Below are positions 1-64,000 of a stretch of DNA of 64,000 nucleotides, piece by piece. The stretch lies in the NCBI GenBank assembly GCA_020073585.1, contig JAIQEV010000012.1, positions 1-64,000 on the forward strand. Reading direction: 5' to 3'. Position 1 is the stretch's first letter. Each line of letters begins with the position of its first letter. Made by a program: the position numbers and the translations under genes. The DNA comes from Terriglobia bacterium. GTDB lineage: Bacteria; Acidobacteriota; Terriglobia; Acidiferrales; UBA7541. The notes under the pieces were generated by a model. That model saw nothing but the letters and a program-made list of their open reading frames with translations. It was not told the origin of the DNA and made no database searches.

Positions 1-12
1 GTACCGCCGGCG

Positions 13-609
13 CTAGCGGGCCCAGCCGGAGTCCCCTCCGGACAGGCGGAGCTCGTCTTCGAGCTTGCTAAGGAAATTCCGGAGATCTTCGATCTCCTTC
101 TTCTTGGCTTCGATCTGCGCAAGCTTTTCGTTGATCTCTTTGCGCGCAAACTGTTCCTGCATGGCCTTGTTGGGATCGTTGTAGTTCTGCAACTGGGCCT
201 TGCTGGATTCGCGCTGCAGCACGTCCAGTTCCTTTTCCGCGCGCGCCAGGTTTTCGCGGGCCTGCTGGAATCTCGCCCGCCAGTACTTTTCATCCTTGGC
301 AGCTCCGCCACCCGCTTCCTTGCCCTCGCCCTTTGCGCTCGCGCCTTCTTCGCCCGGCTTTTTCGCGGCGGCCTTCTCCGCAGTTCCCGCCGTGCCCGCC
401 GGGGCGGGAGTGCTTGCCGGCGTGCTGCGGGCCAGTTCGTCGTCCGTATAAATCTTTACTGGCTTTGTGGGGGTCTTTTTCTGTGCCCGGGTTCTGCGCG
501 CAGCCTCGGCCACGGACACTTGCTGCTCCTGCTGGGCATAGGCCGGAACGCTGACAATCGCGGCAGCCGCCAGAAGGGTCACTGCGCGAAATGCGGAAAT
601 AGCTTGCAT
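13..609 (-). CDS. Secreted coiled-coil protein, paralogue of the gene at 41693-42487
   Basis: 198 aa, function unknown. Residues 1-25 form a signal peptide ending in an Ala-rich AYAQ-type site. A low-complexity Ala/Pro/Lys/Gly middle follows, then a charged, heptad-like region from about residue 105 to 190 that I predict to be coiled coil. The C-terminal 90 residues, from KYWRARF to GWAR, match the protein at 41693-42487 almost position for position, so the two are paralogues. It probably sits in the periplasm or at the envelope. It lies downstream of the sensor kinase on the same strand with a 54-bp gap, so it may be co-transcribed. The stop is a TAG close to the left window edge and the gene is complete. 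Confidence 0.8.
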   Translation of the reverse strand: MQAISAFRAVTLLAAAAIVSVPAYAQQEQQVSVAEAARRTRAQKKTPTKPVKIYTDDELARSTPASTPAPAGTAGTAEKAAAKKPGEEGASAKGEGKEAGGGAAKDEKYWRARFQQARENLARAEKELDVLQRESSKAQLQNYNDPNKAMQEQFARKEINEKLAQIEAKKKEIEDLRNFLSKLEDELRLSGGDSGWAR

Positions 610-663
610 ATACGCCTCTTTCGCCGGAGCAAGGCAGGGGACCCCGACATTTTGCTTAGGTTA

Positions 664-2013
664 CTATTTTAGCGCTTCGGAGGCCGTTGGACCGGCGGGT
701 AGCGTAACGATAAACTCCGCTCCGCCCCCCGCGTGGTTGCGCGCTTCGACCTTGCCGCCATGCTGCACGATGATCTTCTGGACCACCGGCAAGCCCAGGC
801 CGGTGCCGTTCGCCTTGGTGGTAAAGAAGGGCACGAAGATCTTGTTCAGGGCTCCGGCGGCGATGCCCGGTCCGTTATCCACAATGCTGATCTGCTGCGT
901 TTCGGCTCCCGCATTGCCCACGATGCTGCCTTCCAGGCGGACCCGCCCGCCCCCGGGAGCAGCGCCGGCGGCCTCCACGGCGTTGCGCGCCAGATTCAAC
1001 AGCGCCTGCCGCAGGAAGCCCTCCTCCCCGGCGACCCGGCCAAAGTTTCCCTGCGCCGCGATCTGCACCTCGGGGAAGGCTTCCTGCAGTTCGGCGACGA
1101 CGCGCTCGACGATCGGCTGCAGGAGCACCTGCTCGTGCGAAATTTCCAACGGCCGCGCGTACTTCAGGAATTCCGTGACCACCTGCGTGATGTTTCGCGA
1201 CTGCTCCAGTATCAGTCCGGCGTATTCCGCCGTTTCCTCCGGCGTGTTTTCCCCGCGGATCAACTGCGCGTAGCCGGAAATGGTGGCCAGGGCATTCTTG
1301 AATTCGTGCGCGATTCCCGCGGACAGCTCTCCGAGCACCGCCAGGTTCTCTTTTAGCTGCACCTGCTGCTGCAGGGCCGCCAGTTCCGTGAGGTCGCTCA
1401 GCAGGCAGATGGCCCCATTGATCTTGTCGCCGCGCCGGATCGGCGAAACCGTGGCACCCAGCAGCCGGATCTCTCCCTGCAATGTGGTGTGCTCCACCTG
1501 CTCCCGCCGGTGGATCGTGCCTTGCTGCAGGCAGCTAGCCACCAGGGCCACCAGCCCGGAACTTTCCCCGAGGGCCTCGCTGTACCGCCGGTACGCCAGC
1601 CCGCGCATGCCCAGCACCTGCTCGGCGGCGGGATTCGCGCTAACGATGATGCCCATGGCGTTCACCACCAGCAGCCCGGCGGGCATGTTGCGCGTCACTT
1701 CTTCGCTCAGCTTTTCCGATTGCACCGCCCGCTCTTTTTCCTCGCGGTGCAGCCGCTCCAGTTCCTTCTCCTGCTCGCGCAGCTTCTGGATCACTCCCTG
1801 CATCGACGCGGTCATGAACGCCGAGGCGTTGTCGCTATTGGGCGCGGCTTCCAGCGGCGATGTCTGCTCCTCGCGTCCGCGCCGGAACACGCGGCGGATG
1901 ACGAAGGTCAGGAAGGCGATAAGGGCGATGAGTCCGAAGAAAAAACCCAGACCGTAGAAGGCCCACCGTCCGTTGCCCTGAAACTCTCCTTGCATGAGGA
2001 TGACGGTCAGCAT
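664..2013 (-). CDS. PAS-domain sensor histidine kinase (NtrB/PilS-like)
   Basis: 449 aa membrane sensor kinase that should autophosphorylate and pass phosphate to a response regulator not seen in this window. One transmembrane segment lies at about residues 17-40, a coiled coil at 76-106 and a PAS domain at about 107-215. The HisKA phosphoacceptor is His236 in the motif GIAHEFKN, with an N box at Asn344, G1 box DNGPGI (379-384) and G2 box GTGLGL (403-408). It starts 22 bp after the prepilin peptidase stop, which suggests one transcript and possibly a role in type IV pilus control, as with PilS; that role is inferred from context only. An internal Met7 is an alternative start. Confidence 0.92.
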   Translation of the reverse strand: MLTVILMQGEFQGNGRWAFYGLGFFFGLIALIAFLTFVIRRVFRRGREEQTSPLEAAPNSDNASAFMTASMQGVIQKLREQEKELERLHREEKERAVQSEKLSEEVTRNMPAGLLVVNAMGIIVSANPAAEQVLGMRGLAYRRYSEALGESSGLVALVASCLQQGTIHRREQVEHTTLQGEIRLLGATVSPIRRGDKINGAICLLSDLTELAALQQQVQLKENLAVLGELSAGIAHEFKNALATISGYAQLIRGENTPEETAEYAGLILEQSRNITQVVTEFLKYARPLEISHEQVLLQPIVERVVAELQEAFPEVQIAAQGNFGRVAGEEGFLRQALLNLARNAVEAAGAAPGGGRVRLEGSIVGNAGAETQQISIVDNGPGIAAGALNKIFVPFFTTKANGTGLGLPVVQKIIVQHGGKVEARNHAGGGAEFIVTLPAGPTASEALK

Positions 2014-2035
2014 GGCTGCTCCGGCGGGGCGCGCT

Positions 2036-2938
2036 TCAGTGGGCTCCCGGAACCCGGTAGAAAACGGGGTGCCGGCTCAGAAACACCACCAGCAAGGCGG
2101 CGATCCCCAGAAACGTTCCCAGGGGCAGTTGGTATTGGCTCGCCAGATAGAAGCGCAGCGATTGAATGCTGCCGAGTCCGCGCCGGCTCGCCCGTTGGGC
2201 AAGCTCCCGCCCCCAGCCCGCCACGTACAGCGTCAGGACGATCCCGATCCCGACGACGCTTCCCAGGAACGTGCCCACCAGAATCGTCAGGAACGTGCCC
2301 CGGAACCCCAGGAACGTCCCCACCATGGCCATCATCTTCACGTCGCCCAGCCCCATGCCCTCGTGGCCCCGCAACGCCTTATACGCTCTCCCGGTGCCCC
2401 ATAGCAGCAGGCTGCCAAATGCCGCGCCCAGCAGCCCATCCAGCAGCCCCACGGCCATCTCCGGCGCACGGCGGTGCACGAACGTCTGCACCACCCACAG
2501 CGCCGTGCCGTCCTGCGGCGGCACCGCCGCGCTGAACACCAGTCCCATGCCGAAGCCCGGCCAGTTCACCGCGTCGGGCAGCATGCGCACCTGCAGGTCG
2601 GTCACCGTCAGCACGATCAGCAGACCGGCAAAGAACAGCCACTTGAACAGCTCCGCGCTTATCCCGAATTCCGCATAGCAGGCCACGAAAACCAGCCCCG
2701 TCAGCAGTTCCACCGCCGGGTACATCGGCGAAATGGGCAGCCCGCAGTCCCGGCATTTCCCGCGCAGCAGCAGCCAGCTCAGCACCGGGATATTGTCGAA
2801 AGGCCGGATGGGCGTCTTGCAGCGCGGGCAGCGCGAGCCCGGCGTCACGATGGACAGCTCTTCCGGAATGCGCGTGATGCACACATTCAGGAAGCTGCCG
2901 ATGATCAGCCCCAGCACCAAAAAGAAGAGAGTAAGCAC
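2036..2938 (-). CDS. pilD: Prepilin leader peptidase / N-methyltransferase (type A24)
   Basis: 300 aa integral membrane aspartic protease that cleaves and N-methylates type IV pilin or type II secretion pseudopilin precursors. The N-terminal DiS_P_DiS domain has the two zinc-type cysteine pairs C37/C40 and C62/C65. The two catalytic aspartates of the TFPP family are Asp114 in TVTDLQ and Asp199 in the GLGDVK motif. Several hydrophobic segments follow. The start is a GTG, because the nearby ATG is in another frame. No pilin genes are nearby; the sensor kinase follows directly. Confidence 0.95.
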   Translation of the reverse strand: MLTLFFLVLGLIIGSFLNVCITRIPEELSIVTPGSRCPRCKTPIRPFDNIPVLSWLLLRGKCRDCGLPISPMYPAVELLTGLVFVACYAEFGISAELFKWLFFAGLLIVLTVTDLQVRMLPDAVNWPGFGMGLVFSAAVPPQDGTALWVVQTFVHRRAPEMAVGLLDGLLGAAFGSLLLWGTGRAYKALRGHEGMGLGDVKMMAMVGTFLGFRGTFLTILVGTFLGSVVGIGIVLTLYVAGWGRELAQRASRRGLGSIQSLRFYLASQYQLPLGTFLGIAALLVVFLSRHPVFYRVPGAH

Positions 2939-3078
2939 ATTTTGACTGTGCCACAGACCCGCACCCGCCTCAACAAAGGCCCCGCCCCGCGTGTCGCATG
3001 GCTAACACCGTTCCATCCTGGAACGCTGCAACCGTTTCACCGTGCGCCACTACTACGCTTTCCCCTCTCATCACGCGG

Positions 3079-3108
3079 TTTGCGCCCCTCTGGCCGCTCC
3101 GCTATATT
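3079..3108 (+). promoter_or_regulatory. Possible sigma-70 promoter for the alpha/beta hydrolase
   Basis: A TATATT -10 hexamer at 3103-3108 stands 18 bp after a weak TTGCGC -35 at 3079-3084, ending 15 bp before the ATG at 3124. The surrounding sequence is otherwise GC-rich, so the AT patch stands out. The -35 match is poor. Confidence 0.35.
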
Positions 3109-3123
3109 TGATTCTTCACTCTT

Positions 3124-4137
3124 ATGCACTGGCTCGAACAGAAAATCCGCCGTTACGAGCACCGTCGCTGGACCACCGACGACAACCGCATGGTGCGCCC
3201 GCTCGAATGGGGCCTCGAGCACATCGGCGGCCGTGCCGGCGAGCCCGATCCCCGCGGCTTCCTGCGCCGTTGGGTCCCCGCCACCATCGAAAACAGCCGC
3301 GAATGGTTCGCCGTTGGCCCGGCCGCCGACTACCGCCTCCACGACAACGTCCTGACCTTCACCAGCGCCCTGTGCTCGGATTCCCCGGAGAACAACACCG
3401 TCCACGCGCAGTTCTTTCCGGCGCGCCGCGGTGGCCCGGCGGTTCTCGTTCTTCCCAACTGGAACGCCAAGTGGGAAGGGCAGCGCGCCTTGTGCCAGTG
3501 GCTGCAGCTCCTCGGCATTACCGTTTTGCGTCTGAGTCTCCCCTATCACGACCGGCGCATGGCCCAGGGCCACGAGCGTGCCGACCAGCTCGTCGGCCCC
3601 AACATCGGCCTCACCCTGCAGGCCAATCGCCAGGCGGTCATGGATGCGCGGCAATGCCTGCGCTGGCTCGAAAGCCAGGGCTACACCCGCCTCGGTGTCC
3701 TCGGCACCAGCATCGGCTCCTCCGTCGGCTATATCACCCTGGTGCACGATCCCGCTGTCCGCGCCGCGGGCTTCTTTCACGTTTCCACTTACTTCGCCGA
3801 CGTGGTCAAATACGGCATGACCACCAACCACGTCTGGGAAGGCCTGCGCAGCAAGATCTCCCTCGACGAACTTCGCCATTTCTGGGCCCCCATCAGCCCC
3901 ATGCCCTACGTCGAACTCGGCCTGGGCGCGGGCAAAAACTGCTTCATGGTCTACGGCAATTACGACCCCACCTTCCTTCCCGAGCTGACCGCCGAAATGC
4001 TCGGCGCCCTGCGCACCCACGGCTGCGACCCGCGCACCCTCGCGCTCCCCTGCGGCCACTACTCACTCGAGCTACCCCCCTTCAGCTACCTCGCCGCCTG
4101 GCGCATGGGCACCTTCTTCCTCGAATCCCTCGCCTGA
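3124..4137 (+). CDS. Alpha/beta hydrolase family protein, ABHD18-like
   Basis: 337 aa, substrate unknown. The alpha/beta-hydrolase fold shows as a strand with oxyanion region (VLVLPNWN, about 108-115) followed by a nucleophile elbow GTSIGSS with Ser196. Plausible acid and base residues are Asp281 (YGNYDPT) and His312 (CGHYS). There is no signal peptide. The length and the PNWNAKWEGQ region resemble the ABHD18/DUF2048-like group. It is a single gene, divergent from pilD and convergent with hutH, with a hairpin terminator after it. Confidence 0.75.
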   Translation: MHWLEQKIRRYEHRRWTTDDNRMVRPLEWGLEHIGGRAGEPDPRGFLRRWVPATIENSREWFAVGPAADYRLHDNVLTFTSALCSDSPENNTVHAQFFPARRGGPAVLVLPNWNAKWEGQRALCQWLQLLGITVLRLSLPYHDRRMAQGHERADQLVGPNIGLTLQANRQAVMDARQCLRWLESQGYTRLGVLGTSIGSSVGYITLVHDPAVRAAGFFHVSTYFADVVKYGMTTNHVWEGLRSKISLDELRHFWAPISPMPYVELGLGAGKNCFMVYGNYDPTFLPELTAEMLGALRTHGCDPRTLALPCGHYSLELPPFSYLAAWRMGTFFLESLA

Positions 4138-4209
4138 AACACGCGGTCCACGGACGAATCGAGACACCCCGCCCGGACCGGAGATGTGTCTTCTAAATTT
4201 AGGCTATAG

Positions 4210-4236
4210 GGGCGCAGCTCGCTGCGCCCGCTTTTA
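4210..4236 (+). terminator. Hairpin terminator between the hydrolase and hutH
   Basis: Perfect 9-bp inverted repeat (GGGCGCAGC, 2-nt loop, GCTGCGCCC) at 4210-4229, followed by GCTTTTA on the plus strand. It sits between two convergent genes and most likely ends the plus-strand hydrolase transcript. The minus side has no T run. Confidence 0.6.
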
Positions 4237-4256
4237 GAGTTGGCTACTTACTGAAC

Positions 4257-5786
4257 TCACCGCAACAATTGCGCGATCTGCGCCTGCCCGATCAGCGCCG
4301 CCACTGCTTCCATATCCGGCGCCAGTGGACGATCCTCCACCACCTTCGGCGCCTTCGCCCGTACTGCGTCGTAGGCCTTCTTCGCCAGCGTCCCAGTCTG
4401 CAGCGGCGCCAGCAGATCGATCCCCTGGCACGCGCACAGCAGCTCGATCGCCACGATATACCGCAGGTTGGCCAGCATGCGCTCCAGCCGCCGCGCTGCG
4501 CTCATGCCCATGGACACGTAATCTTCCTGGTTGCCCGACGTGGAAATCGAATCCACCGAATGCGGCGCAGCCAGCGCGCGGTTTTCGCTGGTCAGCGCCG
4601 CCGCGGTCACCTGCGCGATCATGAACCCCGAATTCAGCCCCGGCTCCGGCGTCAGGAACGCCGGCAGCAGGCTGGTCAGCGGATTGGTCATCTGCTCGAT
4701 GCGCCGCTCGCAGATCCCGCCCAGCGTGGCCAGCGCCACGGCGATCTGGTCCGCGGCCATGGCCAGCGGCTGCCCGTGAAAATTCCCCCCGCTGAGGATG
4801 TCGCCCGCGCCCGTCTTCGCGTCGCGCACGAAGACCAGCGGGTTGTCCGTAGCGCTGTTCAGCTCCACCAGCGCCGTCGCCCGCGCTTGCGCCAGCGCAT
4901 CGCGCACCGCTCCGTGCACCTGCGGCGTGCAGCGCACGCTGTAGGGATCCTGCACCCGCGGATCTTTCTCCGCCCCGCGATGCGAATCCCGGATCTGGCT
5001 GCCTTCGTTCAGCCGCACCAGATTGCGCGCCGTCGCCGCCGCTCCGGCGTACGCCCGCGCCTCCATGATCCGCGCATCGAACGCGTTTGGTGTCCCGCGC
5101 AGCGCGTCCATCGAGAGCGCCGCGGCCACGTCCGCCGTATCCGCCAGCACGTCCGCTTCGTACAGCGCGATGCTGATCAGCGCCAGCATCCCCTGCGTTC
5201 CATTCAGCAGCGACAGCCCCTCTTTGGCCTCCAGCGCCACCGGCGTGATCCCCGCCAGCTTCATGGCCACCCCGCCGGGCAGCAACTCCCCGCGGTAGCG
5301 CGCCTGGCCCTCGCCGATCACCACCTGCGCCAGGTGCGCCAGCGGCGCCAGATCCCCCGAAGCCCCCACCGAGCCCTGCCCCGGGATCACCGGATGCACC
5401 CCGGCGTTGAGCATCGCGCACAGCGTTTCCACCGTGGACGCCCGCACCCCGCTCAATCCCTTGGCCAGCGCATTCGCCCGCAGGAGTATCATCGCCCGCG
5501 TTTCCGCTTCGCTCAGCGGCGCGCCCACTCCGCAGGAGTGCGAGCGCACCAGGTTCACCTGCAACTGCCGCACCTGGTCCGCCGAAATGCGCACCGAGGC
5601 CAGCTTGCCGAAGCCCGTGTTGATTCCGTACGCCGTCGCCCCCTCGCGCACCACGCGCTCCACCACGCCCCGCGACGCCTTCATCCGCTCCGCCGCCTCC
5701 GGCGCAATCTCCACCGTTGCGCCGCGAAAGACCACCTCGTACAGCTGCGCAAACGTCAGATTGTTACCCGCAATCGTGACTGTCAT
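4257..5786 (-). CDS. hutH: Histidine ammonia-lyase
   Basis: 509 aa cytoplasmic enzyme converting L-histidine to urocanate and ammonia, the first step of histidine degradation. The Ala142-Ser143-Gly144 triad that cyclises to the MIO cofactor is present in GSVGASGDLAPLAHL, and the active-site Tyr53 lies in TAYGINTGFGK. Length is normal for the family. The ATG overlaps the stop of the upstream thioesterase gene by 4 bp (ATGA), so it is translationally coupled to an acyl-CoA operon. No hutU, hutI or hutG is nearby, which is unusual. A phenylalanine/tyrosine ammonia-lyase of the same superfamily cannot be wholly excluded. Confidence 0.93.
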   Translation of the reverse strand: MTVTIAGNNLTFAQLYEVVFRGATVEIAPEAAERMKASRGVVERVVREGATAYGINTGFGKLASVRISADQVRQLQVNLVRSHSCGVGAPLSEAETRAMILLRANALAKGLSGVRASTVETLCAMLNAGVHPVIPGQGSVGASGDLAPLAHLAQVVIGEGQARYRGELLPGGVAMKLAGITPVALEAKEGLSLLNGTQGMLALISIALYEADVLADTADVAAALSMDALRGTPNAFDARIMEARAYAGAAATARNLVRLNEGSQIRDSHRGAEKDPRVQDPYSVRCTPQVHGAVRDALAQARATALVELNSATDNPLVFVRDAKTGAGDILSGGNFHGQPLAMAADQIAVALATLGGICERRIEQMTNPLTSLLPAFLTPEPGLNSGFMIAQVTAAALTSENRALAAPHSVDSISTSGNQEDYVSMGMSAARRLERMLANLRYIVAIELLCACQGIDLLAPLQTGTLAKKAYDAVRAKAPKVVEDRPLAPDMEAVAALIGQAQIAQLLR

Positions 5787-6217
5787 GCATCTCTCAGCTT
5801 GGCCGTCTGCGCTGCAGGAACCGCCAGGACGGCGCGATATTTTCCCGGGAGGGACTTGGGCCGGCCGTTCTTTCCGCAGATGACGTGTATGGTCTCCCCC
5901 GTGGCGAGCAGTTCTTCGTCCGCCGCGCGGAAAAGTTCGTAGGAAAACTTCACGATGCGCGTGCCGGACTCCGCGATACGCGTCCGCACCCGCAGCACAT
6001 CATCGTAGCGCGCCGGCTGCAGATACCGGCAATGCGCGTCGGCAACCACGATATGGCAATCGTCCTGCGTTTCCATCTCCTTGTAGTTGAACCCCAGCGC
6101 GCGCAGCAGCTCGACGCGCCCCACCTCGAACCAGATCAGGTAGTTGGCATGGTACACCACGCCCATCTGGTCGGTTTCCGCGTAGCGCACCCGCAGCGTC
6201 GTGTCGTGCTGGCTCAT
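5783..6217 (-). CDS. Acyl-CoA thioesterase, 4HBT hotdog family (YbgC-like)
   Basis: 144 aa single hotdog-fold domain. The family motif RYAETDQMGVVYHANY is at residues 11-26, with catalytic Asp16 and the Tyr22-His23 pair. YbgC-type enzymes hydrolyse acyl-CoA or 4-hydroxybenzoyl-CoA thioesters in the cytoplasm. The start ATG is 2 bp after the enoyl-CoA hydratase stop, and the stop overlaps hutH by 4 bp, so it is an internal gene of the operon. An open frame continues upstream to 6673 but only over the hydratase gene and is not coding. The substrate is probably a branched or short acyl-CoA, by context only. Confidence 0.9.
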   Translation of the reverse strand: MSQHDTTLRVRYAETDQMGVVYHANYLIWFEVGRVELLRALGFNYKEMETQDDCHIVVADAHCRYLQPARYDDVLRVRTRIAESGTRIVKFSYELFRAADEELLATGETIHVICGKNGRPKSLPGKYRAVLAVPAAQTAKLRDA

Positions 6218-6219
6218 CC

Positions 6220-7008
6220 TCAGGCGCCCTCTTCGCCGCGCCACACCGGCTTGCGCTTTTCCAGGAACGAAGCCAGCCCCTCCCGGAAATCCGCCGTCGA
6301 GCGCACGCGCGCATTCTCCGCAATGGCCCGCTCCAGGTCTGCGTCCAGCCCCGCCGCGGCCGCATCGGTCAGGAGGCGCTTGGTCCGCGCCAGGCTCGTC
6401 GGGCTGGCCGCCAGCAGCGTGTCCGCCAGGTCCCGCGCGCGCCACAGTAGCCGCTCCGCCGGCACCAGCTCCGTCGCCAGCCCCAGCTCTTTCGCCTCCA
6501 GCGCCTCGATAATCCGCCCCGTGAGCAGCAGGTCCCGCGCCCGCTTCTCCCCGATCTGCCGCGTCAGGAAAACCGAAACGATCGCCGGCAGAAATCCGAT
6601 CTTCACTTCCGTGTACCCGAATTTCGCCACCGGCGCCGCCAGCGTGAAGTCGCACAGCGTGGCAATCGCGCACCCGCCCGCCAGCGCCGCCCCGTTCACC
6701 GCCGCGATCAGCGGCTTCGGAAAACTCCAGATCCGCCGGAACATCCCCGCCATCCGCCGCGAATCTTCGAGGTTCTCCTTCGGCGACTGCCGGGCAATGG
6801 CCGCCAGCATTTCCAGGTCCATCCCCGAGCAGAACGCTTTGCCGTTCCCCGTCAGGATCGCCAGCCGCGCCGCGCCCCTCTCGATCTCCTCGAGCGCGCT
6901 CAGCAGCTCCTGAATCATCTGCGTGGAGATGGCGTTGCGCTTCTCCGGCCGGTTCAGCGTGATGGTGGCGATGTCGTTCGCCGTTTCCAGCAGCAGCGTC
7001 GAGTACAT
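6220..7008 (-). CDS. Enoyl-CoA hydratase/isomerase family, likely 3-methylglutaconyl-CoA hydratase
   Basis: 262 aa crotonase-fold enzyme. It has the N-terminal NRPEKRNAIS motif (19-28), the oxyanion segments AFCSGMDLEML (59-69) and AAVNGAALAGGC (102-113), and an acidic residue Glu134 at the hydratase catalytic position. It lies between an HMG-CoA-lyase-like gene (16-bp gap) and a thioesterase, downstream of a carboxyltransferase. In the leucine pathway the step between methylcrotonyl-CoA carboxylase and HMG-CoA lyase is 3-methylglutaconyl-CoA hydratase, so that is the likeliest role (LiuC type). The fold alone does not fix the substrate. Confidence 0.88.
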   Translation of the reverse strand: MYSTLLLETANDIATITLNRPEKRNAISTQMIQELLSALEEIERGAARLAILTGNGKAFCSGMDLEMLAAIARQSPKENLEDSRRMAGMFRRIWSFPKPLIAAVNGAALAGGCAIATLCDFTLAAPVAKFGYTEVKIGFLPAIVSVFLTRQIGEKRARDLLLTGRIIEALEAKELGLATELVPAERLLWRARDLADTLLAASPTSLARTKRLLTDAAAAGLDADLERAIAENARVRSTADFREGLASFLEKRKPVWRGEEGA

Positions 7009-7024
7009 AGGCGAAAAATTCTCC

Positions 7025-7918
7025 TCAGTTGGGTAGTGGCGCGTGCGCGTATTTCCGGCGAATTTCGTCGCTCATCTGGATAACGCGCGCCAGTCGTTCG
7101 GCGCGCACACCGGGATCTCCGCCGGCCGTGCGCAGCGCCGCCAGCACCGACTCGGTGGCCAGGTTCCCCACCAGCTCATCCCCTGCAAACGGGCACCCGC
7201 CCAGTCCCGTCAGCGCGCTATCGAATCTCCGGCAGCCCGCCGCGTACGCCGCCAGCACCTTAGCCTCCTTGGTCTCCGGCCGGCTGTGCAGGTGCACCCC
7301 CAGCTCGATCCCCGCCACGTGGTTCTTCACCTGGTTGTACAGCGTGCCCACCAGTTCCGGCGAAGCATTCCCCGCCGTGTCCGCCAGCGAAACCGTGCGC
7401 ACCCGGATATCCTTCAGCCACTCCAATGTCTCCTCGACGATCTCCGGCCCCCACGGCTCGTCGTAGGGATTCCCGAAGGCCATCGAAATGTAGATCACCA
7501 GGTCGCGCCCCGCCGCCGCCGTCTCTTTCTTCAGCTTTTCCACCAGCGCCCGCGATTCGCTGCGGCTCATGTTGGCATTGGCGCGCCGGAAATACGCCGA
7601 AATCGAGTACGGGTAGCCGATCGTCGTCACTCCCGGCGTCGCCAGCGCCCGCTCCAGCCCCTTCTCATTCACCACGATCCCGATAATCTCCGGCGGCGGG
7701 ACGCCCGCGGGCAGGGAAGCGTTCAACCGCTTCATCACCTCTTCGCTGTCCGCCATCTGCTTCACGTGTTTGGGCGAAACGAAGCTCACCGCGTCAATGT
7801 GCTTGAACCCCGCCAGCACCAGCTCCTTCAGATATTCCGCCTTGTATTCTGTCGGAATAAACTCCGGCAATCCCTGCCACGCATCGCGCGGGCACTCGAT
7901 CAATTTCACGGGTTCCAT
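7025..7918 (-). CDS. Hydroxymethylglutaryl-CoA lyase family protein
   Basis: 297 aa HMGL-like TIM barrel that should cleave HMG-CoA to acetoacetate and acetyl-CoA, the last step of leucine breakdown. The active-site Arg11-Asp12 pair, the metal-binding HLH at 209-211 and the signature GLGGCPFAGDELVGN with Cys242 are present. The usual N-terminal PRDGLQ signature reads PRDAWQ here, a visible departure next to the catalytic Arg-Asp, so a related acyl-CoA lyase is possible. The ATG is 1 bp after the carboxyltransferase stop, showing tight coupling. Confidence 0.85.
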   Translation of the reverse strand: MEPVKLIECPRDAWQGLPEFIPTEYKAEYLKELVLAGFKHIDAVSFVSPKHVKQMADSEEVMKRLNASLPAGVPPPEIIGIVVNEKGLERALATPGVTTIGYPYSISAYFRRANANMSRSESRALVEKLKKETAAAGRDLVIYISMAFGNPYDEPWGPEIVEETLEWLKDIRVRTVSLADTAGNASPELVGTLYNQVKNHVAGIELGVHLHSRPETKEAKVLAAYAAGCRRFDSALTGLGGCPFAGDELVGNLATESVLAALRTAGGDPGVRAERLARVIQMSDEIRRKYAHAPLPN

Positions 7919-7919
7919 G

Positions 7920-9596
7920 TCAGGTCTGCAATACCCCCGTCTTGAATTCCTTGATCTCCGGATTCAACGCTGCCGCTTCCAGCGCCCAGATCAGCGCCTC
8001 GCGCGTGTGCGCTGGATCTATGATCGCATCCACCCACAGCCGCGCCGCCGCATAACGCGGGTCCGTCTGGTGCTCGTAGGTCGCTTTCACCGTCTCGTAC
8101 ATCTCCTTGCGCAGCTTTTCATCCACCTTCTTGCCTTCGCGCTCCAATTGCTTCAGCTTGATCTCCGCCAGGGTCCCCGCCGCGGCGTCTCCGCTCATCA
8201 CCGCATAGCGCGCCGTCGGCCACGCAAAAATGAACCGCGGATCGTACGCCTTCCCGCACATCGCATAGTGCCCGGCGCCGAAGCTCCCGCCGCAGATCAC
8301 CGCGATCTTCGGCACCACGCTGTTGGCCACCGCGTTGACCATCTTGGCTCCGGCGCGGATGATCCCGCTCCATTCCGCGTCCTTGCCCACCATGAACCCG
8401 TTCACGTCGTGCAGAAACACCAGCGGAATGCGGTTCTGGTTGCAGTCCAGGATGAAGCGCGCCGCCTTCTCCGCCGACTCCGTATAGATCACCCCGCCGA
8501 ATTCGATGCGCTTCTGGTCCGAGCCCCGCGCCAGCGTCTGCACGTGTTTCTTCTGGTTGGCCACGATGCCCACGGCCCACCCGCCGATCCGCGCGTAGCC
8601 GCACAGCAGCGTCTCCCCGTATTCCGCGCGGTACTCCTCGAACTCGCTGCCGTCCACCACCCGCGCGATCACCTCGCGCATGTCGTACTGCTTCGCCGGA
8701 TCGCCCGAAAACGCGCTGTAGATCTCCTCTCCCGGATATAGCGGCTCGCGCGCCTTCTCGTGGCTGAACGGCGAGGGATTCCCCGCGCCCATCTTGTCCA
8801 CCAGCGCCCGGATGCGCTTCAGGCAGCTCTCGTCGTCCGCCTCGCGGAAATCCACCGTGCCGCTGATCTGCGCGTGCATCTTCGCCCCGCCCAGTTCCTC
8901 CGCCGAGGATTTCTGCCCGATCGCCGCCTGCACCAGCGCCGGCCCCGCCAGAAACAGCCCCGAGCCTTCGGTCATCAGAATGTGGTCGCACATCACCGGC
9001 AGATACGCCCCGCCCGCCACGCACATCCCCATGATTGCGGTCACCTGCGGAATCCCCATCGCGCTCATCACCGCGTTGTTGCGGAACACCCGCCCGAAAT
9101 CGTCGGTATCCGGGAACACGTCCTCCTGCAACGGCAGGAACACGCCGGCCGAGTCCACCAGGTAGATCGTCGGAATGCGGTTCTCGATGGCGATATTCTG
9201 CGCGCGGATCACCTTCTTCGCGGTCATCGGAAAGAACGCCCCGGCCTTCACCGTGGCGTCATTGGCGATAATCATGAACAGCCGCCCGCACACCCGCGCC
9301 AGCCCGGTAATCGTTCCCGCGGAGGGCGCCCCGCCCCACTCCTCGTACATTTCGTGCGCGGCATACAATCCCAGCTCGAAGAACGCTGTTTTCGGATCGA
9401 TCAGCCTGGCGATGCGCTCCCGCGCCGTCAGCCGGCTCTTCTTGTGCTGCGCCTCGATGGCCTTCGCGCCGCCCCCCTGCCGGATGCGCTCCTCTTCGTT
9501 CTTCATCTCCGTCAGGAGATCCACGATGCGGCGCGCATTCTTTTCGCACTCCGGGGAGTGCACGTTCAACTTGGACTTCAGGGCGGAGTCGGACAC
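7920..9596 (-). CDS. Acyl-CoA carboxylase carboxyltransferase (beta) subunit, probably methylcrotonoyl-CoA carboxylase
   Basis: 558 aa carboxyltransferase of the MCC/PCC beta family, which moves CO2 from carboxybiotin to an acyl-CoA. The start is GTG at 9596, with GAGG 7 nt upstream; longer open frames to 10553 only overlap the symporter gene. Family features are the RERIARLIDP segment, the Gly-rich N-terminal crotonase half (GMCVAGGAYLPVMCD) and the C-terminal half with FLHDVNGFMVG and GSFGAGHYAMCG. With an HMG-CoA-lyase-like gene and a hydratase directly downstream, methylcrotonoyl-CoA is the likely substrate (LiuB/MccB type). No biotin carboxylase/biotin carrier subunit gene is present here, so the alpha subunit must come from elsewhere. 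Confidence 0.93.
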   Translation of the reverse strand: MSDSALKSKLNVHSPECEKNARRIVDLLTEMKNEEERIRQGGGAKAIEAQHKKSRLTARERIARLIDPKTAFFELGLYAAHEMYEEWGGAPSAGTITGLARVCGRLFMIIANDATVKAGAFFPMTAKKVIRAQNIAIENRIPTIYLVDSAGVFLPLQEDVFPDTDDFGRVFRNNAVMSAMGIPQVTAIMGMCVAGGAYLPVMCDHILMTEGSGLFLAGPALVQAAIGQKSSAEELGGAKMHAQISGTVDFREADDESCLKRIRALVDKMGAGNPSPFSHEKAREPLYPGEEIYSAFSGDPAKQYDMREVIARVVDGSEFEEYRAEYGETLLCGYARIGGWAVGIVANQKKHVQTLARGSDQKRIEFGGVIYTESAEKAARFILDCNQNRIPLVFLHDVNGFMVGKDAEWSGIIRAGAKMVNAVANSVVPKIAVICGGSFGAGHYAMCGKAYDPRFIFAWPTARYAVMSGDAAAGTLAEIKLKQLEREGKKVDEKLRKEMYETVKATYEHQTDPRYAAARLWVDAIIDPAHTREALIWALEAAALNPEIKEFKTGVLQT

Positions 9597-9669
9597 GCGC
9601 GGACCTCGCGATGGATTTTGCGCAACGGGCGCGGCGGCGCGCCGCGCGCTTCTGATGCAGCCGAGCGAC

Positions 9670-9675
9670 AGTATA
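9670..9675 (-). promoter_or_regulatory. Putative -10 element of the leucine-catabolism operon
   Basis: On the minus strand this is a perfect TATACT -10 hexamer, 73 bp before the GTG start of the carboxyltransferase, in an intergenic gap of 254 bp. No convincing -35 box is seen at the expected spacing, so regulation by an activator is possible. Confidence 0.4.
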
Positions 9676-9850
9676 AGGGGTAACGCCGGTTTGCGCGAGG
9701 CCGCGCCGGCCCCCGCGGCCGCGTGCGAGGAGAGGTCCTCATTGCTGCGAAAGGGGGCAAAAATGGGGAGTGATCCGGAGCAGGGAATTGCTTCTGCTGT
9801 TTTCGGTGAGGATTGTTCAGCCGCGCACTGGTTATCCCTGTTTGCCGGTG

Positions 9851-11107
9851 CTATTTGCCGCCCATAACCTCGCGCATTTTCGCCACGTCCAACTCGCCCT
9901 CCCACCGGCTGACCACCAGCGTCGCCACTCCGTTGCCGATGACGTTCGTCAAGGCGCGGCATTCGCTCATGAATTTGTCCACGCCCAGCAGCAGCGCCAG
10001 GGCCTGCACGGGTATTTCGGGAAAGACGCTGAGCACCGCCGCCACCTTCACGAATGCCCCGCCAGGCACCCCCGCGCCTCCCGTCGAGGCAATCATGGCG
10101 AAGAGCAGCACGCGCACCTCCTGCCCCAGCGAGAGATGGACGTTGGTGGCCTGCGCCAGGAAGAGCACCGCCAGCGTGATGTAGATATTCGCGCCGTCGG
10201 TATTGAAGCTGTAGCCCATCGGAAACACCAGCCCCGCAATCGAGCTCGGCGCGCCCAGGCGTTCCAGCTTCCGCAGCATGTCCGGGATCACGGTTTCCGA
10301 CGAGCTGGTGCCCAGCACGATCAGCAGCTCGTCCTTGATGTAGGCCAGAAAACGCAGGAGCGAAAAGCCCGCCAGGTATGCGATGGTCCCGAGAATGAGC
10401 AATACGAAGAGTGCGCTGGTGAGATAAAAAGTTCCGATCAGCTTGGCGAGATTGGAGAGCGCGGCGAGATCGTAACGCCCGACGGTGAAGGCCATGGCGC
10501 CAAATGCGCCGATGGGCGCCAGCTGCACGATCATGCGGATGATGCCGAAACACACTTTGCTGGCCACCCCGACCGCGCGCGTCACTCCGGCGCTGCTTTC
10601 TCCCAGGCGCGAAATGGCGAAGCCGCAGAGGATGGCCAGCAGCACGACCTGCAGAAAATCGTCGTGAATGAAGGCGTCCAGGAACGTCGCGGGAATGGTA
10701 CGCAGCAGTTGCCCGGCGAGCCCCGTATCCTTGGCGTGGCTGACGTACGCGGCCACGGATTTGGCGTCCAGTGCCGCCGGATTGATGTTCAATCCCCGGC
10801 CCGGCTGTCCCGCTTGCGCCACCACCATGCCGATGAGCAGCGCCGACACGGATACGATTTCGAAATAGACCAGCGTCTTCAAGCCCACGCGCCCGACCTT
10901 CTTCATGTCGGTCATGGACCCGATGCCCTGCACCAGGACGCAGAAGATCACCGGCCCGATCATCATTTTGATCAGCGCGATGAAACCGTCACCCAGCGGT
11001 TTGAGGGCTATGCCGGCTTTGGGGAAGAAATGCCCGGTGAAAATGCCCAGGGCAATCGCCACCAGGACCTGCACGTAGAGGTCTCTGTACCAGGGGCGGC
11101 GGGGCAC
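9851..11107 (-). CDS. Dicarboxylate/amino acid:cation symporter (DAACS family)
   Basis: 418 aa membrane transporter of the GltP/DctA family that couples uptake of glutamate or C4-dicarboxylates to Na+ or H+. Eight or so hydrophobic segments are visible. Family signatures are KMMIGPVIFCVLVQGIGSM near residue 55, the serine-rich reentrant loop LGTSSSETVIP, and the FNTDG / ASTGGAGVPGG motifs of the second hairpin and ligand site. The likely start is GTG, only 2 bp after the stop of the AhpD-like gene, so the two genes are translationally coupled. An open frame extends to 11299 but only covers the upstream gene. Confidence 0.92.
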   Translation of the reverse strand: MPRRPWYRDLYVQVLVAIALGIFTGHFFPKAGIALKPLGDGFIALIKMMIGPVIFCVLVQGIGSMTDMKKVGRVGLKTLVYFEIVSVSALLIGMVVAQAGQPGRGLNINPAALDAKSVAAYVSHAKDTGLAGQLLRTIPATFLDAFIHDDFLQVVLLAILCGFAISRLGESSAGVTRAVGVASKVCFGIIRMIVQLAPIGAFGAMAFTVGRYDLAALSNLAKLIGTFYLTSALFVLLILGTIAYLAGFSLLRFLAYIKDELLIVLGTSSSETVIPDMLRKLERLGAPSSIAGLVFPMGYSFNTDGANIYITLAVLFLAQATNVHLSLGQEVRVLLFAMIASTGGAGVPGGAFVKVAAVLSVFPEIPVQALALLLGVDKFMSECRALTNVIGNGVATLVVSRWEGELDVAKMREVMGGK

Positions 11108-11109
11108 GG

Positions 11110-11679
11110 TTATACTTTTTCGCTTCTTTTTTCGGCGAGAAATGCGGCCAGTTCCCCGGCTTGGGTCTGCAGCGTGCGCAGCCAGCGCTGCCCGCCGAAG
11201 ATGAATCCCGTCCAGTACCCGATCTCCACGATCTGCGGCTCGCTGAATTCGGCGTGCAGCTGCTGCCACATGGCGTCGTCCGCTCTCTCCGGAGCCCACA
11301 TGATGGCGTCGGCGTAACTCAACGCCAGTTTTTCGCGCGCCGTGAACCGCTCGGACTCCTCGTACTTATGCACTTCCGACATCCGGTCTTCTTTGTTCCG
11401 CGCACCCTGCGCGGATCCCTGGTTCATTCAATAATTGCAGGACATGCTGATGGCGATGTACGCCCGCAGCAGCTCCTTGAGCTCCCACTCCACCGTGCCC
11501 TTGTCTTTCTTGAACAGCATGTCGAAGGTCGTGGTGAACGAGCGCATCACGTCCGGCTGATGCGCGCGAATCGCCTGGTTCTCCGGTCCGGGCCGCCCGG
11601 CCTTTATCGCGTCCTCGAGCCACCGGCGCGCTTGCGGGTCGGCAATCGTCTCGGGAGCGACATAGCTGATGCGGGCCAT
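11110..11679 (-). CDS. AhpD-like (CMD family) protein, predicted CxxU selenoprotein with in-frame TGA
   Basis: Read through one in-frame TGA at 11428-11430 this is a 189-residue alkylhydroperoxidase/carboxymuconolactone-decarboxylase-like protein. Residues 1-83 match the N-terminal half of the family (ARISYV, RPGPENQAIRAHQPDV, ELKELLRAYIA), and residues 85-189 match the C-terminal half (FTAREKLALSYADAIMW, EIGYWTGFIFGGQRW). The TGA falls at residue 84 in Cys81-Asn-Tyr-TGA, the position of the second Cys of the redox CxxC motif, so selenocysteine is the natural reading. A SECIS-type hairpin follows 12 nt later. AAGGAG sits 6 nt before the ATG at 11679, whereas the ATG right after the TGA has no ribosome binding site. 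The 2-bp gap to the symporter GTG also argues that both halves are translated. AhpD-like CxxU proteins are a known selenoprotein class. The alternative is a nonsense mutation making a pseudogene. Confidence 0.8.
11397..11415 (-). promoter_or_regulatory. SECIS-like hairpin downstream of the in-frame TGA
   Basis: On the minus strand the sequence reads TCCGCGC, AGGGT, GCGCGGA: a perfect 7-bp stem with a 5-nt loop whose second to fourth bases are G. The stem begins 12 nt and the loop 19 nt after the TGA at 11428-11430, inside the coding frame. Bacterial SECIS elements recognised by SelB lie immediately 3' of the UGA codon, with the apical loop roughly 15-40 nt downstream and a conserved G early in the loop. 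This hairpin meets those conditions. Confidence 0.7.
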
Positions 11680-11716
11680 TGATGTCTCCTTGTCTCAGTG
11701 CGGGCTAAGCGAGCCG

Positions 11717-11725
11717 ATAATACCA
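11717..11725 (-). promoter_or_regulatory. Extended -10 promoter for the AhpD-like gene
   Basis: The minus strand shows TGGTATTAT, an extended -10 (TGn followed by TATTAT), 37 bp before the ATG at 11679. No -35 consensus is present. A short palindrome, CGGGA-T-TCCCG at 11731-11741, lies directly upstream where an operator could act. Confidence 0.45.
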
Positions 11726-11852
11726 TAATACGGGAATCCCGCGCCCGCGTTTTCACCTCGCGTGCTTTCCGCTTTGCCGCGAATTCACTCGCAGCTTGCA
11801 ACCTGGATGGTAAGTATCGTTCCGTGAAGGATGCGCGGAATGCTGCCGCAGC

Positions 11853-12257
11853 TTATGCCTGCTGCGGGTGGCGCTTCTGAATGAACGCCACGATGTCCTG
11901 CGTCGACGTCCCCGGGAGGAAAATCTCCGCGATGCCCGCCTTTTTGAGAACGGCAAGGTCCGCCTCGGGAATAATCCCGCCGACCAGCACGGTCACGTCG
12001 CCCATGCCCTTTTCGCGCAGCAGGTTCATCAGTTGCGGGCAGATGGTATTGTGCGCCCCGGAAAGAATCGACAGGCCGATGACGTCCACGTCCTCCTGCA
12101 CCGCCGCCGAAGCGATCATCTCCGGCGTTTGCCGCAGGCCGGTGTAGATCACTTCCATGCCCGCATCGCGCAGCGCCCGCGCAATCACCTTGGCGCCGCG
12201 GTCGTGCCCATCCAGCCCCGGCTTGGCAATCAATACTCGAATCTTCTTCTCAGGCAT
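11853..12257 (-). CDS. Methylmalonyl-CoA mutase, B12-binding subunit
   Basis: 134 aa cobalamin-binding domain, the small chain of a two-chain methylmalonyl-CoA mutase that interconverts (R)-methylmalonyl-CoA and succinyl-CoA. The base-off/His-on signature DxHxxG is Asp16-Gly-His18-Asp-Arg-Gly21, with the later SxL motif (GLSILSGAH) and a C-terminal GG (VGGIIPE). It follows the large subunit on the same strand after a 39-bp gap. No transmembrane or extra domains are present. Confidence 0.94.
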
Positions 12258-12296
12258 AAGGGTTGTGTTCCCGGAACGTCCTTGGATTTGTCAGAC

Positions 12297-14015
12297 TTAG
12301 GTAATCGCCACTTCCTCGTACGTGCCGAACACCTCGCGCATCGCGTCGCAGATCTCCCCGAGCGTCGCGTAAGCCTTCACCGCGTCGTACAGATAGGGCA
12401 TCAGGTTGTCTTTGCCCTCGGCGGCCTTGCGCAACGCGCCCAGCCGCCGCGCCACCTCGTCTTTCGAGCGTTCCGCTCGCAGCTTCGCCAGCCGCTCGGC
12501 CTGGCGGTGGGCCACGGTCTCGTCAATCTGCAGAATCTCCAGCGGCTTTTCGTCGGCCACGTAGTCGTTGACCCCCACCATGATCTTTTCCTTGTGGTCC
12601 ACGGCCATCTGGTAGCGGTAGGAAGCCTCGGCAATCTCGCGCTGCGGGTAGCTGCGCTCTATCGCCGCCACCATCCCGCCCATGGCGTCGATCTTGTGAA
12701 TGTAGTCCCACGCCGCGCGCTCGATCTCGTTGGTTAGCGTCTCCACGAAATATGACCCGCCCAGCGGATCCACCGTGTTCGTCACCCCGGTCTCGTGTGC
12801 GATGATCTGCTGCGTGCGCAGCGCAATCGTCGCCGCGAACTCCGTGGGCAGCGCCCAGGCCTCGTCCAGCGAGTTGGTGTGCAGCGACTGCGTCCCGCCC
12901 AGCACCGCGGCCAGCGCCTGGATCGCCGTGCGCACTACGTTGTTGTACGGCTGCTGCGCCGTCAGCGAGCATCCCGCCGTCTGCGTGTGGAAGCGCAGCG
13001 CCCATGACCGCGCGCTCTTCGCCCCATAGCGCTCCACCATGGCCTTGTGCCAGATGCGCCGCGCCGCGCGGTACTTGGCGATCTCCTCGAAAAAATCGCT
13101 GTGCGCGTTGAAGAAAAACGACAGTTGCGGCCCGAACTCGTCCACCTTCAGCCCGCGGCGCAGCGCGTATTCCACGTACTCCATCCCGTCCCGCAGCGTG
13201 AACGCCAGCTCTTGGATCGCCGTCGACCCCGCCTCGCGGATGTGGTACCCGCTGATCGAGATGGTGTTGAACTTCGGCGTGTTCTTCACCCCGAACTCGA
13301 ACGTGTCGATCACCAGCCGCATCGAGGGTTCCGGCGGGTAGATGTACTCCTTCTGTGCGATGTACTCCTTCAGAATGTCGTTCTGGATCGTCCCGGAAAT
13401 CTTCTTCCAGTCCGCGCCCTGCTTTTCCGCCACCGCCAGGTACATCGCCCAGATAATCGCCGCGGGCGAATTGATAGTCATGGACGTGGTCACGTCGGCC
13501 AGCGGAATCTTGTCGAACAGCACTTCCATGTCCGCCAGGGAAGAGATGGCCACGCCGCACTTGCCGACTTCGCCCTCCGCCAGCGCGTGGTCGGAGTCAT
13601 AGCCCATCAGTGTCGGCAGGTCGAACGCCGTGGACAGGCCTGTCTGTCCTTGCCCCAGCAGATACCGGAAGCGCTGGTTGGTGTCCTCGGCCGTGCCGAA
13701 GCCCGCGAACTGCCGCATGGTCCACAGCCGCGTGCGGTGCATGGTCGAATGAATCCCGCGCGTGTAGGGCGGCTCCCCGGGAAAGCCCAGGTCGCGGTCG
13801 GCGTCGAAGCCGGAAAGATCGGCCGGAGTGTACAGGCGGCGGATCGGGTAGCCCGAGATGGTCGTGAATTCCGGCAGCCGCTCCGGGCTCTTCTCCAGTG
13901 TGGGCCGCAGCGTGTTTTCCTCCCACGCGCGTTCTTGGGCCGAGGGCGTGCGGTGCGCGGAGGAAACTTCGGAGGCGGCGACGGTCTGGGTGACTCCCTT
14001 GTCCTGTTCAGCCAT
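12297..14015 (-). CDS. mcmA: Methylmalonyl-CoA mutase, catalytic (TIM-barrel) subunit
   Basis: 572 aa catalytic chain without a B12 domain, which is supplied by the next gene. Family motifs are [21 protein letters not shown]-type [15 protein letters not shown], the mutase [14 protein letters not shown] stretch, TSMTINSPA and the substrate-pocket [14 protein letters not shown]. Length is typical of chains of the archaeal/alpha-subunit type. It handles propionyl-CoA from branched-chain amino acid or odd-chain breakdown, in line with the nearby leucine-catabolism operon and the MeaB gene at 62320. The start ATG is preceded by a palindrome at 14040-14061. Confidence 0.95.
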
Positions 14016-14039
14016 GGTGCGGCACCCCCGGGGCGCAAA

Positions 14040-14061
14040 AATTCAAACAACTGGTTGAATT
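14040..14061. promoter_or_regulatory. Palindromic operator-like site upstream of the mutase
   Basis: Inverted repeat AATTCAA, 8-bp spacer, TTGAATT, 25 bp before the mcmA ATG. It lies between a weak minus-strand promoter candidate (TTGTCC at 14100-14105, 17-bp spacer, TACCAT at 14077-14082) and the start codon, a position suited to a repressor site. Confidence 0.4.
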
Positions 14062-14244
14062 GCGCGCACCTTATGTATGGTAGTCGAAAGCGCTGCCGAG
14101 GACAAGCGCAGGTGCTGCCAAAAGCAGTAACTGGCGGCCCGCTTGTCGCTGAAGCTGAAGTCGACCGCTCGGTGGTAACCCGTGATAAGTAGACCTATGC
14201 AAGGCGGTCTGGCGCGCTTGAAAAAGGCCGGCGCCGCTGCGGCG

Positions 14245-16278
14245 CTAATTGCCCGTCGACGTGCCTCGCACCTCGCCGTGCAGCGTCCCCGGGATCAGCG
14301 TTTCGCGCTCCACCTCGCCGCTCTTGGCGTCCGCCAGCGTCACCCGGTTGACGTCCAGCGTCCGTCCCAGCGCCCGCTCGTAATCCGCCTTGGCTTTGAC
14401 CAAGTCCACCAGCGCGCGCAGTTCGTTGCCCTGCGCCGTGGTCAGGTCGCGCTGCGTCTGAATCACCAGGAATACCGTGGACGCTCCGAGTTGGTACTTT
14501 TTCTGCTCGGCGTCAAACGTCTGCTCCTGCAGCACCCGCGCCTTCATCGCCGCCTCCACTCGCGCCTGGTCCTGTTCCAGCGCGATGTAGGCGTTGCGCA
14601 CGTCCAGCAGCGCCGCGTTCTTGAGCTGCTGCACCTGCGCCTCGAGCTGTCTCTGCGCCAGCAGCGCGCGCTGATTGTCCGCTTGCGCCTGCCGGTTGCG
14701 CAGCGGAATGCTCAGGCTGAACTGCACCGCGTAATCCGGAAACTGGTTGTGGAATACCTGGCTCATCGCCCCGCTCAGCCCGTCCTTCGCCAGGCCCGTG
14801 ACGTTCGGCACGCTCTGCGGCAGATAAATCGGAATGGGCACGCTGCTCGCGTTGAGCACGGTGACCGGCAGTCCATTGGCCCCCACCACCGGCGTCCCCG
14901 CCACCACCGACGGCGTCCCCAGAAGGGCGGAATTGCCCGCCAGCCCCACCGTGCCGTACTGCGCGCTGACCGACGCCACGGGTAGCAGCGCGTTGCGCGT
15001 CGCCCGCACGCTGATGTCCGCGTTCTTCAGGTTGTACTCCTGCTGCCGCAGGTCCGGCCGGCTGGCAAACGCCTCTTTCAGCGCCTCCTCGAACATCGGC
15101 GCTTCGATCTGCTCCGGCTTGGCCGGCAGGTCCGTGGGAATGATCTCCACATTGATCAGTTTCGGGTCCAGGGGATTCTTGGAAATGGCGTTCTTCAGCG
15201 CCTGCTGCTGTTGCAATAGCACCGTCTGGGCCACGATCAGGTTCTGCCGGTTGGTGGCCACCTCGGATTCCGCGCGCACCACGTCGATCGGCGCCATCGT
15301 CCCGATCTCCACCTGCTTCTTGTTGTCGGAGTACAGCTTCTCCGCGACCCCCACCGCGCGCTCCTGCACCTTCACGTTTTCCCGCGCGTACACCAGTTCC
15401 CAGTAGGTGTTGATCGTCCCCGTGATGGTAGTGATGGCCTGCTGCTCGAACTGCAGGTCCGCGATCTTGCGGTTGTTCTTGGCGATGCGGATGTTGCGCG
15501 TGTTCGGCAGCAGCCCGAAGCCGTTCAGCAGTTCCTGCTGAATGGAAACGAACAGCGAGCTCTGCACCGACGGATTGAACAGCGCCGCCGGCGAGCTGGT
15601 CGAGCTGCGCGTATTGTTCCAGGAAACCCCCAGCCCCGTGCCTGTCCAGAAGCCCTGCGAATATTGCGTGTTGTACTGCGCCGTGTGCGTCTTCAGGCTG
15701 GTCAGCGCCGAGGTCCCGGTCCCCGCCGTGAACGGGTTGTTCACCGGCGTGTTGCGGTCGTCATACGAGATGGTGGACGTCAGCGTCGGATCGAAATTCA
15801 GCGGCGGAATCGACCCCAGCGACGTCGCCGTTCCCGTGCCCGAGAGTCCCCGGCCCGTCCCGCCTCCCAGCGTGCGCAAAATGTCCGTATCCGCGATCCA
15901 CGGGTTGTAGCGCTGCACCACGATGTCCAGGTTGTTTTCCAGCGCCAGTTCGATCGTCTCCCGCAGGCTGATCTCGATCTTCCCGTCGTGGATCAACTGC
16001 TCCAGCCGCAGCGAGTTCTCCAGGTTCGGCCGTTCCAACTGGATCGGCCGGTAGGGATTGATGAGGTTCGGGAACGCCCGTGGCGCGCGCGAGAAATTGT
16101 GCTTGGAGAGCTGCAGCGAGAGCGGCGTCGCGCCCGGCGCGGTCTTGGCCGCCGGCGTGCCCGGCTGCTGCGCCGCTTCCTGCGCAAACAGCGGCGTGCC
16201 CGGGCCGGCGCCCAGCACCACTGCCAGCCAGGCCGCGAACAGCGAACGTGCGAACGACTTTCTCATTGTGATCCTCAC
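14245..16278 (-). CDS. TolC-family outer membrane efflux protein
   Basis: 677 aa. An N-terminal signal peptide (about residues 1-32, ending ALFAQE) is followed by an outer-membrane efflux protein domain repeated twice, with long helical stretches such as QQVQQLKNAALLDVRNAYIAL and EQDQARVEAAMKARVLQEQTF. The two OEP repeats form the trimeric TolC-type channel-tunnel. It is longer than classical TolC (about 470-500 aa) because of an N-terminal extension and an insert rich in Gly, Val and Asn around residues 440-500. No membrane fusion protein or pump gene is adjacent, so its partner is unknown. Confidence 0.9.
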   Translation of the reverse strand: MRITMRKSFARSLFAAWLAVVLGAGPGTPLFAQEAAQQPGTPAAKTAPGATPLSLQLSKHNFSRAPRAFPNLINPYRPIQLERPNLENSLRLEQLIHDGKIEISLRETIELALENNLDIVVQRYNPWIADTDILRTLGGGTGRGLSGTGTATSLGSIPPLNFDPTLTSTISYDDRNTPVNNPFTAGTGTSALTSLKTHTAQYNTQYSQGFWTGTGLGVSWNNTRSSTSSPAALFNPSVQSSLFVSIQQELLNGFGLLPNTRNIRIAKNNRKIADLQFEQQAITTITGTINTYWELVYARENVKVQERAVGVAEKLYSDNKKQVEIGTMAPIDVVRAESEVATNRQNLIVAQTVLLQQQQALKNAISKNPLDPKLINVEIIPTDLPAKPEQIEAPMFEEALKEAFASRPDLRQQEYNLKNADISVRATRNALLPVASVSAQYGTVGLAGNSALLGTPSVVAGTPVVGANGLPVTVLNASSVPIPIYLPQSVPNVTGLAKDGLSGAMSQVFHNQFPDYAVQFSLSIPLRNRQAQADNQRALLAQRQLEAQVQQLKNAALLDVRNAYIALEQDQARVEAAMKARVLQEQTFDAEQKKYQLGASTVFLVIQTQRDLTTAQGNELRALVDLVKAKADYERALGRTLDVNRVTLADAKSGEVERETLIPGTLHGEVRGTSTGN

Positions 16279-16510
16279 CCCTCGGTTATGCCGTACCCCT
16301 ACTTAGACGCAAGACCCTCAATTCAGTAGAACGTTGGCGAGCGGAAATTTGTTTCATGGAATCGCCAGATTGGAGCTTTCCTTCGAGGCGCGCCGCACCC
16401 CGCGGCACCCGCTGAGTCTAGCAGGCGGCCTCTTTCTTGACAACGCGCCGGGCCGCGGCTAGGCTCCTGAAGATTCATGATTTAGCGCACTCTTCCGGGT
16501 GACGGGCGGC

Positions 16511-17128
16511 ATGGACTCCAGCGACCAATTTCTCAACCTTTTTGAATCCGCGGGGGCCATCCGCCGCGGCCATTTCGAGCTCTCCAGCGGCCTGCACAGC
16601 GCTATGTACGTGCAGTGCGCCCTGGTGCTGCAGTATCCCCGCTACGCGGAGCGTCTCGGCGCGGCTCTGGCCGCCTGCTTCGCCCAGGACCGCGTCGAAG
16701 TCGTGGTCTCCCCGGCCATGGGCGGCATTATCATCGGCCAGGAAGTGGCTCGCGCCCTCCCCGAGCCTCCGGGCGGCTCCAGCGGCGGCACCCCCGCGCT
16801 CTTCGTCGAACGCGACGCCAGCGGCTCGATGTCCCTCCGCCGCGGCTTTAGCCTCAATCCCGGCCAGCGCGTCCTGGTCATCGAAGACGTCTGGACCACC
16901 GGCGGCTCCACCCTCGAAGCCATCCGCGTCGTGGAAGAGGCCGGTGGCGTAGTCGTGGCCGTAGGCGCGCTCATCGACCGCAGCGGCGGCAAGATCGACT
17001 TTCCCGTTCCGGCGCGCGCCCTGCTCGGCCTGACCATCGACAGCTACCAGCCCGCCGCCTGCCCCCTCTGCCGCGAGGGTAACCCCGCCGTCAAACCTGG
17101 GAGCCGCTTCGTCCGCGCCGGGCGCTGA
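16511..17128 (+). CDS. pyrE: Orotate phosphoribosyltransferase
   Basis: 205 aa, making orotidine 5'-phosphate from orotate and PRPP in pyrimidine synthesis. The N-terminal GHFELSSGLHS substrate motif, the VVVSPAMGGIIIGQEVAR segment and the PRPP-binding loop VLVIEDVWTTGGST are all present. The ATG at 16511 is chosen; an in-frame GTG at 16499 would add four residues. The C-terminal tail with a Cys-x-x-Cys (CPLCREG) is typical of this PyrE subgroup. It is followed after 22 bp by truA. Confidence 0.94.
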   Translation: MDSSDQFLNLFESAGAIRRGHFELSSGLHSAMYVQCALVLQYPRYAERLGAALAACFAQDRVEVVVSPAMGGIIIGQEVARALPEPPGGSSGGTPALFVERDASGSMSLRRGFSLNPGQRVLVIEDVWTTGGSTLEAIRVVEEAGGVVVAVGALIDRSGGKIDFPVPARALLGLTIDSYQPAACPLCREGNPAVKPGSRFVRAGR

Positions 17129-17150
17129 CGCCCCGCGCCGTGCTCACCGC

Positions 17151-17945
17151 ATGCGCTACTTCAAGCTGACCATCGCCTATGACGGCACCGATTTCCACGG
17201 CTGGCAAAACCAGCCCAACAAGCCCACCATTCAGGGCGCCATCACCACCGTCCTCCACCGCCTCACCCAGGAGCGCATGGTCCTCCACTGCGCCGGGCGC
17301 ACCGACGCCGGCGTTCACGCCCTCGGCCAGGTGGCGCACTTCCAGACTCGCTCCGGCCTCGGCGCCTCCGAGTTCCAGCGCGCCTGCAACGCCCTCTTGC
17401 CGCCGAGCATCCGCATCGTCGCCGCCGAAGAGGTCGGCCCGACTTTCCACTCCCGCTATGACGCCCTCGGCAAGACCTACCGCTACCGCATCTACCGCGG
17501 CCGCGTCCTCCCGCCCACCCACTGGCGCTACGTCCTGCACTACCCTTATCCTCTCGACGAAGCGCGCATGGCCGAGGCCGCCGCTCGCTACGTTGGCGTC
17601 CACGATTTCGCCTCCTTCGCCGCCTCCACCGGCTCCGAAGAGGACGACCGCGAGCGCGAAACCCTGCGCGAAATCTTCTCCGCCGAAGTCCGGCGCGCCG
17701 CCGACCCTGAAGAGCTGCACTTCACCGTGCGCGGTAAATCCTTCCTCCGCTACATGGTCCGCAAGATGACCGGCACCCTGCTCGATATCGGCCGCGGCAA
17801 GCTCCAGCCCGCGGACATCGACCGCCTCTACGCGCTGCGCGACCGCTCCAAGTCCGGGCCCACCGTCCCCCCGCAGGGCCTGTGGATGGTCGAAGTCGCC
17901 TATCCCGAGCCCTGGCGCATTACCGCCCCGCCGTCCGTGTCTTGA
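17151..17945 (+). CDS. truA: tRNA pseudouridine(38-40) synthase
   Basis: 264 aa enzyme that isomerises uridines 38, 39 and 40 in the tRNA anticodon arm. The catalytic Asp52 is in the signature GRTDAGVHA, and the N-terminal LTIAYDGTDFHGWQ and C-terminal FLRYMVRKMTGTL motifs are intact. Length is normal. It sits between pyrE and an aldehyde dehydrogenase on the plus strand, with short gaps suggesting one transcript. Confidence 0.96.
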   Translation: MRYFKLTIAYDGTDFHGWQNQPNKPTIQGAITTVLHRLTQERMVLHCAGRTDAGVHALGQVAHFQTRSGLGASEFQRACNALLPPSIRIVAAEEVGPTFHSRYDALGKTYRYRIYRGRVLPPTHWRYVLHYPYPLDEARMAEAAARYVGVHDFASFAASTGSEEDDRERETLREIFSAEVRRAADPEELHFTVRGKSFLRYMVRKMTGTLLDIGRGKLQPADIDRLYALRDRSKSGPTVPPQGLWMVEVAYPEPWRITAPPSVS

Positions 17946-17972
17946 TCTCCGTTTTCGGTTAGAATCCCGCCA

Positions 17973-19544
17973 ATGGCTACCCCTGCGATTCCGGCCGAGC
18001 TCTTGGCCTCGCTGAACCCCGCCACCGGCGAGGTTGCCGGGCAATTTGTGAAGACCCCTGCCGCGCTCCTCCCCGGCCTCTTCGCCCATGCCCGCGCCGC
18101 GCAGTCCGCCTGGGCCCAGCGCCCCATTGCCGAGCGCTGCGCGTTGCTCAAGAAATTCGCGGAACAATTGTTCTCCCAGCGCTCCGTTCTCGCCGATCTC
18201 GTCGTCCGCGAAACCGGCAAGCCCCGCGTCGAAGCCCTCTTCGCCGACCTCTTCGTCTCCCTCGATACCGCAACCTACTACGCCGCCAACGCCCCGGCCA
18301 TGCTGCGCCCGGAATCCGTCGCCCACCACAGCCTCGCCGCCAAGGCCAAATCCGGCCGCCTCCTCTTCGAGCCCTATGGCGTTCTCGGTATCGTCAGCTC
18401 CTGGAACTACCCGTTGGCCATTCCCCTTGGGCAGATCCTTCCCGCCGTCGCCGCCGGCAACGCCGTCGTCTGCAAGACCAGCGAGTTCACTCCCGCCTGT
18501 GGCGATGCCATCGCCGGCCTCTTCCGCGATTCCGGTTTTCCCGACGGCCTCGTCAGCATCGTCCAGGGCGGCGGGGAAGTGGGCCAGGCGCTCATCGCCG
18601 CCGGCCCGGACAAAGTCATCTTCACGGGCAGCGTGGCTACCGGCCGCCGCGTCGCCGAGGCCTGCGCCTCGCACCTCATTCCCTCCGTCCTCGAGCTGGG
18701 CGGCAAGGACGCCATGCTCGTCCTCGCCGATGCCGATCTGGACATCGCCGCCAGCGGCGCCGTCTGGGGCGGTTTCACCAACTGCGGCCAGGTCTGCCTC
18801 TCCGTCGAGCGCATTTTCGTGGAACGGTCCGTCAGCGAGGAGTTCGCCCGCCTCTGCGCCGAAAAAGCCCGCCGCCTGCGCCTCGGCCCGGGCAGCGACC
18901 CGGACACCGACGTCGGCCCGCTCATTCGCGCGCAGCATGTCCAGCGCGTCCACGACCTGGTCCAGGACGCCGTGGACCGCGGCGCTCGCCTCCTCGCCGG
19001 CGGCCGCCCTCGTCCCGATCTCGGCCCCTGCTTCTACGAGCCCACCGTCCTCCTCGATGCCGACCCCACCATGCGCCTCTTTCAGGAAGAGACCTTCGGC
19101 CCCATTCTCGCCATTCAGACCGTGCGCGACGCCGATGAAGCCGTGGCCCTTGCCAACGACTCGCCCTTCGCCCTCGCCGCCAGCGTCTGGACCGCCGATG
19201 CCCGCCGCGGCCGCGAGATTGCCGCGCGCCTCCGCGCCGGCGCGGTCATGGTCAACGACGTCATCAGCGGCTTCGCCATCGCCGAGGCCCCGCACGGCGG
19301 CTGCGGCGCCAGCGGCTGGGGCCGCACGCACTCCCGCTACGGTCTGCTCGAAATGGTGCGCCTTAAGTATGTGGACACGGACCTGCTCCCCGGCCGCGCC
19401 AAGCCCTGGTGGTATCGTTATGGCGCGGATCTGGAGCGCGCCGCCGACGCTTTCTTGCAATTTCAGTTTGGCCGTGGCCTCGCCGCGCGCCTGCGTCACG
19501 CCCGCGCCGCGCTCAAAACCATGTTCCGCAACCACGGCTTATGA
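17973..19544 (+). CDS. NAD(P)-dependent aldehyde dehydrogenase
   Basis: 523 aa member of the ALDH superfamily, oxidising an unidentified aldehyde to the acid. The general base Glu241 is in LELGGKD and the catalytic Cys275 is in NCGQVCLS; the cofactor-binding FTGSVATG loop is at 217-224. A C-terminal extension beyond the usual roughly 480 residues (KPWWYRYG... to the end) resembles the membrane-associated ALDH group that acts on fatty or aromatic aldehydes, but I see no clear transmembrane helix. It starts 27 bp after truA. Confidence 0.9.
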   Translation: MATPAIPAELLASLNPATGEVAGQFVKTPAALLPGLFAHARAAQSAWAQRPIAERCALLKKFAEQLFSQRSVLADLVVRETGKPRVEALFADLFVSLDTATYYAANAPAMLRPESVAHHSLAAKAKSGRLLFEPYGVLGIVSSWNYPLAIPLGQILPAVAAGNAVVCKTSEFTPACGDAIAGLFRDSGFPDGLVSIVQGGGEVGQALIAAGPDKVIFTGSVATGRRVAEACASHLIPSVLELGGKDAMLVLADADLDIAASGAVWGGFTNCGQVCLSVERIFVERSVSEEFARLCAEKARRLRLGPGSDPDTDVGPLIRAQHVQRVHDLVQDAVDRGARLLAGGRPRPDLGPCFYEPTVLLDADPTMRLFQEETFGPILAIQTVRDADEAVALANDSPFALAASVWTADARRGREIAARLRAGAVMVNDVISGFAIAEAPHGGCGASGWGRTHSRYGLLEMVRLKYVDTDLLPGRAKPWWYRYGADLERAADAFLQFQFGRGLAARLRHARAALKTMFRNHGL

Positions 19545-19659
19545 CGCGCCGCTGTTGCCCTTATGTAGGCGCCGGGCGGAATTTATCCCGACCTTGTCGG
19601 GAGCCCGGCCTCTTTCTTGGTATTCTGATGTTGTCCTTACGGTAAGAGGAGGAACCCCC

Positions 19660-19956
19660 ATGGCGGAAGAACCCAAGACCGGAGCAAGTGCTCCGGAAAC
19701 TGCCGGCGCTTCGGGCGGCGCAGCCGTCACCAGCGCCCCCAAGCTCAAAACCCGCAAACCCAAGCAGCGCGCCTGCGACGAAAAAGACCCCAAGGGCAAG
19801 CTCTGCAACGGCCACCTCAAGCGCTGGTACGACTACCCGCAGGAGATCGCCGCGCTGATCGGCCCGGCGGCCGAAATTTATCGCTGCGAATTCTGTAAGA
19901 CGCTCTACCGTCCTGATCCCGCGCAGCAGCCCCACAGCTACACGCAGCGCTACTGA
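19660..19956 (+). CDS. Small Cys-rich (zinc-ribbon-like) protein of unknown function
   Basis: 98 aa. Residues 1-30 are low-complexity Ala/Gly/Ser/Thr. A basic stretch (KLKTRKPKQR) and a possible zinc site follow: Cys39 and Cys49 in a spaced pair, then CEFC near residue 76. The start is an ATG with a strong AAGAGGAGG ribosome site 6 nt upstream. It is soluble and has no signal peptide. It stands alone between the aldehyde dehydrogenase and the leuA-like gene. I do not recognise a named family. Confidence 0.75.
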   Translation: MAEEPKTGASAPETAGASGGAAVTSAPKLKTRKPKQRACDEKDPKGKLCNGHLKRWYDYPQEIAALIGPAAEIYRCEFCKTLYRPDPAQQPHSYTQRY

Positions 19957-20010
19957 GAATTCCTAAGAGCGAGTTGCCAAGTGTGAGTTTCTAAGAGCCC
20001 CTATTCCCGT

Positions 20011-20037
20011 CATTCCGAGCGAAGCGAGGAATCTCTC
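20011..20037 (+). repeat. Dispersed 27-bp intergenic repeat, copy 1
   Basis: It begins CATTCCGAGCGAAGCGAGGA and is identical over 27 bp to the reverse-oriented copy at 41625-41651; an interrupted version lies at 28031-28081. It contains the short palindrome GAGCGAAGCGA and lies 45 bp before the leuA-like start. Confidence 0.85.
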
Positions 20038-20081
20038 TTGGGCAGGGGCAAGCAAGCGCAAGGCACTGGAGGATTCCCGCA

Positions 20082-21332
20082 ATGCCGCAAAACGATCTGC
20101 CCCTGGAAAGCCTGATCTACGATTGGAACACTGTCGCCCCGCCGGCCATCCCCCCCGGCACGCGCATTCTCCTCAACGACGAAACCCTGCGCGACGGCCT
20201 GCAGAACCCCTCCGTCCACGACCCCAGCATCGCGGAAAAAATCGAAATCCTCCACCTCATGGAGGCCCTCGGCCTCGATTCCGTGAACATCGGCCTGCCT
20301 GGCGCCGGACCCCGCGCCGTCGAGCACACCGAAGCCCTGGCCCGCGAGATCGCCACGAACCGCATGCGCATCCGCCCCAACTGCGCCGCGCGCACCCACG
20401 AAAACGATATCCGCCCGATCGCCGAAATCTCCCAGCGCGTGGGCATCGCTCTCGAAGCCGCCACCTTCCTCGGCTCCAGCCCCATCCGCCGCCTCGTCGA
20501 GGACTGGACCGTGGATCACCTCCAGCGCACCACCGAAAAAGCCGTGCGCTTCGCCGTCGCCGAAGGCCTGCCCTCCATGTACGTCACTGAAGACACCACC
20601 CGCACCGATCCCGAGACGGTCAAGCGTCTCTATTCCACCGCCATCTCCTGCGGCGCGCGCGCCATCGTCCTCTGCGACACCGTCGGTCACGCCACTCCCC
20701 AGGGCGCCTACAACCTCGTCAAATTCGCCGTCGAGGAAATCGTCAAGCCCTCCGGCGCTGCCATCCGCGTGGACTGGCACGGTCACTGCGACCGCGGCCT
20801 GGCCATCGCCAATTCCCTCGCCGCCGTCGCCGCTGGCGCGCAGCAGGTCCACGCCGCCGCCAACTCTCTCGGCGAGCGCGTCGGCAATACCCCCATGGAG
20901 CTGATGCTCGTCAATCTTCGCCTCATGGGCCTCATCGACCGCGACCTCTCCCGCCTCAAGGAGTACTGCGAAAAAGTCGCCCGCGCCACGCACACCACCA
21001 TCCCCCCGAACTATCCCGTCGTCGGCCGCGACGCTTTCCGCACCGCCACCGGCGTCCACGCCGCGGCCATCGTCAAGGCCTCCCGCAAGAACGATCGCAT
21101 GCTCGCCGACTCCATCTACAGCGGCGTCCCCGCGCATCTCTTCGGCCTCGACCAGATCGTCGAAATCGGCCCCATGAGCGGCAAATCCAACGTCCTCTTC
21201 TGGCTCGAGAAGCGCCGCATCCCGGCCGGCGACGATCTGGTCAACCGCATCTTCGACGCCGCCAAGCAGTCGTCGCGCGTCTTGACCGACAGCGAGATTC
21301 TGGCCCTATGCTCCGAATCGCCCCGCAATTGA
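20082..21332 (+). CDS. 2-isopropylmalate synthase/homocitrate synthase-like acyltransferase (short, no regulatory domain)
   Basis: 416 aa HMGL-like TIM barrel. The catalytic DETLRDG motif is at 33-39, the metal-binding pair is HGH (in DWHGHCDRG) and the C-terminal barrel signature is ANSLGERVGN. The usual HGHND reads HGHCD. The LeuA allosteric dimer domain is absent, so it would be insensitive to leucine by that route, or it is a different condensing enzyme (citramalate or homocitrate type). leuC and leuD are 7 kb away on the other strand, which supports a leucine role. A GGAGG site lies 9 nt before the ATG. Confidence 0.75.
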   Translation: MPQNDLPLESLIYDWNTVAPPAIPPGTRILLNDETLRDGLQNPSVHDPSIAEKIEILHLMEALGLDSVNIGLPGAGPRAVEHTEALAREIATNRMRIRPNCAARTHENDIRPIAEISQRVGIALEAATFLGSSPIRRLVEDWTVDHLQRTTEKAVRFAVAEGLPSMYVTEDTTRTDPETVKRLYSTAISCGARAIVLCDTVGHATPQGAYNLVKFAVEEIVKPSGAAIRVDWHGHCDRGLAIANSLAAVAAGAQQVHAAANSLGERVGNTPMELMLVNLRLMGLIDRDLSRLKEYCEKVARATHTTIPPNYPVVGRDAFRTATGVHAAAIVKASRKNDRMLADSIYSGVPAHLFGLDQIVEIGPMSGKSNVLFWLEKRRIPAGDDLVNRIFDAAKQSSRVLTDSEILALCSESPRN

Positions 21333-22669
21333 AGCGCCCGGCGCGCCGCCCCGCTCCCGCGCCGTCCACTCGCCGCGCAACTGCCGCCGTGAAACGCGCC
21401 CTGCTTTGGGTTATCCTCTTCGCCATGCCGGCTCGCACCGCTCCTCTTCCTCGGGGTGCCGCCTCCGCTTCCGCGGAGTCCCTGGCCATTCAACCGCACG
21501 TCCACGCGGCCCTCGACTGGTTCGCCCGCAATCTTTCCTGGATCAACGACGAGCAGGCGCGCCTCACCGCCATCCCCGCGCCGCCCTTCCAGGAAGCCGA
21601 GCGCGCCGCCGCCATGAAGGCCGTGCTCTCCGCTGCCGGCTTGCAGGTGCGCATCGATTCCGCCGGCAACGTCATCGGCGAGCTGCGCGGCGCCCGCGAG
21701 CGCGAGTTGGTCCTGCTCTCCGCGCATCTCGACACCGTCTTTCCCCCCGGCACCGATGTCCGCGTGCGCCGCGAGAAATCCCGCCTGCTGGCCCCCGGCA
21801 TCTCCGACAACGGCGCCGGCCTTGCCGCGCTCGTCGCCCTCGCCCGCTCCCTGCATGCCGCGCACCTCCGCCCGCAGCGCACCATTCTCTTTGTCGCCAA
21901 CGTCGGCGAAGAAGGCGAAGGCAATCTCCGCGGCATGCGTGCCCTCGTGGACGATTCCGCCGGCCGCCTCAAGGCTGTCCTGGTCCTCGACGGCGCAGGC
22001 ACCGACCACGTCAGCACCAAGGCCCTGGCCTCCCGCCGCCTCGAAGTCGTGGTCACCGGCCCCGGCGGCCACAGTTGGTCGGATTTTGGCCTCCCCAACC
22101 CCATCAACGCCCTCGTCCGCGGCTCCGTGCGCTTCATCAGCACCCGCGTTTCCCCGGGCCCCCGCACGACCTTCAACCTCGGCGAAATCCACGGCGGCAC
22201 CTCCGTCAACTCCATTCCCCACGAGGCCCGCCTGAAAGTGGACATCCGCTCCGAGAGCCCGGACGAAATCGTGCGCCTGGAAGTGGCTCTGCGCGAGTGC
22301 ATCGCCGCCGGCGTCCGCGACGAACTGCAGGCCGCCACCCGCCCCAGCCCCGGCAAGCTCGAATGGCGGCTCAACGTGCTCGGCAGCCGCCCCGGCGGCG
22401 AGGGCCGCCCGGATTCGCCCTTGCTCGCCGCTCTGCGCTCCGCAGACGAGTTCCTCGGCAATGAATCGCGCCTCGAGCGCTCCTCCACCGACGCCAATAT
22501 CCCGCTCTCTGAGGGCATTGACGCCATCTCCATCGGCGCCGGCGGCGCCGGCGGCGGCGCGCACTCGCTCCAGGAGTGGTACGACCCGGAAGGCCGCGAA
22601 ATGGGCCTTAAGCGCGCTCTTCTGACTCTGCTGGGCGTTTCCGGTGTGGTCCCGGAGAAAACCAAGTGA
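21308..22669 (+). CDS. M20-family metallopeptidase, exported
   Basis: 453 aa di-zinc aminopeptidase/carboxypeptidase-like enzyme. The metal and catalytic motifs are in order: LLSAHLDTV (His, Asp), GISDNGAGLAAL (bridging Asp), VANVGEEGEGN (general-base Glu and ligand Glu), and AGGGAHSLQEW (His) at the C-terminus, with the dimerisation lid (TGPGGHSW) in the middle. The N-terminus is Arg-rich before a hydrophobic run; an in-frame GTG at 21389 gives a cleaner signal peptide and removes the 25-bp overlap with the leuA-like gene, so it may be the true start. Its stop overlaps the next gene by 4 bp. Confidence 0.9.
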   Translation: MLRIAPQLKRPARRPAPAPSTRRATAAVKRALLWVILFAMPARTAPLPRGAASASAESLAIQPHVHAALDWFARNLSWINDEQARLTAIPAPPFQEAERAAAMKAVLSAAGLQVRIDSAGNVIGELRGARERELVLLSAHLDTVFPPGTDVRVRREKSRLLAPGISDNGAGLAALVALARSLHAAHLRPQRTILFVANVGEEGEGNLRGMRALVDDSAGRLKAVLVLDGAGTDHVSTKALASRRLEVVVTGPGGHSWSDFGLPNPINALVRGSVRFISTRVSPGPRTTFNLGEIHGGTSVNSIPHEARLKVDIRSESPDEIVRLEVALRECIAAGVRDELQAATRPSPGKLEWRLNVLGSRPGGEGRPDSPLLAALRSADEFLGNESRLERSSTDANIPLSEGIDAISIGAGGAGGGAHSLQEWYDPEGREMGLKRALLTLLGVSGVVPEKTK

Positions 22670-24366
22670 ATCGAGCTGCAGGATTGTTTTGCCTGGGAGC
22701 CGCGCTATTTGCGCAAGCGGCGTTTGGGCAAGGCTCCCCCAATAGCGCACAAAAGCCTATTGCGCCGGATGCCCAGACGGTTGTCTACCGCAACGCACGC
22801 ATCTACACCAATGATCCCGGGCATCCTTGGGCCGAAGCCCTCGTCGTCCGCGGCGAATTCCTCCTCGGCGTCATCGGCGAAACTGGTGTCGCGCAGTGGG
22901 CCGCGCAGGGAACTCCAATCATTGATCTCCACGGCGCCTTCGTCCTCCCCGGCTTCAACGACGCCCACGTCCATCTCGGCGGCGCCGGCACCGATCTCCT
23001 CCACGTCCAGCTCAACGGCGTAGCCTCCATCCCCGAGCTGCAGCGCCGCATCCGCGAAGCCGCCGCCGCGCGCAAACCCGGTGAATGGATCGTCGGCAGC
23101 GGCTGGGATCACACCCTCTGGCCCGAAAAGCGTTTTCCCACCCGCCAGCAGCTCGATGCCGCCGCTCCCGGCAATCCCGTCCTGCTGACTCACGTCTCTG
23201 GCCACGTCGCCGTCGCCAGCTCCCTGGCCCTGCAACTTGCCGGCGTCAGCAAAGCCACGGCGAACCCGAGCGGCGGCGAAATCGAACGCGACGCCGCGGG
23301 CGAGATCACCGGCATGCTCAAGGAAGATGCCGCGATGGCCCTCGTCGAGAAGAAGATTCCGCCGCTCACGCCCGAGCAGCGCCGCAAAGGCATCGAGCTG
23401 GCGCTGGCCGATGCCGCGAAAAACGGCGTCACCTCGCTCCAGGACAATTCCGCCTGGGAAGATTTCCTCGTCTACCGCGAGCTGCGGAAGGAAGGCCGCC
23501 TCACCGCGCGCATCACCGAGTGGCTGCCGTTCCCGGCTCCGCTCGAGCGCCTGGAAGCCCTGCGCCGCGAAGGCGGCACGACCGATCCCTGGCTCAGAAC
23601 GGGCGCGCTGAAGATGGTCGCCGACGGCGCGCTCGGCTCGCGCACCGCGGCCATGCTCGCGCCGTACGCGGATGAGCCCGGCACGCGCGGGATCATGACC
23701 ATCGAGCCGGAAAAGCTCCGCGAGCTGGCCATCGCCCGCGACCGCGCCGGTTTCCAGCTCGCCTTTCACGCCATCGGCGACCGCGCCAACCGCGTGGCCC
23801 TCGACGTTTTCGAAGCCGTCGCCAAAGCCAACGGCCCGCGCGACCGCCGCGGCCGCATCGAGCACGCCCAGGTCATCGCTCTCGAAGACATCCCGCGCTT
23901 CGCCCAGCTCGCCGTCATCGCCTCCATGCAGCCCTCGCACGAAACCACGGACATGCGCTGGGCCGAACAGCGCGTCGGCCCCCAGCGCGCCAAGGGCGCC
24001 TACGCCTGGGCCAGCCTCCAGAACTCCGGCGCGCGCCTGGCCTTCGGCACCGATTACGACGTCGAGCCCCTCAGCCCCTTGCGCGGCCTCTACGCCTGCG
24101 TCACCCGCGAACTCCCCGCCGGCGGCCCCGCTGGTGGCTGGCAGCCGCAGGAGAAAATTTCGCTCGCCGAGTGCATCCGCGCCTACACCTCCGGCTCGGC
24201 CTACGCCCAATTCGAGGAAGGGAAGAAGGGCGAGTTGCAAGAGGGCGAGTACGCCGATTTCGTCGTCCTCTCCGCCGACCTGACAAAAATCCCGCCGTCG
24301 CAATACACAAAGACGCATGTCCTGCGCACCGTCGTCGGCGGCCGCACCGTCTACCAGGAAAACTGA
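22666..24366 (+). CDS. Amidohydrolase family protein (YtcJ-like), exported
   Basis: 566 aa. A signal peptide (about residues 1-21) precedes a metal-dependent hydrolase TIM barrel with the HVHLGG metal site after VLPGFNDA, later ligand-type His residues in AFHAIGD and IEHAQV, and the final Asp in AFGTDYDVE. This is the Amidohydro_3 arrangement of YtcJ-like enzymes, whose substrates are mostly unknown. The GTG start overlaps the peptidase stop (GTGA), so the two are coupled and may act in one extracytoplasmic pathway on peptides or amides. Confidence 0.9.
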   Translation: MNRAAGLFCLGAALFAQAAFGQGSPNSAQKPIAPDAQTVVYRNARIYTNDPGHPWAEALVVRGEFLLGVIGETGVAQWAAQGTPIIDLHGAFVLPGFNDAHVHLGGAGTDLLHVQLNGVASIPELQRRIREAAAARKPGEWIVGSGWDHTLWPEKRFPTRQQLDAAAPGNPVLLTHVSGHVAVASSLALQLAGVSKATANPSGGEIERDAAGEITGMLKEDAAMALVEKKIPPLTPEQRRKGIELALADAAKNGVTSLQDNSAWEDFLVYRELRKEGRLTARITEWLPFPAPLERLEALRREGGTTDPWLRTGALKMVADGALGSRTAAMLAPYADEPGTRGIMTIEPEKLRELAIARDRAGFQLAFHAIGDRANRVALDVFEAVAKANGPRDRRGRIEHAQVIALEDIPRFAQLAVIASMQPSHETTDMRWAEQRVGPQRAKGAYAWASLQNSGARLAFGTDYDVEPLSPLRGLYACVTRELPAGGPAGGWQPQEKISLAECIRAYTSGSAYAQFEEGKKGELQEGEYADFVVLSADLTKIPPSQYTKTHVLRTVVGGRTVYQEN

Positions 24367-24389
24367 AAACGTTCAGTGCTCTCGCAGTT

Positions 24390-26273
24390 TTAATGGAAGG
24401 AGATTGCGGTGATCTCGCCGTCGTAGCTTCCCCCCGGCGTGAGTGTGTAGCGGATACTTCCCATGCGGCCTGCCCATCGCGCGCAGGGATTGGCCCCGGC
24501 GCTTGATTCCTTCTCCGCCACGCGATATTCGATCTGCTCCGTATCCCTGGCGTGCAGATGCATCTCCAGGCCGTTCATGCGCAGCGTCAAGGCGGCTTCG
24601 TGGTTTGGCGAACATATAAGGCCCTCGATCCGGCCCTGCATGGAATAAATCTGCGCCTTCGCGGGGGCGGCAGACGCCTTTGGTTCCTCCTTTTCCGTTT
24701 CCTCCGGGAGCTCCACGCTTACCCTGGTGGTTGCGTTCTCCGTGCCTCGCTCAGCCCGCGTGCGGCGATACTCCTCATAACCATTCACGCTGCTCGCAAA
24801 AGACTGCGCCATGGCCGCCTCGACCGGGGTCCCCGCGGCCTTCAGGATTCGCTGGGCCAATATCCCGGCATCCTCCACGCGGTTCAGCGCCAACAGGATA
24901 TGGCCCAGGTTGATCGCATATTGCAGCTCCCCCGGGGCCAGTTCCACCGCTCGCTTCGCTGCGGAAAATGCTTTGTCCTTCGTCTCCGGCCGCGCCAAGT
25001 AGAAAAACGAGAGCGTGGCGTAGGCCGGCGCAAAATTCGGATTGATCTGAATCGCCTTTTCCAGATCGGAGGTGGCTCGGGCCGCCGTCTCCGGATCGTA
25101 GCGCCCTGCCTGCTGCGTTAGCATGGCGTTCAAATACAAGGCGAAGAAAGAATGCGAGTCCAGGCGAACCGCCTCGGCGTATTCCTGGGCGGCCGGCTGC
25201 ATTTGGCCTTGCCGGTACCAGAAAAACCCCAGGCTCTCGTGCGCTGCCGCCAGATGCGGGTCCAGTTCCAGGGCCTGATCCAGCAGGGCTTTGGCCTCCC
25301 TCATGCGTCCCATGTGCAGGTGAAAATCTCCCCGCAGTGCCGCGGATTCCGCGGGCGAGAGCGCTCGCACCGTAAACGTCTTTTCCGCGTTTTCCGCCGG
25401 AGCTTTCATCCGCACATAGCGAAACGCGGACTGGCTCACGTAGCCGTCGAGGCGTTTTCCGAACTGCTTTAGATCGCCGAAAGCCTGCCCGGCCGCGGCC
25501 ATCTGGTCCCCGGTCGTGCCGAAAGCCTCGAGAAATTTCTTCAATAGCTCCTCGCGGCGTGATTCCGGCTCCAGCATCAGGTAATGAACCAACGCCCACG
25601 ATTCGGCGTAAAACACCGAGGCGCGGTTGCTTTCGTTGTAGTACGGCGAATGGTGATCCACCTGCAAGAGCGTGGCGATGGGAATGTGCCTTTCCTGGGC
25701 CAGCAGCAGGAGATGCTGTTCGTCGTATTGTCCGAGCCGGACCTCCTTCTCTTCTACGGTCGTATTTCCATAAAACTCCGCCAGTCCTTCGTTTAGCCAC
25801 GCCGGCAGGTCGCGAAAATTCAGGTTCAGCAGCGCGTGCGTGTATTCGTGGTAGATCGTGTGATAAGGGTTCTCTCCGGAAACGTCCACGCGCAGCGCCA
25901 CATAATGTTTTTCCGGACCCGCGGTATAAATCCCCGCCGGATGAACGCTCCCTTTGACCTCCCAGAAAGCGGGTAGCAGCGCTTTCAGGGAATTCTCGTT
26001 TTTCGCGGCCAGGATCAGCACCGGCTGCCCGGGATCCACCCGCAGCTTCGGAAAGGCCGCTTGAAACACGGCGCGAATCTGCTCGAATTGATTGGCCACC
26101 CGGCGCGCCTGCTTCTCGCCGGCGTTGCTCGATACCAGAAAATGCGGTGTCCGGACTTCAATCCAGATTTCGTCTTTACCCCCGGCGCGCAAACCGCCTG
26201 CCGCAATTAAAAAGAGCGCGAGAAACCTGAATGGAAAGCGGAAGGGTAAGTAGCGAAACATATGACTACTCAT
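24390..26273 (-). CDS. TPR protein with HExxH metallopeptidase-like domain (DUF1570-like)
   Basis: 627 aa. The signal peptide covers about residues 1-30. A zincin-like domain with His142-Glu143-Tyr-Thr-His146 and downstream Glu162/Glu166 (LNEGLAEFYG) follows, in the arrangement of gluzincins, so it may be an active protease. From about residue 305 to 500 several TPR helices are visible (GDFHLHMGRMREAKALLDQALELDP and similar). The C-terminal 120 residues are a separate beta-rich domain. An internal Met at residue 5 is an alternative start. It is convergent with the amidohydrolase. Confidence 0.85.
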   Translation of the reverse strand: MSSHMFRYLPFRFPFRFLALFLIAAGGLRAGGKDEIWIEVRTPHFLVSSNAGEKQARRVANQFEQIRAVFQAAFPKLRVDPGQPVLILAAKNENSLKALLPAFWEVKGSVHPAGIYTAGPEKHYVALRVDVSGENPYHTIYHEYTHALLNLNFRDLPAWLNEGLAEFYGNTTVEEKEVRLGQYDEQHLLLLAQERHIPIATLLQVDHHSPYYNESNRASVFYAESWALVHYLMLEPESRREELLKKFLEAFGTTGDQMAAAGQAFGDLKQFGKRLDGYVSQSAFRYVRMKAPAENAEKTFTVRALSPAESAALRGDFHLHMGRMREAKALLDQALELDPHLAAAHESLGFFWYRQGQMQPAAQEYAEAVRLDSHSFFALYLNAMLTQQAGRYDPETAARATSDLEKAIQINPNFAPAYATLSFFYLARPETKDKAFSAAKRAVELAPGELQYAINLGHILLALNRVEDAGILAQRILKAAGTPVEAAMAQSFASSVNGYEEYRRTRAERGTENATTRVSVELPEETEKEEPKASAAPAKAQIYSMQGRIEGLICSPNHEAALTLRMNGLEMHLHARDTEQIEYRVAEKESSAGANPCARWAGRMGSIRYTLTPGGSYDGEITAISFH

Positions 26274-26391
26274 TTATCCGAGACGCTCAGTCCTGTCAAG
26301 AATAGAACTGGGCGGCTGGTGGTTGTTTTCGTTCTCCGCAGCTTTTACACTGCCCGTGCTTTCCTTTTTGCACTCCGGACGGTGGATTTCC

Positions 26392-27315
26392 GTGCCTGTC
26401 ACTCAGCGCCTCAAAGCCGATCTCTCCCTCGCTCTGGCCACTTTCCTTTGGGGCGTGACCTTCGTCGTCGTCAAAGATGCCGTTTCCCGCTCCTCCGTTT
26501 TCCTCTTTCTCTCTCTGCGTTTCGGCCTGGCCGCGCTCATCCTGGTGGTCCTGCAACGCAAAGCCCTGCGCAAACTCCGCCGCGAAGAACTGCTCGCTGG
26601 CGTCTGGCTCGGCCTGTTCATGTTCGGCGGCTATGTCTTTCAGACCTTCGGCCTGGTTTTCACCACGCCGATCAAATCGAGTTTCGTCACCGGCACCAGC
26701 GTGGTCCTCGTGCCCGTGCTTTTGGCCCTGTTCTGGCGCGGCCGTCTGCATCTCTGGGAGTACGCCGGAGCGCTGGCCGCCATCGGCGGTCTCTATTTCC
26801 TGACCGTGCCCGGAGGGCCCGTCGCGCGGCTGAATCTCGGCGATCTCCTCACCCTTGTGGGCGCAACGCTGTACGCCTTCCACATCATTCTAGTGGGACA
26901 GTACGCGCGCACCCATCCGCATGCCTCGCTGTGCTTCCTGCAGGTTGCGGCCACCGCGCTTCTGGCGGCGGGAGGGTGTCTGCTCGGCGCGGCCACCGGC
27001 TGGCAACGCCCGCGCTTCGACGCCAGTTGGCAACTCTATGTGGGCATCGGAATCACCGCGGTCTTCGCCACCGCCGTGGCCTTCACCCTCCAGTTGTGGG
27101 CGCAGCGCTACACCTCGCCGAGCCATGCGGCGGTGATCTTCGCGCTGGAGCCGGTGTTTGCGGCGGGCACTTCGTATCTGCTGCTGGGCGAGCGGCTCGG
27201 CGGGCGGGCGCTGCTGGGCGCGGGGCTGGTGATGGCGGGAATTTTAATGGCCGAACTGAAAGGGCCGGCGCCGGCGGCGCCGGAGTCCGCCGAGCCGGCT
27301 GCGGGGGCACGATAG
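26392..27315 (+). CDS. EamA/DMT-family transporter
   Basis: 307 aa polytopic membrane protein with about ten helices and two EamA repeats (for example the GVTFVVVKDAV first repeat and the YTSPSHAAVIFALEPVFAAG second repeat). The family moves metabolites such as amino acids or purines; the substrate is unknown. The start is taken as GTG at 26392; a TTG at 26323 would add 23 residues. The strand base bias changes from C-rich to G-rich inside this gene at about 27.1 kb (see findings), yet the frame is intact throughout. Confidence 0.88.
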   Translation: MPVTQRLKADLSLALATFLWGVTFVVVKDAVSRSSVFLFLSLRFGLAALILVVLQRKALRKLRREELLAGVWLGLFMFGGYVFQTFGLVFTTPIKSSFVTGTSVVLVPVLLALFWRGRLHLWEYAGALAAIGGLYFLTVPGGPVARLNLGDLLTLVGATLYAFHIILVGQYARTHPHASLCFLQVAATALLAAGGCLLGAATGWQRPRFDASWQLYVGIGITAVFATAVAFTLQLWAQRYTSPSHAAVIFALEPVFAAGTSYLLLGERLGGRALLGAGLVMAGILMAELKGPAPAAPESAEPAAGAR

Positions 27316-27343
27316 ATCGCGCACCCGCAACGAGGATTCCGAA

Positions 27344-27985
27344 CTAGCGACTGTTGGAGGCGTACTTCACGTCGAGCGGCTCGAACATGGTGGCCGTAGC
27401 GGCGTGCGATTTTTCGTAGGCCGCGATGCTGGCTTCGTGCTGCAGCGTGGTGCCGATGTCGTCGAGGCCCTGCAGCAGGAATTCCTTGCGGGCGGGCGGA
27501 ATCTCGAACTTGTAGCACAAGCCGTGTTTGTCGCTGACGGTCTGCTTGGGCAAATCCACGGTCAGCGTGTAGCCCTCTTCTTTTTCGGTGCGCTTGAAGA
27601 GTTCCTCGACCTGCTCTTCGGAAAGAATCGCCGGGAGGATGCCGTTCTTGAAGCAGTTGTTGTAGAAAATGTCGGCGTAGCTCGGCGCGAGGATCACGCG
27701 GAAGCCGTAGTCCTTCACGCCCCAGGGAGCGTGCTCGCGGCTGGAGCCGCAGCCGAAGTTGGCGCGGGCCAGCAGGACGGAGGCGCCCTGGTAGCGCGGG
27801 AAGTTGAGCACGAATTGCGGATTGGGCTTTTCGCCGGGCAGGTAACGCCAGTCGTAGAAGAGGATGCGGCCGAAGCCCTCGCGGGTCAGGGCCTTCAGGA
27901 ATTGCTTGGGCACCATCTGGTCGGTGTCCACGTTGACGCGGTCGAGCGGGGCGACCAGTCCGGCGTGCGTGGTGAAGGGTTGCAT
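27344..27985 (-). CDS. leuD: 3-isopropylmalate dehydratase small subunit
   Basis: 213 aa small chain of isopropylmalate isomerase, which with LeuC converts 2- to 3-isopropylmalate in leucine synthesis. The swivel-domain signature [21 protein letters not shown] is complete and [16 protein letters not shown] is at the N-terminus. The start is the ATG at 27985; upstream frame to 28114 runs through a dispersed repeat and is not coding. It is separated from leuC by 157 bp holding a hairpin and a repeat. Confidence 0.95.
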
Positions 27986-28030
27986 GGGTTCGCGGCTCCT
28001 CGGATTCCTTTTCTTCGAGCGGAAAGCGAA

Positions 28031-28081
28031 GAGAGATTCCTTCCGACCAGATCGGAATCTTCGATCGCTTCGCTCGGAATG
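28031..28081 (-). repeat. Dispersed repeat, interrupted copy 2
   Basis: On the minus strand it starts CATTCCGAGCGAAGCGA, like copies 1 and 3, and ends GGAATCTCTC, but about 24 bp containing GATTCCGATCTGGTCGGAA are inserted in the middle. It lies between leuC and leuD. Confidence 0.7.
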
Positions 28082-28103
28082 ACAAAAAACTAAATCCAAA
28101 AAC

Positions 28104-28123
28104 GGGCGGGGCAAGCCCCGCCC
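28104..28123 (-). terminator. Terminator-like hairpin between leuC and leuD
   Basis: Perfect 9-bp stem GGGCGGGGC with a 2-nt loop, followed on the minus strand by GTTTTTGG. It is 19 bp after the leuC stop and 118 bp before the leuD start, so it could end or attenuate the transcript between the two genes. Confidence 0.5.
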
Positions 28124-28142
28124 CTACAGCGGAACTGCCGAA

Positions 28143-29564
28143 TCACTCCACGTGGGCGACGTCGAATTCGCGGACGTCGACGAAGTGGCCGGCGATGGCC
28201 GCGGCGGCGGCCATGACCGGGCTGACCAGGTGCGTGCGCCCATCCTTGCCCTGGCGGCCTTCGAAGTTGCGGTTGGAGGTGCTGGCCGAGCGCTCGTGCG
28301 GCGGGAGCACGTCGGCGTTCATGCCGATGCACATGCTGCATCCGGCGTCGCGCCACTCGAAGCCGGCCTCGCGGAAAACCTTGTCCAGGCCTTCCTTTTC
28401 GGCGGCGGACTTGATGCCCCGCGAGCCGGGCACGATCAGCGCCTGCTTCACGCTCTTGGCGACGTGCTTGCCGGCGACGAGATGGGCCGCGGCGCGCAAG
28501 TCGTCCAGGCGGGCGTTGGTGCACGAGCCGATGAAGACGCGGTCCACCGGAATATCCACGATGGGCGTGCCGGGCTTGAGGCCCATGTACTTCAGCGCGC
28601 TCTCCGTGGCTTTCTGGTCGTTGGGATCGGCGAAGGAGCCGGGCTCGGGCACGCGGCCGTTGACCGCGGTGACCATGCCGGGGTTGGTGCCCCAGGTGAC
28701 CTGCGGGGCGAGAGAGCCGGCCTGCAGTTCGAGGGTGGCGTCGAATTTGGCGCCGTCGTCGGTCTTGAGCAGTTTCCAGCGCTCGACCGCTTCCTGAAAG
28801 GCTTTGCCGCGAGGCACGAACGGCCGGCCTTCCATGTACGCGAAGGTGGTGTCGTCCGGAGCGACCATGCCGGCGCGGGCGCCGGCTTCGATGGTCATGT
28901 TGCAGACGGTCATGCGCCCGTCCATGGAGAGGCCGCGGATGGCTTCGCCGCCGTATTCGGCGACGTGGCCGTTGCCGCCGCTGATGCCCATTCTGCCGAT
29001 GATGGCCAGGATGATGTCCTTGGCGGTGACGCCCTTGGGGCGCTTGCCGTGCACCAGGATGCGCATGGTCTTGGAGCGGCCCTGCACCAGGCACTGCGTG
29101 GCGAGGACGTGCTCGATTTCACTGGTGCCGATGCCGAAGGCCAGCGCGCCGAAGGCGCCGTGCGTGGAGGTGTGGCTGTCGCCGCAGACGATGGTCTGGC
29201 CGGGCTGGGTGATGCCCAACTCGGGGCCGATGATGTGCACGATGCCCTGATTGCGGCTGTTCATGTCGAACAGGCGCACGCCGTTTTCACGGCAGTTCTT
29301 CTCCAGGGCGTCGAACTGCTTGATGGCGTCCTGGTCGAGGATCGGCAGGGTGCGGTCGGTGGTCGGTACGGAGTGGTCCATCACCGCGAAGGTAAGGTCG
29401 GGGCGGCGGACCTTGCGGCCCTCGGCGCGAAGCCCGGCGAAGGCTTGCGGAGAAGTGCCTTCGTGGATCAGGTGGCGGTCAATGTAGAGGAGCGCGGGCT
29501 GGCCGGGCTCTTCGTAGACGACGTGATTGTCCCAGATTTTTTCGTAGAGTGTTTTTGGTGGCAT
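28143..29564 (-). CDS. leuC: 3-isopropylmalate dehydratase large subunit
   Basis: 473 aa aconitase-superfamily subunit carrying the 4Fe-4S cluster. Present are [25 protein letters not shown]-type [11 protein letters not shown], the cluster cysteine in [12 protein letters not shown] and the CSMCIG pair in the C-terminal region. The start taken is the ATG giving [11 protein letters not shown]; an ATG nine bases upstream (29573) is equally possible and neither has a strong ribosome site. A hypothetical gene lies 49 bp upstream. Confidence 0.95.
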
Positions 29565-29613
29565 GGCGGTCATTTGGATTTTAGCACCGGCGAAATAGAA
29601 GTCCAAATCGCCG

Positions 29614-30081
29614 CTAGAGCGATTTCCTGGCGGCCTCCAGCATGGCTTTGCGGCGGGCGGCGACGAACTTGGAGACCTGGGCGAAGCGCTCGCGGCTGGC
29701 CTTGGTGCTCATGATGAGTTTTTCGATGTTGGCGAACATGCCGGGGTTCTGGGATTTTTCGCGCAGTTCCTTCAGGAAGGGGTGGATCTTGGCGAAGAGG
29801 AAAAACATCTCGCCGGAGAAGGCGGGATCGAAGAACAGGGTTTCGTTGAGCGCGCCGTTGAGGACGAGCGAAGAAGCCAGGCCCCAGTAGCCCATGACCT
29901 GGCGCAGCCAGTTGTTCTCCTGGGTGCCGAGGGTGTTGCCGTGCTTCATGTAGTCCGCGGCGTTGTCCGGCCAGAACTCGACCAGCCACCAGTTGCGGGC
30001 CTTGCGCAGTTCGGGTTCGCGGCGCAGGTCGTAGAGCTGGAGAATGAGCTGGGCGTCGGCGGCCGTGGGTTTCTTGGGCAT
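29614..30081 (-). CDS. Conserved-looking hypothetical protein, 155 aa
   Basis: 155 aa, soluble, mostly helical, with no signal peptide. The start ATG has AAGGAG 6 nt upstream, which decides against the longer frame to 30132. It has an aromatic-rich block ([20 protein letters not shown]) near residue 30 and a basic helical C-terminus. I do not recognise the family. It precedes leuC on the same strand by 49 bp, so it may be the first gene of that operon. Confidence 0.75.
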
Positions 30082-30750
30082 GGGGATCTCCTTCGAGCGA
30101 TTTGGGTGAAAGTTGGGTTTCGCGCGGGGCATTGTACACCGAGGCGGGGGAGAAGCGTGACTCGTGACTCGTGGAAGAGAGACCCTGGGAGTCGCGATGC
30201 GTGCGGGGGCAGAGGCGAGGCAAGTTCGCGGCCCGCGGTGCGGCGTTCGCGGCTTGGGTCCGGATGAGGGTTGGAAGGGCAGCCTGGCGCTGGGACGCCG
30301 AAGATTGGGCTCGATACTTAAAGTTTTTGTTTAGAGAAAGGGGCGGGGGAGCACCCCCACCCCCGGTGTTTTTTGTAAGAGCGGAATCTAAAGGGGTTAC
30401 GCGAGGGGGTTGCACAAGAGTGTGAAGGCAGGGAGGTTGAAGTACTTTGTTTGCATATTCTTGCGGAGGAGCTTGTAAGAGCTGATTCTGCAGGGGTTGC
30501 GAGGAGGGCCGGGGGTGGCAAAGAAAAGCTTTGGGGCGCTTCGTGGCAGGAGGTCTGTACTGCTGCGTGGGGCGCGCGGACAAGGGAGTAGCTCTTCTCT
30601 CCTCCGCGCTGAAAACGAAGTATAGCTCATGTGGTAATCATAGGCAACGTGATTCAGGAATATCCGCAGTGGCATTCGAATAGATTGTGGAAAACTTGAG
30701 ATCCCATCCTTTCTTCGCAAGGATGGGACATCAAGCCACTCACCTGAGGA
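30082..30750. other. 669-bp non-coding, repeat-bearing region
   Basis: No credible gene is found; open frames here lack ribosome sites and protein-like composition. It contains a G/C-run hairpin (CGGGGGAGCACCCCCA near 30345-30360, then a T run at 30369-30374), and a 37-bp imperfect repeat given separately. The part beyond 30600 is less GC-rich than the coding neighbourhood. Confidence 0.7.
30373..30509. repeat. Imperfect direct repeat with 100-bp period
   Basis: The unit beginning TTGTAAGAGC recurs exactly 100 bp further on, at 30373-30409 and 30473-30509. Both have the form TTGTAAGAGC, then about 10 variable bases, then AGGGGTT and a G-rich tail. The two copies agree at most but not all positions. 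I see only two copies. Confidence 0.65.
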
Positions 30751-31134
30751 TTAATGGGAATGTGGCTTGTTTATAGGATCAGGTTTCATGTTTTTGGGCA
30801 TAGGGTGTTTTGTTGCGCCTCTTAGTTTTCCTCTCTGCCTATTCAGAATTCGCAGAAAGGGCGGAAGCATCCGAAGGAGTAAGGCTTCGATTTCGTGCCG
30901 ATGCGCAGGGTTAGAAATGATGTACCAGCTAAAGTGGTCCCACGATTGGCCGCGCCGCTTGCTCGTACGGGCTTTTCGAATGCGTTGACGGATGTTTCCC
31001 TTTCCAATATAGACGGGAGTCGAGCCGTCGAAGAGAATATAAACCCCCTGGCCCCCATCATGGCTTCCCGGGATTGCTTTGATAGTGTCATCGTTCCGAG
31101 CCCACATTTCGCCGCGCATTGCAATCAGTGCCAT
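30751..31134 (-). CDS. GIY-YIG nuclease-fold protein
   Basis: 127 aa. The core GIY-YIG motifs appear as Gly30-Val31-Tyr32 and Tyr42-Ile43-Gly44 with the catalytic-type Arg51 (RQRIRKA) downstream, followed by His/Glu-containing helices (HRHEIEALLLRML). It is a single-domain nuclease of unknown target, perhaps DNA repair or a mobile-element remnant. The start has GGAAGGAG about 10 nt upstream. It stands alone between non-coding DNA and the TIM-barrel gene, and its base composition is less GC-rich than its neighbours, which hints at acquisition. Confidence 0.8.
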   Translation of the reverse strand: MALIAMRGEMWARNDDTIKAIPGSHDGGQGVYILFDGSTPVYIGKGNIRQRIRKARTSKRRGQSWDHFSWYIISNPAHRHEIEALLLRMLPPFLRILNRQRGKLRGATKHPMPKNMKPDPINKPHSH

Positions 31135-31239
31135 CGTAACGAAACTCCTTCCAGTAAAAAGCTGAGAAGCTGGCTAAGCTTACCGCGAGACATGCGGCTT
31201 TTTTTGTCGGGATAGCGCACGAATTTCTAGGGCAACACG

Positions 31240-32100
31240 CTAGCGGCGGAACTGGGCCAGGGTGGTGTGGTAGGCGCGGGTGACCATCTCGTCGAGGGGG
31301 CGGGTGCGCAGCTCCTTGTTCAGGACTTCGATGCCCACGGGGCCGCGGTAGCCGGCTTGCCAGCAGGCGTCGAGGAAGCCGGGAATGTCGAATTCGCCCT
31401 CGCCGCAGAGGAGGCGGTGGTTGATGGTGTCTTCGAGCAAACTCCAGGGGGCTTGGAAGGTGCCGTCATTGATTTCCACGGCGAGGAAATATTCCATGGG
31501 GAAGCGGGCGATTTCCTCGTAGGGAATGCCGAGTTTGGCGACGTGCCACATGTCGAAGATGACGCCGCCGTTTTTGGCGCCGGCGCCGCGGAGCATGGTC
31601 AGGGTGTCCTCGAGGGTGTCAATCATGGCGAAGGGCATCAGCTCGTAGACGATCTTGGTGCCGTGCTCGGCGGCGTCCTTGCAGAGGGCGGCGAAGGACT
31701 CGATGACCTGCGGCATGGGGGTGTTCTTGTGCTCGAAGTCGCCGACCTTGATGTGCCGGGCGCCGAGAGCCTCGGAGACAGTCAAAAGCATCTTCTTGCG
31801 GATGTCGGACTGGCGTTTCTCTTCGCCAGCGCGGAACCAGTCGCCGAGAAATTCGATCTCGACGTATTTCATGCCGTTGCCGTCGAGGATGCGCTTCATC
31901 TCCGGGAGGGTCCACTTGGTGAGGATCATGTCCAGGTCGGAGTGCCAGAAGCCAATGCCCTTGAAGCCCACTTTGGCGCAGGCTTCCACGCGGTCCTTGA
32001 AATCGAAGATGCTGTGCTCGGGGCCGGTATGCGGGGTGGCGCCGCCGGCGAGGGTCCAGTAGGTGGCGATGAGTTCGACGGTTGCGGGGTTCCAGGTCAT
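31240..32100 (-). CDS. Sugar phosphate isomerase/epimerase-like TIM barrel
   Basis: 286 aa xylose-isomerase-like (AP_endonuc_2) barrel. Metal-ligand-type residues are Glu in YVEIEFLGD, KVGDFEH, YELMPF, DMWHVAKLG, EINDGTF and the final GIEVLN. This family isomerises or dehydrates sugars or inositols; the exact substrate is not shown. A 119-aa cupin gene lies 27 bp upstream on the same strand, so the pair may act on one sugar-type compound. Confidence 0.85.
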   Translation of the reverse strand: MTWNPATVELIATYWTLAGGATPHTGPEHSIFDFKDRVEACAKVGFKGIGFWHSDLDMILTKWTLPEMKRILDGNGMKYVEIEFLGDWFRAGEEKRQSDIRKKMLLTVSEALGARHIKVGDFEHKNTPMPQVIESFAALCKDAAEHGTKIVYELMPFAMIDTLEDTLTMLRGAGAKNGGVIFDMWHVAKLGIPYEEIARFPMEYFLAVEINDGTFQAPWSLLEDTINHRLLCGEGEFDIPGFLDACWQAGYRGPVGIEVLNKELRTRPLDEMVTRAYHTTLAQFRR

Positions 32101-32127
32101 GGCGTGTTCTCCGTTGGGGGCCTGCGA

Positions 32128-32487
32128 TCAGGGCTGCGGATGCTTGAGTTCGACGGTGAGGAGGCGGACCTCGGAATTGCCGATGTTTTCGACCGAGTGC
32201 GGCGGCAGCGGCCCCAGGAATTCGACGAAGGGCGTTTGCCGCGGCGGGCCGGCCTGGCGGGAATCGAAGAGCACCTGGCCGCCGGCGTCGCGGCGGATGA
32301 AATCGCTGGTGCTCTGCACATAGATGACGCTGGTCCATTGGTGGGTGTGCACGGGCACGAAATCGCCCGGCTTGATGATCACTTCCAGATAGCGCACCTG
32401 GTCGTTCTCGAACAAGCGGCGGTGGAAAGCGGGGGCGGCGATGAGGGCGTCGAGGTCGTCGGGCCAGGGCCAGGTCTGCGAAGCCAT
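32128..32487 (-). CDS. Cupin-domain protein
   Basis: 119 aa single cupin. The metal site of motif 1 is VPVHTHQWTSVIYV (His-x-His) and motif 2 is LPPHSVENIG. It is small, soluble and probably metal-binding. It precedes the TIM-barrel gene by 27 bp and follows the permease after 140 bp. The function is undefined. Confidence 0.8.
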   Translation of the reverse strand: MASQTWPWPDDLDALIAAPAFHRRLFENDQVRYLEVIIKPGDFVPVHTHQWTSVIYVQSTSDFIRRDAGGQVLFDSRQAGPPRQTPFVEFLGPLPPHSVENIGNSEVRLLTVELKHPQP

Positions 32488-32627
32488 ACGCGGTGTCTCC
32501 CTCGTCGGAACTTTCTCCAGAAGCCGGAAGGGCAGCTTACCGGAGGGCGACCTTTATACCAAGTTTGGGGAAGGGACGGGCAGAAATCGTCGGGGTGGCG
32601 TGCGATATCCGTTCAGCGGGGCAGTGA

Positions 32628-34049
32628 TCACGAAGGAGAAGCATTGCGGCGGGCGCCGAGGCGGTAGAGGAGGAGGCCGAAGAGGTTGGCGCCGAGGAGG
32701 ACGGCCACGGTCTTGGCGGTGTAGGCGGATTGGTTGGCCACCGGAATGATGGGGAAGGCGGAGAGGAGGACGAAGAGCAGAGTGAGGAGGAGGCCGGAAG
32801 CGGAGGCGAAACGGAGCCAGAGGGCGGGGCGGATGCCCGCGGATTTGGGAGCGAAGAGGGGGATGGCGAAGAGGGCGAGATAGGCGATGCCGTAGAAGGC
32901 GAAGCCCCAGATCTGAAGGAACTCGAAGGCTTCCTGCTCGCCGACGCCGAAGAGGACGGCGACGCTGGCGGCGAGAGTGATGGCGCCGAGAAGGAGGATG
33001 GAATTGACGGGGGTGCGGTGCTTGGCGTGGAGGCGGGTGAACCATGGGGGCAGGAGGTGGTCCCATCCGGCGACCATGGGGAGGCGGGCGTTGGCGGCGA
33101 AATTGAGGCTGAAGCTGGAAAGGTAGTTGGTGAGGAGCAGGAGGATGGCGGCGGGAACGATGAAGCGCGCGAAGCCGAGGCCCTGGAAAGCGCGGCGGAG
33201 GGCCTGGGGGATGGGGCCGATGACGTCGACGGCATCGGGGGAGACGAAAGCCAGGATGGCGCTGGTGCCGAAGATATAGAGCAGGGCGATGAGCGGGGCG
33301 GTGAGGAAAATGGCGCGGGTGAGGTGGCGGACGGGGTTGCGGGCTTCGCCGGCGAAGATGGCGGCGTATTCGAAGCCGCAGAGCGCGCCGAAGGTCATCT
33401 TGCTGAAGACGCTGAGGCTGAAAAGGGTGAGGGGCGGGGCGGCGAGGCGCAGGGGATGGTAGGCGGGGAGCGTGCCGCGCCAGAGGTGCAGGAAAGGGAG
33501 CAGGGCCAGCAGGGTGATGGTGAGGACGGTGAGGAGGCTGCCGGCGTTGGTGACCCATTTGCCGATGCGCAGGCCGAGGAGGGCGACGAACATGAGCGCG
33601 GCGATGATGGCGAGGGAAGCGGCGAGGACGAGCCATTTGCTGGCGGCGAGGGAGGCGGCGTCCGCGCCGAGGGCATAGGCGGCGTAGGTGACGGAGACGA
33701 GGCCGATGGAGGCGACGTAGAGGACGACGTAGAACCAGAGATTGCAGGCGACGAGGAAGCCGATGCAGTCGTTGAAGGCCAGGCGGGCCCATTCGTAGAG
33801 GCCGCCTTCGAGGGGCATGAGCTGATTGAGATGGGTGACGACCAGGGCCTGGGGAATGAAGAAGAGGGCGATGGCGAGAATCCAGAGGACGACGTGGGAG
33901 GGGCCGGCTTTGACGGCGGTGCCGAAGAAGTCCGGAATGACCACGAGGAGGATGGAGGCGAGGAGGAGGTCGGCGAAGCCGAGGTCCTTGCGGAGGACGG
34001 CGCTGCGGGATTGGACTTGAGCTTCGGCGGCGGCGAGTGGGGTGGGCAA
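32628..34049 (-). CDS. APC-family amino acid permease
   Basis: 473 aa membrane protein with about twelve hydrophobic helices, of the amino acid/polyamine/organocation superfamily. The first helix (FADLLLASILLVVIPDFFGTA), the LEGGLYEWARLAFN loop and FGALCGFEYAAIFAGEARNP are typical of the family. The exact start is unclear: a TTG at 34049 is the first reasonable codon, while the open frame running to 34313 only reads through the 24-bp tandem repeats and has no family similarity. The substrate is unknown. Confidence 0.75.
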   Translation of the reverse strand: MPTPLAAAEAQVQSRSAVLRKDLGFADLLLASILLVVIPDFFGTAVKAGPSHVVLWILAIALFFIPQALVVTHLNQLMPLEGGLYEWARLAFNDCIGFLVACNLWFYVVLYVASIGLVSVTYAAYALGADAASLAASKWLVLAASLAIIAALMFVALLGLRIGKWVTNAGSLLTVLTITLLALLPFLHLWRGTLPAYHPLRLAAPPLTLFSLSVFSKMTFGALCGFEYAAIFAGEARNPVRHLTRAIFLTAPLIALLYIFGTSAILAFVSPDAVDVIGPIPQALRRAFQGLGFARFIVPAAILLLLTNYLSSFSLNFAANARLPMVAGWDHLLPPWFTRLHAKHRTPVNSILLLGAITLAASVAVLFGVGEQEAFEFLQIWGFAFYGIAYLALFAIPLFAPKSAGIRPALWLRFASASGLLLTLLFVLLSAFPIIPVANQSAYTAKTVAVLLGANLFGLLLYRLGARRNASPS

Positions 34050-34213
34050 TGGTTTGGGCGCGTCGCTTCCGGAAAAAGCGGAGGTAGTTTGCGATGGGGA
34101 GCGGGGAGGGTCAATGGTTTTCTGGGGCGGGAGGAAGAGGGGAATTAACGCAGAGACACAGAGGGCGCAGAGAAGAGGGGAGGGGTGGCCGAGTGGGCGT
34201 GGCGGGGGCCGAA

Positions 34214-34285
34214 GTGTAACGGATGTCCTGACACAGGGTGTAACGCATGTTCTGACACACGGTGTAACGGATGTTCTGACACCCG
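34214..34285. repeat. Three 24-bp tandem repeats
   Basis: Three contiguous units at 34214-34237, 34238-34261 and 34262-34285, each of the form GTGTAACGgATGTtCTGACAC plus three bases, with a few substitutions. Each unit begins GTGT and ends near ACAC, so its ends are inverted. They sit between the CysO-like gene and the permease, in the permease's upstream region. Confidence 0.95.
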
Positions 34286-34319
34286 ACGGCGGGCCCCGCC
34301 GGTACAGGGGCAACGGTGG

Positions 34320-34595
34320 TTAGCCGCCGGCGATGGAGGGGACGAGCATAACGCGGTCGCCGTCTTTTACGGGGCAGGATTCGCCGCCGAGGAAGCGGAT
34401 GTCCTCTTCGTTGAGATAGACGTTGAGGAACTGACGAATCTGGCCTTTTTCATCGCGGATGTGGCGGGCGAGGGCGGGGTAGCGGGCGGTGAGCTGCTCG
34501 AGGACGCCGGCAACGGTCGCGGGGGTACATTCGACTTTGGCGGTGTCGCCGGTGAAGCGGCGGAAGGCGGTAGGGATTTCGATGGTGACGGACAT
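34320..34595 (-). CDS. CysO/MoaD-like ubiquitin-fold sulfur carrier
   Basis: 91 aa ubiquitin-fold protein ending in Gly-Gly, the form needed for C-terminal adenylation and thiocarboxylation. The pattern IPTAFRRFTG at the start, NVYLNEEDIRF in the middle and the DGD plus final AGG are closely like mycobacterial CysO. It is 21 bp after a threonine-synthase-like gene, so it probably serves as its sulfur donor. No E1-like activating enzyme or JAMM protease is in the window; the protein ends at the GG and needs no trimming. Confidence 0.85.
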   Translation of the reverse strand: MSVTIEIPTAFRRFTGDTAKVECTPATVAGVLEQLTARYPALARHIRDEKGQIRQFLNVYLNEEDIRFLGGESCPVKDGDRVMLVPSIAGG

Positions 34596-34616
34596 GGTCT
34601 CTTTCGTAAGCTCCTT

Positions 34617-35873
<1,257 letters not shown>

Positions 35874-35966
35874 CAGGCACTCCAGGAGCAACACCGGCGC
35901 GAAAAGCGGCGCGGGCGGCACGGTGAAATCACGTGAATAGAGTTCAGGGCAGCGCAGAGGGGGGAA

Positions 35967-36002
35967 ATGAAAAACCCTCCGTGCCAAAGAGTGCGCGGAG
36001 GG
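35967..36002 (-). terminator. Terminator/attenuator hairpin upstream of thrC
   Basis: On the minus strand a 7-bp stem (CCCTCCG / CGGAGGG, 14-nt loop; plus-strand arms 35975-35981 and 35996-36002) is followed by TTTTTCATT. It lies about 100 bp before the thrC ATG on the same strand, where it could act as a transcriptional attenuator in the leader. I see no T-box sequence. Confidence 0.5.
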
Positions 36003-36033
36003 CTCACAGAAAATCTTCTGGGAAACTCTACCA

Positions 36034-36064
<31 letters not shown>

Positions 36065-36347
36065 TGCCCTAAATCGCCACGTGTGGCTGATGTTGCAGCC
36101 GGGATAAGTTTGCCGAAGGGGCGGAAAGCTGTCAAGGGGAATAAGGCGGGGGAAAAGCAAAAGGTAACAGCGGAAGAAGGAGATTCAGAAAAAGGGACCG
36201 GGAACTAAGATTGGCTGACAACATAAATGGGGCAAGGCGCGTCAAAGGAAGAAGACGGAGGGAACGGCCTCCGAGGCACCCTGGCAAAAGGGCCAGTTTC
36301 TCCCTGCGCACGCGGAAGGCGCGCGGGGCGAGGGAGCGGGAGCACGG

Positions 36348-36356
36348 TGCTATAAT
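36348..36356 (+). promoter_or_regulatory. Extended -10 promoter for htrA
   Basis: TGCTATAAT: a perfect TATAAT (36351-36356) with an upstream TGn, 30 bp before the ATG at 36387. The -35 region is G-rich and non-consensus, which is normal for an extended -10. A GAGGAG site lies between. Confidence 0.6.
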
Positions 36357-36386
36357 TTTGATGCAGGATCAAGAGGAGCTCGCGAC

Positions 36387-37958
36387 ATGGGTTACCAGGT
36401 GCAGGAATTGATGAATTGGGCGCGGCGGAGGAAGCCGCTGGCGGCGTTTTTTCTGAGCGTGACGCTGGCGATCGGGATCGTGATCGGGACGCTGGTGTCG
36501 GGGCACGTTTCGGCGATGCGCGGCTTGGGACTGATGAGCGCGGCGCCGCTGGCGGTGCCGGACCCGGTGCAGATGTCCAATTCCTTTTCCGGGATCGTGA
36601 ACAAGGTCGAGCCCGCGGTGGTGAATATCTCGACGACCCAGGTGCTGGAGCACCGGCGCGGGCAGGGGCAGCGCCGCAAGCCGGCGCCGGACGGGCAGCA
36701 AGATCCGTTCCAGGACTTTTTCGACCGCTACTTCGACGGGCACCCGGACGGGCCGCCGGCGGCGGAGCGCAGCCTGGGCTCCGGGGTGATCGTGGACAAG
36801 CGCGGGTTTATCCTGACGAACAATCACGTGATCGAGCAGGCCACCAAGATCCAGGTGCAACTCAACGGGGAGACGACGAAATACACGGCCAAGGTGATCG
36901 GCACGGATGAAGAGACGGACCTGGCGGTGATCAAGATCGAGGCGGGCAAGGAATTGCCGGTGGCGCAACTGGGCAACTCCGAGGGAGTGCAGGTGGGCGA
37001 CTGGGTGCTGGCGATCGGCAGCCCGTTCGGGCTGCAGGCGACGGTGACCGCGGGCATCATCAGCGCGAAGGATCGCGCGGGAGTGGGGCGGCAGTTCCAG
37101 CGCTTCCTGCAGACGGATGCGGCGATCAATCCGGGAAACTCGGGCGGGCCGCTGGTGGACCTGGCGGGGCAGATCATCGGGATCAACACGGCGATCATGA
37201 CGGGGAGCCGGGGATATGAGGGAGTGGGGTTCGCGCTGCCGTCGAATACGGCGCGGACGGTGTACAACCAGATCGTGGCGCAGGGCCGGGTGACGCGCGG
37301 GTCCATCGGGGTGAGCTTCCAGGAGGATCTGGGAACGAACGCGATTACGCTGAAGGAACTGGGAGCGCCGTACGGCGTGGTGATCATGGGTGTGGAGCCG
37401 GGAAGTCCCGCGGAGAAGGCGGGGCTGAAGGGCGGCGACGTGATTACCGGGATTGACGGGAAAGCGGTGAAGAATGGGAACGAGCTGGTGAACCCCATCG
37501 CGCTGGCGACGATCGGGAGCAAGGTCAAGGTGACCTTCGTCCGCGACCGCGCACAGAAGGAGACCAGCGTGGTGGTCGAAGACCGCACGAAGGTCTTCCC
37601 GGATCGCGCGGGACGCGCCGGGGAGCAGCCCGGAGAGAGCGTTCCGGCGGAGTTCGGGTTGCGGGTGGAGGAGTTCACGCCGGCGCGGGCGGGCCGCGCG
37701 GGGATCGAGTTCACCAAGGGCGTGCTGGTGACCAGCGTGGAGCCGGCGAGCTTCGGGGAGGACCTGCTGTTCGTCCCCGGGGACCTGATCACGGAGATCA
37801 ACCACGAGGCGGTGAGCAGCGTGGGGGATTACCGCAAGGTGGTGGGGAAGCTGAAGCCCGGGCAGAGCGTGGTGTTCAAGGTGCTGCGGCGGCAGGATGC
37901 CGACCGGATGCTGACGGTGTTTCTGTCGGGCGTGGTTCCGGCGGAGAATCAGCAATAA
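36387..37958 (+). CDS. degP: HtrA/DegP-family serine protease with two PDZ domains
   Basis: 523 aa envelope quality-control protease. A hydrophobic N-terminal segment (about 19-38) is a membrane anchor or uncleaved signal. The trypsin-like domain has His147 (TNNHVIEQ), Asp178 (ETDLAVIK) and Ser252 (NPGNSGGPL). PDZ1 lies at about 300-395 and PDZ2 at about 420-515. It has its own promoter; a peptidoglycan-binding-domain gene follows 35 bp later. Confidence 0.96.
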   Translation: MGYQVQELMNWARRRKPLAAFFLSVTLAIGIVIGTLVSGHVSAMRGLGLMSAAPLAVPDPVQMSNSFSGIVNKVEPAVVNISTTQVLEHRRGQGQRRKPAPDGQQDPFQDFFDRYFDGHPDGPPAAERSLGSGVIVDKRGFILTNNHVIEQATKIQVQLNGETTKYTAKVIGTDEETDLAVIKIEAGKELPVAQLGNSEGVQVGDWVLAIGSPFGLQATVTAGIISAKDRAGVGRQFQRFLQTDAAINPGNSGGPLVDLAGQIIGINTAIMTGSRGYEGVGFALPSNTARTVYNQIVAQGRVTRGSIGVSFQEDLGTNAITLKELGAPYGVVIMGVEPGSPAEKAGLKGGDVITGIDGKAVKNGNELVNPIALATIGSKVKVTFVRDRAQKETSVVVEDRTKVFPDRAGRAGEQPGESVPAEFGLRVEEFTPARAGRAGIEFTKGVLVTSVEPASFGEDLLFVPGDLITEINHEAVSSVGDYRKVVGKLKPGQSVVFKVLRRQDADRMLTVFLSGVVPAENQQ

Positions 37959-37993
37959 GCGGGCGGCAATAACCGGAGCGAGGAAAAAAGCGC

Positions 37994-38458
37994 ATGCTGA
38001 GCAGAACCAAAAGACGAGTGATGCTGGCGCTGCTGGCGGCGGCCGTGATATTGGCTCCGGCCGCGGAGGGCGCTACGGCGCCGAGGGCGCGGAAGACGGG
38101 CGCGTCCGCGAGGGGCGTCAAGGCCGCGGCGGGGAAGGCCAAGAGCGGCAAGCGGCATGGCAGGCGCGAGCGCGGGCAGAAAGCGCCGGCGCCGGAGCGG
38201 ATCCGGGAGATCCAGGAGGCGCTGGCGAAAGACGGGTCGTACAGCGGGACGCCGAATGGGAAATGGGATGCGGCGACGAGTGAAGCGATGCGGCGGTTCC
38301 AGGCGGCGCATGGATTGACCCCCACGGGCAAGCTGGAGGCGCGCAGCCTGCAGAAGCTGGGACTGGGGTCGGAAGTGGCCGGAGTGGCGGCGCCCATGCC
38401 GCCGGCGCCGGGGGTGGCCGCCTCTGCGAGCGCGCTGCCGGAAGGAAACAACCCGTAG
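37994..38458 (+). CDS. Peptidoglycan-binding domain protein
   Basis: 154 aa. A signal peptide (about 1-26) leads into a basic Lys/Arg/Ala/Gly-rich linker to about residue 68 and then a PG_binding_1 domain (IREIQEALAKDGSYSGTPNG, EAMRRFQAAHGLTPTG) at about 70-120; the tail is Ala/Pro-rich. It should bind the cell wall with no enzymatic domain of its own. It follows degP on the same strand. Confidence 0.85.
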   Translation: MLSRTKRRVMLALLAAAVILAPAAEGATAPRARKTGASARGVKAAAGKAKSGKRHGRRERGQKAPAPERIREIQEALAKDGSYSGTPNGKWDAATSEAMRRFQAAHGLTPTGKLEARSLQKLGLGSEVAGVAAPMPPAPGVAASASALPEGNNP

Positions 38459-38513
38459 CGCTGGCGGTGCGCAACGGCGCGCGTCAAGGATTTTGAGACC
38501 AGTGGTCTCCGTA

Positions 38514-38580
38514 AGCTGCTTTTGCAGGGGCGGATTGCAGTCCGCCATCTTCCTTTTTCGCGATTGCGCGAATCGCGACC
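38514..38580. other. Cluster of short inverted repeats before the TonB receptor
   Basis: Between the peptidoglycan-binding gene and the receptor three small hairpins stand close together: GAGACC-AGT-GGTCTC (about 38494-38508), GGCGGA-TTGCAG-TCCGCC (about 38530-38547) and CGCGAT-TGCGCGA-ATCGCG (about 38560-38578). The second is followed by CTTCCTTTTT and could be a plus-strand terminator. Confidence 0.45.
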
Positions 38581-38620
38581 TCTCTGCCAACATACCTGCG
38601 TCTTTTTCCGAGGCCAACGA

Positions 38621-40894
38621 ATGGACCGGTTCCACGGCGGAATTCCAGCAGCATTCGTCTCGGCGATTCTGGCGTTGCTGCTGCTGATGAGCGCCCGCCA
38701 GGCTTTGGCAGACGGCGCCAGCATCATCTGCCGCGTGACGGATCCGCGAGGCCACCCGGTGCCAAGCGCCAAAGCCGAACTTGTCACCACGGACGGCAAG
38801 ATCATCCAGCAAAAGAGCGCCGAAAACGACGGCCAGTTCCTGTTCCTGGATGTCCCTCCGGGTGAGTATCAACTGAGGATTGGAGCAGCCGGCTTCGCGT
38901 CCGTGAACAAGCGGCTTTTCGTGCGCGCGGGCCTGCCCATAACCCTGGAAGTCCAATTCCAACTGGCCACCAGAGAGGAGGAGGTCACCGTCACCGCGGA
39001 CCTGAAAGAAACAAATGTCCTCGCACCCGATCCCGCGCAAAGAGTGTTCCTCAGAGAAGAAACCCTCGACGCGAATCCCGGGCGGCCCGGCGCGCCGGTC
39101 TCCATCCCCGGCTTGCCAGTCGAAACGGCGTCCGGGGGCATCAAGGCTCCGCAGTATTTCGCGCCCGGGGTGGCAGGCGACCACGGGGAACCCATCGCCC
39201 AATATATTCGCGTCGGAAGCTATCTGCTCTCCAACAACTTATCCGCCAACGCACACGGAAACGGCTATGCCGATCCGAACAGTCTCGTGCCGCAGGTCAT
39301 CGAGAGCGTGCAGGTGGACGGGGGCGCTTTCAATGTGCGCGAGGGCAACCATTCCGTGAATCTTTCCGCGGCCTACGGACTACGCCCGCAACTCGCGCCA
39401 TTCGCCACTCTTACCGGCGACTACCGGGACGTGGATCTTGCCGCGGGCTGGAATCCGGGAGGACCGGGCGCCCGTACATGGATTGCGGTGCAGGCATCCT
39501 ATGGCAATGGTTTTCTGGATCGGCTGGAGCATCGCCAGCAATATAAGTTCAACGGCTATCGCGTCTTTGCGCTTGGCAAACACGAACTGGCGCTTCTGGG
39601 CATCGGATATTACGGACGTTCGAATCTTCCGGGACTTGTTCCGATCGATGCGCCGAATTTGCGCGACACCATCGATCCGCGCCAGAAGGAGCAGACGCAT
39701 ACGGCTCTCGCCGCCCTGAATGACGATTGGCAACCAACCAGCAAGCAGCAGATTTCGCTGGCCGGTTTCTTCCGCACGTATAACCTGGCGCTGGATTCCA
39801 ATTTCGGCGACGGCCTCATCCGGCAGAGCGAATTTCGGACGGTGACGGGCGGCCACGGCGCGTACAACAATCAGGCGAGTGAATATTTCTCGCTACTGGC
39901 GGGAATCGATTACCAGCGGGACGCTCCGCGGCGCCTCGATTTGGATCGCTACACTTCCACGAATCCCAGCCTCTATGGTCCCTTCCAGCGGGTGACCGCG
40001 AATGACGTTACCCTCGGCGACGTAGCGCCCTATATCGCTTTCGAAGGTCCGCTGACGCACCGTTTTCGCTACTACCTGGGATTCCGCCGGGATGAAATCA
40101 AATTCAGCAACACGGATTTGCTGGTGCCCGCGCATTCGTTTGCGAAATGGACGGGCGTCAATTCTCCCAAGGCAACTCTGTCATTCGTGCCGAAAGAACA
40201 GTCACGATTGCCGGCTGTTTCCGCAAGTGCGGGCGAAGCATTCTTCACCAACGATCCCAGAATAGGCGCGGGCAACAGCGCGGGCACGCTGGCGAGCCGC
40301 GCCCATTCCTACCAGATGGTGATAAGCAAAACGCTGGCCGGAACGGAGTTGCGACTCACGCTAGGCCATCTCACGACGGAAGCGTCGCTCGCAAAGATCG
40401 ACCCCGACACAGGCTTGCAATTCGACAAAGGACCCGGCCGCGTGCGCTTCCTGACCCTGGCCGCGAGGCGCCAATTCCATTTCGGAATGCTGCAGGCTTC
40501 TTTCTCCAAAGCGGACGCCCGCGATTTGTCCACCGGGCAAGCCACGCCGGAAGCGCCGCGCTGCATCGCGCACGGGCTTGGCACCCTGGACCATCTTCCG
40601 CTGCACCTAAGGGCGCGCGGCGAGTTCGAATATGTGGGAGCCAAGCCACTCGGGGATGGATTTGCAGGTGTGCCCGTCAAGGAGTTCCGCGCCGCAATTC
40701 TGCGCTCGTTCCAGAAGGGGCGCATGGACGTTTCCATGAATGTGCTGGTTGCGAGGGGCTATACCGGGCAAACAACGGAAACGCTCGCGCTGCCGGGTGA
40801 ATCCACCCCGGTGGAGAGGGTTGTGGGCGTGCGACTGCCGTCGTATGTGAGTCTCTCGTACACCTATCGCTTTGGGACGCCGCCCACCCGTTAG
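38621..40894 (+). CDS. TonB-dependent receptor with N-terminal carboxypeptidase-regulatory-like domain
   Basis: 757 aa. The signal peptide is at about 1-30. A carboxypeptidase-regulatory-like beta domain (RVTDPRGHPVPSAKAELVT ... GEYQLRIGAAGF) occupies about 35-115, then a plug-like region and a beta-barrel ending in the aromatic-terminated YTYRFG strand. Such Acidobacteria/Bacteroidota receptors take up glycans, peptides or metal complexes. The length is short for this architecture. The plug is divergent: the usual plug motifs are weak. The ATG at 38621 is chosen because it gives a proper signal peptide. No partner gene is adjacent. Confidence 0.8.
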   Translation: MDRFHGGIPAAFVSAILALLLLMSARQALADGASIICRVTDPRGHPVPSAKAELVTTDGKIIQQKSAENDGQFLFLDVPPGEYQLRIGAAGFASVNKRLFVRAGLPITLEVQFQLATREEEVTVTADLKETNVLAPDPAQRVFLREETLDANPGRPGAPVSIPGLPVETASGGIKAPQYFAPGVAGDHGEPIAQYIRVGSYLLSNNLSANAHGNGYADPNSLVPQVIESVQVDGGAFNVREGNHSVNLSAAYGLRPQLAPFATLTGDYRDVDLAAGWNPGGPGARTWIAVQASYGNGFLDRLEHRQQYKFNGYRVFALGKHELALLGIGYYGRSNLPGLVPIDAPNLRDTIDPRQKEQTHTALAALNDDWQPTSKQQISLAGFFRTYNLALDSNFGDGLIRQSEFRTVTGGHGAYNNQASEYFSLLAGIDYQRDAPRRLDLDRYTSTNPSLYGPFQRVTANDVTLGDVAPYIAFEGPLTHRFRYYLGFRRDEIKFSNTDLLVPAHSFAKWTGVNSPKATLSFVPKEQSRLPAVSASAGEAFFTNDPRIGAGNSAGTLASRAHSYQMVISKTLAGTELRLTLGHLTTEASLAKIDPDTGLQFDKGPGRVRFLTLAARRQFHFGMLQASFSKADARDLSTGQATPEAPRCIAHGLGTLDHLPLHLRARGEFEYVGAKPLGDGFAGVPVKEFRAAILRSFQKGRMDVSMNVLVARGYTGQTTETLALPGESTPVERVVGVRLPSYVSLSYTYRFGTPPTR

Positions 40895-41122
40895 GCGCTG
40901 AAGGCGCTTTGTCCGCGGGGCTATTTCATAGAGAGTAGCGGTAAGTGGTAAGTATAGTGGTGTTATCCGCACACGCAGATCGTTTGGGCATTTCGAAGGC
41001 GGCATAATCCTGCAAAATTGCGATACGAAGCGGTTGCCTGAACCGTGGTGTATTCACAGGTTTGCGCTGCAGAGAGCGCGATGGCGGCTGGCCACCGAAC
41101 GCAGAGCGAAGGAGCCGGTGCG

Positions 41123-41575
41123 ATGAGGAAGATTGCGGCTTGTATTCTGTTTCTGGGCGCAGGATTGCTGGTTTCCGGCGTGGTGCGAGCGCAGACGGAT
41201 CCTCAGGAGAGCCGGATCATGGCGCTGGAGAATGCCTGGAGCCAGGCGGAGTCCCGCGGGGATACGAAGGCCATCGAGCAACTGCTGTCGTTGAAATTCG
41301 TGTATGTGGACGAGAGCGGGAATCTGCTGGACCGGGGCGGGTATCTGGCGACGTTGAAAGGGACGTCGTTTGCGCCCGTGCAGACGGGGAACCGGGAGAT
41401 GATCGTGCACATGTACGGGAGCATCGCGATTGTCGCGGGGGTGTACCACGAGCGGGGAACAAAGAACGGCAAAGCGTATGAGCTTTCGGGGCGATTCACG
41501 GATACCTGGGTGAATCAGAACGGGATCTGGCAATGCGTGGCCAGCGCGCTGACGCCGCGGAAGAACAATAGATAA
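41123..41575 (+). CDS. Exported NTF2-like (DUF4440) protein
   Basis: 150 aa. A clean signal peptide ending VVRAQ is followed by an NTF2-fold DUF4440-type domain (ALENAWSQAESRGDTKAIEQLL; GRFTDTWVNQNGIWQCVAS). The fold binds small molecules; no catalytic role is evident. AAGGAG lies 9 nt before the ATG at 41123; longer starts at 41045 and 41081 lack a signal peptide. Confidence 0.8.
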   Translation: MRKIAACILFLGAGLLVSGVVRAQTDPQESRIMALENAWSQAESRGDTKAIEQLLSLKFVYVDESGNLLDRGGYLATLKGTSFAPVQTGNREMIVHMYGSIAIVAGVYHERGTKNGKAYELSGRFTDTWVNQNGIWQCVASALTPRKNNR

Positions 41576-41624
41576 GACGCCGGCTGGCCGGGTTAGAGCG
41601 CATTTCATAAATACAAAAACCAAA

Positions 41625-41651
41625 GAGAGATTCCTCGCTTCGCTCGGAATG
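41625..41651 (-). repeat. Dispersed 27-bp intergenic repeat, copy 3
   Basis: Exact reverse complement of the copy at 20011-20037. It lies 49 bp after the NTF2-like gene and 41 bp before the 3' end of the coiled-coil gene, in a gap between convergent genes. Confidence 0.85.
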
Positions 41652-41692
41652 ACAGTGTTTGGCTGGTCGTCCGGGTAACTTGGAGATAGCGT

Positions 41693-42487
41693 TTACTCGG
41701 GGCGGGCCCATCCGGGGAGGCCGCCGGAACGGCGCAGATCGTCCTCCATGTCGGAGAGGTCCTGCTGCAAACCTAAAATTTCCTTCTTTTTCTGCTCGAT
41801 CAGGGCGGCGCGTTCATTGATTTCCTTGCGGGTGTATTGCTCGCGAAGGGCCTTATTGGGATCGTCGTAATGCTGTTTCTGGAGGCGGTTCCATTCGCGC
41901 TGCAGGACGTCGAGTTCCTTTTCGGCGGTGCGGAGTCTGGCGTAGGCTTGCGCGAAGCGGGCGCGCCAGTATTTTTCGGGATTTTGCTGCTGGGCTTGGC
42001 GCTGCTCGGCAGCGGCTTTCTCGCGTGCTTCGGGCGTTTCCGCGGGGCCGGAAGGGGCCGCGGACGGGGCGCTTTCCAATTCGCGGAGCGCGGCGCGGAT
42101 CTCTCCAGAGGAAACGCCGTGGCGGCGCGCTTGTTCCTCGAGATCATCCAACTGGCGCTGGATTTTGACTTTGCGGGCTTCCAGAAGTTCGAGGGTGGCT
42201 TCGGGAGTGATTCCGACATTCTCGGTTTCGAGGGCGACACCGGCGCCGGTCCCTTTTGCAGTCTTTCGGGATTCACGAGCGGAGCGAAGCTGGCTTTCGA
42301 GATCCACGAGGCTGAGAGCGAGGGGAAGTTCCTGCTGCGCATACCAGTGCGGGTCCTGTTCCTTGGGCCCGGGGGGCCGGGGCTCTTGCGCGGATGGGGC
42401 CGGCTGGTCTTGCGGAAACGGCGCGAGCCGCAGCGGAGAGTGCGGGAACAGGACGATGGCTACGAGCAGGGCATGGATGAGCATCAC
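41693..42487 (-). CDS. Secreted coiled-coil protein, paralogue of the gene at 13-609
   Basis: 264 aa. An N-terminal hydrophobic signal (about 1-24) is followed by a Pro-rich stretch, a first coiled region (about 60-130), an Ala/Pro linker, then the conserved KYWRARF...GWARPE block of about 90 residues shared with the other paralogue, rich in EKELDVLQRE and RKEINER heptads. The conserved block is the functional core by inference. It is an envelope or periplasmic structural protein of unknown role. It is convergent with the NTF2-like gene. Confidence 0.8.
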   Translation of the reverse strand: MMLIHALLVAIVLFPHSPLRLAPFPQDQPAPSAQEPRPPGPKEQDPHWYAQQELPLALSLVDLESQLRSARESRKTAKGTGAGVALETENVGITPEATLELLEARKVKIQRQLDDLEEQARRHGVSSGEIRAALRELESAPSAAPSGPAETPEAREKAAAEQRQAQQQNPEKYWRARFAQAYARLRTAEKELDVLQREWNRLQKQHYDDPNKALREQYTRKEINERAALIEQKKKEILGLQQDLSDMEDDLRRSGGLPGWARPE

Positions 42488-42579
42488 GCCCTCCTTGTCA
42501 TGCGCGACCGCGAAGCGGCCGAGCTATTACGAGACGAGTGTATACGGAAATAGGGCGGGGCGTCATGAGGAATGAAGGA

Positions 42580-42626
42580 GGGATAAAGAAAAGCAGGCGT
42601 GCGAACTTTGTGGTTCGCACGCCTGC
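42580..42626 (-). terminator. Rho-independent terminator of rhlE
   Basis: Perfect 14-bp stem (GCAGGCGTGCGAAC / GTTCGCACGCCTGC, 6-nt loop) at 42593-42626, followed on the minus strand by TTTTCTTTAT. It is 73 bp after the rhlE stop and is the clearest intrinsic terminator in the window. Confidence 0.9.
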
Positions 42627-42698
42627 GGTGTAGGAGCTGCTCGGCTTGCGCTTAGCGCCGGAAAAGTGCGGCGGAGAGCGCAAGGAAGACGGGTAAGG

Positions 42699-43961
42699 TT
42701 AATTCTCCATCTGGATTTGCAGGACTTCGCCGGGGAGGCGGACCATGGTGGGGCGATTGGTCCGGGGAGCGGAGCCACTGACATGCGTGACCGCAGAGCG
42801 GTGAACGGCGCTCGGCGCGCGATCCTGGCTGACGGGGCGGGAGTTGTCCGCGTGGTCGGCCGGGAGGCGCTCCATCTTGATGCCCAGGGTGCGCTCGAGC
42901 TGGAAGATTTCGGAGCGCTGTTCGCGGGCGAAAAGGGTGGAGGCGACGCCGTGGCCGCCGTTACGGCCGGTGCGGCCGACACGGTGGATGAAATCCTCGG
43001 CGATAGCGGGCAGGTCGTAATTGATGACGTGCACGATGTCCTGGACGTGAATGCCGCGGGAGGCCAGGTCGGTGGCGACGAGGACGCGGAAGCGGCCCTT
43101 CTGGAATCCGGCCAGGGCGGCGGTGCGCTGGGACTGCGAGCGGTCGCCGTGAATCATGGTGGCGGTGAAGCCATCGCTGTTGAGGCGCTTGGCGATGCGG
43201 TCGGCGCCGCGCTTGGTGCGGGCGAAGACCAGGCAGCGGCCGGTTTCCTTGGCCAGCAGGCGCTGCAGGAGCTCCGGCTTGCGGTCCACGGAAACTTCAA
43301 AGGCCTGGATGCGGACGTTTTCCGAGGGCTTGAGGGTGGAGCCGAAGGCCAGGCGCACCGGGCTCTTCATGTAATCCTTGACGAGGTGGACGACCGAGGC
43401 TTCCAGTGTCGCGGAGAAGCACATGGTCTGGCGCTCCGCGGGCAGGATGGCAGCGATGCGGCGGATCGCCGGGATGAAGCCCATGTCCAGCATGCGGTCG
43501 GCTTCGTCGAGAACGAGCATCTTGAGGGCGCGGAAATGGATGAGTCCGCGGTCGATGTAATCTTCCAGACGGCCGGGAGTGGCGACGACCAGGCGCGCGC
43601 CGTTGCGCAGTGCGCGGAGCTGGTCTCCTTCGGAGAGGCCGCCGACGACCAGAGCCGCGGGGATGAGCTGCTTGCCGCGCAGGGCGTTGAACTGCTCGAC
43701 GACCTGCATGGCCAGCTCGCGCGTGGGCACGAGGACCAGGGCGGCGATGCCCGGGGTGTTGTGCTTCAGGAGGTTTTCCATCACCGGAATCAGAAAGGCC
43801 AGGGTTTTGCCGGTGCCGGTCTGAGCGGTGGCCAGGACGTCTTTGCCGGCCAGAGCCTGGGGGATGGTGGCATCCTGCACGGGCGTGGGAGTGACAAAGC
43901 GAGCCGCGGTGAGGCGCTCCTTGGTGTAATCGGAAATCTGCAGTGCTGTGAAACTAGACAT
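42699..43961 (-). CDS. rhlE: DEAD-box RNA helicase (RhlE-like)
   Basis: 420 aa ATP-dependent RNA helicase. The Q motif FVTPTPVQ, Walker A AQTGTGKT (46-53), DEAD in VLDEADRMLDMG, SAT, and the C-terminal helicase motifs (VLVATDLASRGIHV, HRVGRTGRNGGHG) are all present. Length and motifs fit RhlE, which remodels ribosome precursors and degradosome complexes. The start is the ATG at 43961; the upstream frame to 44006 is not needed. It has a long leader of about 190 nt. Confidence 0.95.
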   Translation of the reverse strand: MSSFTALQISDYTKERLTAARFVTPTPVQDATIPQALAGKDVLATAQTGTGKTLAFLIPVMENLLKHNTPGIAALVLVPTRELAMQVVEQFNALRGKQLIPAALVVGGLSEGDQLRALRNGARLVVATPGRLEDYIDRGLIHFRALKMLVLDEADRMLDMGFIPAIRRIAAILPAERQTMCFSATLEASVVHLVKDYMKSPVRLAFGSTLKPSENVRIQAFEVSVDRKPELLQRLLAKETGRCLVFARTKRGADRIAKRLNSDGFTATMIHGDRSQSQRTAALAGFQKGRFRVLVATDLASRGIHVQDIVHVINYDLPAIAEDFIHRVGRTGRNGGHGVASTLFAREQRSEIFQLERTLGIKMERLPADHADNSRPVSQDRAPSAVHRSAVTHVSGSAPRTNRPTMVRLPGEVLQIQMEN

Positions 43962-44156
43962 TTCGAGTTTTGCTTTCTTGCTGGCGGGAGCGGCCGCGGC
44001 ACGCACACAACCTTCGTGCGGCTCAACGGTTCGCAGGGCCAGACTTCGGTTAAATTACGCTGAAAACGAACGGAGGGAACTGAAGGCGGGTATTCTCAGA
44101 TCAACGAGACAACCAGAGGGACCGCACAACACAACCGAGCTATTAAGCGCAAAGAG

Positions 44157-44165
44157 AGTATACCA
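44157..44165 (-). promoter_or_regulatory. Extended -10 promoter for rhlE
   Basis: On the minus strand TGGTATACT, an extended -10 around TATACT (44157-44162), oriented toward rhlE. A TTGCCA 19 bp upstream could be a weak -35. Confidence 0.5.
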
Positions 44166-44171
44166 CGCAAT

Positions 44172-44200
44172 TTGACGGTAATGGCAAGCGAATGTAGAAT
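44172..44200 (+). promoter_or_regulatory. Sigma-70 promoter for the aldehyde dehydrogenase gene
   Basis: TTGACG (44172-44177), 17-bp spacer, TAGAAT (44195-44200): near-consensus with ideal spacing, about 95 bp upstream of the ATG at 44296. Confidence 0.75.
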
Positions 44201-44295
44201 TTTGTTTCCACGCGGTAGACGCCCGCGTTCGAGCCCGCAAAGGACCAGCAAGCAAGACCGAGGAAAACTTTCAGGGGAAAATTTCAGGAGGAAGC

Positions 44296-45798
<1,503 letters not shown>

Positions 45799-45817
45799 AG
45801 GCAGGGCGAAAGGCGCG

Positions 45818-45846
45818 TTGACGGAGCTGGAGCGGCTCTCTAAAAT
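45818..45846 (+). promoter_or_regulatory. Promoter of the hrcA-grpE-dnaJ operon
   Basis: TTGACG (45818-45823), 17-bp spacer, TAAAAT (45841-45846), with the ATG of hrcA at 45864. No CIRCE inverted repeat (TTAGCACTC-N9-GAGTGCTAA) is found around it. Confidence 0.7.
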
Positions 45847-45863
45847 GAAATTAGCGGCCGGGG

Positions 45864-46919
45864 ATGGCTGCTGTTATGCGCAATGCAGCACTTCATGAAC
45901 GGCGCAACCGGCAGATTCTGGCGGATATCGTCCGGACGTACATCGAAACGGGCGAGCCGGTATCTTCGCGGGCGATTTCCAAGCGCTTCGAAGAGGCGCT
46001 GAGCACCGCCACGATTCGCAACATCATGGCCGACCTGGAAGACGCGGGGCTGCTGTACCAGCCGCACACGTCGGCGGGGCGGGTGCCGACGGCGCCGGCG
46101 TACCGGTTTTTCGCGCAGGAGATCGCGCTGCAGGCCACGCTGAGCGTGGCGGACCGGGAGTGGATCCACCGCGAGCTGGCCGGAGCGGGGACCGCGGCGG
46201 AGATCACGGAACGCGCGGGGCACGTGCTGGCGGAAGTGTCCAACGGGCTGGGGATCATCATCGCGCCGCCGCTGGGGAAGACCGTTCTGGAGCACGCGCG
46301 GATGTGGCTGCTGCCGGACGGGCGCGTGGTGGTGGTGCTGATCTCGCCGGGCGGAATCACGCGGGACAAAATCCTGCGGACGCAGCGGCTGTTCACGCAG
46401 GCGGAGCTGGATGCGACTTCGGAATTTCTGAACCGGCACTATGCGGGGTGGACGCTGGAGGCGATCCGCGGGGAGCTGCTGCAAAAGGTGGCGGGGGACC
46501 GCGAACGGTACGACAGCATCTTCCGCAGCGCGCTGACGCTGTGCGAGCCGGTGCTGCTGGGCGAGGAAGCTTCGCGGCAGGTGCACGTGGAGGGAGCGGC
46601 GCAGATCGTTTCCTCGGCGGAATTCACGGATCAGAAGCAGCTGCGCGAGCTGCTGGCGGCGATCGAGGAGAAGCACCGGCTGATCAGCGTGCTGAATGCC
46701 TGCATTGATACGCCGGAGCCGGTGCACGTGCAGATCGGGGTGAAGGAGATTTCGCAATCGGGCGAGAACCTGGCGCTGATCAGCGCGCCGTACCTGCGCA
46801 ACGACGAAGTGCAGGGGTCGCTGGGAGTAATCGGGCCGACGCGGATGCACTACGAGCGCGCGGTGACGGCGGTGGCCTACGTGGCGCAGCTGTTCAGCGA
46901 AGTCCTCGAGAAGATCTGA
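45864..46919 (+). CDS. hrcA: Heat-inducible transcription repressor HrcA
   Basis: 351 aa repressor of class I heat-shock genes that binds CIRCE operators. An N-terminal winged helix (YIETGEPVSSRAISKRF, TIRNIMADLEDAGLLYQPHTSAGRVPT) precedes the GAF-like HrcA domain and a C-terminal conserved ASLGVIGPTRMHYERAV-type segment (QGSLGVIGPTRMHYERAVTA). The length is typical. It heads the operon with grpE 35 bp downstream. The operator is not in front of its own promoter, so its targets lie elsewhere. Confidence 0.96.
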   Translation: MAAVMRNAALHERRNRQILADIVRTYIETGEPVSSRAISKRFEEALSTATIRNIMADLEDAGLLYQPHTSAGRVPTAPAYRFFAQEIALQATLSVADREWIHRELAGAGTAAEITERAGHVLAEVSNGLGIIIAPPLGKTVLEHARMWLLPDGRVVVVLISPGGITRDKILRTQRLFTQAELDATSEFLNRHYAGWTLEAIRGELLQKVAGDRERYDSIFRSALTLCEPVLLGEEASRQVHVEGAAQIVSSAEFTDQKQLRELLAAIEEKHRLISVLNACIDTPEPVHVQIGVKEISQSGENLALISAPYLRNDEVQGSLGVIGPTRMHYERAVTAVAYVAQLFSEVLEKI

Positions 46920-46954
46920 AGCCATTCCAGAAGAGAATCAGGAGACGTTCGACC

Positions 46955-47536
46955 GTGTCTGAAAAGGGCGAGAAGAGAAATGCGGAAAACAGCGGGGCCG
47001 AGGAGATGGAGCAGTCCGCGGAAGCCCGGACGGAGAGCGCGGATTCGGCGCGCATCGAAGCCGACATGACGAAGCTGGCCGCAGACCTGGACGAGTTGCG
47101 GCAGACGCTGCAGCGGCGGCAGGCGGATTTCGAGAACTACCGCAAGCGGATCGAGAAGGAGCGCAGCGAGGACGCGCGGCGGACCACGGCGCGGCTCATC
47201 GAAGGGATCATTCCGATATTGGACGGCTTCGAACAGGCGCTGGCGGCGCACAAGGAGCCGGCGTATGAGGGCTACCGCAAGGGCTTCGAGCTGATCTACA
47301 AGCAACTTTTGGAGAATCTGGGGAAGCTGGGGGTCGAGCGCGTGGATCCGGCGGGCAGGCCGTTCGATCCGCACGCACATCAGGCGATGGACCGGACGGA
47401 GACATCCGAACATGCGGATGGAACGATCCTGCAGGTGTTTCAGCCGGGGTACATGTTTCACGGGCGGGTGCTGCGGCCGGCGCTGGTGCGTGTAGCGGTG
47501 CACGCGGATGCGGCATCCAAAGACCAAGTCAACTAG
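46955..47536 (+). CDS. grpE: Nucleotide exchange factor GrpE
   Basis: 193 aa DnaK nucleotide-exchange factor. The N-terminal acidic/disordered region leads into a long coiled coil (about 35-80, DLDELRQTLQRRQADFENYRKRI) and the C-terminal beta wing (VERVDPAGRPFDPHAHQAM, GTILQVFQPGY). The GTG start has AGGAG about 10 nt upstream. It lies between hrcA and dnaJ with no dnaK in the operon. Confidence 0.96.
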   Translation: MSEKGEKRNAENSGAEEMEQSAEARTESADSARIEADMTKLAADLDELRQTLQRRQADFENYRKRIEKERSEDARRTTARLIEGIIPILDGFEQALAAHKEPAYEGYRKGFELIYKQLLENLGKLGVERVDPAGRPFDPHAHQAMDRTETSEHADGTILQVFQPGYMFHGRVLRPALVRVAVHADAASKDQVN

Positions 47537-47557
47537 GGAGCGAACGGGGAATTGACG

Positions 47558-48694
47558 ATGCCCAAGGGATCACAACGGGATCTGTACGAGGTGCTAGGCG
47601 TGGGGCGCACCGCGGCGGTGGACGAGATCAAGTCGGCGTACCGCAAAGCGGCGATGAAGTGGCACCCGGACCGCAACCCGGAGAAGAAGCACGAGGCGGA
47701 AGAGCGCTTCCGGGAGGCGACCGAGGCGTACAGCGTGCTGAGCGACACGCACAAGCGCGAACTGTACGACCGCTACGGGCACGCGGGGCTTGCCGGGGCG
47801 GGCGCGGAGAGCGACATCAGCAATACGATCTATCAGGATTTCCACGACATCTTCGGGGACTTTTTCGGGTTCGAGGATTTTTTCTCGACGGGGCGGCGCG
47901 GGCGGGGACGCGTGCAGCGCGGCGCGGATCTGCGCTACGACATGTCGCTGACGTTCGAAGAAGCGGCCGCGGGAGTGAACACCAAGATCAAAGTGCCGCG
48001 GCTGGAGTTCTGCGAGGTGTGCAACGGCACGGGGGCGAAGGCGGGCACCGGAGTGGTGGCGTGCCAGACGTGCGCGGGGCGCGGGCAGGTGGTGCACCAG
48101 CAGGGGATGTTCATGATTTCGCGGACGTGCCCGGCGTGCCACGGAGCGGGACAGATCGTGCGCGAGCGCTGCCCGGACTGCCGGGGACAAGGGCGCATCG
48201 AACGCGAGCGGACGATCGAGCTGCGCGTGCCGCCCGGGGTGGACAGCGGAACGCGGCTGCGGGTGAGCGGAGAAGGCGAGCCGGGACCGAATGGCGGGCC
48301 GGCGGGCGACCTTTACGTGGTGCTGGAAGTGAAGGAGCACAAGTTTTTTGAGCGGCGCGGCGCGGATCTCTACTGCACGATTCCGGTCAGCATCGCGCAG
48401 GCGGCGATGGGCACGGAGTTGGTGGTGCCGGGGCTCAGCGGAAGCGAAAAGCTGAAAATTCCGGAGGGAACGCAGAGCGGGACGGTGTTTCGTCTGAAGG
48501 GGAAGGGCCTGCCGGACCCGCACGGGGGGGGCAAGGGCGACCTCTACTATCACGTGCGGGTGATTACGCCGACGAAGCTGACTCGGGAACAGCGGAAGCT
48601 GCTGGAGCAGCTGGGGGCGACGCTGAATCTCGAGAACCAGCCGGCGGAGCGCAACTCCTCGGTGTTCGAGAAGATGAAGGATATTTTCGGGTAG
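47558..48694 (+). CDS. dnaJ: Chaperone DnaJ
   Basis: 378 aa J-domain co-chaperone of DnaK. The HPD motif is His36-Pro-Asp38; a Gly/Phe-rich region follows at about 75-110. Four CxxCxGxG zinc repeats are present: CEVCNGTG, CQTCAGRG, CPACHGAG and CPDCRGQG. The C-terminal substrate-binding domain is complete. The ATG at 47558 is used; a TTG at 47552 is the alternative. Confidence 0.97.
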   Translation: MPKGSQRDLYEVLGVGRTAAVDEIKSAYRKAAMKWHPDRNPEKKHEAEERFREATEAYSVLSDTHKRELYDRYGHAGLAGAGAESDISNTIYQDFHDIFGDFFGFEDFFSTGRRGRGRVQRGADLRYDMSLTFEEAAAGVNTKIKVPRLEFCEVCNGTGAKAGTGVVACQTCAGRGQVVHQQGMFMISRTCPACHGAGQIVRERCPDCRGQGRIERERTIELRVPPGVDSGTRLRVSGEGEPGPNGGPAGDLYVVLEVKEHKFFERRGADLYCTIPVSIAQAAMGTELVVPGLSGSEKLKIPEGTQSGTVFRLKGKGLPDPHGGGKGDLYYHVRVITPTKLTREQRKLLEQLGATLNLENQPAERNSSVFEKMKDIFG

Positions 48695-48827
48695 GGCGGG
48701 GTGGTGAAGACGCGGTCCGCGGTCCGCCGCCTTCGCATTCATAGGACTGCCTCAATGGATCGAGAAAAGCCCGCTCTCTGAAGAAGGCGGCTACAGGGAA
48801 GTTCCCCGGGTGCGGTAGAATCCCCGC

Positions 48828-49553
48828 GTGCGCAGACGATTCTTTGTGGAGCAATTTGGAGCCGGGAGGTGTGTGCTCGAAGGCGAGACGGCGCATCATC
48901 TCGGGCGGGTGTTGCGGGCGCAGCCGGGGCAACTGTACGAGCTGAGCGACGGCGAGCGGGTGTGGCTGGGGCGGATCGAGAGCGCGGGGAAGGAGCGCAT
49001 CGAGTTTGCGCTGGTGGAGGAGCTGCCGGCAGTGGCGCCGGAAGTGCGGCTGACGCTGCTGCTGGCGGTGGTGAAGTTCGACGCGCTGGAGTGGGCGCTG
49101 GAAAAGGCCACGGAACTGGGCGTGGGCACGATCGTGCCGCTGGCCGCGGCGCGCAGCGAGAAGGCGCTGCTGGCGGCGGCGCCGAAACGCGCCGAGCGGT
49201 GGCAGAGAATCCTGGTGGAGGCCGCGCAGCAGTCGCGGCGGCTGCGGCCGCCGGTTCTGAAAGAGCTGACGCGGGTGGAAAGCGCGTTCGCGGCCTGCGG
49301 CGAAGGCGCCGGCGTGCGGGTGCTGCTCTCCGAGCGGCCGGAAGCGCCGCCGCTGCGCCGCGTGCTGGAGGCGGCGGCGAGCAAGGAAGCGACGTTTGCG
49401 GTGGGCCCGGAGGGCGGCTGGACGGAAGAAGAGTTTGCGGCGGGGGAAAAGCGGGGGTTCGCGCAGGTTTCGCTGGGGCGGCAGATACTGCGCACGGAGA
49501 CGGCGGTGGTGGCGGGGCTGGCGGCGCTCAATTATGCGCTTGGCGAACGGTAG
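48828..49553 (+). CDS. rsmE: 16S rRNA m3U1498 methyltransferase
   Basis: 241 aa SPOUT-class enzyme methylating N3 of U1498 in 16S rRNA. Landmarks are the N-terminal PUA-like part (HHLGRVLRAQPGQLYELSDG) and the trefoil-knot motifs VGPEGGWTEEEF and LGRQILRTETA. The start is GTG. Its place behind dnaJ matches the conserved heat-shock/rsmE order of many bacteria. Confidence 0.95.
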   Translation: MRRRFFVEQFGAGRCVLEGETAHHLGRVLRAQPGQLYELSDGERVWLGRIESAGKERIEFALVEELPAVAPEVRLTLLLAVVKFDALEWALEKATELGVGTIVPLAAARSEKALLAAAPKRAERWQRILVEAAQQSRRLRPPVLKELTRVESAFAACGEGAGVRVLLSERPEAPPLRRVLEAAASKEATFAVGPEGGWTEEEFAAGEKRGFAQVSLGRQILRTETAVVAGLAALNYALGER

Positions 49554-49575
49554 CCGGTGTTCTAGGATGGCGGCC

Positions 49576-50430
49576 ATGCATCGCGTGGTCTTTATTTTAT
49601 TGGCGGTTAGTTTGCTTGCGGGAAGGGCAGCGGCGCAGGACCGACCGTTGCGCACGGTGGACACCGAGACGGTGGCGCCGGGAACGCTGCGCGCCGAGGT
49701 GGGGTTCGACTTTCTGCAGGATGCGGAGTTTCCGCTTTCGGGACTTTCCGGGGATTTGACGTCGGTGGGGGTGATCAATTTCCGGATGGGCGTGGGGAAG
49801 ATCGCGGAAGTGCAGCTGGAAGGCGCGATCGAGAATTTTCTCGATGTGAAGTCGCGGGGCGCGTCGTTTGTACCGGCGCTGAAGCTGACCGGGGCGAATT
49901 CGACGCGGGACTCCGGCGATTACGTTTTGTCGACGAAGGTGCGGATTTTGCCGGAGCGCGGGAAGCGGCCGTCGCTGGCCGTTAAATTCGGCTTTATCCT
50001 GCCGAACTCCGATCAGGCGCGGGGCATCGGGACGAATACGACCAACGTGTTCGCGCTGATGGCGCTGGAGAAGCACATATACAAGCTCAAGCTGTGGGGC
50101 AACGCGGGGCTGGAGATACTGCAGGCGCCGACGGCGCTGTTCTCGCAGAACGACGTGCTGATGTACGGCGGGGCGTTCAGCTATCCGGTGCACCGGCGGG
50201 TGAACGTGCTGGGGGAAGTGAGCGGACTGTACTCGACGCGGAAGATCGACGCGGCACTGATAGGGACGAACAGCACGGGGCAGGCGCGCTTCGGGCTGCA
50301 GATCCTGGCCGGGGGCTTCACGTGGGATCTCGCGGGGATCGCCGGGCTGCAGGCGCACGATGCGAAAACCGGATTCACGTTCGGGGTGAGCCGGGAGATT
50401 CGCCTTTTCGACTACGAGCATATCCACTGA
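49576..50430 (+). CDS. Outer membrane beta-barrel-type protein, unknown role
   Basis: 284 aa. A signal peptide (about 1-22, ending AAAQD) is followed by alternating amphipathic strands through to an aromatic-rich C-terminus (RLFDYEHIH), as in small outer-membrane barrel or transporter-like families. An ATG nine bases earlier (49567) is possible. A frame opening at 49396 is not coding before this point because it overlaps rsmE. No function can be given. Confidence 0.7.
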   Translation: MHRVVFILLAVSLLAGRAAAQDRPLRTVDTETVAPGTLRAEVGFDFLQDAEFPLSGLSGDLTSVGVINFRMGVGKIAEVQLEGAIENFLDVKSRGASFVPALKLTGANSTRDSGDYVLSTKVRILPERGKRPSLAVKFGFILPNSDQARGIGTNTTNVFALMALEKHIYKLKLWGNAGLEILQAPTALFSQNDVLMYGGAFSYPVHRRVNVLGEVSGLYSTRKIDAALIGTNSTGQARFGLQILAGGFTWDLAGIAGLQAHDAKTGFTFGVSREIRLFDYEHIH

Positions 50431-50496
50431 TGCGCGGAGCAGGCCGGAGGCGCTGCGCGGGGACGCGCAAGCGAGTGGCGCGAGCCGCGGCGGGCG

Positions 50497-50505
50497 TGTT
50501 ATAAA
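50497..50505 (+). promoter_or_regulatory. Extended -10 promoter for lepB
   Basis: TGTTATAAA (TGn plus TATAAA at 50500-50505), 19 bp before the ATG at 50525, giving a very short leader. Flanking GTGT and ACACAC make a loose inverted repeat around it. Confidence 0.5.
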
Positions 50506-50524
50506 TGTATGATACACACCACAC

Positions 50525-51139
50525 ATGCAAAACGGAGACGAGCGAGAACCGATTACGCCACCGGCGGGTGAACTGCCGACGGCGGTAAGCTCTTCCCAGG
50601 CGTCCTTCCGCCAAGAGGTGCGCGCGTGGACGCGCGACCTGTTGCTGGCCATCGGGTTCGCGCTGGTCATCATCGTCTTTCTCTACCAGCCGGTGAAGGT
50701 GGAAGGCACGAGTATGGCCCCGCTGCTTTCCGATCAGGAGCGGATCTTCATCAACAAGTTCGTGTACCGGTTCGAGGGGATCGAGCGCGGGGACGTGGTG
50801 GTCTTCTGGTATCCGCTGGACCGCTCGAAATCGTTCATCAAACGGGTGATCGCCCTGCCCGGAGAAACGGTGGAGATCCGGCAGGGGCGGCTCTTCGTGA
50901 ACAACCGGCCGATCGCGGAGCCGTACGTTCCGGAGCAGTACGCGGACTACAGCGACTTCGGGCCGGTGCGCGTGCCGAAGGATCAGTTTTTCGTGATGGG
51001 CGATCACCGGATCAGCTCGAACGATTCGCGGATCTTCGGGCCGGTGGCGCGGCGCTTCATCTACGGGCGAGCGGTTTTCGCGTACTGGCCGTTCGAACAC
51101 TTCGGCACGCTATCGCCGACGAATGCGCAGAACAAATGA
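50525..51139 (+). CDS. lepB: Signal peptidase I
   Basis: 204 aa membrane protease that removes signal peptides. A single N-terminal transmembrane helix (about 38-56) precedes the catalytic Ser63 (VEGTSMAP) and Lys106 (FIKRVIALPGE); the box with GDHRISSNDSR follows near the C-terminus. Short type with one helix, as in Gram-positives and Acidobacteria. carA begins about 55 bp after it. Confidence 0.95.
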   Translation: MQNGDEREPITPPAGELPTAVSSSQASFRQEVRAWTRDLLLAIGFALVIIVFLYQPVKVEGTSMAPLLSDQERIFINKFVYRFEGIERGDVVVFWYPLDRSKSFIKRVIALPGETVEIRQGRLFVNNRPIAEPYVPEQYADYSDFGPVRVPKDQFFVMGDHRISSNDSRIFGPVARRFIYGRAVFAYWPFEHFGTLSPTNAQNK

Positions 51140-51193
51140 TCACCGAGGGAGGCAGTTCTGAGCGAGATTCAGCACCGGCCCGCCATTCTGGCG

Positions 51194-52333
51194 TTGGAAG
51201 ACGGACGCGTCTTTAACGGCCGCGCGGCAGGCGCGCTAACGCGCCGCGGCGGCGAAGTCGTTTTCAATACCAGCCTCACCGGATACCAGGAAGTCTTCAC
51301 CGACCCCAGCTACACGGGGCAGATCGTGTGTTTCACCTATCCGCACATCGGGAACGTGGGGGCCAACCTGGAGGACGAAGAAGCGCCGCGGCCGTACATC
51401 GAGGCGCTGATCGTGCGCGAGTTTTCGGCGATTACCTCCAACTGGCGGAGCGCGGAGAGCGCGCAACTGTACCTGAACCGGCACAAGATTCCGGTGATCT
51501 GGGACGTGGATACGCGGGCGCTGGTGCGCCATCTGCGCACGGTCGGGGCGCTGCGGGGTATCGTGGCCACCGATGGGACGCCGGCCGAGCAGTGCATCGC
51601 CGAGGCGCGGCAACTCCCGAGCATGGCCGGGCAGGAACTGGCCGGGCGGGTGACGTGCGGGGAGGCCTACGCCTGGGATAAAGGCTCGATCGATCTGGCC
51701 ACCTCGCCGTGGAGCGAGAAGATGGGGGAGGCCGGCGGGCCGGGGGAGACGCGGCGCTACCGCGTGGTGGCCTACGATTACGGCATCAAGCAGAACATTC
51801 TGCGGCTGCTGGTGGATCATCACTGCGAAGTGCGGGTGGTACCCGCGAAGACGTCCGCGGAGGACGTGCTGGCGCTGAAGCCGGACGGGGTTTTTCTCTC
51901 GAACGGACCGGGTGATCCCGAGCCGGTGACCTACGCGGTGGAAAATATCCGCAAGCTGGCGGGGCGCGTGCCGCTGTTCGGGATTTGCCTGGGGCACCAG
52001 CTGTGCGGGCTGGCGCTGGGGGGAAAGACGTTCAAGCTGAAGTTCGGGCACCACGGTTCGAACCACCCGGTGAAGAATCTGCTCACGCAGAAAGTGGAGA
52101 TCACGGCGCAGAACCACGGGTTCGCGGTGGACCCGGAGTCGCTGCCGGCGAAGAACGTGGAGATCACGCACGTCAACCTGAACGACCAGACCAACGAGGG
52201 GATGCGGCACCGCAAGCTGCCGCTGTTCAGCGTGCAGTACCACCCGGAGGCTTCGCCGGGGCCGCACGATTCGCACTATCTGTTCACGCAATTCACGGAG
52301 ATGATGAAGGAGTTCCGGCCGGCGGGCCGCTGA
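51194..52333 (+). CDS. carA: Carbamoyl-phosphate synthase small (glutaminase) chain
   Basis: 379 aa from TTG at 51194. Glutamine amidotransferase with catalytic Cys in GICLGHQL and His/Glu in YHPEASPG. It feeds ammonia to CarB for carbamoyl phosphate, used in pyrimidine and arginine synthesis. No ATG lies in frame upstream. A CTG at 51158 with a GAGGGAGG site 5 nt before it would give an N-terminus ([15 protein letters not shown]) and may be the real start. carB follows 31 bp downstream. Confidence 0.93.
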
Positions 52334-52364
52334 GGCCCCCGCGGGAATCGCTCCCAACGCTGCT

Positions 52365-55625
<3,261 letters not shown>

Positions 55626-55627
55626 GC

Positions 55628-56509
55628 GTGGCCCTCGATTTTTCCGGAATCTTTCCGCCGCTGACGACGCCGTTCGCCGCCGACGGCTCCGTGGCGCTGG
55701 TAGACCTGAAGCACAACGTCGGGATGTACAACAAGACCGCGCTGGCGGGCTACGTGGTTCTCGGCTCGACCGGAGAGGCGGTGCTGCTCTCGCGCGCGGA
55801 GGCGGACTCGGTGCTGGCCGCGGTGAAGGAAACGGCCGCGCCGGGCAAGCTGCTCATCGCCGGGACCGGAGCGGAATCCACCGCGGAGACGATTGCGCGC
55901 ACGCGCCGGGCCGCGGAGCTGGGCTATCAGGTGGCGCTGGTCAAGACGCCCTACTATTACAAGCCGCAGTACAAGCCGGAGGTTCTGATCGCACACTTCC
56001 GGCGGGTGGCGGACGCTTCGCCCATTCCCGTGCTGCTCTATTCCGTGCCGCAGTTTACCGGTGTGGCGCTGGAGGCGGCGGAGGTGGCGGCGCTGGCGGC
56101 GCATCCGAATATTGCGGGGCTCAAGGAAAGCTCGGGGAACGTGCAGCGGGTGGGGGAGATCCTGGCCATGACGCCAAAGGAGTTTCAGACGCTGACGGGC
56201 TCGGCTTCCACGCTCTATCCCGCGCTGATGCTTGGAGCGCGGGGCGGGATCCTGGCGCTGGCCGACGTGGCGCCGGAGGTGTGCCTGGAAATTTTTGCGG
56301 CCGCGCGCAGCGGGAAGCACGAGCGGGCGCGACAGTTGCAGGAGTCGGTGCTGCCGGCCTCGAAGCTGGTGGTGGCGCAGTATGGCCCAGCCGGGGTGAA
56401 GTGCGCGATGGATGCGCGCGGTTACCGCGGGGGAGCGCCGCGCGAGCCGCTGGCGCCGCTGGGGGCGGAGCAGCGCGCACAGATCGAAGCGCTCGTGCGG
56501 GGATTGTAA
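55628..56509 (+). CDS. Dihydrodipicolinate synthase / N-acetylneuraminate lyase family aldolase
   Basis: 293 aa from GTG. A class I aldolase TIM barrel with Schiff-base Lys in GLKESSGNVQR and Tyr in LLYSVPQFTG. The usual GTTGE is GSTGE. It may be DapA, but the LYSVP and GSTGE variants also fit 4-hydroxy-2-oxoglutarate aldolase or KDG aldolase relatives, so DapA is not assigned. A TTG at 55622 overlaps the carB stop and is an alternative start. Confidence 0.82.
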   Translation: MALDFSGIFPPLTTPFAADGSVALVDLKHNVGMYNKTALAGYVVLGSTGEAVLLSRAEADSVLAAVKETAAPGKLLIAGTGAESTAETIARTRRAAELGYQVALVKTPYYYKPQYKPEVLIAHFRRVADASPIPVLLYSVPQFTGVALEAAEVAALAAHPNIAGLKESSGNVQRVGEILAMTPKEFQTLTGSASTLYPALMLGARGGILALADVAPEVCLEIFAAARSGKHERARQLQESVLPASKLVVAQYGPAGVKCAMDARGYRGGAPREPLAPLGAEQRAQIEALVRGL

Positions 56510-56589
56510 GCGCCGGCGCGAGCTGTCGATTGCGGCGGCATGAAGTGATTTGCCGTGACCAAATGCGCCGGGTATCATCAAATATACTT

Positions 56590-56631
56590 GGCCGCAAAGC
56601 GGTCAATGATATGTGTGACCGCCAAGCGGTC
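56590..56631. repeat. Two tandem hairpins upstream of bshC
   Basis: Inverted repeats GGCCGC-AAA-GCGGTC (56590-56604) and GACCGC-CAA-GCGGTC (56617-56631) stand exactly 27 bp apart, the second 11 bp before the bshC ATG. They share the core GCGGTCAA. An operator role is plausible. Confidence 0.6.
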
Positions 56632-56642
56632 AACTAATACCG

Positions 56643-58256
56643 ATGCGCTGTCACAACATCCCTTTCCGCCGGCTACCGCACCCCTCGAAGCTGTTCCTCG
56701 CCTATGTCGAGAAATTTTCCCGCGTCGCTCCGTTTTATGCCCATCCCCCGAAACTGCCAGCCGTCCTGCGCGTAGCGCGCAAACTGACATTTCCCGCGGA
56801 ACGGCGGCGCGAGGTTGCGGGTGTGCTCCGCGAACAGAATGCGGCGTTCGGCAGCGGTGCGGCGACGCAGCGGCAGCTCGAGGAGCTGGAAAAGGGCGCG
56901 GTGGCCGTGGTCACCGGGCAGCAGGTGGGGCTGTTCTCCGGTCCGGCGTACGCGGTGTACAAGGCGTTGACGGCGGTGGCGGTGGCCGAGGAGTTGACCC
57001 GCGCAGGCGTGCGGGCCGTTCCGGTTTTCTGGCTGGCCACCGAGGATCACGACCTGGACGAAGTGCGCGCGACGCATTTTTTCCGGCAGGGGCACCTGGT
57101 GTCGTTCGAGCTGCCAGGAGCATCGGAAGCGCCACGCCCCGTGGGGCGCATCGCGCTGGGCGCGGAGGTGGAGGCGCTGGTGCGCCAGGCTGAGGAGCAA
57201 CTCGAAGGGCCGGAGGCGGCGCGGCTGGCGGAGATCCTGCGGGCCTGCTATCAGCCGGGAGAAACCTACGGCAGCGCGTTCGGCAAGCTCTTCGCGCGGC
57301 TGTTCGAAGAGCAGGGGCTGATCCTGCTGGACCCGCTGGATGCGCGGCTGCACCGCATCGCGGCGCCAATCTACCGCCGAGCGGTGGAGGAGAGCGTGGC
57401 GCTGCGCGAGAAGCTTGTGGAGCGGGGGCGCGCGCTGGACCGCGCGGGCTATGCGGCGCAGGTGAAGGTTACGGCGCGCAGCACGCTGCTCTTCAGCCTG
57501 GCCGGCGGCCCGCGGCGGGCCATCACGGAGAACGGCGGAAAGTTTCAAGCGGGGGAAACACCGGTTTCGCGGGAGGAACTGCTGCAGACGGCCGACGGCG
57601 GGGCGGAGACGCTCAGCGCGAATGCGCTGCTGCGGCCGGTGGTGCAGGATTTCCTGCTGCCGACGGCGGCGTACATCGGCGGGCCGGGGGAGATTGCGTA
57701 CTACGCGCAATCGGAAGTGGTTTACGAGCATTTGCTGGGGCGCATGCCGGTGATCCTGCCGCGGGCGGACTTCACGCTGGTGGATGCCAAGGCGGGGAAA
57801 CTGTTGAAGCGCTACGGATTTAGCGTGGAGGACCTCTGGAAAGGGAAGCAGGAGGTGCGGGGGCGCATGGAGTTGCGCGCGGTGCCGTCCTCGCTGGCGA
57901 AGGATTTTGCGCGCAGCGGCAAGGAAGTGGAGCGCGCGCTGGAGCGGTTGCGCCGGCCGCTTGGGAAGCTCGACCCGACGCTGGACGGGGCGCTGGAGCG
58001 CGCGCGGAAGGCGGCCAAGTTCCACCTCGAAAAACTGCAGCGCAAGGCCGGACGGGCGCGCGACACGCGCGAAGGCGTTCTCTCGGCGCATGCCGAGTAC
58101 CTGGACACGTTGCTGTTTCCGCAGAAGGCCTCGGCGGCGCGCTCGCTTTCGTTCCTGCCGTTTCTGGCGAAATGGGGGCCGGAAGCGCTGGGCGAACTGA
58201 AGAAGCTCTCCGTGAGCAAGAAGCTGGGCGCGCACCAAATCCTTTTTCTCGACTGA
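56643..58256 (+). CDS. bshC: Bacillithiol biosynthesis cysteine-adding enzyme BshC
   Basis: 537 aa. The family signatures VVTGQQVGLFSGPAYAVYKALTA and AVPVFWLATEDHDLDEV are conserved. BshC adds cysteine to GlcN-malate, the last step of bacillithiol synthesis, so the organism probably makes this thiol. The length is typical. The ATG at 56643 has no ribosome site, but no better start exists. bshA and bshB are not in the window. Confidence 0.93.
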   Translation: MRCHNIPFRRLPHPSKLFLAYVEKFSRVAPFYAHPPKLPAVLRVARKLTFPAERRREVAGVLREQNAAFGSGAATQRQLEELEKGAVAVVTGQQVGLFSGPAYAVYKALTAVAVAEELTRAGVRAVPVFWLATEDHDLDEVRATHFFRQGHLVSFELPGASEAPRPVGRIALGAEVEALVRQAEEQLEGPEAARLAEILRACYQPGETYGSAFGKLFARLFEEQGLILLDPLDARLHRIAAPIYRRAVEESVALREKLVERGRALDRAGYAAQVKVTARSTLLFSLAGGPRRAITENGGKFQAGETPVSREELLQTADGGAETLSANALLRPVVQDFLLPTAAYIGGPGEIAYYAQSEVVYEHLLGRMPVILPRADFTLVDAKAGKLLKRYGFSVEDLWKGKQEVRGRMELRAVPSSLAKDFARSGKEVERALERLRRPLGKLDPTLDGALERARKAAKFHLEKLQRKAGRARDTREGVLSAHAEYLDTLLFPQKASAARSLSFLPFLAKWGPEALGELKKLSVSKKLGAHQILFLD

Positions 58257-58277
58257 GGTTGCGAGGAAGGAGCCCCG

Positions 58278-58679
58278 ATGATCACCCTGCGCGTGAAGAC
58301 CACGCGGCGGACGCAGCTTGTGGACATCACCGGCGAAGTGCAAAGGGCGGTGAAGGAGTCCGGGATCGCTGCAGGAGTCTGCTACCTGTACGTGCCGCAT
58401 ACCACGGCGGGAGTCGCAATCAACGAGCATGCCGATCCGGACGTGGCCGCCGATGTGGAAGGCGCGCTCGACCGTCTGATCCCGCATCAGGGGCCATACC
58501 GGCACAGCGAAGGGAATTCCGACGCGCACATCAAAACGGTGCTGACGGGCACAAGCCAGGTGGTGTTCCTGGAAGGGGGCAAGCTGGCGCTCGGGCGCTG
58601 GCAGGGGATATTCTTCTGCGAGTTCGACGGGCCGCGCGAGCGCAGTCTGTGGGTGAAGATCGTGGCGGATGCGCGCTGA
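58278..58679 (+). CDS. YjbQ/UPF0047 family protein
   Basis: 133 aa single-domain protein of the YjbQ family (HTTAGVAINEHADPDVAAD, HSEGNSDAHIKTVLTG, GRWQGIFFCEFDGPR). Proposed activities include secondary thiamine-phosphate synthase. GAAGGAGC lies 7 nt before the ATG; it starts 21 bp after bshC, so probably the same operon. Confidence 0.92.
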   Translation: MITLRVKTTRRTQLVDITGEVQRAVKESGIAAGVCYLYVPHTTAGVAINEHADPDVAADVEGALDRLIPHQGPYRHSEGNSDAHIKTVLTGTSQVVFLEGGKLALGRWQGIFFCEFDGPRERSLWVKIVADAR

Positions 58680-58748
58680 AGCGGGCCGGGAGCGCCGGCG
58701 CCGCGGAAACGAACGCTGCGGCGCTTTGTGATACAGTTTTTTCAGCCT

Positions 58749-59915
58749 ATGCAGCTTGGCGTTTACATCCAGGTTCCGTTCTGCCAGACGAAGTGCACGT
58801 ACTGCAATTTCCATACGGACGTGGTGTCCGCGGCGCGTTTCCGGCCGTATGTAGAGGCCGTAACGCGCGAGATACGCGGGCATCGGATGCTGTATGAGGA
58901 GGCGGGCCTGGTCCGGCCGGAAGCCTTGGCGGACGCCGTGGTGGACACGATCTACATCGGCGGGGGAACGCCCAGCCTGCTGGATTCCGGCGAGCTGCAG
59001 CGCCTGGTGGAGAGTGTCGGGGAAACGTTTGCCACGGAGCTGCGCGAGGTTACGCTGGAGGCCGACCCGGAAACGATCGAGGAAGCCAAGGCGCGAGCCT
59101 GGGCGCGGGCGGGAATCAACCGCATCAGCTTCGGGCTGCAGTCGTTTTCCGACCGGGAACTGACCGCGGTGGGGCGCAGGCATCGCCGCGCCGACATCTT
59201 CCGCGCGGTGTCCATCCTGCGCGCGGCGGGAATCGCGAACATCAGCTTCGATTTGATCGCCGGACTGCCGCACCAGACCGGGGAGAGCTGGGGCGCCAGC
59301 ATCACGGAGTTGCTGGCGCTGGCCCCCGAGCACGTCTCGATCTACATGCTGGAGATTGACGAAGGCAGCCGCCTCGGCAAGGAGATCCTGAGCGAGGGGA
59401 CGCGCTACAGCGCCGCCGCGGTGCCCGGCGACGACGCGGTCGTGGGGTTTTACGAGGTCGCCTGCGGAGCGCTGGCGGCGGCCGGCTATCACCACTACGA
59501 AATCTCCAACTGGGCCAAACCGGGATTGGAGTCGCTGCACAACCTCAAATACTGGCGGCGCGAGGCATATCTGGGATTCGGCGCCGGGGCGCATTCGTTT
59601 TCCGGGGCGGAGCGCTGGGGCAATGAGCCCGATGCGGCGGCCTATGTGCGCGCAATGGAGGCCGGGCGGCTGCCGGTCGCGGAGCGCGAAACGCTGACGA
59701 GCGAGCGGGCCCTCGAGGAAGAGCTGTTCCTCGGGCTGCGGCAGCTTGACGGCATTGATTTGGCGCGGATCGAAGCCCGCTACGGGGTGCAACTGGCGAA
59801 GCGCTTCGCGAGGCTGGCCGCGGGCGGATTTATCGAGCAAGACGGGCCGCTGGTGCGGCTGGCGCCTGGGCGGCTAAGCGTTTCGAATGAAGTGTTCGTC
59901 GAGTTGCTGCGCTGA
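58749..59915 (+). CDS. hemW: Radical SAM coproporphyrinogen III oxidase-like heme chaperone HemW
   Basis: 388 aa. The radical SAM cluster Cys12-x3-Cys16-x2-Cys19 (CQTKCTYC) is followed by the GGGTPSLL motif and a HemN C-terminal domain. HemW binds heme and is no longer thought to be a true oxidase; the extra N-terminal Cys of HemN is absent, which favours HemW. The ATG at 58749 is chosen over GTG at 58728. Confidence 0.92.
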   Translation: MQLGVYIQVPFCQTKCTYCNFHTDVVSAARFRPYVEAVTREIRGHRMLYEEAGLVRPEALADAVVDTIYIGGGTPSLLDSGELQRLVESVGETFATELREVTLEADPETIEEAKARAWARAGINRISFGLQSFSDRELTAVGRRHRRADIFRAVSILRAAGIANISFDLIAGLPHQTGESWGASITELLALAPEHVSIYMLEIDEGSRLGKEILSEGTRYSAAAVPGDDAVVGFYEVACGALAAAGYHHYEISNWAKPGLESLHNLKYWRREAYLGFGAGAHSFSGAERWGNEPDAAAYVRAMEAGRLPVAERETLTSERALEEELFLGLRQLDGIDLARIEARYGVQLAKRFARLAAGGFIEQDGPLVRLAPGRLSVSNEVFVELLR

Positions 59916-59948
59916 CGTGCGAAATTTCCAAAGGAAGGTTCATTCCAA

Positions 59949-61031
59949 GTGACTGCACACGATACCCGTACGGATCTGAAGGCCGCTGCCGCGCCCGGCG
60001 TGGTGGATTTGCGCAGCGACACAGTAACGCGGCCGACCGCGGAGATGCGCCGGGCCATGGCCGAGGCGGAGGTCGGGGACGATGTGTACGGGGAAGACCC
60101 GACGGTCAACCGGCTGGAGCAGCGGGCCGCGGAGATTTTCGGGAAGGAGGCGGCGGTCTTCGTGCCCACGGGGTGCATGGGCAACCTGATTGCGATCAAG
60201 GTATGGACGCACCACGGCGACGAGGTGGTGTGCGACGAGCGCAGTCACGTGAATCTGTATGAGCTGGCGTCGATGTCGGCGATCGCCGGGTGCATGCCGC
60301 GGATTGCGCGGGGCGAGGACGGCATTCTTTCCTGGAAGGCCATCGAGGCGGTGATCCGGCCGAAGATTTATTTCGATTCGCAGACGGCGCTGGTGTGCCT
60401 GGAAAACACGCACAACATGGCCGGGGGAACGCTGTACCCGACAAAGACAGTGGAGGAGATCTGCGGGCAGGCGCACGCGGCCGGGCTGAAGGTGCACCTG
60501 GACGGGGCGCGGGTGTTCAACGCGGCGGTGGCGCTGGGAGAGAGCGTAGCGCAGATGACGCGCGCGGTGGACTCCGTGATGTTCTGCCTGTCGAAGGGGC
60601 TGGGCGCGCCGGTGGGGTCGATGCTCGCGGGCTCGCGGGGGTTCGTCGAAAAGGCGCGGGTCTACCGCAAGATGCTGGGCGGGGGAATGCGGCAGGCGGG
60701 GGTGCTGGCGGCCGCGGGGCTGATCGCGCTGGAAAAATCGCCGCTGCGCCTGCACGAAGACCACGCCAACGCGCGGCTGCTCGCGGAAGGCATCGCGGGG
60801 ATTCCGGGCCTGCGCCTGGACGCGGGCAAGGTACGCACGAATATCGTGATTTTCGGCTGCGAGAAGACCGGGAAGACGGCCGTGGAGCTGTGCGCGGCCC
60901 TGCAGCAGCAGGGAATCTGGGCGCAAGATACGGCGTTGCATTCGGTGCGCTTCGTGACGCACTGCGACGTGGACCGCGCCGGGTGCGAGCGGGCAGTCGC
61001 GGTGCTGCGCACCCTTCTGAAAACTAAATAA
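59949..61031 (+). CDS. ltaE: Low-specificity L-threonine aldolase
   Basis: 360 aa PLP enzyme of the beta-eliminating lyase family that cleaves L-threonine to glycine and acetaldehyde. The N-terminal DLRSDTVTRPT signature and Lys216 in FCLSKGLGAPVGS (Schiff base) are present, with the HLDGARVFNA motif upstream. It has a GTG start with an AAGGAAGG site 11 nt before it. It closes the bshC-yjbQ-hemW group. Confidence 0.93.
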   Translation: MTAHDTRTDLKAAAAPGVVDLRSDTVTRPTAEMRRAMAEAEVGDDVYGEDPTVNRLEQRAAEIFGKEAAVFVPTGCMGNLIAIKVWTHHGDEVVCDERSHVNLYELASMSAIAGCMPRIARGEDGILSWKAIEAVIRPKIYFDSQTALVCLENTHNMAGGTLYPTKTVEEICGQAHAAGLKVHLDGARVFNAAVALGESVAQMTRAVDSVMFCLSKGLGAPVGSMLAGSRGFVEKARVYRKMLGGGMRQAGVLAAAGLIALEKSPLRLHEDHANARLLAEGIAGIPGLRLDAGKVRTNIVIFGCEKTGKTAVELCAALQQQGIWAQDTALHSVRFVTHCDVDRAGCERAVAVLRTLLKTK

Positions 61032-61070
61032 CCATGCGAGCAAAACCGGCCCCGCCGGAGGTGTGGATTG

Positions 61071-61079
61071 TGGTATAAA
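61071..61079 (+). promoter_or_regulatory. Extended -10 promoter for the acyl-CoA dehydrogenase gene
   Basis: TGGTATAAA (TATAAA at 61074-61079) about 48 bp before the ATG at 61127. The stretch to 61110 is AT-rich compared with its surroundings. Confidence 0.5.
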
Positions 61080-61126
61080 TAAAACTTTGGGTGGGTATAT
61101 TAAAAACCGATAGGACCAACGACGCC

Positions 61127-62275
61127 ATGGATTTCACGTTTACCGAGGAACAGCAACAGTTGCGGCGCAGCGTGCGCGAATTTGCCGAGGGGGAGATCGC
61201 GCCGCACGTCATGGAGTGGGACGAGGCCTCGCGCTTTCCGCACGAGATCATCCCCAAGCTGGCGGAGATGGGGCTGCTGGGGATCATTTTTCCGGAGCAG
61301 TACGGCGGAGCGGGGCTGGGCTACGTGGAATACGCCACGGCCATCGAGGAGCTCTCCCGGGTGGACGGGTCGGTCGGGCTGACGGTGGCGGCGCACAATT
61401 CGCTGTGCAGCAACCACATCTACAAGTTCGCGAGCGAGGCGCAGAAACAGAAGTATCTGGCGCCGCTGGCGCAGGGGAAGAAGATCGGGGCGTGGTCGCT
61501 GACCGAACCGGAAGCGGGATCGGATGCGGGCGGCACGCGGACAATGGCCGTGCGCAGCGGCACGGAGTGGGTGCTGAACGGGGCCAAGACGTTTACCACC
61601 AACGGGCACTACGCGGACGTGTGCGTGGCCATGGCGGTGACGGACAAGTCCAAGGAGTCGCACGGGATTTCGGCGTTCATCCTGGAAAAGGGGATGCCGG
61701 GGTTCAAGCCGGGGAAGAAGGAAAACAAGCTGGGAATGCGCGCTAGCGATACCTCCGAGGTGATCTTCAGCGACTGCCGGGTCCCGCAGGAGAACTTGCT
61801 GGGGCAGGAGGGGCAAGGGTTCGTAAACAGCCTGCAGATCCTGGACGGGGGGCGCATCTCTATTGCGGCGCTGGCGCTGGGCATGGCGCAAGGGGCGCTG
61901 GAGGCGGCTACGCGCTACGCCAAGCAGAGGAAGCAGTTCGGGAAGGCGATCAGCGAGTTTCAGGCCATCCAATTCAAGCTGGCGGACATGGCCACGGAGG
62001 TCGAGGCGGCGCGGCTGCTGGTGTACCAGGCGGCGTGGCTGGCGGACCAGAAAAGCGTGCGTTTTACGAAGGAATCGAGCATGGCCAAGCTGTTCGCCAG
62101 CGAGGTGGCGGTGCGCGTGGCCAACGAGTGCGTGCAGATCCACGGGGGCTACGGCTTCATCAAGGATTACCCCGCGGAGAAGTACTACCGCGACGTGAAG
62201 CTGTGCACCATCGGGGAAGGCACCAGCGAAATTCAAAAACTAGTCATTGCCCGGCAGCTGCTCGGCAAGAAATAA
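61127..62275 (+). CDS. Acyl-CoA dehydrogenase
   Basis: 382 aa flavoprotein of the short/branched-chain ACAD family. N-terminal [25 protein letters not shown] and the C-terminal catalytic Glu364 in GEGTSEIQ are visible. It oxidises an acyl-CoA to the enoyl-CoA; isovaleryl- or butyryl-CoA type substrates are likely. The start ATG at 61127 replaces a GTG at 61091. It precedes meaB, in keeping with branched-chain and propionate metabolism. Confidence 0.92.
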
Positions 62276-62319
62276 TAGGTGCATGCACCTTTGCACCCGA
62301 AGTTCCCAGCAGGAGCGGC

Positions 62320-63288
62320 ATGCCTCTGACCGTTGACGCGGTAGAGAAGTGGGCCGAAGAGGTCCGCGGCGGCAGCGTGCGCGCCGTCTCGCGGGCGATT
62401 TCCGCGATAGAAAACCACGAGCCCGACGCCGAAGAGCTGCTTCGCCGGCTGTTTCCCGCGACCGGCGGGGCCTATCTCACCGGGGTGACCGGGGCGCCGG
62501 GCACCGGCAAGAGCACGCTGGTGGACCGTCTGGCGGCGCACTACCGCAAGCGGCAGGAGCAGGTGGGGGTCATCGCGGTGGATCCCACCAGCCCATTCAC
62601 GGGCGGGGCGATTCTCGGGGACCGCATCCGCATGCAGGGGCACGCCGGGGACTCCGGGATGTTCATTCGCTCGATGGCCACGCGCGGATTTCTGGGCGGG
62701 CTGGCGCGCACGACGGCCGAGGTGGCGCTGCTGCTGGACGCCGCCGGGAAGAAACAGATACTGATCGAGACCGTGGGGGTGGGGCAGGATGAAGTGGACA
62801 TTGTGCGGCTGGCCGATTGCGTGCTGGTAGTGATGGTGCCGGGGCTGGGCGACGACATCCAGAACATGAAGGCCGGGCTGATGGAGATCGGGGACATTTT
62901 CGTGCTGAACAAGGCCGACCGGGAAGGCGCGGAGCGGCTGGAGCAGCAATTGCTGGCGATGCTTTCGCTGGTAACGCCGCGCGACAGCTGGCACCCGCCA
63001 GTGGTGCGCACGGTGGCCACCGAAAATAAGGGCGTGGAGGAGCTGGCCGAAACGATCGGGCGCTTCCGCGCGCATTTCGATTCCAGCCAGGAGCGCATGC
63101 GCAAACGCGCCGAACACTGGAAGCAGCGGCTGATCGAGATGCTGGGGTCGCGGCTGTTGGAGCGGGCGCTGCGCGGCGCGGGAGGCGAAGCGCGCCTGAC
63201 GGAATTGGCCCGGGCAGTGGCCGAGCGCAAGATCGATCCCTTCGCCGCGGTCGGCGAAATCCTCTCGCAAAGCGGGCTGGAGTCCTGA
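62320..63288 (+). CDS. meaB: Methylmalonyl-CoA mutase chaperone GTPase MeaB/ArgK
   Basis: 322 aa G3E-family GTPase. The P-loop is GAPGTGKS (58-65), followed by Switch/Asp segments AVDPTSPFTGGAILGDRIRM and the nucleotide-recognition NKAD. MeaB loads and protects the cobalamin cofactor of methylmalonyl-CoA mutase. The mutase genes are 48 kb to the left (11853-14015). AGGAG lies 4 nt before the ATG; the frame upstream of it overlaps the dehydrogenase and is not coding. Confidence 0.94.
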   Translation: MPLTVDAVEKWAEEVRGGSVRAVSRAISAIENHEPDAEELLRRLFPATGGAYLTGVTGAPGTGKSTLVDRLAAHYRKRQEQVGVIAVDPTSPFTGGAILGDRIRMQGHAGDSGMFIRSMATRGFLGGLARTTAEVALLLDAAGKKQILIETVGVGQDEVDIVRLADCVLVVMVPGLGDDIQNMKAGLMEIGDIFVLNKADREGAERLEQQLLAMLSLVTPRDSWHPPVVRTVATENKGVEELAETIGRFRAHFDSSQERMRKRAEHWKQRLIEMLGSRLLERALRGAGGEARLTELARAVAERKIDPFAAVGEILSQSGLES

Positions 63289-63299
63289 CTACCACGCAC

Positions 63300-64000
63300 A
63301 TGCACTTCGGCGAAATCGAAATAAGCATTCTGAATGCCGGGACGTTCTACCTGGACGGTGGAGCGATGTTCGGCGTGGTCCCCAAGACGCTATGGGAGCG
63401 CAAAACGCCCGCGGACAGCCGTAACCGCATCCGCCTGGGAATGAACGCGCTGCTGCTGCGCGTGGCGGGCAAGACCGTGGTGGTGGAAACCGGCGCGGGC
63501 GGCAAATGGGATGCCAAGAACCGCGACATCTACGGCCTCGCCGAGGCCGATCCGCTGCCGGAAGCGCTGGCCCATGCGGGGGTGCGGCCCTCGGACGTGG
63601 ATATCGTCATCAATACGCACCTGCATTTCGATCACGCGGGCGGGAACACGCGAATCGAAAACGGGCGGACCGTTCCGGCGTTTCCCAACGCGCGCTACGT
63701 GGTGCAGCGCTCCGAACTGGAGCACGCGCAGCAGCCCAGCGAGCGGGACCGCGCCAGCTATTTCCCGGAGAACTTCGCGCCGATTACGGAAGCGGAGCAG
63801 TGGTGGCTGGTGGACGGGGAGGCGGAGATTCTTCCCGGGGTTTCGGTGCACCCCATTCCCGGTCACAACCTGCAGATTCAGGGCGTGCAGATATGCGGCG
63901 GAGGAAAGAGCGCGTTCTTTCTTGCCGACCTCATTCCGACGCGGCATCATGTTCCGCTGCCGTGGATCATGGCCTACGACCTCTATCCCATGATTACGCT
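63300..64000 (+). CDS. Metallo-beta-lactamase-fold hydrolase (partial, cut by window end)
   Basis: Open to the right edge, 233 codons seen. The metal motif His107-Leu-His109-Phe-Asp111-His112 is intact, with later HPIPGH in the third motif position. Such enzymes include quorum-quenching lactonases and glyoxalase II-like thioesterases. It starts 11 bp after meaB, so perhaps co-transcribed. The C-terminal part is not in the window. Confidence 0.8.
   Translation, partial: MHFGEIEISILNAGTFYLDGGAMFGVVPKTLWERKTPADSRNRIRLGMNALLLRVAGKTVVVETGAGGKWDAKNRDIYGLAEADPLPEALAHAGVRPSDVDIVINTHLHFDHAGGNTRIENGRTVPAFPNARYVVQRSELEHAQQPSERDRASYFPENFAPITEAEQWWLVDGEAEILPGVSVHPIPGHNLQIQGVQICGGGKSAFFLADLIPTRHHVPLPWIMAYDLYPMIT

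Follow-up and report, generated by a model that had tools for sequence, protein, structure and literature searches.

The window, as the whole 64,000-nucleotide stretch of Terriglobia bacterium DNA analysed here is called, carries on its minus strand a gene (11679-11110) that very probably encodes one full-length AhpD-like selenoprotein, with an in-frame UGA decoded as selenocysteine (Sec) at residue 84 by means of a SECIS hairpin. The AhpD/CMD-like frame gives 189 amino acids when one UGA is read through. Translation with TGA as U shows that this UGA (11428-11430, minus strand) is the only internal one and lies at residue 84 in the context SCNYUMNQG, so that the CxxC-type motif of the protein reads Cys81-Asn-Tyr-Sec84; in the alignment of homologues the same column, the second CxxC position, holds UGA or Cys. 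A ribosome-binding site, AAGGAG (11691-11686, minus strand), can be read from the sequence with a gap of 6 nt to the ATG at 11679; direct inspection found none upstream of the ATG at 11427 that follows the UGA. Thus, what the preliminary description had claimed of the open frame, namely two halves in one frame, a lone TGA where CxxC has its second Cys and a strong ribosome site before the first half only, was confirmed. When the window was scanned for TGAs that join two codon-biased open frames, CxxU was found only here among those listed. The proposal of a single full-length protein with Sec at residue 84 is supported by the presence of sel genes, the conservation of the UGA, selection and the hairpin.

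Conservation of the UGA codon and the hairpin behind it

The UGA is found at the same codon in three genomes of the same genus (95, 83 and 78% identity) and in a further acidobacterial MAG (L074, 76%), which gives four acidobacterial orthologues at 76-95% identity. A search of genome contigs with the single protein gave zero matches, and a five-sequence profile gave 192 relatives. Scanning 84,980 species genomes with the profile led to 79 loci, among them L072 and L073, which repeat the 83% and 78% relatives. Of these 79 loci, 60 have UGA in the Sec84 column and the other 19 have Cys; neither another residue at this column nor a further in-frame stop was found. Orthologues at 60-67% identity, nearly all of them Betaproteobacteria by title, have UGA without exception (30/30), and a tree of 88 rows requires just three switches between Sec and Cys. 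An alignment of homologues at residue 84 had been suggested earlier as a check, and it gave Sec or Cys throughout. Close relatives with other stops or frameshifts, which had been named as evidence that would tell against a selenoprotein, were not found; they keep the UGA and show no second lesion.

The predicted bacterial SECIS hairpin (11397-11415, minus strand) is a perfect 7-bp stem with the loop AGGGU, written in DNA as TCCGCGC-AGGGT-GCGCGGA, and it begins 12 nt past the UGA; sequence and folding agree here with what had been described before. Its register is constant over 35 Sec genes (33 distinct sequences). Among the 33 distinct sequences, pairing-preserving double changes occur in 5 of 8 hairpin pairs. 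Double-changed cells numbered 12 as against 2.7 +/- 1.0 after shuffling, and none of 500 shuffles reached as high a count, a strong signal that is nevertheless not to be read as a probability because related rows inflate such counts. Most of the covariation signal is gone when the partner is shifted by 1-3 columns, and RNAalifold agrees with the pairing. The published model of the bacterial SECIS has a loop of 3-9 nt with G within its first two positions, a stem of 4-16 bp, a distance of 16-37 nt from UGA to loop and a minimum free energy of at most -7.5 kcal/mol (PMC13188914). The hairpin of the window, with the loop AGGGU, 7 bp, 19 nt from UGA to loop and -13.8 kcal/mol, fits this model. Taken from a single sequence, its folding energy does not stand out in this GC-rich DNA (z -1.2 to -2.0).

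Two readings without selenocysteine have to be weighed at this point. The gene could be a pseudogene, in which the UGA arose as a nonsense mutation and the part after it is decaying. There is indeed an internal stop codon, and the stretch after it evolves somewhat faster when the window is compared with two more distant relatives, as dN/dS is about 0.07 before the UGA and 0.20-0.25 after it. However, even these values are far below 1, and against the nearest relative the two flanks give 0.087 and 0.092; both flanks are under purifying selection, with dN/dS well below 1 against all three relatives. With the UGA kept in orthologues down to 60% identity and in other phyla, without a second lesion, and with a hairpin that covaries, a pseudogene is extremely improbable. 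It is just as hard to credit two separate proteins, the first stopping at the UGA and the second restarting at the next ATG by translational coupling. An ATG does follow the UGA immediately in the window, but it has no ribosome site and is replaced in orthologues by GCG, TCG or AGC, and therefore restart at this place is not the explanation; moreover, the two halves make one fold with the active site at their junction.

Selenocysteine machinery and the distribution of Sec and Cys forms

The Terriglobia genome (4.03 Mb, 96.7% complete) was searched for the genes of selenocysteine decoding. It has a tRNA-Sec gene with the anticodon TCA (66.4 bits, gathering score 47; found by ARAGORN also), SelB (359.7 bits, cut-off 242), SelA (555.5 bits, cut-off 268) and two SelD genes with an in-frame UGA in each. 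The search for selA, selB, selC and selD had been named beforehand as the place where the selenoprotein reading could fail; all four are present with scores over their cut-offs, and therefore this main test does not refute it. The occurrence of two UGA-bearing selD copies (L068 on G000:C56 and L069 on G000:C45) is unusual, and a mixture of strains in the assembly is possible.

The presence of SelB was compared between the two forms in 48 genomes reached through the loci. SelB scored over the cut-off in 25 of 29 Sec-form genomes and in 9 of 19 Cys-form genomes (Fisher p = 0.008, kinship ignored), where absences are soft because the genomes are mostly MAGs. The four Sec-form genomes in which SelB was not found are probably incomplete MAGs. 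Among relatives in the class, genomes with any UGA-bearing CMD gene tend to have selB as well, as expected, but the tendency is not strong (p = 0.085 in all genomes, p = 0.053 in the more complete ones). The nearest in-family relative outside the genus (G072, 40% identity) has the Cys form, and SelB was not found in its genome. The same genome, in which the search for selB found nothing, has a CMD gene with an in-frame UGA (G072:C345:1555-1794). Since its assembly of about 350 contigs is 90% complete, a contig may be missing or foreign. One MAG titled Acidimicrobiaceae contains a Cys form of the window subfamily beside a Sec form of a sister group (L106 and L113), and therefore Cys forms occur in Sec-decoding genomes too.

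It was observed that the genome carries three more genes of the CMD superfamily with a UGA at CxxU (L047 on G000:C24, L151 on G000:C30 and L152 on G000:C59), their motifs being CHYU, CYPU and CPFU. Judged from these sequences, the number of CMD-type selenoproteins made by the host is probably at least four. The sister Sec group (L108-L120, for example L115:5001-5555) has a short insertion before CHYU and shares several MAGs with the window subfamily (for example L086 with L115, and L085 with L118), and the proteins of the two groups may work together. Several lake and soil MAGs (L082, L090, L091, L094, L098, L100 and others) are titled 'Bordetella parapertussis' or 'Chitinophaga pinensis'; these titles are probably misnamed, as the MAGs group with unnamed Betaproteobacteria in the tree.

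Family, fold and probable chemistry

The protein scores just under the cut-off of PF02627 (22.1 bits against 23) and well under that of TIGR01926 (35.1 bits against 81.8). The best NCBIfam match of the protein and its relatives, extending over most of the length, is NF053654, 'YciW-related (seleno)protein' (GroundWater_YciW). It gives 48.8 bits for the window protein and 44.7-60.5 bits for the relatives where membership begins at 310, which places the window subfamily as a sister group of this family and not within it. As the relatives score as low as the window protein, no NCBIfam equivalog names the subfamily. The catalogued CxxU selenoproteins of the AhpD-like (COG2128/TIGR01926) and PF02627 types belong to the same superfamily, have Sec at the same second CxxC position and have a bacterial SECIS after the UGA, as the window gene does; unlike them, the window protein falls below the curated cut-offs of TIGR01926 and PF02627.

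An AlphaFold2 model made with 30 relatives reached a pLDDT of 94.5 and matches peroxidase-related structures of the AhpD core, among them 2prr, PA0269 and Bmp8. On this model the protein is a helical bundle of the AhpD/CMD (AhpD-core) type with a CxxC-type motif. In a 30-row alignment Glu69, Arg72, Cys81 and Sec/Cys84 are invariant and Gln87 is nearly so. The motif of true AhpD is Glu-X11-Cys-X2-Cys-X3-His, and its proton relay in M. tuberculosis consists of Glu118, Cys130, Cys133 and His137. The window protein shares with AhpD the fold and the spacing Glu-X11-Cys-X2-Cys/Sec, with the Glu 12 residues before the first Cys (Glu69, Cys81), whereas it has Sec where AhpD has its second Cys. At +4, where AhpD has its catalytic His, the window protein has Gly88, and no His stands at this column across the subfamily; counted from Sec, Gln occupies +3 and either Gly or Arg occupies +4. 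The architecture is therefore that of AhpD, but one defining feature of AhpD proper fails.

A mechanism can be proposed along these lines. The ribosome would start at the ATG at 11679 and meet the UGA, where the hairpin, acting as a bacterial SECIS, would recruit SelB with Sec-tRNA-Sec so that Sec is inserted at residue 84. For this decoding step the support is comparative. The product would fold into the predicted helical bundle with a Cys81-x-x-Sec84 pair. By analogy with AhpD chemistry, the selenol of Sec84 could attack an oxidised substrate, Cys81 could resolve the intermediate to leave a Cys-Sec bridge, and a cellular thiol reductant could reopen it. The most likely function is thus that of a thiol/selenol oxidoreductase. 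The preliminary description had spoken of redox or peroxide defence: the redox part is likely by what is known of AhpD, and the peroxide part amounts to guesswork, since no proton-relay histidine is present in the subfamily.

It could also be that the Sec protein uses its selenol for another reaction, for instance a reductive dehalogenation like that of the debrominase Bmp8 (6ohi/6ohj), in place of peroxide or disulfide redox. Bmp8, which is presumably tied to deiodinase chemistry, is one of the closest relatives of solved structure, in profile (E 1.5e-9) as in fold, with CxxC at the same position, and the replacement of the AhpD histidine points the same way. On the other hand, Bmp8 has Cys for Sec and retains a His after its CxxC, its identity to the window protein is just about 19% and other AhpD-core structures match equally well; halogen-related genes were not noticed near the window gene. 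Another selenol reaction of this sort is quite unlikely. A broader suggestion is that the loss of the AhpD histidine marks, in an unnamed and mostly Sec-containing CMD subfamily of at least six phyla, a selenol chemistry other than peroxide reduction, for example reductive dehalogenation or a step of carboxylate catabolism; this is speculative and rather unlikely.

Gene neighbourhood and significance of the subfamily

The AhpD-like gene is followed by a gene for a sodium:dicarboxylate symporter of the SDF family (9851-11107, minus strand; PF00375, E 1.5e-100), which starts with GTG at 11107, 2 nt past the TAA of the selenoprotein gene, so the close spacing reported earlier is correct. Neighbouring genes were clustered after filtering by codon bias. 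The symporter lies directly downstream in all five acidobacterial loci and is therefore the likely operon partner. Methylmalonyl-CoA mutase subunits lie upstream solely in the window and its nearest relative, and a link to this enzyme was rejected as not conserved; of the two neighbours stressed before, only the symporter stands. In 20 of 30 betaproteobacterial loci a gene for a TctC transporter receptor is no more than 300 bp away, which would fit in with a carboxylate theme; the link is weak because at least 149 TctC genes exist in each of three genomes counted. No ahpC was seen among the neighbours of the window gene. The tight operon with a dicarboxylate symporter faintly suggests a role that may be tied to the uptake or catabolism of organic acids.

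Selenoproteins of the AhpD-like and CMD-domain types with CxxU were described from the Sargasso Sea in 2005 (PMC1088965) and from genomes in 2006 (PMC1794560), and a 2026 review (PMC13188914) lists them, which bears out the earlier statement that they are a recognised class. A literature search did not find a description of the acidobacterial subfamily. The finding is ordinary in kind; what is new, to a mild degree, lies in the subfamily itself, in the prevalence of Sec among its members and in how widely it occurs. Its members were found in MAGs of Acidobacteriota, Pseudomonadota, Myxococcota, Chloroflexota, Armatimonadota and Actinomycetota. Such genes are easily misannotated, either as a truncated AhpD fragment with an orphan frame or as a pseudogene, and their recognition adds a well-supported, Sec-dominated subfamily that is as yet unnamed by curated NCBIfam models. 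With at least four CMD-type CxxU genes in one acidobacterium, soil Acidobacteriota would be a sensible place to learn what AhpD-like selenoproteins do.
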